64,000 nucleotides of DNA, taken from the NCBI GenBank assembly GCA_900618425.1, contig UZAN01039721.1, forward strand, positions 44,872-108,871. Reading direction: 5' to 3'. Below, one piece after another: positions 1 to 64,000 of the stretch; the first letter of the stretch is position 1; the number at the start of each line of letters is the position of its first letter. The notes under the pieces are model-generated. The model ran no database searches and was not told where the DNA came from. It was given only the letters and a program-made list of their open reading frames with translations. The DNA comes from Echinostoma caproni (Eukaryota; Platyhelminthes; Trematoda; Plagiorchiida; Echinostomatidae). Both the position numbers and the translations under genes were made by a program.

Positions 1-2879
1 TTTTAGTTGTATTCTGAAAACATTTCTACCAATATATTCATGATATGGATCCGATGCTTTTTCTGTACTCAACTGTGACCTTGATTATGGTAACGGTTCA
101 ACATTTATAACACAAATTGTTTATCCTCAATTAGAAAAACCGTGGGAAGAAACTGGGTTGACCAACACCTCCGATATGTAAATGATTCTTTAATATATGC
201 ATATATATATATACTGCTGAGTACAAATTTCAGGTGCTCTTTATTTGCTTATTCACCCGATGAAACCCTGTCAAATGACAATGGGTGATCACGACTCACA
301 TGTCCGTTTACACCCTCCCTGCTTACTTGTTTGTGTGTGTATGTGGTGGGAAAAGCTGGTACCTGCTCGTGAAAATACGATCATCCTTGGCAATCCTTGC
401 AATATGGATTTAACGGACAATGACAAAGCACATGTGGTACACATGCGGTTTGACTGACCGAGTCGGGTCTGCGTTTTAGGGAACAATGCGAAGAATTCAA
501 CTATGTTATTCCTGACAAAGCCAAAAGCAGACCACTTCATTTACGAAAACAAAATTGCAAAGCGCGTCTTCTCCAGATAGGATTGCCTCATAGTGGGAAA
601 ATGGTCTAAGGAAGTAATCAGTAACTGTGAAGCACTTGAGAAACAGCCTAAAATGCACACACTCCATTGTTTTCGAACCCGAATAATTGTTTCATCCTGA
701 CAGTACGTTCCCTTTCACTGGCAAATGCCGCCACAAAGTAGCAATGAAGAAATCCAATTGGTTGAACCGTGTAGAGTTTGAAGAATGGTTACCTTCCATG
801 ACTTTTATTACTCAGCTTATAGTTTATTCAGAACATTCGCAGTAATAGCGATGTAGAAAGCTGAAAATCCACCAAACACCGATGTGTAAGGCACAAACAG
901 ACTTGCCTAGAAAGCGCATCTTGCTCGTACAACCATCGTTTGGTACGGGACCATCTTCTACCTTCATGGAGAGGTTAACAGAAAAGCTCAACTTTGGTTG
1001 GTTTATCCTTGTTTCCAATGTGATGCATAACAAAGCGTTGCTGAGTCCACATTTCTTTGATCACACAATAAATGGAATGACTGTTTTACAGTCGCTTTCT
1101 AAGTTGATAAACCAGCGTATTCAATTGTTGAATCCCGAGCAAAGACAGGATTTATTTCTAGTACAGCTGCCTGTTCAATATTCGAGGGCAGAGAGAACTT
1201 GACATTCTTTCACATTGAAAGCGCTCTGCTTTTGGCTTTGAGTTCCAGTATCCCTCAGAGCCAGAGGAAGAACAAAGACCATATGATCGTCAGATTCGCG
1301 TATGTTCGACTGAATGCGTCAAGCACTGAACCACTTGACAATAGCGACAATCATAACATCATATGCGGTCACGGTCAATGACACTGTCTGTATACCTGCT
1401 AACCCTTGACACCCCTAACACGCATTGTCCGGAATAAGGAGATTGAGTTCTTCGCATGTTCCCCGAGAAGATCTGACGCATTCAGCCAGACCACGTGTCT
1501 CATGTGAGTAACGGAGGATTTGGTCCAATTTTAAAGGGAAATTCGTCGGGAATATGTCAAATGAGGCGTGAACTGAAAAGCTAGGAAGTACTGGACAGCT
1601 GTTTCGACCACATGTTTCTCTTTCTGTCTAAGTCTGTCTTGCATTGACTGATAACTGTGACCTGTTTTTCACGAGTAGCGAAAGGCCATCAAAAAGCGGT
1701 CGGTTTCCCGACCACCAACACACGCGCACCCACATACTCTTCAAGAGGGTGAGTGCGAGCGGATCTGTGAGCTATGATCAACCACTGTATTCTACACACG
1801 GATTCCTTAATATTGATCGGTGATTTTCTTCTGCGTGAGGAACAATTTCCCCACTGACGAATTTATGTAGAATCAGGGAAACATGTTACAAAGTGGTATC
1901 CGCGGTGCCACTGAGTGCCGGATAAGATAAAAGGTTCAGTAGTATAGCGGATGTCACTTTGCAACTTATTTCCCGGATTGGCGGTACCGTGATAAATTGT
2001 GTTAACTAGCTATCCACTACAAAGGTGGAAAGCAGTGACACTTTTTCTACTGTGAATTGAGCTGAGCTGAGCGGTTGAAGACACCACCCTTTCACAGTAT
2101 TACTCAACTTTTTTGTAGTCACTGGCGTCTTCTGGAACATATTTATTCCACCCTGAACCAATCCACTTCGTAGAAAATTGTGCATTGTTTCACAAATAAA
2201 TTTACCGGTTGTTATTTCGGCGGCCTGAGACAGTTGATTTCTTCGCACGGTACTCCAAAACTCAAATGTGATGCGTTGAGCCAGACCAAATCTCTTTTGT
2301 GATCTTTCATTTAGCAGCGAAAGGTCGAAACAGGGTAGACGGCTTTCCGCACCAGAAACACAGACGAATATGATGGCACGGCCGGAGCAGTTCTGCTAAA
2401 TTTAATTGTTAACTATTATCATCATTATCATCACCAATATCATCCGTGTCATCATCGTCATCATAATTGCACAGTGATCATTGCCAAGCTGATAATGTAC
2501 ACAAATTAAATGATAAAGTACAAGATAGAGAATGATGGGACCTAATGCATAAACAGAAACACAGTACACAAGTTAAGTGTTCATACTTACCTTTTAAAGC
2601 ATTCGAACCTGATAGGTAATGACAACAAGACTGCCACTGCTTTCGGTTAGTTGTTATATGTATGCATCAGTGTCTCAAACCAACCAGTTAAAGAGTCTTT
2701 TGAACCCCAATCTGGGAGACGGGAGATAATTGTTTTACCTAATCACCCTATGCACTTCTTCTTGTCTCGTGTTCATATCATCTGTTGACCTCCAAGTGTT
2801 TTCTTCAACCTGGAGTAGCAAATGCAAATAAAGCGCGGTGCGGTAGACGATGACTGGACATGCACAATACGTGTCCCAA
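1..2879. other. Gene-poor stretch, no gene recognised
   Basis: No open frame here shows a recognisable domain, signal peptide or convincing splice structure. The frames are short and overlap on both strands. The longest, 106 codons at 882-1202 on the plus strand, matches no family I know. The only structure I see is a short AT run near 200-214 and an imperfect ATC-type trinucleotide microsatellite at about 2415-2466. Confidence 0.5.
2415..2466. repeat. Imperfect ATC trinucleotide microsatellite
   Basis: The stretch is made mostly of ATC/TCA units (atcatcattatcatcacc and similar) with interruptions. This is an ordinary simple repeat. Confidence 0.8.
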
Positions 2880-3320
2880 ACTAGCGAAGCCTACTCACCT
2901 GAATTGGATGGGACAACCAATTCTCCATCAAATCATTACCAAATACGCGACACTTTTCCTCAGAGTTGCTTACGCGCTTGCTCTGTCCGACCCGCGCCAA
3001 ACCAAGTAGTCATCGGCAGTCAAAGACTTCTGGACGACGAATATCTTCCGCTGGCAAATTTAGGGTCTCGCAGCCATGAAGCAGAAATGACCGCATACTA
3101 GTGCAGCATACACGACCTTCCAGTTTCAACGGCACATCACCTCTGCATCAAAGATGTTTCAACTCTAAGCTGCTCGAGCATTGGAAATACGGGTTGTAAC
3201 TTCATTGACTATGCTCCCGTCATTTTTCACGCAGCTACCCTAGTAGGAGACAATTTACACCGGCTAATTCTTGACCAGCAAGCATCAACGCCGGAGTAGA
3301 CGACACACAATCTTATAGCA

Positions 3321-4258
3321 TCACTTAGCACTTTGCAGGTGCAAAGCATATATATATATACCGAATGAATTTACAGAACCTGAAAATCTGTCAAGACCGC
3401 TTTGCGCATCCTCCATACATTCAAACCGACAAACGATGTTGTACTCTAAATAGCACGGCTTTTCTCCAAATACCGGTTCAGTACCAACATTTTGGAGACC
3501 AATCAGCGCATTCTCAGGTATATCTTCTACGACAAAATTGAACATGAATGGCGAAATACGGCACTATTGACGAACGCGGTTCCTGTTTTTGAACGATTTA
3601 CTTAGCCCACCATATACCCTTACTCTACCAGGAGTATGCAGAAAAAGCGACTGCAATCGGTTTACATACTTCTGCGGCACTCTTTTGCGAATCATCGACC
3701 CCGTGAGAGCTTAACGGTCAACTGAATCGAAGGCTCCTTTTAGGTCAAGGAACACTGCGATTGTTGATCGCTGTGTGTCGCGCAATTCAAGGACTTGACG
3801 CAGAGAAAGGATTTTGTCGATGCAACCGCGACCTGGTCGAAATCCTGTTTGCTGCACCCCCTCAAGGGTGTCAGGCGGCGAAGTGTCACAGAAGGCAATA
3901 CTCCTGTGATAAAGGGAACTAAACTAATCCCGCGGTGCTTTGCACAGTCGTCGTTCTTTAAGACGGGGACGATCGACGATCCACACGAGGACAAAGAGCT
4001 ACGCTCCTTCGAAGAAATGCTACGAAGTAAACTAGTAATCTAGGCAACTAAAGAATAACTGCCCATCTTGAAAAGAACAGGGAGAAACCCATCAGATCCC
4101 GCAGTTTTCCCTTTCCCTAATGATTGCATACAACCTCGTACTTCCAATTCTGATGGAGGCTCACATGTTACCATCCCTAGATTTTTCGCTGCAATTGCCG
4201 GACTGGTCGCATTGGACCAATTGAACTGTTCACCAGAATACTCTGCCCAGCGATTCAA
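3321..4258 (-). pseudogene. LINE reverse transcriptase fragments
   Basis: Minus-strand frames carry successive RT blocks. The first, at 4258-4040, reads RWAEYSGEQFNW and then GSDGFLPVLFK, which is the fingers entry of LINE RTs. The second, at 3994-3740, reads KHRGISLVPF and the region preceding the first catalytic Asp. The third, at 3545-3321, reads FNFVVEDIPENALIGLQN. The Y-x-D-D block is not readable: the expected place reads YLEYNIVC, so the catalytic aspartates are lost. Several frameshifts make this inactive. Confidence 0.8.
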
Positions 4259-4879
4259 TCGTTGTTCTTTATTGTGGATACTCTGTCAAATTTGTTATCG
4301 CAAATGGTCTCGCTGCCCGACATGCCACGGTTTGCGGTGCTGCGTATCAGTTGAAACAGTCTTAGACTATTCCCTTATGCAGAAGCCATCTCCATATCAT
4401 TGGCTATTTTGGCCCATCAGTTTTCGCGATCTTTCCTAATCCTTTTCCTGAGTTGACGTTGCAGGAACCACCGGTCCCTATGCTGATTCCGGCAGATTGG
4501 GGTCTTTCGTTTTGGATTCATCAGCATCACAGATTCTTGAGAGATCCAGAGCCTTCAGCGAACTTCGGGCTTGGTCCGACAAACAAAGTTTGCTGGTAGG
4601 TGCATCGTAAATTTAATTCGATCTCACTGTTGGTCTCCTACACTCTGTCGCGTTTCTCCTAGCTCCCGTGCCAGCTTCCCCCCATAACGTGCGCAGAAGG
4701 ATCGCGCAGAGGATGGTAACCTAACTGAGGAGAAGATTTTTGCCGATGACGGATGAGTCGGAGAGTGCAACGTAACAGAACTAATGCTTGATCCGACTAA
4801 ATGCAGGTGGTCCAATAGGATCTGCACTTATATGCTGAACTACACCAACGGTAGCTTCCAGCTATAAGAACGATTCGGG

Positions 4880-5150
4880 TCAACTTCCCCTTTGAAGTAG
4901 GACACAATGTGGCCTTTCAACGAGGGCTGTGTCGAAAATTGGTGCTAAATAGGAACAATCGATGATCCGCGTAGAACTAAAGTAGTTGATCACCGTTGTG
5001 TGTTCGTTGAACAAGAAGAGCAAATGCCCTCCTAGACAAGTTTTGGATGCTCTCAGCTTTCCAACCTGCGCGTTAAAATCCCCTGCCAGCACTATAATAT
5101 CAGAGCTGCGGTTCAACTGAATGAAGTCGGAGAGTTTGTCTTAAAAATGT
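4880..5150 (-). pseudogene. LINE endonuclease fragment
   Basis: The minus frame reads DIIVLAGDFNAQVGK and then LGGHL. This is the central GDFNA motif of exonuclease-endonuclease-phosphatase type LINE nucleases, whose Asp and Asn bind metal and phosphate. Downstream the frame diverges from the family and lacks the usual ATW...QIDHI block. Upstream, related pieces (RRGIRLALNDEAKASL) lie in shifted frames up to about 5440. It is part of the decayed LINE spanning 2.9-5.4 kb and has no function on its own. Confidence 0.8.
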
Positions 5151-5440
5151 ACCCTTTGTGAAGTAGGACTTCAGCTGGTTACTGCGTATGTGGAAATGAT
5201 GAACAAACACCTTTTGGTGTTGCTGCCCTTTCGAAAACTAACGAAACTCTGGAGCATTGTTGTGCACAAGCAACTATTAACGGGTATCTAAACTCTCAGT
5301 GATGCTTTAGCTTCATCGTTTAGTGCAAGCCTTATACCACGCCGACCCAATGAGCGGACCTCATCGTCTCCTGATGTACGAAGGACCAGCTGGTCAGGCT
5401 GTTGTTTTCTTCAAGTGTGAGTAGTTTTGAAACAGACAAG

Positions 5441-7825
5441 CTGAGGTTAGAAAAACCCTTTTTTAATTATATTTGATTTGTCTGAGAGTTGTATGTCAAC
5501 AATAACTAAGATTGATCAACGACTGGCGAGGACTAGCGACATTTTGCTGCAAACGTTTAGGCAACAGATGGCAAACATCCGGAATATGCCGTCTGCAAAG
5601 CGTTACACAATAGTGCAAGGTTACTGATTGTATTTAATGAAAACTGAACGTAAGAAAGGTTTTTGAAGTCTAGCTGTTTATTGTAGCTGTTGGTTTTCTT
5701 TCTAATGGCCTATGAATATTTTGTCTAGAAGGGATTCTAGTGAGTTGATCATGCCTAAGTCTTCTTCACATCAGTATGAAATTTTATTGAATAAACATTA
5801 ATGAGTGCTACATAAACTGAGGGACGGTTGTTTATATAGTCCAAGAGGAAGCCACACTACACGTACTACTACACGTACTCTATAAAAATGATTATGCTTT
5901 TGTTCAAACGAGGTGTTTGTAAACACAGGTTGATATGATATGAGTGCGGTCTGAAAGTGCTGAAATAAATTCTGGTTGAGGATTAATTAAACAGCGATGT
6001 CTTCATAGGTGAAATTGAATTGGTAAATTGCTGAACCTTGATCTTCACCTGATAGCAGTGCGGTGTCGATCTAACTGCGCAACTTTCAATACCTCTAAAA
6101 TTACTTACATCGGCTTAGGGCTCATGCTTGTCACTTATCCTTCTCGTAGTTCTGAACCTTTTTTTCCTATTTGACTCTCCTTCTTGAACCTCGTTTGTGG
6201 CAAATTTTGTTTCCCAGGGACCCAAAAGAACACATTCGATCCTCAAATGCAAATTATTTGCTCATTCAGAACGCCTCCTTCAAAGCCACCGTCTAATAAG
6301 CAACATTTTTTAGCATCATAGTCACCTTTGGATTGTGTCTTTTTCATTTGCGACCCGGTAATTGCCCGCCGCAACTAGCCAGTGCTAAATGTCTGTACCT
6401 GGTCTAGTTCGAATTCTGGCTATTCGTTTATCAGTGACCAGAGTATTTGACATAATTGTTACTGAGCAGTTATTGTTCACAAGAAAGCTGGCATAATATT
6501 TACTGCACATTTCTCATTCGATTGAAGTAAGGTTCTGGTCTGTAGTAAATAAACTGAACTACTAAGTTCCGTACTCAGCAAGGCATCATTTCACTGATCG
6601 GACTCAATGTACACACTGCTGGATACAACTTTGAGACGAATGTTAAGGAACATATTTTGTGTCCTACTCAGTGTATTGGGTCTGTATGGAAATTCCTGAG
6701 TTAACTCAGACAAGAAGAAAGTAGTCTGAAACTTCATCTTAAGAAAATCTTTCAAGATGGTTGAAAAGTGACCATCACGTTTTTCCCGTTCATTTCATTA
6801 TGGGTATTCGAAACGTGGGTCTAACAATCACTCTCATCGTAGTCAATGGTACCAATTTCGAACACTTTCTGACTTTCTTGGGGCTGCTTCAGAGAAATGT
6901 GAAGTCTCCGTTTCCACGTCTGTAATTCAAATTATTTATACGGATGATGACGTCATTTGATCGGAATGCAACACAAGTTTTCTATTTCGGAATATTGTAG
7001 CAACCTTCTATTCAATTTATCTTTGGTTCATTAGCTTTCGCATACAGATAAATATGTCTAACTGGATGGAAACGTGTTCATCCATACCGAAGGATCCCAT
7101 CGACTTCTAACAATTGTTCAGTGATGTTCTTTACTGACTAAACGATTCCGACCGTCAATTTATCTACCTAACTTGGTGTCAAAACTTCCCACTAACGTCT
7201 TTGGTCTTCGCACATACTCCATGCGTGAAAAAGGGATGAATATACTCTTTGACATGTTTTGTGTTTGAGGTACTTTGATGTGTCCAGAAATTTGCTTGTG
7301 AAAGTCATTTACTCTAATGCCAACAAACTCCGCTTTTTTATTACTCAACTGTGTTCTTCAGCGATCACCGCTCAAAAAGCTGACTATTTTGATATCCTTC
7401 ATTTTTGCATTACATCAAACATGAGTAAGATTTCAGGCTCCAACCTCATGACATTTATTGAGAGCATCAAGTTTATTTTATACAAATTGTCTTTTCACAA
7501 AACTGAAACAATGTCAACCAATCGTTACATGAACAATTCACATTAAAAGTCGGTACAGGGTGATGTATTGTCGAATGAGTTCATTGTTTCCCTGATATTT
7601 CGGGCGTATTTTTACTGTATTCGGAGAAACAGAACACGCTTTTTTGAAACGGGTATAACAGTGTTCGTCTCTCTGGGTTTTCGCATGTAATTTTTGTCCC
7701 ACTTAAAACTATTTTGAACATATACGCTGATGGCTTTTCGACAACAAAGCGTTAAAGCCAGTCCGTAACTTTTTTTCTTTACATTTTACTTGCTTTTAAT
7801 TGAATAAAGAAAGGTAAAATTTTCA
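5441..7825. other. No gene recognised
   Basis: This is AT-rich sequence with only short overlapping frames. The frames at 7160-7348 (minus) and 7259-7546 (plus) overlap and neither shows a domain. I see no repeat structure by eye. Confidence 0.45.
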
Positions 7826-7960
7826 GGAAGAGGGAACCGGTCAATCAAAGGGCTGCTATTCGATACACAATGGGCTGGTGGGATTCGAACACATCCCCGA
7901 GGTGATAATTTGGTGACGTTACCAGCGGGCCACCACCCCAATGGGAATTCATGCCCTGTA
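7826..7960 (-). repeat. tRNA-derived SINE, family A, copy 1
   Basis: On the minus strand this holds a tRNA-like Pol III promoter. The A-box-like TGGCCCGCTGGT lies at about 7921-7932 and the B-box-like GTTCGAATCC at 7881-7890, close to tRNA spacing. The same order, with shared flanking words (the reverse complements of gggctg and acacaatg), recurs near 19.5 and 44.6 kb. Copies of this kind are transcribed by RNA polymerase III and mobilised by LINE proteins. It does not fold as an intact tRNA. Confidence 0.7.
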
Positions 7961-10578
7961 ATGAATAAAGCAAATACTTTAACTCGATTTGACTTTTTAG
8001 ATATTCTTGTATTGTACGTGAAAGTGCTTCCGACTGTTTGGAATCACGAGAACCTCCTTGTTTTCACCTCGAATTGCATGCAGAATTGTACTTGCTTCAT
8101 GCTTGCCGAAGTTATTACAATACAATACAATACAATACTACTCATTAGTAGCATGAACCTAAACTCGGTAGGTTTTGTTATACAAACTTGTGTTGTTAGA
8201 TAGCAGATCACAATGTCGACGGGAAGCGACCCATGTAAAATTAAAAGCAGTTAAAATTACTTTATGCATTAAACTGATTGATTTGTTAGCGTGGTTATCC
8301 TAATAACTACGATTAAGCGTAGAATCTACTTGATGTTTGAATCGTTCCCACCCACGCAATGCCGTCTTTTTAAGAGCTCTTCAGCACATAAGTCAGTTGA
8401 GTGGAATAGGAGGACCCTACAAATAATATTTCTATCCGAGCGTGTTTCCGGGTCCAATTTTGTCGTTTGACTGAGCAACCCTCGAGTACTGTAACCAGGT
8501 ACTGAGTTTTGAGCGTACCAAAGTGTATTCATGATTTTCCGACTTTCCGAATAAATACTTGAATAGTTACTGAATCTACCAATAGGCTAAAAATATCAAT
8601 TAACAGCCAACTTCAATCGCTTTTGTAGGTACTACTGTGTGATCCTGATTGACGGTCTTACTTGACTCGTACATATTTAGCCTTCATATTTGTTGTTTTC
8701 AAATGATGCGGTAGATGTTGTACCACTTTTGTGATAGAAAAATTGATGTGCATATTAACGTGTATTCATTTATGGGAATCACAACACAGCTGGTTTGTAT
8801 TTTAGCGTAATGACAAGTGCGGGTATCTACGCGTACCATTCAGTCCAAAGATTTTACTTTAACCCTGTAATAAAAGTGATGAAAGTGTCATATATCACAC
8901 CTAACTAAAAAGTTATTTGCTCTAGGTCTTTAACGAGTTCTAGTAGGACCTTCTTTTTCTTGTCACTTAGATGGTAAGCGAAATTCGATACTGCTGAATT
9001 GCGCCAAGTGTTCATATAGAATACCAGGTATCGAAAATTGGATTCAATTTCGGCACATAAAATAGAACGAGTTTGGGTTGATGGATGAGAGCGTTAGAAA
9101 TATTGAAGGCAAAATTTTAACATCAAGTAATTTGAAGATCTATCAGTTTTGTGATTAGAATGTTCGTGGGAATTGGAGGAGCACGGCGTGTAATCTCTAA
9201 CCCGCGGCAAGTTGAGGTGAAATCCTTCAGATTGCACAATGCAAAAACCTGGGGCAAGATTGAAGTGTGATAAGACAAATACACCGGAAAACAGAAGAAC
9301 CTATGTCTTATTTAATCCCGTTAGCGGTTATGGGAGATTGGACATGTATGTATGGACTTAATAACAAGTGACGTAAAACCTGTGTGAGTGGACCAGTGAC
9401 ATGCTTGAGCATCAATCGGGAGAACAGATCATCTGAGCTAGTGATTTTCACAGTCCCAGGAGACCGGGTTGATTGTAAACAAATAGTCGATGAAGAATGG
9501 GATTAGGAAATTGTCATAATAATAAAAATATATAGAGGATCAAGGCTGCCTATTCCTTCTGTCCGTACATCAACTTTATCCCTCACCAAGAACAGCTTCC
9601 ATTCTCTCCTTCTATGACTTGCATCGCGAACAAAACATTCATAAATTTGATCTGTTCTCTCATTTACATGGAAAGTTGTTTGACCGCGGTTGTTTTTTCT
9701 TACTTGCATGCTCGTCTCCTTCCGTAGTATTACAGATTTTAAAATGAAAGCCTACCGTACCTCAATGGTGAAACTATGAGTTCACAGAAAAATACACCAT
9801 AAAAATTGCATTCATTGCCTTAGTCAACTAGTAAAAGGCGTACTGAATGTACTGAAGTGAAAATTCCTCTGATAAAATGACAAGAGATTTGTTTGAGACC
9901 ATTACTCGTTCAACTATAGTCCTGGGAAAATTCAGAAATGATAAATGGAGCTGTTTTGTCCTTCTTATCAATGGACAGTGGTGCATATCTTTAGCTGGCG
10001 TTTGATAATTTCAGTCTGGATTGTAAATTTATCAATCATACACGTTGCCCCCAAGACACCCGATTAGATCAACACGCTGGCGGTGCATGGATAAAATTGC
10101 CGTCACAACTATATGTAACGCATGAACCAATGTTTATTCCAAAAGCTATTCCGTTATGGTCACTAAACAATCTCGACATGCGGCCAGCAGCAAATAAGTG
10201 GATGCCGTTTGGTAGAAGAACAAAAGCCTTAGGATGGTCATGCTGAGTTCAAGGTTTGATGCTCATTGCTTGTTGTGTGCAAGTGTGCAAAGCTCTGAAA
10301 CCGACAGCTTATCAGAATTTGCAGTCCATTAACGAACTAAGCACTTGACTAACGGAGTCAATGGATTTGCACTAATCGATAGACCTAATCTGTCCAATCT
10401 GCATTTGCTGTGTCCGATGGAAAAGCGCCCTATAAAATTGAATCAAACCTTCCACCACTCGAATGATTCTTCTATTCAGTTTTCAAAACTTGCTTTGTCT
10501 ATCTGGTGAAGCAGATAAATCTCATTGTGGCCGAAATCTGAGCATTTCGTGTGACCTTCTCAACCGTTGTGGTACAGG
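7961..10578. other. No confident gene; one AATAC microsatellite
   Basis: The stretch contains a pentanucleotide run (ACAAT)n at about 8113-8138. Otherwise only short frames are present. A 68-codon minus frame at 9709-9503 reads somewhat like protein and its start runs directly into a GTAAG, which could be a splice donor. It matches nothing I know, so I do not call it. Confidence 0.4.
8113..8138. repeat. Pentanucleotide microsatellite (ACAAT)n
   Basis: About five tandem units of acaat are visible in a short run. Confidence 0.9.
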
Positions 10579-11054
10579 AAACAAGTGCATATTTAGCAAG
10601 TTGGCTTGGTGAATCCTTGAGAGTGGAAGTGTACAAGCAAACAAGTATTTTTCAAATTAAAAACAACACGGCAAGAGAAATGATTGTTCCATTTCGCCTG
10701 TTCGCCGAGCTTGGCAATTTGTTTGCAAGCGTTTCATCACCAGCCGAGGTGACATCATCAGTGCTTGTGAAGATGATGTCACCTCGGCTGGTGATGAAAC
10801 GTTTGCAAACAAATTGCCAAGCTCGGCGAACAGACGAAATGGAATTCATTTCACCCGAGCTACGTGAACCGATTTTCAATATTTTGTCAACAGAAATGAT
10901 TGTCTAAATTACTTTTGAGTGCACAAAATGGAAGGATGCCGTCTGGACACTCATTTCTTTTGCCGTGTTGTTTCCAATTTGAGAAAAACTTTTCTGTTTG
11001 TACAATTCCACTCTCAAGAATGCACCAAGCCAGTGTGCTAAATGTGCGTTTGTT
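10579..11054. repeat. Long inverted repeat (foldback element)
   Basis: The inner arms, 10687-10759 and 10772-10844, are 73 bp each with two mismatches by my reading, around a 12-nt spacer. Beyond them the symmetry continues: 10579-10686 pairs imperfectly with about 10946-11054. The right arm is interrupted by roughly 90 bp that begins and ends next to the direct repeat aaatggaa (10837-10844 and 10926-10933). Transcribed, it would form a long hairpin. The 118-codon plus frame across it (10551-10907) is explained by the symmetry and is not called as a gene. A partial third copy of one arm lies at 48468-48540, so this is a dispersed element, possibly a foldback transposon or MITE. No terminal target duplication was recognised. 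Confidence 0.85.
10837..10933. repeat. About 90-bp insertion within right arm of foldback element
   Basis: The left arm continues past its inner 73 bp without a break, but the right arm does so only after about 90 extra bases. These are bracketed by two copies of aaatggaa. Either a short insertion with an 8-bp duplication or slippage during copying would explain this. Confidence 0.5.
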
Positions 11055-14000
11055 CGATGTTCAACATCTACTGAGGAGATCACACAAAATATAATGGATG
11101 ATAAAAACATAGTTAATTAGGACATTTCCTTCATATCTTGGAAAAGAAAGCTGTCCGAATGTGTTCAGAATGGTGCTTGATTGACGCTACAAAGGAAAAA
11201 GGAGTTCCATGGGTGGCAACATAATAAATATTTGCAACTCGGGATTCATTGCATTTTTATGGATAAAACTTTAACAATGGCGGCGATGAAATTTTTCCCA
11301 AGGGGTTCTGGGACTTTTCGATGAATGCATGTTATAATTGTGGAGAGGTGATCATACTTAGATCTTTTTAAAAACAATCAACGAGGAGTCGGCATTCTTG
11401 AAGTTCTTTTGGAGTTTGTTTTTGATAATTTAGAAAGATATTTAATAGCGAAGAACAATTCCACTTTCACGACTGAAGTGAAAGGCGAGCTAAACAGATC
11501 CTAACAATTTACATTTGTTTCCTCTTGTTCATAACACCTAGAAAGAAAAGCTTTCGCCCGTGATGGAATAACGATTCTGGGACCACCCAAACCCATTTGG
11601 GAATCTGTTTATGTGCTAGGTTTATTTCTCTACGTAACTCGTAACATCAAGCTCCATTTTGCATAGTTTTATAGTTTTATCGTGTTTTCCATGTGGATCG
11701 AAGGATTCACAATTCATGGGGTTCACAAAAGTATTGTTAGGAATTGATCCATAATTTGGTGCTTTGTATACACCATGAAACACTATGATGCATCTCATTT
11801 AAAGTGGTATTAGGTTGTGGGAACGAAAGGAACTGCGAAACAGATAGGACTCGTAAAAGGTTGTAACACAGAAGTTCTGAGGTCCGTAACTTTGCTTGGG
11901 CAATACTATCAGGAAATTTGTAACCTCTTGCAAGTTAACTGATTTGAAATATGAAATCTAAAGTAAAAAATCAAATGCAAAATTGCGCGTCACTTCCCGC
12001 TTTAAGGCGGGGGGGGGAGAAATGAGCAAACGTTTGCTTCAAGACAAAAAATTGAATCAGTTAAAATACACCACACGTTCTCAGGGCGTGGCTGTTGCTC
12101 AGAATTGACAAAACATTGTAACCGCGTAATTTATCTCACACATGTCTTCCTTTATACAAAATTCTGGCGACAAGCAAGACACAATTACGGAAACAGAATA
12201 TTAATGCGAGCTTTCCTATAGCTGTTCGGTTTATTGTCTTCCGACCGTTGAGGGACAAACCCCAAATGAGTGAGGAAAAGTTGCTACCTCTTGAAATCGT
12301 GCTCCGATAAACGAAAAGCTTCAATGGATCGATTGCAAATCAGGAAATTTTCACCATTGTTTTTTTTTGCGAAATGCTCTTTCTGTTTAAATCAAAGAAA
12401 AAGTTAGGCCATCAAATATATTTATGCTTTGAAGAAAGTGTTTCTCATTAAACTGGTGCAATATGTACCATTATTCATTGATTACTCTTGTTTCAGCTAT
12501 AATTTCTCGTTGCCGAAGTGGGTATTAAAAGTTATGAAATCGATCATACGTTTGATGTTCAAAAGTCCGCGTTGTATTTTACATGAAATATTGATTGTTG
12601 GTAGTCGCTATATTCAGATATGCGAAGTTTCCCTTAGGAGAATGAATTATGCAGTAAAGGAAATTTAATTTACACATCACACGCAATAAAGTAGTGAAAT
12701 AAATTGAAAATCTTGTGATTACTCGTGATTATGTTTGCAGTTGTAAAACATTCGAGTGATTCCATGAGAAGAATATGATCAGATTATATTCAAAAAAGCT
12801 GCCGTCATATCACTGGCCTTATTGATTAAAGTCGTATTGTATTGAAGTAAGGTGTTTATTAATGCGAAACATAAGAAAACATGTTAAACCACAGTTTTAA
12901 ACATGACTCTAGAAATAAAAAGTATTGTATAAAAACCTAAAATCAAAATAATTTTGTGCTTGTCAATAAAAAGTAATTGACTTGAATTGAGATGCGTATT
13001 TAACATAATCCACTGAATAGGGTTTTATTGACTTTTCGTCTACACATGAACGTTTTTAAGCTATTGTTGTACTATATTTTAACCATCTCCGAAATTCACC
13101 GGTTTAATTTTAGCTAGTCGGCTTATTTAGAGAAAATTGTTGCTTTCCTCGAATTTGAAATATAAAATTCCTTATCATGTTTTATTCCTTGGGGTAAAAT
13201 TTCTAAAAATATCAACGCAGCTTGGCAGCTATGCTTCTAGTACCCGGTAGTGTATTCCAAACTCTGTTTTATGTTAACTGAAATTCATCATTAGCTCTCA
13301 ATTTTACGTCAGTCAACATACTGAAAACCAATTTTAAAAGAAATACAATCGTGTCATTAGGTCCACTGTTCGGCATGGAGATGCTCACAGCTTGTTCACG
13401 AAAAAGGATTCACCTGTCTTCCTCTATGCCAGTAGTAGCCAGAAAGAAAGGGTGCTGTGCAGTCCCAAAGGGCCATAATTCACTGTCTGCAGGCTACCAC
13501 AACTCTCACTCATGATTAATGGCTAGATGTTGCATCCAACTCATGGTCATTTCCTTAAATTAACGGGCTAAATGGCAACGTAACAGACATATTTGCATTG
13601 AAAGCACAATGTCGACAAAAAAGTACATTAAATCACTGATGAAGTGCAACAGGAGAAATCAGGCACGGTCAAATTCCTCGGAATCAGGTTCACTTGTGCT
13701 ACATAAAATCGATACTGTTGAGTATGTATTAATCCCAATAAAATATTCTCATTTATTTATAGCACTCAATAATAGGAAAAAGCAATGCCTGAAATGCTAA
13801 GAGCTCTGTAAATATTCTGGAAGAAACGAGCAGTGGTAAAAATAACATTATCTTGAAATCCCTTGTTGTGACATTGGGTTCCTGCTTTTAGTAAAGGGAT
13901 TAACTAAAAATCTAGTATTTGGTCTTAATATTTATCTATTAGATTACAAACTGTAAGGAGGTAAAACAAAAAATGCAGACAACAGAAATGTGGAGTCACA

Positions 14001-16743
14001 ATGAAGCTATATATTCTCCAAAACGTGTGCTTAAACGGAGAAGCCGTATACTCATACATGCTGATTGCAACACCAAACAGAACGAGATCTTCCTTTTCGA
14101 ACGGCAAGGTTGCTTTTAACGATCTATCTGTCAGCTAATCAGCGCACGTAATGCCATGTCGATTTAATACTGCTGGGATGTAAAAAAGCTGTCATCACTC
14201 GGTAAGAGGGCTCAAAATAACGAAAATTGCTGATATTTATCGGCAGAGTGAAAACTTTTCATTGCACTGTTTGTATGCTTGGGGCCACCTTTGGGAGGCT
14301 AAGGATGATCCTGTGAACTGCTTTTGCGAGCACCAGTGAAATGGTTTCAATAACAATCGAGCTTCACCATCTTCGGTTGGAAACTTTATGAGGGATTAGG
14401 TAGAGCGAATCGACTCTCGCACCTCAATAGTGTGCTTTTTTCAATTGTGGGCCCTTCTTGTCAGCCCTGTACTACGAAAACTAGATGCTGTGCTCATGAT
14501 GAATCAAACGTATACCACATTCCCTGTCACACGTAGTTTTAAAGTGAAAATGCATGTGCAACTTTCTAGAGTTGTTTAACACCTTCCGTTCCTCGGATCA
14601 TGTGGATGTACTTCATTTATTCAGTTAAACAGCTCTTCACCACTCAAGCAGTGACTAATTTATTAGTTTCTCCCTTACAAGTGATTGGTATCGAAAGTTA
14701 CAGTCAGTTTGGTCAACGTTGGCGCTGCACTAAAAAGTAACCAATTGACAGAAACCAGTTACTGAGGCCGGAAAGTTAAATTGCTCCAGCCGTGCAATCA
14801 AACAACCAGAATGAAAGAAAGAATAAAAATGTAGGTTTGTTCAAATTATGTTTTTGGTGGATTACAAAAGACAACAGATTTCGGTTTGAATCGGGAAAAT
14901 ATCAGTATCTTCGGTGGAACTCGATCCTACGCGTGAATGTAGACCGCAATTTGAATAAATAACGCAAGCTTTGAAGTTCGTTCGATGGACTTTGATGGAT
15001 TCTAAAAAGCATGCAAAGGCAGCTAGCATACACGCGAAATAGTGGCTTCCATATGTGTATGTAATTCGGGTAAAGGAAAAGATCAAAACTGTCATTGTGA
15101 TCTCGTACTTCTGCTGATAAAGCTTGTGCATTGTCGGCGTCCGCTAGAGGGTTGAAACCTCTTTGATGCTACTGATCTTGCATGAACAAGCCTCACGTTC
15201 ACGGGATTGGTTTTAGCGTCAAACAGAGCCTTTTAGTAGTGCAAATTCAGCATCCAGCGGTGTTATATTTGTATTTCTTTAGGCATAAACCCCGATAGAA
15301 AAATTCCGTTAAGGAATAAAACATGATGTTGTTTTGTGAATCTGAAGAAACAAAACAAAACCACATATCACTATGATAAATATGGAAGTCACTGTGAGTG
15401 CCTGTAAAGCCTATTCTTTTGAAGGGACGATTTTAATGAACTTTCCATATAGCGTGCAAGAATGCCAAAATTATAGTCTTTTTCAATTTTTTGTTCTTTT
15501 TTAAACCAATGGAAATGTAAATGGCCTTATATTGCTGAGAGCAATTGTGTAAATCACCTCACCTGAAGTGTGGTTTTGTTATTTCGGTCTAAGTGGTTTC
15601 CCGTGAATAGCAATAGCGGAAAATATGAAACTGTTGCACAACAAACATCAAATGTTGTTCCCGAATCCAACGTCTCAATTTAAGGAAGATACAACCATAC
15701 CAAGTATAGTTCAATCCTTGGCATGGCACCATGCTGATTTCTAAGCGTAAAAAACACGAAACCTTCAATGTGTATGCACAAAAATAGCAATAAACTGCAC
15801 AAAACCAACTGGTAATAAAGTACTTTGTCATACCAAATAAACAGATAGTTGGATTAAAAACCTAAAAATGTTTTTTTGGTGGAACAAACTTGTTTTTCTT
15901 CTGGGTACCTCATTTTGAAAACCGTCCCAAAGAAGTTTGGAGCTTGGTTCCCCTCAGGAGGTGGCACGAACGAAACAAATCTGGTTACAATTATCCATGT
16001 TGGTTGTTTGTGGCTAGATTCCGATCTAAGTTGACCGGATTGATCATCAACACGGGCCTAAAATTACCATCGCCAAATTATTAGCTTATTCACAGACGAG
16101 CTTGGAAACCGAATGCGACCATCTAGTTTGCGGGGGCGAACTGAGCGCCACGATCAGAAGAAACATTGTGGAGTAGTTTGCGAGTCTCTTTCTCGCTGCT
16201 CACGTTGGTCACCACTTTCCAGAGAGCATGTGTGTGTGTAAATACAAAGCATATATCACCTATAATTATGTTGGTGTCGAAACGACCGCTTGTCTTCTTA
16301 CATACACAGACAACTGAGGATATGGTAAGGAGAAGGTGGTGTTTTTCCCCGCAATACCTCCTGGGTATTCATTCTGAAGCAAGCAAAAATGAGGCACACA
16401 AACAAACAAACAAACAAGAATACGCTACCTGATCCGAACACTTTTCACATTTTTATCAAAGAACACCAGTTATCGAAGCTGGCCTGCGGCGTGAAGCAAA
16501 TTATTGAGTCGCAAGGGGATCTGCTACCATTTTAGTGCACGTATACTGTCTGGTGAAGCATGGGGAATGCGTAATATAGCTTTTGTGGAACAATTGTGGA
16601 AAAATTTCAAATGAAGAAAAAATAGCTGTTTAAATATAGGGGGAACAAAATTAGCTTTCGATGAAGGGACCAATGATATTGGAAATTTGATAAAAAGCAT
16701 TAATTATAAACAATTTCCTAAATTTACTGCACTTCAATGGAAT
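11055..16743. other. Gene-poor stretch, no gene recognised
   Basis: This is AT-rich DNA with short overlapping frames and no recognisable domain. Simple runs are a G9 tract at 12009-12017, a T9 tract at about 12360-12368 and an (AAAC)n run at about 16397-16418. The longest frames (89 codons at 15131-14862 minus; 88 codons at 16166-16432 plus) show no family features. Confidence 0.5.
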
Positions 16744-16748
16744 AGGTG
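16744..16748. repeat. Target-site duplication, left copy (AGGTG)
   Basis: AGGTG lies immediately left of the element terminus TGTTACG. An identical AGGTG lies immediately right of the other terminus, at 18501-18505. Five-base duplications are usual for Gypsy-type integrases. Confidence 0.85.
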
Positions 16749-17035
16749 TGTTACGCCCAAACATTTAGTAAGCAAATAAACACACAACGAATGAAGCAGT
16801 AAGTTTATTGTAAACAGGAAATATGTAGCCGGTACACAAACCGGGAAAAAAGCGGTAACGATCTGTATGTAGGAACGCAGGAAGGCAGGCAGACTCCTGC
16901 TCATACGTTTCACTACATGCAAATGCCGTCAAGCCAGAAATCAAGCAGTCAGTCAATCAATCAGCCGATCGATCGATCAATCAGTTTGACCACAGGCATG
17001 TATGAACACAGAGCAGTCAGTTGTAAGCCAAAAAA
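16749..17035 (-). repeat. 3' LTR of the gag-only element
   Basis: The core 16768-17030 aligns without gaps to 18233-18495 of the other LTR, with about three substitutions. The outer end begins TGTTACGCCC on the plus strand. The inner end reads AGCCAAAAAA where the other LTR has AGCCATAACA. On the minus strand an AATAAA lies within GTTTACAATAAAC, a possible polyadenylation signal. A 64-bp stretch from 16917 is rich in tca/gatc words shared by both LTRs. Confidence 0.85.
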
Positions 17036-17048
17036 TCACCTCTCCTTC
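17036..17048 (-). other. Polypurine tract of the gag-only element
   Basis: The minus strand reads GAAGGAGAGGTGA directly before the 3' LTR. This is the expected position and composition for the plus-strand DNA primer of an LTR retrotransposon, and it supports minus orientation. Confidence 0.75.
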
Positions 17049-17434
17049 AACAAATTAAGCAAGGCTTTGTCTTTCCGCAGCGGAAAAAACAACGAATTAT
17101 AAAGTGGTGATCACTTGCATTGGTAAAACAATGTCCTCCTTATTCGAGTAGAAGAATGTTGCATTTTTCCTAACCTCCAAAGAGCAGTCCCGTAATGATC
17201 TCGGTTTCCATAGTCAGTTTTAAATTAAGACGGACAAGGTTTGTGTGAAAGAATTCTGAGAAGCAACTCATAGACCCGTTTTTTGATCACTCTCGTTGGA
17301 CTCATGTTCTCAATTTTCAAGGGTGAAATGAATCTAGACTCAACCCTTTTCCTTTTTAGTCTAATCAATACTTCCTGTCTGATGGATTCCGTGATTAGGT
17401 AAATATTGACATGGGCCCTCTGTTTTCTTGGTCT

Positions 17435-17620
17435 CTATAAACGGAACCAACGCATTTTATTTTGCACATCTTTCGGTGTCGAATCAAGTGGAAAATGTTG
17501 AGTGCCTTCTTGAGGAGACTTTTGAAGGGCATTTCCCTGCACCATAGAACACAAAATACGACCGTCGCTGCCACTTGAATCAATGTTGCACACGTTCTCA
17601 GCAAATTTTCGGTTTTCCAT
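17435..17620 (-). other. Unrecognised internal open frame of the gag-only element
   Basis: A 61-codon minus-strand frame starts at an ATG (MENRKFAENVC...) and ends WFRL-stop. It continues in another frame to about 17395 with coding-like composition (YRDQENRGPMSIF). It lies downstream of the gag remnant and before the PPT. No zinc knuckle, DTG, YxDD or integrase motif is visible. It could be a degraded gag C-terminus, a relic of pol or unrelated sequence carried by the element. Confidence 0.3.
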
Positions 17621-17701
17621 CTACTAGTTTGTCAGATACCACTTTGTTGTGAGTTGTTTGCTAACCGAAGGTACAACCGAGACTTTTTCAGTGTGTGATT
17701 G

Positions 17702-18185
17702 TCAAAGCTTATGAAGTTCACTTTTCTGTACAATCGACTGCACGACATGTGTATTAGTGGAGGACAATGAAGGTTTAAGAGATGCAATACTTGTTCGGGA
17801 GCGGTGGGACTCAACACTATGTGTATCATCAGAGGTTTTTGCAGGGGCCTCCGGTGCACTCGAAGAGTATCCGAATTCAGGTATGAAACGAGACACTTGG
17901 TCATTCGCAGATTTGACCCAGTATCTGTCCAATGTAGCGACGGCATCCTTCAATGGTTTGTCATTCAAATTCAACCGGTCAAAGAGTAGCCCGCCTTCGT
18001 TATTGAGGTACAGTTGTGGCGACTAAATGCAAAATTCATTTGTAAATTTCAGTGAAGGATTGGATGCACGCCAAAAGGCAATGTAATCTACGAAAGTGAA
18101 CTTTCCATGTATTCCATGCAACATCGGATGGTTTGAGAATAGGGTCATTCCAAAATTGATGAATGGCAAAGGGTGAACCAAACAT
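17702..18185 (-). pseudogene. gag-like remnant of the gag-only LTR element
   Basis: Gag forms the particle that packages retrotransposon RNA. The first part starts at an ATG 14 nt after the PBS and runs 49 codons (MFGSPFAIHQFW..., then SDVAWNTWKVHFRRLHCLL) to a TGA at 18036-18038. A second frame (18022-17702, about 106 codons) resumes almost at once with LYLNNEGGLLFDRLN, KDAVATLDRYW and a Ser/Pro/Thr-rich tail. The W-x-x-W-x-x-x-F pattern, followed by a helix-rich stretch ending near LDRYW, resembles the Gypsy (mag-like) gag capsid region. That is family resemblance judged by eye. At least one frameshift separates the two parts and no zinc knuckle is seen, so the frame is broken. Confidence 0.6.
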
Positions 18186-18198
18186 TTTGCAGGTTTAG

Positions 18199-18212
18199 TG
18201 GCCACGACGCCA
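18199..18212 (-). other. Primer-binding site of the gag-only element
   Basis: The minus strand reads TGGCGTCGTGGCCA just inside the 5' LTR. It starts with TGG, as expected for pairing with the CCA end of a tRNA. The tRNA species was not determined. Confidence 0.65.
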
Positions 18213-18216
18213 AAGG

Positions 18217-18500
18217 TTGTGTCCAAAATATTGTAGGCAAATGAACACACAACGAATGAAGCAGTAAGTTTATTGTAAACAGGAAATATGTAGCCGGTAC
18301 ACAAACCGGGAAAAAAGCGGTAACGATCTGTATGTAGGAACGCAGGAAGGCAGGCAGACTCCTGCTCATACGTTTCACTACATGCAAATGCCGTCAAGCC
18401 AGAAATCAAGCAGTCAGTCAATCAATCAGCCGACCGATCGATCAATCAGTTTGACCACAGGCATGTATGAACACAGAGCAGTCAGTTGTAAGCCATAACA
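18217..18500 (-). repeat. 5' LTR of the gag-only element
   Basis: This is the direct repeat of 16749-17035. The outer terminus on the plus strand ends CCATAACA, complementary to the TGTTA of the other end. The inner end (near TGTGTCCAAAATATT) has diverged or lost a few bases relative to TGTTACGCCCAAACATT in the other copy. The core is nearly identical. Confidence 0.85.
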
Positions 18501-18505
18501 AGGTG
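18501..18505. repeat. Target-site duplication, right copy (AGGTG)
   Basis: Identical to AGGTG at 16744-16748 and directly adjacent to the TAACA terminus. Confidence 0.85.
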
Positions 18506-18722
18506 AGAGTAGGCAACATCGCGCAACAGACAAACGGCATGATACAATACCCGACTGATATTCCTATTCGAGACTGTGATTATTTCAACCACAAACAACA
18601 GAGTAAAGATGAGGTTTTCTTAACTTTGTCTTTGGATATTTACAGTTGCTTTTCTATGCATATGGTCTGAATAAACGTGATCTGGGAAGAACAGTGATAT
18701 TTGCGAAGATCTGTAAGGATAC

Positions 18723-19094
18723 CTAGAGAAACAGGGAGGGGATCGGGGTATATTCTGGTAATTTTCGATAACCTTTCTCAAGTGCCACGTGTCACGCCAT
18801 GTTGCATCATTACGACGTGATTCAGGCCATGGTTCGTTTCGCCACATAGGTTCTGGAGCAAATTTTGTGGCAACTAGAGTGAGATCACCATTTTCTTCTG
18901 TGTTCCAGGCGACGGGTTCAGGATTCTGATGGCTATTGCTCTTACAGTTACTAAGTGATGCTGCCCAACGTACCTTGAATTATTGTGCGCACTTTGAAAA
19001 AGAAATAGATACATCGTTTTCCATCTGGTGTTCCGGTTCAAAAAGGTTTTCCACAATCACACTAGTGATTGGTTCCTTGCATCCTGTACCCGGT
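18723..19094 (-). pseudogene. Unrecognised coding-like stretch, one in-frame stop
   Basis: On the minus strand 372 nt read as one frame of about 124 codons with a single TAA at 18982-18980. The text looks like protein: PITSVIVENLFEPEHQMEND, VRWAASLSNCKSNSHQNPEP, LVATKFAPEPMWRNEPWPES, then WRDTWHLRKVIENYQNIPRS. It ends at TCTCTAG/GTATCC, a good splice donor. A shorter open frame lies further upstream (19155-19064, NDETGFTKEWRTSIYL) in a different phase. The Trp/Pro/Glu-rich composition is unlike the neighbouring noise. I do not recognise the family. It could be an exon of a decayed host gene, or part of an older mobile element into which the LTR element landed nearby. The stop could be real or a sequence error. 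Confidence 0.45.
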
Positions 19095-19499
19095 CAGATA
19101 AATCGATGTTCTCCATTCTTTTGTGAAACCTGTCTCATCGTTCGTCTTACGTGACTAACCAAACATGCACAACTGAAGGAGTATGCAATCGTAAATGAGG
19201 GACGATGGGAAGCTTATTCCTAAGACCATGGGCCCGCCTCATCTTAAGTGATGAAAAGAACCATGACCTCAATCAATTCGTGATAACGCAACACGGGGTA
19301 ACACTTCACATTTGAAAAAATGTTATCGGAAGTTTTAAGAACAAAATCTCCATTTCCTACCCTATTGCCTATATATAACTTGACAGATATTATTCATTCC
19401 CATTTAATTTATTGAACCAATCACGTTTAATTCGAATTTCTCTAATTTTTCTTCTTTTTCAAATATTTCTTTTGAATACACCATGATACAGTCATCAGG
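19095..19499. other. No clear gene; possible upstream part of the minus-strand coding relic
   Basis: Minus-strand 19155-19064 reads NDETGFTKEWRTSIYLTGYR in a frame shifted from the downstream coding-like stretch. The rest is AT-rich with no visible feature. Confidence 0.3.
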
Positions 19500-19650
19500 T
19501 AGGTGGTAGTAACCAATGGAAGGGCTGTCATGCAAAACACAATGTAGAAAATCAGGCTCTTTTGGTGGGATTCGAACACACGTCTTCCGAGGTAATACTT
19601 TGGTGAAACTACTTCCTGACCACCACTTACTATAATTGTAAATGCCTGAA
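19500..19650 (-). repeat. tRNA-derived SINE, family A, copy 2
   Basis: The minus-strand B-box-like GTTCGAATCC is at 19568-19577 and the A-box region, read against acttcctgaccacca, is at about 19611-19625. The sequence ggtgggattcgaacaca is shared with the copy at 7.88 kb, and agggctgtcatg with the copy at 44.6 kb. The 105-codon minus frame 19721-19404 is explained by this repeat. Confidence 0.7.
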
Positions 19651-20814
19651 GATGAAGTCACAAAATCAAGTTTGTGCAGCATATTGTTTGTTTTTCTGAT
19701 ATTCTTATGGGAATAACCCACGAATCTCAGCTATGCGACTATATTTCAGCAGATAATGTTAAACTTTAGAATGAAATAAATGATTGTAGTCAGACTAACA
19801 GCAACGCAAATCTATACCGTAATTTGTTCCTATCCAGCCTAAAGACTACCGAGCTATTGAAATATTTGAAAATATAATCCGTATAATTAAAATTCCTCCA
19901 ACACAAATTTGATTAGAACATTGCAGCTTACAGTTCAAGTTTGAACTGCCGAAACACAAGGGAATAGTAAATTCATCGTTTATTAGAAAGGATGTATGTT
20001 TTATCTTAAATCACATAAAAACCGGTGTTCCAAAATGGTTCATTGTTGAATGCGTCACCATTTCGAATGCCTTCATAGTTGCAGCTCATTAAATATGAGC
20101 GGTTGGTAGGGGCATCTTTTACTGGTCCTTGGTCTGTGGCTCGAAATATCCCGAAAGGTGCTTTCAATTCAAAATTATTGGTGAAAACTGGGATAAGCGG
20201 GATAAGCCTTGTTCGTTTTTCTGGGCAATCTGAAAGACCTATTCTTCCAACCAAACCAATTCAGTTTGTTTTGTTTCAACCAGTGTGAGTTTATTGGCAC
20301 GGTGTTCCCTCCAAAAATAGGAGACTCAAAGACTGTGCCATGAACAACGAGGTGACCTCACTCTCTAATGAGCTAAAACAATAGCTAAAATCGAGTCTCC
20401 TTTTTCCCTGAGTGCATGGATTGTTGTGAATGAACTTAGGGTTGTGCGTAACAACTACGTTTGAAGGTTGGTTAGTTTAGAACAGTAACACGAGTGCGTA
20501 AACTTCAAAAACACCGTGAATGTCTTCAGATTGCGATCATTTTGCAGTTAACGTTATCAAAAGAAGTGAAGTTCTGTATTTCTGATTCTTCAGACACCGA
20601 AAAAATGTTGTGAAACATACACACAACGGATGTGCATTTGTAGCTGTTCCTTTGTAGCTTTCCTTTCCGATGACTGGTGCATTCATACTTTATCTAACAT
20701 AACTAAAGTGATCCTATATGACTAAAGGTCTCAAATAGCTTGTGTTTATTAAGCTCTATTAACTGCGTTTCCATGGCCTAGGTGTTTTCCCACCAAAGTG
20801 AAAGGATGAAAAGC
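19651..20814. other. No gene recognised
   Basis: This is AT-rich DNA. Two overlapping frames of 82 (minus, 20254-20006) and 69 codons (plus, 20079-20288) show no domain. Confidence 0.4.
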
Positions 20815-21150
20815 CAACATCTGGGGCTACAACCAGGTTAGTGAACCACTGGTAATTCATCCAGGGCAGTTGACTAAATCCCTGATTCAAAACCGACTAA
20901 GAGGCGTACGAACTACACACATAACTTCCTGGTTGCGGCAGTCGTCACCGACTCAGTTGAGCATCGACGTGTATCGACTTCCTTGGACATTCGATTCCGC
21001 CTAAAGACGTCTGAGTGGGAACTGGACACCGACCCTCAAAGAAGCGTGGTTTTCACGCACAATCTCGCTGCCTTGCTAGCCGAAGGCTCCGGTTGTGAAT
21101 TTTCCAAGAAAGTCCACCAGCTTTAGCCTGGGTTACTAAGCCGTATCCCG
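20815..21150 (+). repeat. GC-richer repeat-like segment with tRNA-like head
   Basis: Base composition rises clearly above the flanks. The start (20830-20900) reads like a worn tRNA head: GGTTAGTGAACCACTGG fits an A box loosely and TGATTCAAAACC a B box loosely. The rest (tcgacttccttggacattcg and similar) is not coding in any frame I can follow. A tRNA-derived SINE is the best guess. No second copy lies in this window. Confidence 0.35.
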
Positions 21151-21648
21151 CCCACTTGCAACTCATAAGACTTTTTTTCTTTTATAAAAATCGTGGTGCA
21201 ATGATTTGCTTGCACACATTCTGGCCTCAAACTTATGTGAAATATAACATAAGATAAAAAAACCTAAGTTTAGGTATCACTTCCTGAAAAATACTTTGGT
21301 TCATGAGTTCGTAACCCCGAATATGGGTTTTGAAATTAATTCGACATGAGTAGGATACACCTAAATTGTTCGAACACTTTACCTCGGCAGCTAGCTGATA
21401 CAGTAACAACATTTTAGGTTAGTTTACATAATGCAATTTGTCCTATTACATCGTTCGTATGAATGCATTAGCAGGCCATGACGTTTCTCGTAGTACTGGC
21501 TGCTGGAAAGGTCTATGTGGTTACTCTATAAAAGAGTAGTATTTAAATTGAAAACGTCCATGGTAGGTACTTTGATTATTGTTGAAAACGTCCGTTTAGT
21601 TGATTGGATAACTAACAATAGTTAATTAAGAACATTGAATGAAAAGGT
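21151..21648. other. No gene recognised
   Basis: This is AT-rich sequence left of the Gypsy element. I looked for an upstream LTR or target duplication and could not identify one. Confidence 0.4.
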
Positions 21649-21815
21649 TGTTGTGCCCCAGTTTCAGTATGGAGATAAGCACACAGTAAATTGAGCAACA
21701 CGTTTAATTTAAACAGTTAATACGTTGCTGGTTCCCAACCCGGGGAGTAAGCAGAAACGGGAATACGTAGGAATGCATGCAGGCAGGCAGGCTAACAAAG
21801 GCTCACAAGTCACAT
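21649..21815 (-). repeat. Partial LTR related to the gag-only element, fused to Gypsy gag
   Basis: From TGTTGTGCCCCAG onward this tracks 16749-16920: TAAACAG, caacccgggg against caaaccggga, and tacgtaggaatgcatgcaggcaggcag against tgtaggaacgcaggaaggcaggcag. Identity is moderate with small gaps. In the gag-only element this plus-strand order corresponds to a minus-oriented LTR, whereas the gag and pol that follow here are plus-oriented. The homology stops where the gag frame begins, so this is a junction between two elements or a rearranged copy. Confidence 0.65.
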
Positions 21816-21818
21816 TAC

Positions 21819-22575
21819 ATTCGTATACTGTCAATGGGGAAAAGAAATCCGCTTTTATTCTGAGTACTGTCGGTATAAATGCTTATACTCTAATCAAAAG
21901 CTTGTCTTATCCCTCTCTACCTGTTTTTGTACCGTTCGAGGATTTAAAATCCCTTCTTCTACAGCATATGAAGCCAACGAACTTTGAAGCCTCAGAGAGG
22001 GCAACACTTCATTCACTGGTATGTAATCCGAATCGGGTCATCCGTGAATTCCTCCTGGATTTGCTTACTCAAAATGCTAAGTGTGATTTTTGAGACTTAC
22101 TGAACATGCACTTGAGGGATTGATTGATTGTTGGCGTTTAAAATACTATTTTGAAAAACGAACTTCTGAAGATATCCAATCCTTTGTTTATAGATGTGCG
22201 GGCCCATTGTGAACAATACCAGGATGTTCTCATCACTACTTCATCCATGTCATCGACCATCGAATCTACAGCCATGTTTGATTCACTTAAAACCAAATCC
22301 ATAAACGTTCATGATACAGTCGGACGTTTCAAACCAGTTACACAACTTCGCTCACACAATGTGATACATTCGGATAAGTCATATGGCAATTGTGCATCCT
22401 GCCGCAAAACGTCATTCCAGACTCACATGTCGACGTCGTTACGCTCCGTGTCACAATTGTGGCAAAGCTGGTCATATTCATTCTGTTTTGCAGTACCGAA
22501 AATTGTCGTTTCATTTATTCCAAGGACTCCGAAGTGAGTGACATAGTCAACTACCTCCCATTCCGGTCACATTCG
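21819..22575 (+). pseudogene. gag of the Gypsy element, frameshifted
   Basis: This is the capsid and nucleocapsid precursor. The open part carries KKSAFILSTVGINAYTLIKS and FEDLKSLLLQHMKPTNFEAS, a common Gypsy gag pattern (loss of a seven-residue spacing is possible). The frame breaks at 22093, resumes at 22151 and reaches two zinc-binding regions: CASCRK, then CHNCGKAGHIHSV at 22449-22487. The last Cys of the second CCHC knuckle is in a different frame (TTTTG in place of TTTG), a one-base frameshift at 22486-22490. The N-terminal part of gag appears missing, replaced by the LTR-derived sequence. Confidence 0.75.
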
Positions 22576-22585
22576 TAAACACCTT

Positions 22586-23140
22586 TTCAGTTCCTTTGGT
22601 AACTCATTTCATTTTATTTTGGACACTGGTAATGTGGAGTCCTTAATTTCTGTTCATGATTTAAAACTGTTTGGTCCAGATGCCAAATTGCAGCCGTCCA
22701 CTGTCCCCATAAATGGCCTCACTGTACATTCATTGCCTGTTGTTGGTTCTTGTGAGATTTCATTCGGTGATGAGCATTCTAAAAGTGGTACCTGTAAATT
22801 CATCGTACTCAGGTCTGCCCCCTCTATACTAGGCTGGAAAGCTATGCAGACACTGAATATCAATCTTTCCTTGTTAACCTTTATTGATACTGAAAACGAG
22901 CTAAAGGATTTGATTAATAAATGCTCAAAGGCCAGTTGTGGCAAGAAAACTTCTTCAGTGAAACTACCAGTTAATGGAGATGCAGTTTTCCTCAAACTCC
23001 AAGTTATTCCATATGGCATTCGTGAACCTGTCATGAATGCATTGAACAACTTGTGTTCCAAAGGTGGCGTCTTCAGCATAAGGTACACAAATCCTCACAT
23101 CACTAAAATCGGACGGCAACAGTCCCAGAATAAGTGGTGA
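22586..23140 (+). pseudogene. Gypsy retropepsin (protease) domain
   Basis: The aspartic protease cuts the Gag-Pol polyprotein and acts as a dimer. The frame carries the active-site triad LDTG followed by NVESLIS at 22619, and further on PSILGWKAMQTLNI, the conserved ILG segment of retropepsins. Distances fit the family. The frame runs on to 23140 (PVNGDAVFLKLQVIPYGIRE, the linker leading into RT) and then shifts frame. This is the longest intact frame of the element at 173 codons. Confidence 0.85.
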
Positions 23141-23630
23141 CTGCGAAATCACTCTGAATGCAAAACTGTTAAAACAGACTTGTACAAATGTTGAATCAGA
23201 GAACATTCTGAGTACGTTGACTGGTTCTGAGGTCTTTTCCAAGGTTGGCTTGAAAGATGCTTATCCACAAATCCCGTTAGACGAAACCTCATCCACTTTG
23301 AAAACTATTAATACAAGTTTTGGTTTGTTCAGATATAAATTTCTGCCGTTTTGGTTATCCATTTATCCTGCCATATTTCAGCAAGTTATGAATGATAATA
23401 CTAGCTGTACGTCTAGCGTTGAATTATATCAAGATGACATTATTGTCCATGCCTCTGACAAATCCACTCATGACGCACGATTGTTTGAACACTTCCGTAG
23501 GTTTTCTGCCAAAAATCTTCCTGTTAATCTTAAGAACTGTTTACTTTCTGACTCTCATTTTGAATGTTTTGAATACCTTGTTAATGATAATCGTTACAAA
23601 TCTGACCCAAACCGTTTTTTCCTCTGACGA
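23141..23630 (+). pseudogene. Gypsy reverse transcriptase fragment
   Basis: The frame shows EVFSKVGLKDAYPQIPL (usual family form FSKIDLKSAYHQIPL), FGLFRYKFLPFWLSIYPAIF and the catalytic YQDDIIVHA at 23427-23453. The first catalytic Asp (usually in the DL of FSKIDL) is replaced by Gly in KVGLKD. The region between the protease linker and FSK is much shorter than usual, so the fingers subdomain is largely deleted. It is not functional. Confidence 0.85.
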
Positions 23631-24203
23631 AAGCCAAACCACCGTCAAACATACGCCAACTCAGATCCTTGATTGGAGCCCTAAAATACTACTCTAGATT
23701 TATCCCTAATTTCAGTCAGAAAGCTTCACCCCTATTTCTTCTCTCTTCTTCTGACAAATTGGTTTGGACGGATGCTTATGAAGATTGCTCACGTGAATTA
23801 CTAAATTTCCTGCAGACTGATGCTGCATTTTACCCATTCAATTGAAAAAATTCATTCTACTGCTATTATTGATGCATTATTGGTGCGATTCTTGAACAGA
23901 ATTGGCATCCAATTATTTGTGTCTCGCCGGTTAACAGCAGCTGAACGAGGCTATGCTCAAACTCATCGCGAAAAGTTAGCTGTATATTGGGCAGTCGAAC
24001 TCCTCCATAAGTTCCTTTTCGGTCATCATTTCACCATCGTCACGGACCATGTGGCCTTGAAGTTTATTTTCCACCTTGGGAAATCAGTTCTCATGAGCTC
24101 TTTAGATATGGTTCAGCGTTTAGGCATCTCACTCAGTGCTTATGATTACACAGTTGAACATCGCAGTGCCAAACATCCGATACGTGGATTATATTTCGTG
24201 TGA
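23631..24203 (+). pseudogene. Gypsy RNase H region, frameshifted
   Basis: RNase H removes the RNA strand from the cDNA hybrid. Pieces in three frames read RSLIGALKYYSRFIPNFSQK (the RT connection), KLVWTDAYEDC, then RRLTAAERGYAQTHREKLAV and FTIVTDHVALKFIF. The last two are the strongly conserved E-K-E/LA and TDH-x-L/AL-K blocks of Gypsy RNase H. At least two frameshifts interrupt it. Confidence 0.8.
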
Positions 24204-25260
24204 ATCGCTTGTGACTCGGAGAGCATCTTTGATTCACTACTGGAACAACCTCTCCCCGAGAGCCATCAAGAGCTTATTCGTGACACACGTCGTGATGACT
24301 GCTTTGCGGAAGGGTTGGAATCCACAGAATCTAAAGCAATTTCCATGTAACTGTGTTAGACGTGTTGAACTTCCAATTACGCCTGATAAATTACTGTATT
24401 TTAATGACAGAGTTGTCATTCCACCGACACTATGTGAAGCTACAATTCACGACCTACATTTCGGCCATCGTGGGATAGAAAAGATGAAGTCATTCACTAG
24501 GTAAACTTGTTGGTGTCCAAACATAGACGCCCACATATGCTTCAAAGCAAAAAAGCTGCTCAAAATACTATCACAAAGCTCAACAGTTTCCATCCAAGTT
24601 GGATCCGCGGCTTGTTTCAACTGAGGCTTGGCAACGTGTTCATGCTGATTACTGTGGTCCATTTCTCAATAAAATGTATGCTCTTGTTGTCTCTCTAAGT
24701 GCCCAGAAATATTTTTACTAAGTTACCTTAATCAGATTTTACGATTCATGCTTTGCGTGAAGTTTTCAGCCGGAAGGGTATTTCTGTTGTATTTGTTACT
24801 GATAATAGCAGTCACTTATCCACGAAAGGTGTTTCAGATTGACTGCATAACATTGAATGTAAACATTTGTTTACCGCTCCCAGACATTCGTACTCTAATG
24901 GACGAGTAGAGAATTTTGTAAGAATACTTCATAGTGCTATCGCTGTTTTGGACCCATCCACATTTCTTGAACTAGAGAGAGGTGTTAATCTGTTCCTTGT
25001 ACAATATTGTATTTCTGCTCATTAATCAACTAAAGAAACACATACTAAACTTTCAAAAGGTCGCAGTTTAAGATCCAATTTATTGTGTGGTAATTTTTCT
25101 GAAGTTGTATTTTTCCGTGGTAATGATTTGGGACCCTCTTCAGTAATTTTCCTAGACTTTAGGTCGGAGAATGGTTCAACTACTAGACACGGATGATTTA
25201 TCTGTATACAGAAGACATGTGAATCAAATTCGTTTTGACACTCCAACTTAGTCTGTTCCA
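24204..25260 (+). pseudogene. Gypsy integrase, with stops and frameshifts
   Basis: Integrase inserts the cDNA into the genome. Visible are the N-terminal zinc region (HDLHFGHRGIEKMKS; the two Cys are lost in the frame), HADYCGPF with the first catalytic Asp (24647), VTDNSSHLSTKG with the second (24801) and SNGRVENFVRILH with the Glu (24909). The chromodomain-less C-terminus ends RMVQLLDTDDLSVYRRHVNQ. All three catalytic acids survive, yet stops at several points and frame changes destroy continuity. Confidence 0.82.
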
Positions 25261-25330
25261 TTTCATCACGAGCTTTCGGAGTCTAATAAAGTTTTTTTAG
25301 ATTCTGAGCAACTAGATACTAATAATTAAC

Positions 25331-28300
25331 AGAATATAGAACAAAAGACTGCCACGGAAGAATTACCTGTGAATGGGTGAGCCCTATAAAGGTTTGAACG
25401 GTTGAGTGCAAAGCAAATACTGGGTTATGGAAGCCTTGTGGCAAATTCAAGTTGCGGCAAGTGTGATGTATCATACTAACCTCGAAAAATTCTTTGTACA
25501 CGTTAAATACATGAGTATGCAGAGTACACGATTCAAATAAATCCCGTGTGCTATTCCATTCAAAGTTATTCTCTGTCGGGGATCGGTATTGCGCAAATTG
25601 CGGAATTGCATTTTGAATACTATTCTCAATACTACAGTGGTCCAACATCGTGAGGGTAGAAATAGAATGATGAATCATGCAGAATTATTACCGACCCCGG
25701 ATGTTGTGTTGCTGTCTAAATATCCTGGAGAAACTGATTGCGCAAACTGGTGTAAATGCCTGCAATAGTCATATAATCGGTATTACGATTTAAACCCTTT
25801 TTCTGCCGTTACATTTGCAAGTGCTTATTCTTCCGAGAAGCTCGACAATGGTATTGTGTTCTTGGAACAGTCAGTCATCATCTAAAAAACATTCATATTA
25901 ATTACCCCTCCCTTCGAATGATGAAGAATTTGTAACACAATTGTGTAAACTAAAAATTAATAAAGCCAAGTGTAAAATTTGTGCACGGGACATATATATA
26001 TGTTCGTATGTGTGATAGTAAATGTATTCGTGAAGTCAAAACTTCATGCACGTTGCAAATGTACTTCGGGTCGACTCCGAATGGTATTCTTTATACTGTT
26101 TGAGTAAACATGCCACCCCTAAATATCTACTTGTTGACGTACAAGCATTACACCAATGGCAAAGAGGGAGAATACTGAAATGAATGGTGATACGTTATTC
26201 AGGTGGGCTCCTTTAGCGATCAATTCAAAGTGTAGTTCTCGGTTTAAAATCCAAGAGAGAAACACAGACGTTCACATTCTCTCATTCAATGCCAATCAAA
26301 AATTATGTGAACATACTGAAAAATTAAAAACTACAGAAACCTCAGGAAACTGGCTATACAAGTGTCATAGCTGGCAATAAAAGTTGCGTCCTTCACTGCA
26401 GCCTCAAACTGTTACCGACTTACTCAAATGTCAACACGAAACGTTCTTCAGTCATCATTCATTATTTCACACTGACTAATTTGCTTGTATTTGGTAAGTT
26501 TAATGTAATATTTTGATAAAGTTGATTACAAAATATGAAAGTATTACATAAAATCAGACAAAATAAACGAACGTGATTTAATAAAGAAAACATCATAGCG
26601 TAATATGTTTGACAAACCATTTCAGGAACTTAATGATATTTACCAACACAAATTCAGAAGTAAAACAGGCATTATTCCACTATTGAATAAACAAACTTAA
26701 TACCGGACGCTTGTAAACTAAAAACAGTGTCTTTTATTGCGAACTTTTAAAGCCATTGCAGTCTGCAGCACTAGTTAGTCCAAAACAAAAGTTCGAAACT
26801 AAGCAAAACATAAAATTGATGATGAGTTCATGAGTTCGTCAATTTTTCCAATGCAATGTTTGTCGAAGGAATCTAACCACATGTGAGTTATTAATCTCCA
26901 TTTTGCATACGCCTATCTTCACATTGTTACTAAACTGTGTAGGGAAAACACTCATTTTCCTGGATTTCCAAATATTCACTGCTGATTACATGTGGGGCAC
27001 GACAATACAATATCTGTGCATACATGTAGGTTTGAGGTCAGTTGGCTGCACTGAAGTTTGCCCTTCTTGGAAGGTGCTTGGATTGTTTGCATTAGAGCAC
27101 AAAACTCACTTTAGGCTACCCTACGATTCGTTGAAGTGAAATTTTTGGAGTCCTTTTACTACTTTGATCTCATCATTCTAGCCCAAGGCGGCCAAACTAT
27201 CGGAACCAAATGATTCTACTCGCGTTCAGCAAGGGTGAGGTTTTTGTAGCTGATGTCCATAACCGTGCCACCTTGGGTAGATAAATAGCTTGATCATTGA
27301 ATAGATTTGCCAGTAAAGCGGTATCCGGGTATTGTAAGTGACCGCAATCAATCGAATAACAAAATGTGGCACAGAGTGTGGCAACTTTTACCAATTTAAG
27401 TTTAATTTATTTTGTTTGGAAAATCGTCTAGTGGTGCGATTCGTGTAAGTTGCATCGAAGAAGCAATAAAAAACACCAAACCAACATTGACTGAGACAGC
27501 ATAATCATTCGTAACTCATTTTACAAAACATTAATTCAGTCCAACAATCTTCATTTTCTACTTCATCTGGTGCGGCCCGCACATTTTGACTTTATAATTC
27601 GTAGAGCGGCCTTTCGCTCAATGAAAAACCGCCTGAAATGATATTATTCAAATATGTGTCACAAATGCTGAAAGTAAATGAACTACCCAGGGATTCATTT
27701 CGCCAAATAGGGATAAATCGATCAATATTTCTATTTAATCTTTTTGTGTTTTAGATGAAATAAAAACAACGAGACTGCTCATACTGGTATCCCGAAATGG
27801 CACATGATCTTCATTCCACAATTTCGTTTCAACCTTCATCAAATACGAATTGCGTTTATGTTCATCCACTATAGTTTTTATATACATCCGAATTTTATCT
27901 TGTCTGAACAAATTCTTTCATATACCCAAAAACAACAATCAAATCAATGAATATTAAATGTATGATTTCAATGTTGTTGTATAACGAGCAAGTGTTTGCG
28001 AAAGCGTAATGATGAATCATTAGTTAGATATGTTTAATTTTGTATGCAAAGGTTTAAAAATAAGTATGGACAACCATGATATATTTTAGTTTTTTGGTGA
28101 AGTTTTGATTCACTTTTTATTACCAAAAAGGAACGTTTTGAATAACAAAAAGACAGGACAGTTGAACTATATCGGACAGTCACCAGAAGTATGGATTTAA
28201 TATGGAAAATGGTTTTATGTTTGTAAACCAATTTGTTCTAAACTTGTTTAACAAACAGTCCACGTGTTTTGGGATTGCAAATAGGTGACAGAACGTTGTT

Positions 28301-31209
28301 GGTTCTTTCTGCTCAATGTAGCCGCGATATGTTTATGACGTCCCACATATATGTTTTTTGACTGCATACGTGTTCCGTTAGCTCTCGAGTAAGTTAGACA
28401 AGGATTGAGGAAAAATGAACCATTATCAATATACTATAACGAGTTAAATACCATCAAAAAATAGCTTAACTAATATCGCGAGATTATTAAAGTGTAATTT
28501 CACTTAGATGATCCCTTTGCAAAGGAATGTATTCCTTTCTTTCTTGGATCGATTCAACACACTTATAAATGAGAACAAAGCCGGAACGCGAGGAAATGTA
28601 TTTACAATATATTACTTCGGAACATTTACATATACTGTTCGATTAGTCAGTTAAATAATAATAGACCCAGGCTGATGTTAATGAATGTCGATGGGCAAAA
28701 TGTTTGGTTTACAACAAACTCTGATTTCACGATAATTGGATAGGTAAAAACTGATTGAAAATGTGTAAACTGGATAAGATATGAAAGGTGGTAGTCAAGA
28801 ATAAAACATGTGTGAAAGTGTGCGAACAAATACAGTAAATGAGGATTGGAGGAGGGAGAAAAGAGAGTGTCAATTTGGAGATATGAGGAATGGTTTTTAT
28901 GGCCACGGTAACAGCAGCGCTTCAACCAGATTGCGTTGCTTGAAAACCCCCAGTTTCATGGTACTAATTCATATATATTCCGTAGTTGTTACGATCTTTT
29001 GACGTAACTCTTTTGATGTGGTTCTTAGGTGCAGTGAATAAACTAGTGAGTGATGTTTCTGGGTCAATACTGTGCCTCATATCGACCAAAGGGTACAGGA
29101 TTGAGTTGTTCAAGCTTCTCACTCTTCATTTCTGAAGAACGGCCGGATAATGTTCAGATATTCTCCTGGGCAAACGCCACGTTGTGTGTCTGATCTACCG
29201 AGCACTACAAGTGCACGTAAACGCATGTAGAACAAAGGGTTGGGACTGGTGAGGCAATTTATTCTTAAGCGGTTGAACAGTGAACGGCTAAGTCTTCAAT
29301 GAGAGTTATAAATGGACCTTGGAAAAACGTTTAGCAATGGCTTTAGATAACCAATATTCCAAGATTTCTAATGCCCTGTCTTCCTTGAAGGGGAATTTGA
29401 CAAAAGATTTCTTTTTAGTTGGTTTTGCATTTTCATCGTGTGGTTTTAATTCGAAATATCGTCAAAAAAGAGAGAAAAAATATAAATATAAATGTTTGCA
29501 CAATGAACCCAAGATATCAAGTTATTGCAAAGTAAAATCTGTGTACATAATTTGGGTTTTTTCGTTTCCGTACTATTGTTGACCCGCTTTAATCAACGAT
29601 CCACCGATGGGGGTTTACAATACACAGTTGTCAGTCACCAGAAAAAATAACTATTGTTGCTGAGTTAATACGACCTAGAAGCATGAAGCACACCACATCA
29701 CTATCCTAATTTTCGTCCCTCAAGACAATCTCTGTAAACTTTTAACTATTGAAAGTCAACGGTTTAGGCGTATCATACCTTTATGCGACCTTTGCAAACT
29801 GCAAAATTAATCACTGAAAACAATTTTTTTCATCTAAGTGTCCTAAAGGGTACATTTCATCACCTCAATAAAATTTGTTCATGGAATGCTTAACGGGAAA
29901 TTTAAACCATGCTCGATTGAAAAATGGTCACTCGGCTACTGTGTCGTTGAATCCGCTAGGGATTTCTTTTTCGACCAATGGGTGGTGGTCTCAGCAATCA
30001 CCAATCCTATATCTGTCCCAGTGAGTGCTCATGATTGACACGGTTAAGCATGTGAACTGTGATTGGTCAATCGTATCTAATCGCATCATCACAACTACTC
30101 CAACCGAGATATAAGAACGACAGTGAGGTTCTTCATGAGCACATATTAAGCATCCTTGACAATAGGTAAGGACACTGTAATTGAGGTGAGTTGACATGCG
30201 TGATTCTCTTTGTGACATTTTCCCTAATGTCCATTGTATCACATGTATCAGATGCGGTATGAACATTATTTCGTTTGATTTGACTGAAGAGGATGTAATT
30301 ACCCCTGATTTGCGGCAACTTATGTACCTTTACTGTGGTGAATATTATACTATTTGTTTTATTTTGATTACAAACAAACACGTTTTTCACATAGAAGAAA
30401 TAACTTAGTGAACAATCAGCAAACTACGTAATATGAACTGTATGGACTGTTGATAACAGCTGATATTTTTTGAGAGTGAAATCCGATTTGCCACACAGAA
30501 AAAGTGCATCAACAGTGGGAACACTTCCACATTTTTGGTGTTTACCGCTTTGTGAAACTTGAGTATTTCGTTTGTTCATTTGGTTGTTCCAAACAGACTG
30601 GGTACAACTGAGAAAACTGCGTTCTAGTTTCAGAAAGTTAGTTTAGTCAATGATGGCTGCCTACAGCCAAACGTTGAAAAAACAAAAGAAGAAGTTTTCC
30701 AGACTCGAAACTATCGGAAAAACGCTTTGAAAACCTTTTTCCATTTGGTCGGTAACTTTACTGTTGGAGGTTCATAGTTCATAAGTGAAGCGTAGTTGTT
30801 CTCTGGAGGTTTGTGTAGCTGTCACTATAACTTCTTCTGTCATCACATCGTGGATTTTTACCTGATAATGTTGCTGTTGTTGTAATTTGATTCAACTTTT
30901 AGCCGCTTTCTCTACTTAGATGAAAGGACAGTGCGTTCCGTGGAAGCCGAGACTAATTTAAAGTCTATTTATGCTTTATATTTGAACCAACCCCATGACG
31001 TTTTTAATATATTTAATGCATTTTTCTACATTACTGGGGATTCATAAATGTTTGGATAATTCCTAATATTGTCATCTACTGCAAACGGTTGCAGTCGTCA
31101 TTTCTATCCTCATTGGTTGACTACACCGAAAAAGCAAATTAAACTGTTTAGGCATCTTGTGTAGTGTGTATATTCTGTACTACAAATTCCGGCGTATTTC
31201 ATTTGTAGA
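25331..31209. other. Large stretch with no gene recognised
   Basis: 5.9 kb of AT-rich sequence. The 119-codon minus frame at 25678-25319 lies next to the Gypsy tail and shows no domain. A 3' LTR for that element was sought here without success. The 300 bp before 31210 form the upstream region of the secretory precursor. I see no clear TATA box, only a splice-acceptor-like sequence at 31193-31208. Confidence 0.4.
31193..31208 (+). promoter_or_regulatory. Possible splice (or trans-splice) acceptor before the neuropeptide ATG
   Basis: The sequence cgtatttcatttgtag ends in AG one base before the ATG at 31210 and is moderately pyrimidine-rich. It could close an intron in the 5' UTR or accept a flatworm spliced leader. 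Only transcript data could distinguish these. Confidence 0.35.
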
Positions 31210-31452
31210 ATGAAGATGATCGGATTGAAAATGATCCTGCTTGTTATCCTATTCGGCATGTACCTGCTGGAACAATCCGCAGAAGGCCGTGCCGTTGAAC
31301 GAAATCGTCTGTACAAGTGGAATGGTGACCCCGAGCTGCTATGGTATCAGCGACAGGTTGTGGATAATCACAGAGGCGCGGATTATTTCGAACCATGGTT
31401 TGTGACAAAACGTGATGCCTATGCCGACATGCCTTGGGGAAGAAGACGTTGA
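31210..31452 (+). CDS. Secreted neuropeptide-like precursor
   Basis: The 80-residue product is built like a neuropeptide prohormone. Residues 1 to about 26 form a signal peptide (MKMIGLK, then the hydrophobic MILLVILFGMYLL, then EQSAEG). A 40-residue middle piece follows, rich in aromatic residues (KWNGDPELLWYQRQ, YFEPWFVT). A dibasic KR sits at 67-68. The C-terminus is DAYADMPW followed by G and RRR. Processing would release the octapeptide DAYADMPW with a C-terminal amide donated by the Gly. Such peptides act on G-protein-coupled receptors after secretion from neurons. The ATG is the first of three close Met codons (residues 1, 3 and 8). No internal intron is needed. Candidate AATAAA lies at about 32143. 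I do not recognise a named family, though amidated Trp peptides are known in several animal groups. The architecture is convincing; expression is unproven. Confidence 0.75.
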   Translation: MKMIGLKMILLVILFGMYLLEQSAEGRAVERNRLYKWNGDPELLWYQRQVVDNHRGADYFEPWFVTKRDAYADMPWGRRR

Positions 31453-33092
31453 TGGTTTTCTAGTCCGATTCAAAACACGTACGGCTGTCACTGATTTCTC
31501 ACTAATTGAGCCACGTTCCTATGTACAACAATTGTTTTCTTGATAATGAAAAACAACAATTTTTCAAACTTTGTTGTTCTTTACCAATGATAGATTTTCA
31601 GCGTGTGAGTAAGAACTTTTGTTGAACCGAATCTTTGGTTAAAATTATCTTCATGTTTAGATAAACACATTTGATCAAGTCTATGTGGAACAATGCTCAT
31701 CGGTTCGATTACCGTGAAATCGTTCGTGGTTCGCTGGTTACCGAAAACTGTAGAGGTTAACTTCTTCTTCACCATAATATAAAGTGATTGTTTCCGAAAT
31801 TATGCCGGTGAACTTTTGTTACTATGTTTCAGACAGCATACTGAAGTTTCAACTAAAATATCTTATTTTATCCCAGGATGATTGCACCGATAATGCTGGG
31901 GGAGAGGTTGGCTTTGGCACACTGAAGAAGTAACAGTGTGCGAGACACGTTTACATTACGTATCCTCAATCGGTTATTCATGAATCGGCAATAATTGTTG
32001 TCACAGTGGATCGTCATAACAAAGCAAATATTTATTGATGCATGACAACTTCCACGTCATAAAGAAGAGATGGAGGAGGGCAGAGACTAACTTAAGTTGA
32101 CATACTTTCTGTATCAGGTTTGTTTAGGTCCATATTAGTGAGCAATAAATCGTAATAAGCCAGACTGTACTGAATAAACAAAATAAATAAATAAATGTCT
32201 TTTTACTTCCTTTTATTTATTTATTATACAAATGTGTAGTCAATTTTCAGGAACGAGAGCTGCGGCCGTACAAAGGCATCCTCGAAAAATACAGAAATGG
32301 GGAAGACGGGTGGCGATGAATACAGACAAATGAGAAATTATGGGTATTTTAAATGCTTAGATCATTTTACCAGTGAAATCTGTCTACAGGATGTAATTTG
32401 TAATCTACTAAACTAGGTTCTCGTCATGGGTTACATGCCACGTGTGAAAACTTTCGTGCGTTCTTTGGGCCGAACTTCAGTGCTTTCCTACAATGACAGG
32501 CTATTGCAGTTGCAGGTGACTTGGTAAATAACATGATTGTGATTGGAGTTAGTTTGGTTGTTTGAGACGTTCCATAGTTCATTCTCCTGGTCGTCAGTGG
32601 AACTCAGTCTCGCACTATATATTATTCATGGTTCCGTTTCAAATGGCGGTTTACTCTCTTGATTAAACGTTCCTCGTTGGTTGTTCAGAATATTATCTCG
32701 TGGTTAGCTGTATTAGCTGTTATTGCTTCGGGTTCACCTCCTGAGCTTCTTAAGTTCATCAAATGTTTGATCAACTGTGCACTGCTGACTTGCAGAAAAC
32801 AGTGCCTATTTCTGGAAACACTACTCCTTAGGATTAGAGGTTCTAGAGTGGAAATCATTCTTTTTGACCCAATATCGCATAAGAGATATTATTACGATTA
32901 CTATTGCTCAAAGAGTGTAATTAGACATTGCCGTTTGAAATAAATGCTCTAAATTTTATGAGAGAGAGAACACAAAATTCAAGTGGGACCACCCAGAAAA
33001 GTAATTCTTAGAAATGCACAGGTTAGAATAAAAGAGTTGAGAATGGATACGTTTTTCGTTTACCATGATGTGAATTTAATTTAGAGTACTAT
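31453..33092. other. 3' flank of the precursor, no further gene
   Basis: AT-rich, with an (AAAT)n run near 32180-32195. A 94-codon plus frame at 32659-32943 begins with a hydrophobic stretch (QNIISWLAVLAVIASGSP) that could be mistaken for a signal peptide. The rest is Lys/Arg-rich with no domain, so I do not call it. Confidence 0.4.
32143..32148 (+). terminator. Possible polyadenylation signal AATAAA
   Basis: This is the first canonical AATAAA downstream of the precursor stop, about 690 nt on. A weaker AATATA lies near 31774. The region around 32168-32195 repeats aaataaa. Assignment to the gene is inference from position. Confidence 0.3.
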
Positions 33093-33314
33093 GCTTGGAT
33101 TAGCCCATTCGATTGATCATAGGCACTAGGCACTCCTGATGGTCTTCGGTGTAGGTTTGACTCCTTGGGAGATCGTTAACTCCCCAGTGTTTCTGTGCAT
33201 TTAAGAGCGATGGAAATGTTTGTGATAACCAACAAAGAGCAAGGAGTGAAACCCACACCGAAGACCATCAAGAGCGCCTGGTGCCTCTGGACAATCGAAT
33301 GGGCTAATCCAAGC
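33093..33314. repeat. Inverted repeat adjoining a SINE
   Basis: The arm 33093-33167 (gcttggattagcccattcga...) is the imperfect reverse complement of 33240-33314. About 72 bp separate the arms. The right arm belongs to a tRNA-derived SINE that continues to about 33475. The left arm is therefore probably a second, inverted SINE fragment, giving a foldback. Confidence 0.75.
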
Positions 33315-33475
33315 TTGATACTCCAAATTGATTGAGTCATTCGCACAACCGTGTAGCTCAGGGGTAACGGTTTGAAGTCCCGACCCGACTGATCGCGGTT
33401 GGAGTCCTGACAGGGAATCAAAAAGATGTGAATTCAACTTTGTAAGAATCGGTGAGACTCCATCTCACTATAAAA
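33175..33475 (+). repeat. tRNA-derived SINE, family B
   Basis: On the plus strand a tRNA-like block (about 33350-33420) reads GTGTAGCTCAGGGGTAACGG (A-box region) and GCGGTTGGAGTCC (B-box region) about 40 nt later. It is preceded by about 170 bp of unrelated body whose left part is repeated in inverted form at 33093-33167. A tRNA relation is clear from these two boxes. An intact cloverleaf is not present. Confidence 0.65.
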
Positions 33476-36400
33476 AAGTAAGCAAAATATGTAGCTTAAA
33501 GGAAACAAGTGATTTGCAAAGAGCAACCAAATCAACGAAGTAATCATAAAATAAATGACAAAACAATAACAATTAGTTATGTTTTTATCAAAAAGATGTT
33601 GAAAATATCCGCAACTTTAACGACAGATTCACCAGAACAAAAAAAAATTCCACTGGGACATTTCAATGACGTGCCATGCACGCTTGTTTCAGAACCGTTC
33701 TTTCAGAACCATTGAGTGAACAGTGAGAGCATTTTCACACCAAAAGGATAAACGTAATAAAATAGCGGTCAGGTTGAATACCTCACTCCTCATAAATAAC
33801 ACAAATCTGATTGAATCTTTTTCAGTTAGGAAATCACAATGCTTGTGATAGGAATCATTATCATTAGTTTTTTAACGCCTCGAGACAGATAAGCGGAAAA
33901 TACCAATAAATGAATCAGTCAGACACGTGAATCTCCTCTCCCCCCAAAATTCTTACTTAACTCGAAGATTGGAATGCCTCGGCAGAGTGTTAAATTAAAT
34001 GCGACAGTGCTTATAAACATCAGTTGCAAATGTTGGAACGCATTACGCGTGCTCCGAGCATACGAGGTACTACCTGTCCTATTCAAAAAATAAAATAACC
34101 CTTAGAAGCATGTTTTTTCATTTTAGACTATATCCTTGTCTGTCAGTTTAATTCTTAATTTTAAGTTGTCGCGAAACTCCCGAGTAATAAGCGAACCTGT
34201 AACTGGGTAAAGAGAACATCTTCAGTGTTATTTTTCCATTAAAACCTAGAACGCGAAGCTTACAGATTTGTTGATTTAAAAGAAAATTCTTGGAAAGCCG
34301 TCCATGAGGCGGTTGTTTCGATCTATTTGGCAGACTACAGTTGCAAATGATACATATAAGAATGCACAGGTATATCCGAAACCCACAAAAATCCGTATTT
34401 CAGCAGGTATATTTAGGTGAATCATTTTCCTGCTACAAAAACAATAAGTGATAGAAGTTTGTATTATGAATGTATTGGTTAGTTCCAAGCAGTGTCGATA
34501 AAACTGCTAACCAGCTTGGACCTTACGGAATATAAGTAGTTCTGGTATCAAAGGTATTGCCACACTACTATACATGTGGAACTGAAAGAGGCTTTACCCA
34601 AACGTGCTTCTTAGAGTGAGATAAAATTTATAAATATTACAACTAATAACTCCGAGGAAGACTGGTCTTTGATAAGTAGGCTTGATTACGGAACAAGTTG
34701 ATCTGTGCGAAGCGGGGCCTCAAGATATATGAAACCTCCGTCTGAATTCCTTTTTCCAAACAAACCTTGAAGAAATGCTTTTTCACAATTAGATGGACTG
34801 CACATCTCAAGAACATTCTTCCATTACGATATATTGTATAGACTTACAGTTAAGATGGCTAGAGAATTAATAAACAAAAGAGGTTAACAAACTTGGTTTA
34901 CTAATACTACTAACTGCTTGTATATGGGTAAATTAAAAAAATAAAAGCAGCAAAGACGTTTCTGTGTTGACGTATTAGGGATTCAATTGGCACACCTTCA
35001 AGATGTTGATATGGGTCACGAAACAAGATATGGCTACTTCTGTCTACAGGGTTAGATGAACCACAAGCCTGATTCATCTGATTAAACATCTCGTTTGGCG
35101 GAAATGAGGTAACAATCACAAGGATCATGGAATTTATCTCCAAATAAATCACACGAATATCACAAAACGACTTGGTAGAGATGTACAACAAACCGGAATG
35201 GAGTTTGCAAGCGTCAGTGAATACTACTACTGTGAGATATGCTAAAGACGTAGGAAAACCTGAATTTTGACTGATTTGATGGAAGATAAACATATAGAAA
35301 CACGGTTTTTTTTCAGATGTCTGAGTATCCCTAATGTTTGATTAGTGCATGAAATGACAACTATGAGAGGATGCACCCTTACGTTCCCTGTTAATCGAAA
35401 AAGTAACAAAGTGTGAACATGTTCCTGTCAAGCCTGATGATTTGTCCATCAAAAATTGATGCTTCAACATGCTAAATTTATCTTCTGATGGAATTAAGTA
35501 CATTTCATTTTCTAAGATATATCAGACCATATGAATCAAAGTTCGAGATGGCTGGTAGCAGATCCGTAGAAGAAGAATATCTTGTGAGCCTCAGTCGAAT
35601 AGAGATAAAATACAGTGTTTTCTCACACAGCCACACTGGATGAATCATGTCATTCGACTTATATATCTAGCGAAGAGACTTAAAGACGGTTGAGTTCTAC
35701 AGCCTTTGCAAATAGTAGGGGACATCCTTAGCAGATTATGTGAAACCCTTTCTGTGTGCCCAGAAACAATTTTTCAAACGCCAGACAGGGGAAAAAATTC
35801 ATAGTGCAGTGCTCCGTATAATCCCGGATGATTGGAGTATCGTGTCAGTGCGGTTTGGATTGTAGATATCGACTTGACAAAAAGGACTAGTTATGAATGA
35901 ACTTTGATTGAAAATCAGAACAAAGATGTGGATAAAATCAAGAACAAAGGTCCATATGGAATTAAAATGTGGTTGAAATGGAAAGTTTAGCAAAAAGGGA
36001 TAAATAAGCGCATCAGCCAAACCAACTCGAAATCAATCTCTTGGTTTACATAACTTTGATTGAATGCCTTCAAATAGCTGCATCTTTCTTAAAATTAGCT
36101 AGACAGGGGTGCCTTTTGCTTGCTACCCTAAATCACTGTGTCGGTTCTGCACGTGATTAGCACTATGTTCCGAACTGCAAATAGAAGATTAGCAGTAGTT
36201 GTTATCGATACCAGTAGCAGACTTTGGAACGTATTCCAAAATATTCGCGCTCATTGTTGCCTTTATTTGTTCTTTAGATCTGTGAATCTTCGATTATTAT
36301 AAACGTATTTTCTTTCACAGCTGACCGAATGTAGCCTTTTCGACCTGATACCATCAAATAAGCTGTTGCACGGAAACCAATTTCACCAATGCTTGGCGCA

Positions 36401-37794
36401 TCTCAGCAGAATCCAATTGGTTTCATATTGAAGCTAATTAGGCAAATGAGGGAGCAGATGTCCAATTTATAATTTGTAAGTTTGTAAATTTGAAGTTTTT
36501 AAACATAATCCGAATTCCATAATGTCACCGATGAACGCAAGTTTTGTTATATTGTCTGTTTCTTGGTTCATGGAGCCATTTGACGATCCTGTGCTATCTC
36601 CCGTCTGTGATGTGTGATCGCACTGTCACTTTTGATTACTGTAGCTCACTCTTGCACATAAGATGCTAAGTGAGAATGCCAGAACCGAGTGAATCCATTT
36701 TATCCTACTACAGTATTGTTTTTTCTTTTCTATAGTTCAATCTTTGAAGCAAATGGGATGAAAGAGGAGTCAGTTTCAGTTCACCTTAAAAAGGAGAATA
36801 GCAATCCAACATATCGTTAACTGATTCACAAACAACACTATTGTTCCTGTTTTTTTCTCCGCGGGGTTAGAGAGCCTCATGTAGATAATTTGGAACATAC
36901 AATCGACTATTGTTTTGCAAGATATTTCTCGTTGCTAGAAATTTCTTCTTTAGCTGTTATCCGTTGAGAGCTTCTCCCTCTTTTTCACAGGCACGTGATA
37001 AAAGCACCTGAACCAGCTTTGGTTTAGAAAATGGTCACTGTAGTAGCTTATTGTCACTGTGATACGGACACGAGTTTTTCAATTTTGTACCCAAAACATA
37101 TGTCATATTCCACGTTTACCAAAACCTATCAAACTTTTGGTTGCCCTGAATGTTCCTGCATAAGAATCTGGAGCGACCATTTTCAAATACTTCGTTAGTT
37201 TGGGTATTCCACTGAGTACAAACGCGATCAAGCTCTCAACGCTTTCGTCGTTTGCTTCAACGGCAGAAACCACCAAAAGGTTCAGAAATTTTCATTCTTT
37301 GTAAATGCCATTTGTTCATGATCATAAAGAACGCCTGTGATGATTGTCTGTATGTTATCATGTCTTCGTAGGTGTAAAATGGTATAACCTGATATGAAAC
37401 TGATGCAATGAAGCCATTTTATCACATTTATTTCTCAGTGATTTATACTACCTTGAAGGAGATTATTGCTTAATCTCGAAACATGATCAGCACAAATTCT
37501 CGGTTGGAGACCTCCTGCCACCCGACGCTGAACACATTTCCCGGATCAGTATTAGGGAGGTATCGACTAACGGACCAGAGATTGCGTTGCAGATATCATC
37601 GGAGTAACCCTCTGACATTTTACTTCACTGATTATACTAACCAAAAGCTCCACTTTGTTGTCTACGTAGTATGCCTTTCTCGCTGCCACGGGAAATAACA
37701 GAACTACACCGGAGTCAAGTTGCCTAATCTGGTTCAGTAGAACGAACAGAATATTTATGCTGTTCTTTTAGACTAACTTGAACTCTTTTATGCA
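33476..37794. other. Gene-poor stretch, no gene recognised
   Basis: 4.3 kb of AT-rich sequence with short frames on both strands. The longest is 127 codons at 35293-34910 (minus). None has a domain, a repeat unit or a credible splice frame. Confidence 0.45.
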
Positions 37795-38060
37795 CATTTG
37801 TGTGGTTAACAGCAGACGGGGCAAACACCATAGTCACGAGGATCTGCTGCTCCGCCATAGAAACCAGTAACCTAAACCCCGGGACTTGGAGTGGCGAACC
37901 ACATAAGACCCCAATAAGTGTGGCGTGGCATTGAGCCGGACGACAGCAAAGCTGTCTATCACCAAAGTTGGGTAGCGTTGGCGGGGCTCGAACCTCATAC
38001 CATAGAGTGCAAAGCACGCCAGTGACAGCGAATATACTACTGCGACACAAAAAACCATCA
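37795..38060 (-). repeat. tRNA-derived SINE, family C
   Basis: The minus strand has GTTCGAGCCCCGCC (B box, plus 37983-37994) and, upstream of it, GTCGCAGTAGTATATTCG as the A-box region near 38020-38043. The body continues to about 37795, GC-richer than its flanks. The 114- and 87-codon minus frames over it (38068-37724 and 38097-37834) are explained by this repeat. Confidence 0.6.
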
Positions 38061-40146
38061 AAATGCATTTTAGCGGAAGTATATTTGTTTGATACAAATC
38101 ATAATCTTTTGTTTCATTGATTTATCGATTTATCTACTATTCCAGGGGTTTTCTCGGATGATAGTGTGTTGTGAGTGAACTGTTTAACCCTCAAAAGAGA
38201 CGACCCGAACACTAATGCTAAATAAAGGTGAATGTTTGGAATGCATAACCGCATTTTAATTTGATTCACATATTTATGTGTGTATTATTCTTCATTAGCA
38301 CATTAATTAGAGCCAATATTTAATATTCCGTTTGTCAAGATGTTTATTAGATGTCTAACCATCACAGCAAACACTGTTGATATACCACTTGGAAAGTACC
38401 GTCGATGATTTAATTCGATTGAAGGAATCATTTGTCCCATTAGGTAAAAAATGAAGCCTGAAAATGAATCCAGCGAGATACCATAGGAATGCCTTTCGTT
38501 GATCGATCACGTATACCAGTAAATGGTAATCGTAAATAAGTTGCGTGGTGCTGCGATAGATCCTTCAAACTTGGGATTAGGATCCCCACTTACGTGCATA
38601 ATGCAATCATAACTCAAGAAAGTGATTTTATCAAAAAGATAGTATTTAACATTTGCAAAACTCCTAGTGGAACGCATAGCTTTGTAGCTTTTTAAAATGT
38701 ACTTCGATGGAAGTTGTCTGAAAACGTGAAAGAAGACTTCAAATCACAAGCCAAAGATTAGCCAACGTTAACACGCCTGATAACGCACTCAACAAATTGC
38801 ATTTCGAAACTTAGGACACCTTTATGATTTGAGCAAACATTATGAATAGTGATAGGAAAAATCTGTTCACCTCAAAAAAGCCATTTAGGAATATTTTATG
38901 ATCAACTCTTTATTGACAAAAGTCGGCTTTATGCCGAAATCGGAGCCATGGCAACAAGCAAATATGTGTAAAGCAACTTCAGTATACGATTAGGTTTACA
39001 CTTAACTAAACTGAATGATCGAAGAAAAACCTAAAAACTGACATTCTACCCAAAACTCTGCTTGGTTGTTTGCAGGTTAAATTCGTTGGCATTTCATAGC
39101 AAATTCAGTGCGTACATTTTCTGAAAGCTATTTTAGATACACGAAAGTTGGAACCCGAAAAATGCGAAATAATGTTGATGGGAAACAGAGTAATCCTAAT
39201 AGCTGCCTAAATGAATTCAGTGTGTGCCTCATCCAGAGTAGCACGCGACAGAGAGAGAATAACTTTCGGTAGCGAAATCCTACTTATATATTGCTTCAGA
39301 AGCAGATGAGAATAATATTTTTTTAACGAAGGTAAGCAGAATCGTTGATCCGAAACTTATGGCGAGACCAAATTTGAGTGAGTGTGTATTACTTGACAGA
39401 TTAATTTATTATAATAGAACTAGTTTTGACGTTTTAGACATGTCCCATTTGATTTAACACTACTTGAGCAACCAACTTCATCTGCATTCAGGCTACGCGC
39501 TTCGTTTAATCAATCATGCACTTTTGAGAGATTGAAATTGAATTTCGCCCAAAATCTAGCCCCAAAATGGTTTTAGGTTCCCATCTCAAATGACCCACTG
39601 AGCATGTTTCACTAATGAATACTAGTGAGGATAACACTCAATTCTGCTTCGTCTCTTGTAGTTATTTGACCGATAAGTGAGTAGGAAACTTGAAGAGTTT
39701 CCAGTCCCAATCGATAACTCATTTGAACATACTTTCAATTATTCCATCTCAATACACCTGATAATTTTGTAACTAACTCTGAGCATACTGATTTGACGCA
39801 AACCATTATCAATTATAGAACCGGAGCATGCACTGCCAATGGTAATAGCATATATTAAGGCAGCTTTCTTTAATTTGCATTCATCCCAGCTTTTAGGTGA
39901 GGAAAAACGGTATTTCAGTGTTTGATGCCAAGCGAAAAGATCATAGCACAGTTGTGCTTGTTTGATATCCCGGACGATTTCACTGCATCTCCACATGGTG
40001 TCTGCTGCGCAAAATCCACGGTTTATATAGGCTTTTATCATGACAACAAGGTAAATGGAGATACAATAAAACAGACAAACATAAAAGGATTTAGATTTAA
40101 AAAGACCATACCACCACGGCAAGAATAAACTCACAAAGTATCTTTT
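38061..40146. other. No gene recognised
   Basis: AT-rich. Two frames near the end overlap in opposite directions: 131 codons at 40134-39739 (minus) and 68 codons at 39922-40128 (plus). The plus one precedes the Penelope-like RT and might be its degraded upstream part, but I see no motif. Confidence 0.4.
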
Positions 40147-40722
40147 GTTGAGCTTTTATTACCGGTCTGCACAACCCAATGCGTCTTTAGCTTCTCAAGA
40201 AAATGCGTATAGACAAATCTATGATGTCGCTATGGGCAGCTCGCTAGGCCCAGTTGCGGTATAATTGTTGATGACAAATCTCGAACTAAAGGTAAATAAC
40301 ATTCTGGTGTGTGTTATCCCATATAGAGGATACATCGACGGCACCCTTGTTGGGACGGAAAGTTTAGAAGAGGCTACGACAATTCCGGATGAACTTAATA
40401 GATTCCATCCAAATATCCTGTTCATAGTGAAGCCAACAACGCACAAAATTTCCTTGAGATCAGCACGACCATGACGGGAGGACTGAACGATTCACCGGTC
40501 TGCACATCAACAGAAGACCTGGGCAATATTTACACTTCGATAGATTTATGCCCCAGTAGTATTAACGTGGTCTTCTTAAAACGCTATTTCGCAGAAAAAA
40601 GCGGATATGCAAGAAAGACTAAATTGAGTAAGAGCCACAAAACATTAGATTTTAGCAAAACCACTTCGTTGATAAGTAAAACAAACCCAGAATTGTGTAA
40701 GAAAACGTTATATGAGCTGTAA
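40147..40722 (+). pseudogene. Penelope-like element reverse transcriptase relic
   Basis: Penelope-like elements encode an RT fused to a GIY-YIG nuclease. On the plus strand VELLLPVCTTQCVFSFS is followed, in another frame, by AYRQIYDVAMGSSLGPV (40205-40258). This is the hallmark block with GVAMGSPLGPV in intact copies. After a TAA (40262-40264) the same frame gives the palm motif YRGYIDGTLVGTE (40325-40363), where YxDD has become YIDG. It continues with LNRFHPNILFIVKPTTH, close to the usual N-x-x-HPNI-x-F. A further frame at 40471-40722 (NVVFLKRYFAEKSGYARK) may be the thumb region. No GIY-YIG block is seen. The Asp-to-Gly change and the stop make it inactive. Confidence 0.75.
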
Positions 40723-43700
40723 ACTTACGGATAACTTTGGGACTGCAATGCTAAGGTGAGGATGGAAGTTGTCTGCTCTAAACAACGACTGAGACCGGTA
40801 ATCGTTCGAGCCCCTTAGGCAGCTGACCCCAAATCGTCTATTTGACAACTATGATGCTCACGCCCTGGGCAGTAGAACGTCTGCCTTTGTACGCCAACTC
40901 TAGTCTGACCTACTTCTTCCGATACAAAGCCACCTAACCGGGCAAAGAAACGTGAAGTTTAGGTAACTGGGTGGTGGAACACATTCTGAATTGGTTTTAA
41001 ATTCAGACGCCAACATCAAGAGTAAGTTCGCTTCATAGAAACGACGGTTGAAACTAAAATACCACGTAACCAGCCACAGCTCCAAACTTTCGGTTGATAG
41101 AATACCAGATCAAGGTTTCAAGGTTTCTTCGACTTCATTCATATTTTATAGAATCGCTTGGTAAAATATAAACCTCGATAAACGTGTTGCAAAATAGGGT
41201 TCTCTGTTAGGCATAAATGCCTCTTTAAGTAACATAGCTCTGAACGGTACTGTTTGAGCCCGTAGATTTGTTTTGACGAAATGAATCATATCAAAACAAT
41301 TGCTCAAGATTGGTTGTATTTATGGCACTCAACCAATTTTTCCGCTGTGCTCAAGGTTTGACGAGTTGTTATTGGTATAACTGTCCATAGTTACATAAGT
41401 CTCTCTGATTGACCTGCCGATTTCAAAATCAATCATTCTTACTTATTTTCAAAAGCAGACAGTTTAGCTTCACTCAGCCTTTTGTGGTTAATCAATCCAA
41501 GTCCTACTCTTCAGTTTGTCGGTTATTGAAACCAACCGCTAAGTTGTTATCACCAGAGAGTTTAAGCTCATAGTGGTTAGTTAGATCTAATTTTCCCTGC
41601 ACTGTATTTCGCTCAAGACTATTGCCCAAGAATATGATACGTTTACAGCTAACATTTAAAGAACTCCGCCATTTCAGAAAGGTCTGTGACAAAACTGCAC
41701 TGAAACTGGAGCGTAAAACCTATGCGTTCCGTAGTTAGTTCCGTCGATCCATTGCTACTTCTCTCCCACTTTTTCACTGCTCTTACATTTTTTGCTGAAA
41801 GTCACAGTGTTGGCGTTTTGTAACTAAAATTAAAAAGATGGTTATCAAAATTGGTAAAAATACGAATCTCAATCAGTTTAAAATCAGCATGAATAGCTCC
41901 GGAATTTGAAGTCGTGTTCATCACTCAACTGCTATAGAAGGTTTTATTTCGCTGTAAGAGGATCTTCAACGCCATGACGAGTCTCTCCCTGGTTCTTTTT
42001 TTGCATCAAGAGCTTTGTTAAACATTACTCGTGTTTTCTGTCACCCGTGCATTCACATCTCTGTGATGCTTCTTCACAACCCAATGTATTAAAATTGACG
42101 TAGAAAGTTCAAAGCAAAACCTTACCAAATTAGGCACGTTGATCAATCACTCGGAATAGTTGAAATGTTTGAGAATAAATTTCATTTGTGACTCGTTCTG
42201 TTGTCAAATAAGTCAATTAATGCGGTTGCTGAATGTCATTACAAGCATATGTTACGTGTTTCCGATATCAGATTCGTCTCTCATGTGTTTGTTTGATCTC
42301 ACTCTGGTCACCCCACCCCCGAAAGAGCTGTTTTGATTCGATTGCGAGGAATATGCGTCTAATTTGTTTAGAAGCAGCTTATTGAAGACGAATCATTCCA
42401 AATCACGCAATATCATCACGATTTTCAACATATCAGTGACTGATTCGGAAGTGAATAACAAGCCTCCGTGGCATCAATCAAATCGATACGAAATTAACTC
42501 GCACAAGTTCATCGATATACTAATTGCAGTTACGCACACTCCACAAATCAATTAATCAGGTTAGAATAAGAAACTGCAATCGCTAAACGCACACGTAAGT
42601 TGACATAGCAGTTTTCGACAATTCCTTGTTTGATGAGCTGGCTTTAAATTCGAATTTCCAAAAGATAAGTGGCCAATGAAAAAACGATCGTATTTTTTTA
42701 AAACTACACAGGATCATTTTCAAAGCCAAACTAAATACAATTGAAACGCAAAAAAGTGCTTCGTTGAATATGAACACAGTCTATTTCACAGTCTATTCGT
42801 CGCCGTGTTTATGAAGGAGAACAACACAGTTGGCGCCCCCAATTATGTTTAATGAATACTAACATGCAAGTGATCATCGTCGGAATTGGTAAATGATCAA
42901 AGTCTCCAATTACTTGTAAATAGATAAAGTTAATTGCTTGTGTATGATAAAGTCGAATAGAAGAAGTTCAATTTTTATTGTTATATTTTATAAAAAAGTG
43001 CCAGCTGCGCGCTATTGGTTTCACTGGTTATCAAACCGTGTTTAGGCGCTGCCGTGTGAGAGGCACACGGTCGTTGTATTTGGCAAATCAACGATACCAA
43101 TACGTAAGAACGGTCTGTAGTGGGCGCATTCCTTTTTGCATCTAGAGCAAATCGTGGACTTGAATATTATGGATATGGCTCTAAAAATCCACAAATGAAA
43201 GAAATGTCATTCAAAGTATCACGATCCCTCAAAACGTCAATCTCAGCAGTAACACGGACCGAGGAGCTGCAATTGAAAACTTTTGCATCTAAAATCAGTT
43301 TACGAATGCAAAACACGAACCCTTACCGATGACGAAACCTACATATACATAAGATTAAATGGTTGAGACTTTATTTCCAGTTGAGAACAATGATTTTTTT
43401 AGGCAAACATCACCCCATCTAGAACGAATAAAGGCATGTTTCCGCTCCCGAGGCACTCTGCTAAACTTGTGTTCTCGCCGTTACTTTTACAGTAATAAGA
43501 AGAACTAAATAATATCAGGCTCATATGGTAGCTCTGTGTATCTCCTGCTGCGGTACGTTTCTACTCATTTAGCCGAGCACAAGTTTCAATTCTCTTATTC
43601 AATCAAAATCGGTGTATGCACTTTTATCAATAAATCAATTGCTACACAACTCAAATAATATCGTCGTAAATTTAAAATCAGGTGACACCAAGCACTGGTG

Positions 43701-44554
43701 TTATTTTCAACTTATAGGAATGAAACTCTGAGTATCTTCATTAAAATACTACTATTCTGTTTCTTATAGCTTTTCAACAGTGATGTTTCCTTGTTTTTCT
43801 CTCTTCCGATCACGAGTTTTTATTTTCTCAAAGTGATTCATTAACCTGCTGAAAATCATCAACAGTTACAAATGTAAATAGTTGTTACATACTACTAGAA
43901 CTTTGGTTTCATGGTGCAAGACTGGAGGTTTCATCGGGTTAGCTAATTTAAAGATGATGATTTATATCACTGTTTGTTTCTTCAATCGACCTGGTGGCCA
44001 CGCTTGCGCTAATTGTCATCGTTGTTGCTGCTGTTTCCTATCGATTCGCCATTTTTCGATTCACTTTACCGATTTCGGCTTCTAATCTCCTTAATCCTAT
44101 GTTCTCCTCAAAACATATCACATCACGTTATTTCAGTCAACTGAAGCGTTTCTCACATCTTTTTAGCTGCCGCCGTTGAAATACTTGTTGTTCCAGTTCC
44201 GGAAAACTTTGAACTTTACGCGTCTTTTTTTCACGCGTTCGCCTTTTACATTAGTTACAAGACAACAAAGCTATTGTATCCTGGAGTTGTTAAACGTCTT
44301 CCTGTCATTTTTTACGAAAACTACTTTTTTCGGGTTTCATTTGTATGCACTTCTAAAGTGTGGGTTAGATAACAACCACATTTACTCATGCATAGCTATC
44401 ATAATATTCACTACTCTTGTTCACCCATATTCAGCTTTAGGCACAATCAACCATGTTAGCATGGAACGATTTTCATTGTCTGGTATGCTCAATACTCGAC
44501 TTTTCTGTTCAACTTTTAAATCTTTTTATTAAATAGACAGTGATACAATTTCGA
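40723..44554. other. Gene-poor stretch, no gene recognised
   Basis: At 40740-41060 composition is somewhat GC-richer, with a B-box-like cgttcgagcccc near 40803; a worn SINE is possible. The rest is AT-rich. The overlapping plus frames at 43882-44532 are hydrophobic noise without domain. Confidence 0.4.
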
Positions 44555-44720
44555 GGAAGGGTTGAGCGGTCTATCCAAAGGCGGGCTGTCATGAAACCCA
44601 CAATGGGACAGTCAGGCGGTGGTGTTTGGATTCGAACACACGAACCCCAGGGAGGTGATTTCGTGAATTCACCACCGGGCCACCGAACCCCGTCTTCGTG
44701 TAGAATGGCTCTAACTTGGT
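44555..44720 (-). repeat. tRNA-derived SINE, family A, copy 3
   Basis: This is the best preserved copy of the family. The minus strand reads TGGCCCGGTGGT (A box, plus 44671-44682) and, about 40 nt on, GTTCGAATCC (B box, plus 44628-44637), followed by ACCACCG. The body reaches about 44555 with gggctgtcatg and acccacaatggg shared with the copies at 19.5 and 7.8 kb. The 104-codon plus frame at 44540-44854 is explained by it. Confidence 0.75.
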
Positions 44721-47700
44721 TTATTTACACTGAGTGTCAGAAAACGTTAAATCGTTGGTATTGTCCAGCAACGGTAGATCACGTGGTACAAATCAGCATC
44801 CTAAGATTTCACTTCACATATTTGCCTAATTACAGTCTACGGATTTGGAAATAAACTTTACTGTATACAACTACCCAAATCGTATTGTTTGTGTAGGGTG
44901 GCCAAGGTTGTTACTATATACAACTGTAAATTATTTGTGGTCTATCTGTGAAATACTTTTCAATTATAACTACATTGGTTTACCACTTAACCTACCATAG
45001 CACAGCTATGAACATGAATGGATATATCAGGCCCCGTTGCGGTTATATCAACATCGATCTTGCTTTCAATTAAAATTTAAATTATTCACTTATGCCTGTA
45101 TTGAATTGAGGCAACCATCAGTATACGTACTCGAATTTAATATATGTTTGGTCATTGGCAGAAGATATACGATTAAGCGGGTGCGGGATAGGAATTTCAA
45201 ATACAGTAATCAATTGCCATGACAGATTCAGGAGAAATATCGTTAACTTTTACGAGAATCCTAATGTGCTTCGTTTGTTCCATAGTATTCAATTATTTAA
45301 AAAATGACCATTTTTAAAATACCTTAGTGGACCACCATTAGGTGAGTATTCATTTTGTATCATAATCATTGTTTGGGCATGTGTTTATTCAATAACTGTT
45401 TATAGGTCACTTGCAAAGCGATCATGACTTTAATTACAGTTATCCGTTTATGGGTCATTTCTCTTCGTCAAAGATGAATAAAAATATCGTTCATCAGTGC
45501 ATGTGTCCATAAGTCGGGATGGAAACAGCAGCATTTATCTTAACAGCACCGTTGGCGAGTCATTTGCTTTTCATTCGTCTAAGGTCAAATAGTTCACGTT
45601 TATGGTTTGCCATGTTATTTCGCACCTGTCGAGAAAAAAACTTCACGTTAACCCCCTCCCTGCTCAGTTTCATGAAGAGTATTGAGGACAATCTAAAATG
45701 AGCGTGTCCTGAAATCTTGTGTATTGTGATAGAAATATCACTGAAACGTATCGTGCTTATTTCCATCCTCCGGATCATGACCGTTTGCCTCGTGTCGGTC
45801 TGCATGACACGCAAGTTGGTGGGGTGACGATTTGCAGCCTATACCAAACCGAAGCTAATCAGTGGTCTTATATATATTGAGCGTCTTTTACGTATGCAAC
45901 TAGGCTTTTGAGCACTATACTTCTATGGTTCGGCGAATTTACATTAATGTTTTTCTTTTATTTCCACCAGACAACATGTTGTTAGGAAGAGTCGGTTAAT
46001 AACATTCAACTCTAATCAGAAATTGCATCCTTATTATCACACAAAAATTTTTTTAAAGTATTCGATGCTATGTGTAGCATTATTAGTCGCCACCTGATCC
46101 TGGAATCGTGTGTAAAGACAGCATACTTCACTCTCATTTTGACCATTCACGTTGTTCACTTTTCCTATTGATTCTTATATATGAAGCTAAGGCCCAAAGC
46201 ATAGATTATTATTAAGAGTGTCTACCTTAAGTAATCGGCGTTGGTAGTGACATTCTTGTTGATCTGACAAAGTCTCTTCAAAAAGCAATTCAGCTTTTAC
46301 GTAAGTAATAGACAACAGTGCTTAAATGGGCAATGTCCCAGGTAACAGATTAACTTAAACAACCCAAATTGTTGAAATGGATATTTGGGGTGATAGGAAC
46401 TATGATGCTTTGTCGGTTCTTTAATATATTTTTGCTTTTTTTAGGTTTTGAGTTAGAGTTCTACCGTAAGTTTGGAAATTGTGGAAATATAGTAGGTCTA
46501 TCTAATTTATTTTTTCCATTAAACAACCTCCTTTTTCCGGGGGAGGGGAGAGCATAGCTTGCCGAATGTCATATCTGACGTGTGTCCCTGTGCATTGGCC
46601 AATGTAAATTGTGATGTTTGTAATAATAAATACAGCGCTTGTCCATTTGAATCCATCAGTCGCCCTATCCGTGCAAAACGCATTTTTCCTCTGGTGACCA
46701 GTTTTACGAAGGAGAACCTATAAGAACAAACACTTTTATCAAGCACAACGACCATCAGGCTGTATGACTCGGAATGAACGAAATACGTCTCCCGAATCTG
46801 CACGGAATATAGGGGCAACGGAAATTCTCCTGCACCAAGTAGTCACATTCTCAAACAACCGAAGTGGAATTTTCAGTCAAACTGCCGCAGTAGTTACAAA
46901 ATTATCTGATAATCAGTGTAGACCTGGTATAGGTGAAACCGAGCTCTGGTGCATTACTGCTCAGCAATGTCAATCACGTCATTTAGTCTGTCCCCAGAAC
47001 TGATATCTCTACATAGCAGGGAACGTAGACACGCGTGCAGGGACTGGAAGGGAGCTGCGTGTGTATTTGCTTGTGCAACTGAGGTTTCAGGCTACGCAGA
47101 ACTGCGCCAACGATCTGTAGTTTTCAACCGCTGGTTGTCTGCAGCAGTGCGACTGGTGCACAATAATTTATGATGCATCTGTACAGCTGATAGGTTATCC
47201 TAGCTTAAAATGTGCAAAAAAAGTGAAATTCCCAAACATACATAACCACTGTGGATGGTACAGTTGTTTTGCAACAAAATCATTGTCCTCATTTATTAAA
47301 CAGCATGTTTTTTTCACCGAAAATATCTTTAGTGACCGGAAAACAGTACTCATCAATTGTTTTGTTTTGACTGCAATGTGTGAGCAAGGAGGATTGCTGT
47401 GTCCCTGTATGCACTTGTACCATGAACCCCGTAGTAGGGAGACGGAACGTTTACATGATCGATTGCTGACAATATACACAAATGTTTCCTTCTTTTGAAA
47501 ATTCTCTTTTTGGTTTAGCACATCCAATTTTGACCACCGATAACCGGGTGAAGTTTGCTCTGTGAGTACAAAAATAAAACTTTCGTGCACCATGTTGCAT
47601 TCCTAATTTTTTGCGGACGAACAAAACTTCGTTTATTCCGAAAAAGCAGCATCACTGCAAGTCTGTCAAACGCTGTTTATTCAATTACTTTCAAATGACT

Positions 47701-48467
47701 AGGCGTGACGTAGATAGACCAAGGAAATCATATGTCTAATTAACGTTGTTTACTCTGATTGCCCAGCAAATAGCACTACGTTGAGGATCATGCTTTTGAA
47801 GTAATATACAGGCTTTTTATTCAACCATAAATGTTATGTATTTTGCCATTTATGAAATTTCTTTCAATTGAATTACCAGTTGAGCATAAGCGTAAACATT
47901 ATCACCACACATGAATATCAGGAGTGCAATGGGTTCAACATTTCAAACTTTTATGAAAATATGCGACAAAAGACTTGCGTAGTCTAGAAAAAAACTGATG
48001 GAATTACTAGCCATAATAAATCTTCATTTAGAACCTGGAATGCGTTTTCTGCGCACCCTGCCACCGCTTGAACAATGATCGATTATTCTGTTTACAGCTA
48101 ATAAAAAGGTGACAATAAATAAGCTTGTTCTAGAATGAGATTTTCCACCTTGATGTTCGGAAAACCTAAATAAGGAAGCAGATACAGCAGAAAAACGAGG
48201 ATCACTGGTTTTAAGAGACATATCATAAAATCGCAAAGCAAAGTAGGGAACTCATTAATTGAGTTAAAAAATAGAAGTAGAAGATAGGCAGTTAGCAATT
48301 CAAAAAAACAGTGACAGTGGATCTTATTTCCTCACAGTGCACCGGAATCTAAGTTAGTTTTTGCCGACTATACTACACTCTAGGACTTTAAGGAATAAAC
48401 TTTCTTTCATGAAACGACACTGATCTGCACCTCCAGGTTTTTAATAAGGTAGAATCCATCAACACTG
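44721..48467. other. No gene recognised
   Basis: AT-rich with short frames. Two overlapping longer frames at 47593-47195 (minus, 132 codons) and 47223-47498 (plus, 91 codons) occupy the same DNA and neither shows a domain. A somewhat GC-richer patch lies at about 46.9-47.15 kb without recognisable content. Confidence 0.4.
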
Positions 48468-48540
48468 GTGATGTCACCTCAGCTGGTGATGAAATGTTTG
48501 CAAACAAATTGCCAAGTTCGGTGAACAGGCAAAATAGAAG
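48468..48540 (+). repeat. Partial copy of the 10.6-11.05 kb foldback arm
   Basis: The sequence from gatgtcacctcagctggtga through tttgcaaacaaattgccaag and ttcggtgaacaggcaaaata matches 10774-10842 with a handful of substitutions. Only one arm is present and no inverted partner was found nearby. Confidence 0.85.
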
Positions 48541-51099
48541 ATCGTTTTATGTTTTATCAGTCACACACATCTTTGGTTCCATTGTTTATTCCTTTATGTG
48601 TGACAAACGTTGAGTTCACAAGCACCGAGTAATCTATTGTTATTGTCTTGTATCTTCAAGCATATTTTTCAGTTCGATTTTCATTCACTCAGAAAAGATA
48701 ATTATCATAAATGATTTGACGCATGCAGCTAGCTTATATCAATGTCATTAAAAGCCTCTTTGGGACTTTTTGTCTTATCCGGCATCTATTTGTTTATTTT
48801 CTGCTTCCCGACTGAATATCGGTAGTGAGTTTTGGAAATAATGGAACATCAGGTACCATAAAATATTTTTGATAATGCTCGGGCGAAATAAGATCCTCCT
48901 AGTGTCATTACTATTGTTTTCCGCTGTGTTTCTCACACTCAGGTGTTTTTAGATTCCCCAAATAATGTTGCAGGATGAACACAATGAACTTTGAGTGAAA
49001 TGGCAAAGGGAAGTGTTTCAGCTTTTCATCTTTTTGCATGATCCATTTATTTTTCTTTACGGAACTCTTACCGTAAACCTATAGGGCTGATACCTGAAGC
49101 CGCGCATATATGCTCTACGGGCTATGATCTACACATAATCCACTTCAAAAAATGTAGCAACCTTCGATAAGGTGTAATCTCACAAGAACCAAATGCACAA
49201 GACCGACAGTTAGTGATTTCGTTGGAATGTAGAAATGATATTTTATCTGGCCTGATACACAGACATACAGACCGTGATTCCTGAAAGCTGGAAAAACTGG
49301 CATGTATATGTTAGGGTTTTTTCCAAACACAATCGTTGGAGACATACTGCAGCTGAATCCAAAAGAAACTTACCCAGTCTAAATGTCTCACCGTTTGTTT
49401 GGTATGAATTGGAATATTTTTTCATTTCCGCTTGATTTCCGATCACCTGTGAGATAAACCGTAAATAATCTCAACTCATCCTATAACAATTCCTGGTGAA
49501 AAAACGATAGTATATACTTAGTCACCTTAAATGGGTACTATTATTGATTGAACACGTAGTGACAGGAGATTAGATATTGTGACTGATCAACCAGATTATA
49601 ATTTTATGGACTGATCATAACCTGTGCTTTATTTTAACCGGACAACTAAAAACATTGTTCTGAGTTCCTGCATGTCTTGGGCATATAACTTGAAATTGTT
49701 GATAGGTGAAAACGTCTTATCAACAGAAAGAATTTATTTACGTCCTTTACTATCTACATTGGAGGACGGCAAATGGACAGACTTTTTCTCATAAATTATA
49801 GATGAACCCCAATACTATACAGTATGTAAGATTTCATCCAACACTATATTGGCTCCGGATAGGGGACTTCCAGTAAGATCACAGAAGTACAATAAATAAA
49901 TTGAAAAACACTGTCATACAAATATGCGATAATTCTACTGCGTGCTACATCAAAAGCGTTTTAGAACAACACGTCCATTAGTATCTATATGAAGTAAATA
50001 ACACAATGTAGGAAGCCTTTGTTTAGTAATTCGCTTGTGCCTTACAGCATAACCGAATCTGTCTGTTAAGCAGTCTGAAAACTGAAGTAAGGATTGAAAA
50101 AGTGACAACCTGGACTGAACGTTTTCGAATTTCTACTACTTTATATTCGAAAACAAAAGCTGTCCATCTGAGAAATCCACAAACTCTGTAGGACTGTTTG
50201 CGTTTAAATCTAAGTTATGACAGTTTGTATAAAACAAGGATACTAACGCGGATCTAGAAAGTATTTTAATGAGAACAAGAAAAGATCGGAGGGGGTTCGT
50301 TTGATAATATCAATAATGAATTTTCATTGAAGTTATACAGCGTGATAACACAAACATTGCAGCATCATAGTTGTCATTTCGATCACAGTTTCATTCTCAC
50401 TAAGTCGGAATCATCAATAGATTTAGGGGTTTCTATTGACACGAAGAGACTGTTCGGTACGAGTGTCCGTAACTCATAAATAATTCAAAGTACCAATATT
50501 GTTGTTGGCCTTCAGAGTTTTCAATTCAAACTGATCGTAACGGTATTTAAACAAACAATCTTTGTAGAAATTGGCATTGAGGTGGATAAATTTTCATTTC
50601 AGAAGGAGTTTCAGGGATGACTAGAACTCAACTTCTCTTACGCGTTAGACTTGACTTTGCTGGTTACTTGCCACAAAACACCAATCTGATCGGCATACAA
50701 TAAGCTGGCATTTTCCATTTTGTTGGAGCAGTTTAATCATCATATACGTTAAGCTTTATTTGATTTTTAAAGTAGGAAAGCTTCAGTTATCCGCAATAAA
50801 TATTAGTTACATTCTGGAACAGTCAGCAAATCCATCAAGTGTGCTGATGCCTGACATTAATTCTTTCAGGACGGTGAAAAAATCTCTATAATTTATTTGG
50901 TATCTACCATGGCAGAAATATTAACTGTAAACATAATATTCTCACAAAACTCTTACAGAATGTCTAAGTGCCAGGTATGATCATATATTAGTTATAGCAC
51001 AAGATTTCACGCAATGTGATATGTTCTATTTCCACATTTTACGGTATTTTTCTTTCAAAAATCGATTAGAAATTAGGAGGAAAAGACTATTTGATCGGA
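48541..51099. other. No gene recognised
   Basis: 2.5 kb of AT-rich sequence. Only short frames at 49145-49446 (minus). Nothing repeated was noticed. Confidence 0.4.
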
Positions 51100-51290
51100 T
51101 GCCCGATGGCCGATTGCGTAGTATGATTGCGTCCCACATGTAAGGTCCCGGGTTCAATCCCCAGTCAGTTCGATAGATTAGTACTGTAAATGACAACTAT
51201 CCTGGGTAAAACAGCTGTCCAGGACTTCTAAGGTTTTCAGCTCACGTCTCATTTACACCAAGAATTCCTCAACTAACCAAACCAAGAATA
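51100..51290 (+). repeat. tRNA-derived SINE, family D
   Basis: On the plus strand GATGGCCGATTGCGTAG (A-box region, about 51105-51121) and CCGGGTTCAATCCCC (B box, 51149-51163) lie about 30 nt apart. They are followed by a body (tcctgggtaaaacagctgtc) to about 51290. The match to the B-box consensus is strong. The acceptor stem does not pair well, so it is a SINE head or degraded tRNA rather than a working tRNA. Confidence 0.6.
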
Positions 51291-54209
51291 CTTTCAGAAA
51301 GGAATGAGCAAGAGTAAAGGTGATCATAAAAGTGCTCATATCAACCTCCTCTTTGGTTGTGGTGTGAACGAAAGAGCGTTTGATAGGAAACAATTTGCCT
51401 ACATTGATAATTGACTGCGACAATTGCTTACGCTGGGTGTTGTCTATTTGGACACCTAATTGAAATTTACCGACGTTTTATGCGCATTTGGTTTTTATTT
51501 ATTGGAAGTTGAATGAATAATTTCTGATTCTTATTTTGTAGGCCATACAATACACAAAAGAGCAACAATAAGGTCCAATCAACATTAACATTTTTACGAA
51601 AACGTGTTAAAAATCTGAAAAAGATGTGATCGATTGGTTCTTTATTTCGATTTATTTTTGTTGCCTTTTATCTTCACTAGTGGTCTTCTTCTTTAGACTG
51701 CTGCCGAAGTGCAACCAGCTCCTCTATGCAAACACATTGTCGCATTCCTGATTGTTGTTTCATTACCGAAATATCACACAGAGTAAACATTCTGTCCAAA
51801 CAAACAGGATCACCTGCAGGTATATCTACTCATTGTGAAAAAATGACATCTGATTATGTGTTGAAACCAGCACGTAGACCCATTTTCTGGGATACGTGTC
51901 AAACTTAGTTAGGTGTGTGAACAAAGACGTCTGTGCATGCGTTTCACAAAAGATAATTCCAATCATTAGATAAGCAATGTTTACGAATAATTCACAAGTC
52001 TGCGCAAATACTGGTGAACGCAGTGCGCGGGAGAGCCTTTAGAATCTTTGGTAGTACATGTCGCTAAAACAATTTGAAATTTTGAAGCTTTAGCGTTCAC
52101 CTAATGAAGTAACTCTACTTTTTTACACAACGGTAATTAAAATTTGCATTCTTTCGAGAGTTCCGAGAAGATGATCAATGGCGAACACATTTGTAAATTA
52201 TGGTGATTACGTGGTTGCTTAATTTTGCCTGTGAAAAATATTTTCTGGGAATGGGTTCCATTCAAGTTCAATTCTCGAGTGAATATAGGCATATTTATTG
52301 GAGGGGACTAACATTTGACTATCTTGCGATGGTTGGATACCTGCTGTGTATTGGAAGAATAAGCCGCATGTCCGATGTGCTTGAACAGCCCAGGCGATTC
52401 AGCCAGCAATAATGTAGATTTCGGATTGGCTTAAGACAGAATCGTGCGCAGTTGTAGAAAACTTATTTCTCCGAGCATTCCAATGCCCAGAAAACAGCGT
52501 GTCTTTGGAAAGAGTAGGGCATCACGATTTTGCATAGAAATTGACATAACAAAAGAGGTAGCTGGAAAACGGGTTTCTTTCAGAACTGAAACGAAGCTGT
52601 AAAGCTGCTGCAAAACATATACATGACACTACTATTTGTACTCAACTTGACAACACAAAATTTGATTTGTCTCTTTTGGAAGTGAAAATCTGTGAGAAAA
52701 CCACGGATCAAGGTACTCTGTCATTAAACCACGGGGTAGGTAATGACCTATGGTGAACGTTCACTCTCTCATCTCAAAGATACCGATGGTCGGTGTCCGC
52801 AGGGCGAGCGAGCGAACGTACAGCCATACTGGGCTTTCTCCATCACTCCAAATCAAAAAGGTTGGCAAGCTAGTACACGCCATCGAAATATGATGCAAGG
52901 TTGTGCGCAGTAAACCCGGTTGAAAAATGTTACCTCAAGCAATAAGAATTTAATTAGCACGTTTTCTATACTATCAGATAGACCGAATTGAATATAAATT
53001 GCTTTTCAGCAATAAACTTACAACCGTGGTTTGTTACATTTCCCTATTAACGAAACTTAATACCGAAACAAGGTCTCGTTCCCATGTCATCTAAATGATA
53101 TCTTACAATCCTGATCGTTTCTGCTTGATTGGCTCAAGATGTGCACACCATTTTGTCTGCCTTTTCCAATATGGTTCCGATGCAGTTTGCAACTACTAAA
53201 GATTTCAAGTTGCAATGACTTGAGGGTTTTTTGCACGCTTAGAGTGTCACGTTGATTCTGCAATTTCTCGTTTGCTCTAGAGGGAAACTAAACAGTACCC
53301 AGTAGGCCGTAGTGTACTCTCATCTAGACAGCGCTAAATCTCAGCTTCATTTATTATTTAATCAAAAACATACCGCTTTTTCTCTACAAGTCGAAACTGT
53401 GCCATTAAATTGGGGAATTTTGGGAGTTGAGGAATCAAATTCAAATGGCCTGATATATTCGCCGAGATCCGTTTTATTTTGCATATCAAATAACTTTCGT
53501 TACTAAAAATGACCTCAAGTAAGTGATGCAAATCAACATTCAGTTTGTGGACATACGGACGCGCAATCGGACACTTCTCACAGAAGAGACAAGCGACGCG
53601 TCTAAATTTGTTTACATCCCTCGGGCAAGAGAATGATTTGAGGTGTGAGGATCTATTCACGGTCCAATCATTTTTTTGAAATAACGGAACCGAGGTGCAC
53701 CTGTTGTTACGCGCACTCAGTCCGTGAACGCGAGTCCGTTTCATGCGACCGCATTCTGTTGGGAACTACAAGATTTACTGAAACTGAACCGATGATCAAA
53801 CATATTTCTGGTGGCACTTGATCCCTTTTTACTCCGTGATGGCATTCCTTCAGGTGGTGAAACGCGAGGGTAATGTTTTTGTTACTTTGCCCATCGAGTA
53901 AAAAGGATTGCAAACTTCTGAATAAAACCTTATGATTGAATGACACTTTAGGCAAACTATGACCCAAATAAATCGCAGTTCCGATAATGTAAGAAAAGTA
54001 CCGACATTTAAGTCGTTGTATCACCGCATCGAAGTGAACGATGCACTTTGCGAATTCAAAACATCAGCTCACACAAAACGCTTGAAAATCTGATCTAAAC
54101 ACTTTTTGGACAATCGGGGATGAGTAAAAGCTGAAAATTTAAAAGTTTTCAATTTCAAATGTTCACACTACAAATTGGATAAATGAAACCAACTTTCGAT
54201 TGTAAAATC
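51291..54209. other. No gene recognised; possible Penelope-like remnant near the right end
   Basis: Two minus frames (53744-53358, 128 codons; 54024-53707, 105 codons) are open but show no domain. Plus-strand text at 53.5-54.2 kb might be degraded Penelope-like coding, suspected only because of the hammerhead-like motif that follows. A GC-richer patch at 52.73-52.93 kb is unexplained. Confidence 0.35.
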
Positions 54210-54247
54210 ACCTTGATAAAGGTTACCGACGGTTACCGAAACGTCGC
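54210..54247 (+). ncRNA. Degenerate hammerhead-ribozyme-like motif of a Penelope-like element
   Basis: The order TTGATAA, then GGTTACC-GAC-GGTTACC, then GAAACGTC follows the layout CUGAUGA, stem II, GAAA, short stem III with the GUC cleavage triplet. The two GGTTACC copies can pair with one T-T mismatch. Two bases of the CUGAUGA core differ (C3 to U, G8 to A), so self-cleavage is not expected. The layout GAAACGTC after a short hairpin is known from Penelope-like elements, which carry hammerheads in their terminal repeats. AAAAT before the core and ATTTT after it could form part of stem I. Confidence 0.5.
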
Positions 54248-57200
54248 ATTATTTTCACCGGTATCGACATCGCTGTGTTTTCACAATTACAACTTATATA
54301 AAGAGAACTTTATTCGCAAAATAAATTCCTCAGTCAAATATTTGACAAACTGAGCAACTAAAATCAAAACTGCTGTGTAGAAAGCTGACAGCAGTCAAAA
54401 CTTCTTAAACATAATTTTTCCAACCGGATTTTCTTGCTCGCCTTACCAATCAATAAAGTTTTGGAATATTCGATGATAAACAGGTTGAAGTCTGAATTTA
54501 AAAGTCATGATTCTTGTATATCCACAGTACATTGAAACTGGTATATGTTTTATTGTTTGGATAGTGATTAATTATGGGTGCTGTATTTACGACGATAAAT
54601 ATATACAACAAACATGATTGACTTTTATTCGCAGTACAAAACTGAGTTTGCATAATGTCAATTGTAATAATCACTTGCAAACGCCAAAGAATAAACAAAC
54701 ACAACCCGATCACTTCACCTAACTTTCCTGTGTTTAACCAAGACCGAGCAAAAATAGCTCAAACCTGTCGATTCAGAAACTCGTGTAACCCTTTCGGTAT
54801 CTTTTGAACCTGCAACGGAGCCGTCATTTGAAAGCACAGTGTAGCAACTAGATAGCGAAATGCTACACGATTTGCACGATAACTCACTTCTCGGCGTTCC
54901 TCTAAAATTGATGATCAAAAATTGCCTCCTACTTTCTTAAGGTAGATGGGTGCATTCGTACCATCCCTCGACCAAATGATGCTGAGGCATCATCCACTGA
55001 ACGAAGGGTAACCGGGTAATCGGAACAACGCTCACAATTACGTTTGCCTCTGGCGCATGGTAGTCCATTTATCGGCATCGGACACATTTTGCGCACTGCT
55101 TAGTGTATCGTGAAACAGAAGTAAGGAATAACATGTACATGTCTTTACTGTAGATCAACCGAATTACACTGTATTCGATTACCCTAAATCTTCATCCGGC
55201 AAGTGTTGTTCAACCATAACTGATGGTGTTTTAGTCTACAGTGATTCACTGCAAGGTACTTCAAGATTGAAGGAAACCGTTGGATTGTTCTGAATAGGAC
55301 AATAATCAGAATATCGACTGAGTAGCGCGGGACTTGTCCCAGTCGACATCATCCGGCAATTTGTTGCTAATGTTGTAAATCTATATTCCATATATTTCGG
55401 AATCAAAGAGAAGCGTTGATTAAACTTCAACAAATATATATTCATAAGGTCTGGGCATTCTAACCATCGAAACAGTTCTGTTTTACGATCCTTCTCGACG
55501 TTACGTTGGTGGCTTTTTTGCTGACTGAAACTGTCCTCACTGTTCAGCCTTTGATTGCTGTGGAATAGTAGCGGCCACAAAGGTGATAAATCGAGACTCA
55601 CTATCACTGGTATGGTGATGGATAATCACAGACTCTTTCCAAAAGCAGATCTTCGATAGGGATAGCCTTTGAGACTGCACAGACCATTTGCACTCTTTTA
55701 ATGGGCAAAATCTCCAATAACAATGAATATCGAGGTATCATAATAGACTAAAATGATGCTGCCATGTGCCTTCCACAACAGGATCACACAATACCATTTA
55801 TCATCCATTGATCTATTATTATTACACGATGTCTCAAAATACGGTTAGTTCACTTGTTTATGCTAAACAATGGCCACCTGACTACAAATGCGATAATCTC
55901 AGGAAAACTAGCTATAACCACTTAGTCCAAATCACCGCGTAGAGTTGACGTATCAGCTGGTTTCGGTCCCGCATTGCCTTTGAAATAACAGATTGACCCA
56001 ACCTTTTTCTACTTTAGTCTCAATTTTGATCAGATGTATTAACAACAAATGGTGGAGTTACTGCCCTTTTTCGCCAATCAGATTCCTGGCATATTTGCAG
56101 GAAGCATATGGGAACAATAAAACAAAGAGGAGTACCCAAAATAATCCTACTGATCTCCCTCGAAAATTTAAATTGATACCGAGATCTTTTGGGGGCATAT
56201 CAACAGGTGTTATCCATTTCATTTAAGTTTTTTCTTACTTATGATATTTGACCAGGTCAACATTACTTTTATCTACTTATTGTATATTGCGCATTCACGC
56301 TACTCACGAGTAGCCTGTATCTGACAGGGAATTTTATCCAAAGAAAGAGGTAACTCGTTCAAGTGCTTCATAATTATTTTTAAAACTGCAATCTTCATTA
56401 GGTCAAGTAATGTTCGGTATGTGCCCCCACTTGGAATACGTGTTCACTGCCAAAAGTGCTATACTGTGTAGCCTGCAAAAAGTAATCCATAAATGCATCA
56501 ATATAATTTGTTAAGATATACCGAAAACATCAAAATCTATGGGACTAACAAGGATGCACCGAACGGACATCCAGTGATACAGTGACGCGCAAAACACTAA
56601 CCCTCAAAACCAGGCGACCATAACGCCAGTTCAGTAATCTACATGTACTGATATACAGATAAACGGACAATATGTTCGACTGCTCAATTTATGAGCAATC
56701 GGTTTCGGAAACAAGACCGTATAAAGTGAACGAAACGGATATCGAGTTGAGCCAGTTACAGGGTACCTCCAGACGAAAACAAGAAAAGAAATAAACGGAG
56801 CGATGAATTCAAACAATCATATTCGTTTGGTCCATGTATACGGTTATTTATCTTTATTGCATGTACATATGCGTCGGGGTGGAACGCGTGATACACGAAA
56901 GGCCATGGGGAAAGTTGAGAGTTCCCAAAAGTCCATTCAAGGGGATGCGGAAGGTCGCTGTAAAACAGTTTAACAAAAAGACTAATGAGTATTACATAAT
57001 GATCAATAACATCATAGGAGGGGAGGTACGGGTCACAAGTACACACATGAAACATATTTGCTGGTACCAACATGTCGCCAAATGTGCTATGCTATCTGTA
57101 GGTCAAATGTTTCCTCAATCGGGTGGGGGAGCAAGGAATAGAACTAGTTGGATGCTGACCGCTGTGGAAGCATGGATTACATCAAACCAACTGAAATTCA

Positions 57201-57345
57201 TTATGCTGTCGATGATGAAGAAGACGGGTGCTGCTTAACAGGGGTGATTTTCTTTCACTCGGTCATGATTTGGAATATAGCAGACTAAACACAGTCAAAA
57301 ATGGAACCGTAACAGTAATTTCGTAAAAATACCCAAATCGACAAA
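54248..57345. other. No confident gene
   Basis: A 123-codon minus frame at 55607-55236 has protein-like text but no family I recognise. A 134-codon plus frame at 56834-57238 ends just before the Gypsy remnant and could be part of its 5' region or LTR. I could not match it to an LTR partner. Confidence 0.35.
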
Positions 57346-57737
57346 ATGGAAAAAATTTTTTCTAAAAGCAAATTAATTGTACCCCGCGTAGCGCAAAAAA
57401 TATATGAATCGAGAAAAATAAAAGACGGGTGGTTATTGAAAACGAAACTTCGTAAAAATGTACCAATACCCAAGAAATTGGAACGGGCTCACCAGTTTAG
57501 AGATGGGGGATGCGATTTCACGACATGCAACAGCGATCCGATCTCTAATTCTCCCGGGCTTTTCGATCACCCGGTATGAATCAGGAAGAACAACCGGTTA
57601 GTTGAGGGGAAGTATATTGTTCCTTTAAATTACCGGAGTTCAGCTTGACTCGAGAGTATCGGAAAGCGAAATGCTGATCAACCGAAGGTGTAGCACTAAA
57701 CTCAAGCACTGTTTATAGTGAAGTTAACTCACCGGAG

Positions 57738-58293
57738 GTGGCAGTGACTAAAACAAAGATGAAAGCTGGAGAAGCGGTCTCAGGATATTCAAGATCCTGG
57801 CGGGGTCTATACTACAAAGGAGAAGGATGCACGAGTAAATATTCCAAGCAACCAATACCTGCAAACAAGCGAAAGCATACATGCGGAATAGGTGGACCAA
57901 AGATAGTGACAACTCTGAAGCATGTTACACTGTCGGTCTCAAACAACTACAGTGTTACCGCTTCGTGGCAGACATAAACAATTGGACACTTCAACGGAAG
58001 TTGTTGGAGAATAAGGATCGTTCGTAGAGGCACAAAAGATCTGTGGACACCATGATGATTTGACAAAAGCGACTTCCAGTGAAGCAGTCACCATATTCCA
58101 GCGGCAGAAACAGAGATCAATCCGACCTCCAGTGGCCTAACACACATCGAAGTCACCTCATGACCCTTCCGTCAACGACAAACATATCAACCCATGCCTA
58201 ACATGTGGAGCTTACCTTTCGCGATCCACTTGTCGATTCCGTAACGCCAAGTGTCATGCGTGCGGGAAAACTGGCCATTCTCAGAGACTATGC
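57738..58293 (+). pseudogene. Gypsy gag with zinc knuckles, broken
   Basis: The nucleocapsid part reads CLTCGAYLSRSTC then FRNAKCHACGKTGHSQRLC (58195-58293). The second unit is a perfect C-x2-C-x4-H-x4-C knuckle. In the first, Leu stands where the His is expected. Just upstream, shifted frames give TLQRKLLENKDRS and EAQKICGHHDD, matching the end of the Gypsy capsid domain. Stops and frameshifts separate these from KAGEAVSGYSRSWRGL further upstream. It is an inactive copy of an RNA-binding structural protein. Confidence 0.7.
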
Positions 58294-58646
58294 AAACAGC
58301 CCTGCTGCAACCTAGTACAGCCACCAGCCGAAAAGGACACAAATCTCGTGATTTCCTTAGAAACCGAAAGTCAGTGAGCAAATCCTTATACGCACATGTG
58401 ATCCTACATTCCGGTGTGAAGCACAAACTCACTGTGGACACAGGAAGTACAGAATCTATATTTTCTACTGAAGTGCTTCGATCCATATGTCCCGAAACCA
58501 ATGTTCATCCAATGTGTATGCAGATTCGTGGTAGTGAGGATCACGATCTTCCATTGTTGGGGAAAATAACCTTATTTGTTCGATCAGTGAAAAACTACTC
58601 CATTACTATTCGCTTTCTGGTCGCTGGTTCTGAACGCCATACGTGA
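58294..58646 (+). pseudogene. Gypsy retropepsin domain
   Basis: The frame KSLYAHVILHSGVKHKLTVD leads into VDTGSTESIFSTEVL with the catalytic DTG at 58437-58445, then LPLLGKITLFVRSVKNYSIT and IRFLVAGSERHT. The text then stops where the ILG segment would be expected, so the domain is truncated. Its frame is shifted relative to the zinc knuckles, about 90 nt upstream. Confidence 0.8.
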
Positions 58647-60573
58647 GTTGAAACAAACTGCGTCATAGCATTCCTGTCAACTGCCCGCTGTCCAAACCCA
58701 GCAAAGGAGACTCATCACCAACACTCCCACTAATATAGGAAATACGTGCCAGCAACTCTCCAGATTGAAATTTATTGGTCGGCGACAGTTACGCACAATG
58801 TCATGCTACTAATCCTCGTTGAATGCTACGCAAAATTTGGTGAGAACGGTCAAAAGTGCTATTGCATCGGCAAACCAGAAGACGATGTCGGAGTTTGGAG
58901 AACTGTTGAAGTACGCGAAAATGGTGCGCCCCAACACAAATGGAAGATCGGTGAAACCGCCCAAAGCGCAAAGATTGCAATCATCATTGTAACGTAACGC
59001 TTCGACGAAAACTTCAGATCACGCACACCAAATTGACCAACTACATTCAGAGGAGTCTGCCAATTCGGACAGAGTTCACTGATCCAGCATCTCCAAATAC
59101 AGAAATCCGAAACTCACAATCCGGTGCTCCTGAAATGTGTAATGCTTAATGATACGGTGACACCACGAAACACAATTCCAAGAGGGAGTCAATCCGAAGA
59201 AGTTTTTTTGAGAAAGGAGAGTTGTGGTTATCCTGGAGTACAAAATGGGGCATACCACGGAGCGACATATTACAGTTTTCGGGCAACTGTGATCAATCAA
59301 GGTTCACGGGTGACGTCAGCAAAGCACGTAAGTGTCACTGCTTCGAAACTACATTTCATTAGTCAACTGTCCTAACCAATCAGAAACCGTGAGGCCCAGA
59401 AAGACTTGGAACAACGTCAGAAATATTTGAACGTGATTGGCAGAGGCCCGGAAGACCGATGAGCTTGTTTTGTACACATTATTTGATCCCCCTTATTTCT
59501 TCCAATAAACGAACTCCCGTTCCTTTGGCCTTTTCCTCGCGTCTGGGTTACTTGGGATATTACGTGCAAGTACCAGTGTTCATATGACGTCTGTGATTGC
59601 TAATTCGGTATTCATATTCCGTGATCGGTATTCCGTGGTTCGTATTTCATTTTCAGTGCGTCCACTACTGATATTACTACGATTACTACATAATCGCCCT
59701 AGCCATCGTTCATCGTCACTTAGAGGCAGACAAAGGGCCACAGAAGTAGCGGTTTCTTTACTGAGGAAAATCAATGAAATTAAAAAGCATGTACAAAGGA
59801 ATTCTTCTGGTTGTGAAATGTCTCCACCAATGGTCGGTTTCCCGGGAGAGCAGAGCTGTATTCTACCGAGAGCATCCCCAGGTCTCGGACAAGAGAACAG
59901 CCCTCATCTCTCGGCTAACCGTGAATAAGGTGGGCTTCGGTACTCCAAATAAGCGGTCGCTAACAATCAGTGGCAGCGCTCGAGGATGTGGTGGGTATAA
60001 TTCCTGGCAAGGGTTCTCGGCAAAAAACATCTCAAATACCTGTAGACAGCACTGTGACGTGGTGCGTGTGGCCCGCCACTAAATAAGGCCATTGTCCCTT
60101 GTCCAGTTTCTTTGCCCAACAAGCTTTTCCAGAAGAAGCGAATGAACCGAAAACCGACTACCGGCTCATCTGGAATAACGCCGCTGCCTTGCAGTCCGCA
60201 CTTGGTTGCGCAAAGGCTAGAGTGCATCCTCAAATACGGCCTACTCTGGACTAAGCGACCGAGTAGTACAATAGCCCACAAAGCAGACAACTATGAACGT
60301 TCTCGCATTCATGACTTCGCACTCTGAACCTTCAACAATCGAAAGACTTTCTACACGATGCACACGCTTTTGGTCTCCCAGACTCCCCCAACTCACCTCT
60401 ACCCTCCCAACTCTATTCCACCTATCTTGGGTACTTCAGACGATCGTAATATCAGTAGTGCCTCGGGTGGAAATTCTGCCGCTGTTCGCTCTTGTCCTAC
60501 CATGACTGCCGTCCAAGTCTCAACGAATCCTCCACCAGCTGAAGCCCTTCTCCACCCCTGATGTCCTTTCAAA

Positions 60574-61412
60574 CTAGTCACGTTTAATGTGCGTACTCTG
60601 ATGCGTATAGGACAACAGACGTGCTGATCTCGTACGCTCGAAACCCTAGACATCGATGTATGTTCCACACAAGAAACTCGCATTCAAAACTTCATTTCCA
60701 TTATCCGATTGACGTCCCCATCTAACCAATCTGTGAAGTTTCACTTTGGCCTCTATGAAGACCCTAAGGCTAAGGCTTTCGATATTGCTGTCCTCGGCGT
60801 AGCTCTCAGTTACAGACCTGAAGCCACCCTCCTGGATTAGATCCTAGTCGACAGGAGGTTGTACGCAGTGAGGCCCAGAGGTTCGTGAAAGGTAAGCAGC
60901 CGTCGCCACGATAGACGAAACTTGTTTGTCTTATCGGCGTGCGCTCCAACAGACTGCATCCCAGATGCAGTCAAAGACTAATTTTACCATAATCTACACG
61001 ACCTCTTGCGTAAAGCAACCTGGGCTAATATCGTGATTTTAGCAAGGGATATGAATGCTAGAGTAGACCGGTTGACTTCGAGTGAGATGCACCTGGGAGG
61101 TCCTTTCGTACTAGATTCCTGTCGCTCGGAAAACGGGAAGCGACTGTTGGTTCGGTGTTCCGACCACCGCTTGTTTCTCGCCAGTACGAATTTCAGACGC
61201 TCCAACTGCCGGTACGCCACTTGGCGTGCGCCCTCCTGGAATCAGAAACGGACACAGATTGACCACATCGCGATAAGCCACAGCAGCAGCATTCAAGACT
61301 GCCGATCGTACTGGAGCACTCCCCTCGAATCCGACCAAGCATTAGTATGCGCTAAGCTGTCCATGTGTTTCATTGAGCATCAAACGCACGACACAACAAC
61401 AGTTAGGTTGTG
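60574..61412 (+). pseudogene. LINE endonuclease domain
   Basis: This EEP-type nuclease nicks target DNA. It opens with LVTFNVRTLMRIGQQ, then DIDVCSTQETRIQ with the metal-binding Glu, FDIAVLGVALSYRPEA, ILARDMNARVDRL (usually GDFNA), ENGKRLLVRCSDHRLFLAST, CRYATWRAPSWNQKR and QIDHIAIS. The last catalytic block reads LESDQALVCAKL, with Gln in place of the usual His of SDH, which should abolish activity. Stops at 60619, 60838 and elsewhere confirm it is dead. Confidence 0.87.
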
Positions 61413-61754
61413 ATAAGCTGTCCAAACCGGCTTGTCTATTTGTCTTCCGAAAAGTACTAGCTGCAACGCTAGTACCAACCCCAACCGATGACGTTAACCA
61501 GCACTGATCGCTTACCAAGAATGCTTTGCATTCTTCTGGCTTAGTTAGTTGTAGTCTGACACGTCGCGCCGTGACACCCTGGATCTCTGCAGAGTCTCTA
61601 TACCTTCTTGACGCACGTCGGTCTATTCCGACGGGCAGCGAGCATAATGAAACACGACTCGTAAAGAAACGTGTGCCTAATGCAAGCCTATCCAGAGACC
61701 GCTAGACCTGATGGACTCAACGCGCGTCAGAGATGGAATGTGCTGCCGCCATGG

Positions 61755-61905
61755 GTTATTATAGTAAGCTGTTTTATTTTTAAATGAGAGCGATGAACTA
61801 ATATGTACAAAAGAAGATCATTGGTTATATAGGCTTCCGTCAGTAGCGTGTAGTCAGTAGCGGTGACGCGTAAGCATAAAATTGACCTAACCTTTCAAAT
61901 TTGAT
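61755..61905. repeat. AT-rich block inside the LINE
   Basis: The flanking text reads AAMGYY (the linker before the RT) on the left and resumes RT-side coding after about 150 bp of AT-rich sequence containing cagtagcg twice (at cgtcagtagcgtg and gtcagtagcggtg). The comparable place in the 2.9-5.4 kb copy (SA-stop-GNSLRLFQLIRS) has no such block. An insertion or replacement is likely. No target duplication was identified. Confidence 0.4.
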
Positions 61906-62830
61906 TGATCGTAGGTGTCCAGAAACTGTAACGCGCCTCTCCAGGGTAGGCGTCATTACGTATGCCTGGATCACCACAGAGATCCAAGCCTTGGGACGTC
62001 ATAAAGCACCGGGCTCTGACGGCCTTTCTCCAGTCCTATTTAAAGATTGTGGAATTAAGCTTATTAGAGAACTACAAGTTCTGTGCTCTAAAATTTGGAA
62101 CACTGAGCAAGTCCCCTTTTCGTGAGGGGAATCGATTGTTGTCCCCATCTTCAAAAAGGGCCCGCTCGGTGACCGCGCCAAACATAGGGGTATAAGCCTT
62201 ATTCCAATAGAGTCAAAGTTGCTGGCCTTCGTCATTCTCTGCCGATTGTACATTATGCGTGAGGAGCAGACCCGCGAAGATCAGGCTGAGTTTCGTGCCA
62301 GTCGGGGATGCATCGATCAAATCTTCATCCTCCGACAGCTGCCAGAGCACCGTCATGCCTGACAAAGACCAACGATCATTGTATTCGTAGACATCCGTGC
62401 GGCCTTCGACTCTGTCTATAGGACCGCACTATGGAACTATTTGTTGAGGAAGGGAGTACCAGGGAAGTATGTGTCGATCCTCAAAGAGTTATGTCGTCAT
62501 ACCTCAGTTTGGGTTGGGCCTTTGTCCAACTTTCGCCAACCCTTTCCACCCCCAGTGGAGTTCGGCAAGGCTGCTCTTTATCCCCATTTCTTTTCAACTT
62601 CGCCGTAGAAGATGTTTTACAGAATGCTTTGTTTGGTCTAACAAACGCTTGAGTCGAGCTCCTCCCAGGGGAACAGAGTTCTCGACTTGGAATATGTTGA
62701 TGACATCACCTTGCTGGGTGACAACACACAGACAGTCCAAAACACTTTGAACCGCTTGACGGTCGAGGTATCCAGGTATGGTATATGCTTTGCCCCTTCT
62801 AAGTGTAAAGTTCTTGTTCAAGACTGGTAG
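61906..62830 (+). pseudogene. LINE reverse transcriptase
   Basis: RT blocks in order are KAPGSDGLSPVLFKD, VVPIFKKGPLGDRAKHRGIS, EFRASRGCIDQIFILRQL, IIVFVDIRAAFDSV (first catalytic Asp, about 62390), VRQGCSLSPFLFNFAVEDVL and LEYVDDITLLGDN with YVDD at 62693-62704. All three catalytic acids are kept. A TGA at about 62123, another stop near 62360 and a frame change near 62650 break it. It is far better preserved than the copy at 3.3-4.3 kb. Confidence 0.9.
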
Positions 62831-62844
62831 GAACCTGTGCCTGT

Positions 62845-63540
62845 ACTCCCTCTCTATGGTGGTCAGCTGGAAGTAACTGGGAGCTTTAAGTACCTCGGAG
62901 CTTGATCGCAGCCGGTGGGGGTGTTGGGGAGGAGATCACATCACGAATAGCGAAAGTTACAGTAGCATTCGCCAACCTGGGGCACCTGTTGCACCGCCAT
63001 GACACCCGACTGTCCCTAAAGGGTAGGGTGTACGTTGCCGCGGTTAGTAGCGTTCTCCTTTACGGTTGCGAGACCTGGCGCCTCCGCGGTGAGGATGCTA
63101 GTCCACTTTCGGTGTTTGACCACCGGTTTCTGCGAAGCATTGCTCGTGGCTGGTGGGAAAACCGGGTGAATAATGACGCATTTCGTCGTCGTGTGCTACA
63201 GGCGGATAGTTGTTCTCTAAAAGAAGTATTCGGTCTATTCCACCTCCGATGCATTGGTCATGTTTTGAGTATGTCTGCTCATCGACTACCTTTCCGTGCT
63301 CTCTTCGCACGTGCCAGGCAAGGTTGAAAGAAACGGCGTGGTGGTCAGACCATAACATGAGGTAGAAGTATGAAGAAGCTAGTTTCAGCTTCAGCTTCGG
63401 TTGGTGCAGCCCACCTTCCAGGTTGGGGTCCAAGGGATGAGGATTGTCGTTGGTTAGAGACGCTGAGACGTATGGCTCAGAATAGAAGTCAGTGGCACGA
63501 ATGTTGTATGTTCTGTCTGTCGAAATCCTATGCCCCGTAA
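62845..63540 (+). pseudogene. LINE C-terminal tail
   Basis: After the RT the text reads LEVTGSFKYLGA-stop, then GEEITSRIAKVTVAFANLGH, SVLLYGCETWRL, SVFDHRFLRSIA, GWWENRVNNDAFRRRV and LFHLRCIGHVLSM, then after a stop AAHLPGWGPRDEDCRWLETL and RMAQNRSQWHECC. This tail is shared by many flatworm LINEs and has no known enzymatic role. The main frame is open over 141 codons (62902-63327). Confidence 0.85.
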
Positions 63541-63550
63541 AAACAACAAA

Positions 63551-64000
63551 TAACACAAAAAATATCAAAAATTGAACGGTGAAACACAAAATATGTTTTG
63601 TTATCCCAGTTATCTTCCAGTTCCCCGTATTTAACTGTTTCACCCCCTTTGCACTCTGTTCTGTACCCCAATCCGCCTATCCCCTATTATTGTTATTGGT
63701 ATTATTGTTGTGGGGTTGGCACCGTGCTTGTACTACAAGCCGTGCTATATATATATACAGGTATTGACCAAACTCGTGCAACATCCTGATTTTTATTACA
63801 TTTGTTCCTCTCAATGCTTTATTCTTCCAGCCTCATTCACTGGATTGAATATGATATTGCCCCACATCAGATGCAACATATCTGATATAATATCCACTTG
63901 TGTCACTACTTCTATTGTACAATTTCGCGATTTCAACGATTTTTACAAATGCATCAGTTGTAAGATAACAAGGTCACAGTAGAAAACCTAACTGTAATTT
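63551..64000. other. No gene recognised
   Basis: Only short frames overlapping on one strand. A TA microsatellite lies at about 63747-63760. The region may include the 3' tail of the LINE up to an A-rich point near 63570. Confidence 0.4.

What the first reader, a model, noticed from the sequence alone, without database searches (positions are those of the whole stretch)
31210..31452. Short precursor predicted to release an amidated octapeptide DAYADMPW-amide
Seen directly: 80 codons with a hydrophobic N-terminus, KR at residues 67-68 and DAYADMPW-GRRR at the very C-terminus. Established: proprotein convertases cut at dibasic sites, carboxypeptidase trims Arg, and PAM converts C-terminal Gly to an amide. 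Inference: a bioactive Trp-amide peptide with one copy per precursor. I cannot assign it to a named flatworm family, and the 40-residue aromatic-rich middle piece could be a second peptide. It is the only non-mobile gene I can support in 64 kb.
Basis: partly seen in the sequence, partly recalled or inferred. Interest (0 to 1): 0.75.

Follow-up and report, generated by a model that had tools for sequence, protein, structure and literature searches.

The report
Fluke PW-amide neuropeptide gene (NPP-5 type)
This short gene in a flatworm genome, apparently a fluke, very probably makes a small amidated nerve peptide of a family already known from schistosomes and planarians, so it is a real gene and a useful new member, but not a new kind of thing.

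Summary
Chance is unlikely: the combined architecture occurs once in the window against a mean of 0.02 per simulated window, and a motif taken from published peptides occurs in none of 200 simulations. DAYADMPW shares 5, 5, 4 and 5 of 8 residues with them. Both schistosome peptides were supported by mass spectrometry and one altered cercarial behaviour. No second NPP-5-like precursor was seen in the 426.5-Mb assembly, within the limits of the searches. A retroelement piece in the window has Schistosoma turkestanicum as its only named relative, consistent with a trematode. The architecture differs: one amidated copy here, two peptides reported in schistosomes and planarian; a decayed second copy is only weakly suggested. 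A probable new member of a known family; expression and processing are not shown.

The parts
31210..31287 (+). N-terminal hydrophobic leader, residues 1-26 (probable signal peptide; A-E-G before R27 fits the -3/-1 rule, recalled)
   Evidence: sequence; best 12-residue Kyte-Doolittle mean 2.93. No signal-peptide predictor was available
31288..31407 (+). 40-residue aromatic-rich spacer, residues 27-66; no dibasic site inside
31378..31398 (+). ADYFEPW, possible decayed second PW peptide, followed by F and not G, so it could not be amidated there
   Evidence: as good or better in 118 of 5000 spacer shuffles against AAYMDLPW, 673 of 5000 against the window peptide; weak
31408..31413 (+). KR dibasic cleavage site (residues 67-68)
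31414..31437 (+). DAYADMPW, predicted mature octapeptide (residues 69-76)
31438..31440 (+). Gly77, amide donor
   Evidence: amidation inferred
31441..31449 (+). RRR, basic residues expected to be trimmed
   Evidence: trimming inferred
31450..31452 (+). TGA stop codon
32144..32195 (+). cluster of AATAAA signals (starting at 32144, 32173, 32182, 32190), possible 3' end of the transcript
   Evidence: sequence only, no transcript evidence

Best explanation
A protein-coding gene for a flatworm neuropeptide precursor of the NPP-5 (PW-amide) family. The leader directs the precursor into the secretory pathway (inferred). A PC2-type convertase cuts after K67-R68, a carboxypeptidase removes the three C-terminal Arg, and the PHM/PAL (PAM) enzymes turn Gly77 into an amide, releasing DAYADMPW-NH2 (calculated [M+H]+ 967.398). 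The peptide is then released by neurons and acts on a rhodopsin-type GPCR to modulate movement and possibly reproduction (inferred from schistosome NPP-5).
For: ORF architecture and its improbability. Published NPP-5 peptides AAYMDLPWa, AAYIDLPWa, PNWKDMPWa and SAWRDMPWa; with the window peptide, D, P and W are invariant in 5 of 5 sequences; the matches are reached by 10, 10, 16 and 4 of 20,000 shuffles of the octapeptide. MS support for both schistosome peptides and a behavioural effect of AAYMDLPW-NH2 on cercariae at 3 mg/mL. Fasciola hepatica has PC2, CPE, PHM and PAL genes. The protein occurs once in the assembly and no second precursor-like match was recognised. The only named relative of a retroelement piece in the window is Schistosoma turkestanicum.
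Against: No transcript or peptide evidence could be obtained. No homologous precursor was found among 5.8 billion proteins by single sequence or by the small alignment, although that collection does hold at least one Schistosoma protein; the search needs shared exact words, so this is weak evidence. Family membership rests on the octapeptide and the architecture, not on a full-length alignment. One amidated copy where two peptides are reported in schistosomes and planarian. A look-alike, KR-FDCVNIPW-G-KR in L009, arises in repeated DNA without a leader, so PWG with basic residues alone does occur by chance at genome scale. Searches of this genome for processing enzymes did not complete.
Confidence: 0.91

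Rival explanations
1. A chance ORF in repeat-rich non-coding DNA that happens to look like a precursor.
For: 49 ATG ORFs of at least 75 aa in the window; no homologue of the full protein found; no Pfam family above cut-off; a partial look-alike exists in a repeat at L009.
Against: 0.02 such architectures per simulated window and 0 motif hits in 200 simulations; the octapeptide matches an independently published flatworm family; no similar DNA elsewhere in the window.
Confidence: 0.04
2. A decaying paralogue or pseudogene of a two-copy NPP-5 gene, with the first copy already lost (ADYFEPWF), and no longer expressed.
For: ADYF-EPW resembles AAYMDLPW weakly (118 of 5000 shuffles); one copy instead of two.
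Against: The frame, leader, KR and GRRR are intact; no intact second NPP-5-like gene was recognised in the 426.5-Mb assembly, though a motif split by an intron, withheld, or in an assembly gap would be missed.
Confidence: 0.05
3. An unrelated secreted peptide that has converged on the xxPW-GRRR ending.
For: Only eight residues carry the family signal; the spacer could not be compared with any NPP-5 precursor.
Against: Same peptide length (8 residues), same D-[LM]-P-W end, an aromatic at position 3 as in the others, and apparently the same phylum.
Confidence: 0.04

Closest known systems
NPP-5 of Schistosoma mansoni/S. japonicum (AAYMDLPW-NH2, AAYIDLPW-NH2)
   Same: 8-residue peptide, xAYxD[ML]PW, C-terminal amide.
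   Different: Two distinct peptides reported there, one here; D at position 1 and A at position 4 here. Full precursor sequence not available to compare.
npp-5 of Schmidtea mediterranea (PNWKDMPWa, SAWRDMPWa)
   Same: DMPW-amide end identical to the window peptide.
   Different: Trp instead of Tyr at position 3; two peptides; free-living flatworm.
'PWamide' precursor of S. mansoni miracidia (PMC4723143; Smp_340860 in PMC11349301)
   Same: Small precursor (111 aa, 30-residue signal) named for a PW-amide end; expressed in the brain of the miracidium.
   Different: 80 aa here; whether it is the same gene as Sm-npp-5 (Smp_052880) was not established here.
GVWSNDPWamide of the polyclad Maritigrella crozieri
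   Same: Flatworm PW-amide with an aromatic and an acidic residue upstream.
   Different: Ends in NDPW instead of DMPW, with the acidic residue next to PW; relationship not shown.

Membership tests
Flatworm NPP-5 / PW-amide precursors | Octapeptide with aromatic (Y/W) at 3, D at 5, L/M at 6, PW at 7-8 | tested here: met
   DAYADMPW against the four published peptides: 5, 5, 4, 5 of 8 identical; D, P and W invariant in 5 of 5
Flatworm NPP-5 / PW-amide precursors | Gly plus basic residues after the peptide (amidation) and a basic cleavage site before it | tested here: met
   KR-DAYADMPW-G-RRR-stop
Flatworm NPP-5 / PW-amide precursors | N-terminal signal peptide | tested here: inconclusive
   Hydrophobic leader with best 12-mer mean 2.93; no signal-peptide predictor run
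Flatworm NPP-5 / PW-amide precursors | Two PW-amide peptides per gene (as reported in Schistosoma and Schmidtea; not known to be obligatory) | tested here: not met
   One amidated copy; the possible second copy lacks Gly and is weak
Flatworm NPP-5 / PW-amide precursors | Alignment of the whole precursor with known members | tested here: inconclusive
   No known precursor was retrieved in 2 protein searches; no full precursor sequence was seen in the passages and sections read
Flatworm NPP-5 / PW-amide precursors | Neuronal expression and release of the amidated peptide | not testable with these tools
   No RNA or peptide data for this organism

The most novel reading that the evidence does not exclude
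This lineage has reduced NPP-5 to a single amidated peptide: the first copy decayed in place (ADYFEPWF, amidation Gly lost) and the sole remaining ligand carries an N-terminal Asp and a small residue at position 4. A receptor that elsewhere meets two near-identical ligands would then be served by one, giving a natural test of whether the two copies matter.
Probability: 0.25. Interest if true: 0.35.

Novelty: new member of a known kind. Interest (0 to 1): 0.25.

Why it matters
It adds a sequence to a flatworm peptide family, narrows which positions stay fixed (D5, P7, W8 in the five peptides compared) and suggests that one amidated copy per gene can occur. GPCRs are described as promising anthelmintic targets (abstract of PMC10783048 in the listing), and an NPP-5 peptide has a measured behavioural effect in cercariae.

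Tried and rejected
Protein search with P0001 and with alignment A1: in each only the window's own prediction P0002 came back. Loci in genome contigs and viral contigs: 18 and 22 pattern stretches, none confirmed. Pfam on P0001: one sub-threshold hit to a transposase helix-turn-helix model (E 0.17, 12.5 bits against a cut-off of 27.9), rejected. Rfam (gathering thresholds) and tRNA scans of the window: nothing. Bacterial promoter/terminator scan of 30200-32400: not meaningful for a flatworm. A splice acceptor just before the ATG (TTTGTAG|A): ranks 15th of 89 YAG sites in 29.0-33.0 kb by a home-made pyrimidine score, so not distinctive. Second copy in the spacer: five comparisons (118, 119, 673, 2643 and 2998 of 5000 shuffles as good or better), not significant after allowing for five tries. 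Similar DNA to 30700-32300 elsewhere in the window: none at E 0.01. L009 (KR-FDCVNIPW-G-KR, four residues before a stop) as a second PW-amide gene: from its first Met the frame starts MKPWHTLHC, with no hydrophobic leader, and L009 and L013 share about 800 and 200 bp at 76% and 74% identity, so it lies in repeated DNA; rejected, though not searched further. McVeigh et al. 2009, which from recall first named npp-5 (seen here only in a reference list), is not held. 'SmNPP-5' in several papers of the listing is, from recall, a tegument phosphodiesterase with the same abbreviation; not related. Passages on Taenia crassiceps npp genes (PMC11196405) did not mention npp-5.

Full report
Observation. 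The frame 31210-31452 (+) reads MKMIGLKMILLVILFGMYLLEQSAEGRAVERNRLYKWNGDPELLWYQRQVVDNHRGADYFEPWFVTKRDAYADMPWGRRR-stop, exactly as described. An in-frame stop lies at 31162-31164, and the 15 codons between it and the ATG hold no other Met. Length is unremarkable (49 ATG ORFs of at least 75 aa), but the combination is not. Of 217 ATG ORFs of 40-200 aa, 11 have a hydrophobic N-terminus, 2 end in G[KR]+, and only this one has both, with an upstream dibasic as well; 200 first-order Markov simulations gave means of 0.065 and 0.02. In six frames of the window, PWG[KR][KR] and D[LM]PW each occur once, here.

Family. Collins et al. 2010 (PMC2953531; outline, sections 8 and 14, and passages seen) list for npp-5 AAYMDLPWa and AAYIDLPWa in Schistosoma and PNWKDMPWa and SAWRDMPWa in Schmidtea, and name planarian npp-5 among genes expressed in cells around the ventral midline. 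DAYADMPW aligns without gaps: 5, 5, 4 and 5 of 8 identical; D, P and W invariant in all five. Shuffling the octapeptide reaches these scores in 10, 10, 16 and 4 of 20,000 trials.

What is known of the family. In S. mansoni cercariae both NPP-5 peptides were supported by LC-MS/MS, and synthetic AAYMDLPW-NH2 at 3 mg/mL raised spinning and stopping in acute exposure and passive behaviour over 360 min; the abstract says that only a different peptide had the same effect at 0.1 mg/mL (PMC9495596, passages). NPP5b was among six ligands giving the strongest growth with SmGPCR9 in a yeast two-hybrid screen of 47 (PMC7284817, section 17). In the later study the tested ligands other than NPP1a and NPP24 internalised the receptor, but only NPP26a and NPP41 gave reproducible G-protein signals, so SmGPCR9 is not an established NPP-5 receptor (PMC13367911, passages). 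Sm-npp-5 transcripts dominate in whole adults with a pairing bias (PMC4976352, passages). A 'PWamide' precursor of 111 aa with a 30-residue signal is listed as expressed in miracidia, cercariae and adults (PMC4723143, passages), and PWamide Smp_340860 marks a neuron subcluster expressed in the brain of the miracidium (PMC11349301, passages). Fasciola hepatica has genes for PC2, CPE, PHM and PAL (PMC9639813, passages).

Genome context. The window is G000:C778:44872-108871 of an unnamed 426.5-Mb assembly in 12,689 contigs; the protein is found once. A degenerate DNA pattern for [YW]xD[LMIF]PWG plus two codons that include Lys and Arg hits twice, here and at L002, which reads YNDFPWGNK and is not a precursor; the reversed control pattern hits once. 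A wider pattern gives 13 hits against 12 for the control, that is, background. In one search, of these 13 only the window's own lies in a leader-led frame ending in the peptide, Gly and basic residues. Two (L006, L010) have a stop within the motif. The other ten each lack the aromatic, the acidic residue or the two basic residues. The nearest look-alike is L009: KR-FDCVNIPW-G-KR, four residues before a stop, an eight-residue peptide between dibasics, with Cys at position 3 and Asn at 5. From its first Met the frame starts MKPWHTLHC, without a hydrophobic leader, and the locus shares about 800 and 200 bp at 76% and 74% identity with L013, so it lies in repeated DNA and I do not count it as a gene. 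L014 (CDEVPWGRRK) has no Met before the motif in its open stretch and no C-terminal position. A motif split by an intron, withheld, or lying in a gap would be missed.

Organism. A LINE-like piece at 62890-63324 has 25 relatives in the protein collection; the only one with an organism name is Schistosoma turkestanicum (60% identity). Together with the peptide family this supports a trematode; the species is not identified.

Architecture. Only one amidated peptide is encoded. The spacer has no dibasic site. ADYF-EPW followed by F resembles AAYMDLPW, but shuffled spacers do as well in 118 of 5000 trials, and against the window's own peptide in 673 of 5000. A decayed second copy is therefore a suggestion only. 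The middle piece as a second bioactive peptide has no support.

Mechanism. Shown: the reading frame, the processing sites and the match to MS-supported peptides of relatives. Inferred: secretion, cleavage at K67-R68, trimming of RRR, amidation from Gly77, release as DAYADMPW-NH2 and action through a GPCR. Not shown: transcription, translation, receptor.

Verdict. Very probably a real gene, npp-5 of this flatworm. It is a new member of a known family, of modest interest.

Noticed in passing
window 21713-24504 (+): Broken retroelement: reverse transcriptase (PF00078, E 1.8e-12, open stretch 23082-23627) and RNase H (PF17917, E 5.6e-16, open stretch 23805-24203) lie in separate open stretches, so a decayed copy.
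   Followed up: partly
window 60982-63327 (+): LINE-like stretches; no Pfam match for the two pieces scanned, but 62890-63324 has 25 relatives, 14 of them carrying PF20049 and the only named one from Schistosoma turkestanicum.
   Followed up: partly
window 58245-58646 (+): Open stretch with VDTGSTESIFS, which looks like a retroelement aspartic protease start (recalled motif); no Pfam match at E 0.01.
   Followed up: no
L009 1264-1542 (+), match at 1501: KR-FDCVNIPW-G-KR just before a stop, resembling an amidated octapeptide, in DNA shared at about 75% identity with L013.
   Followed up: partly
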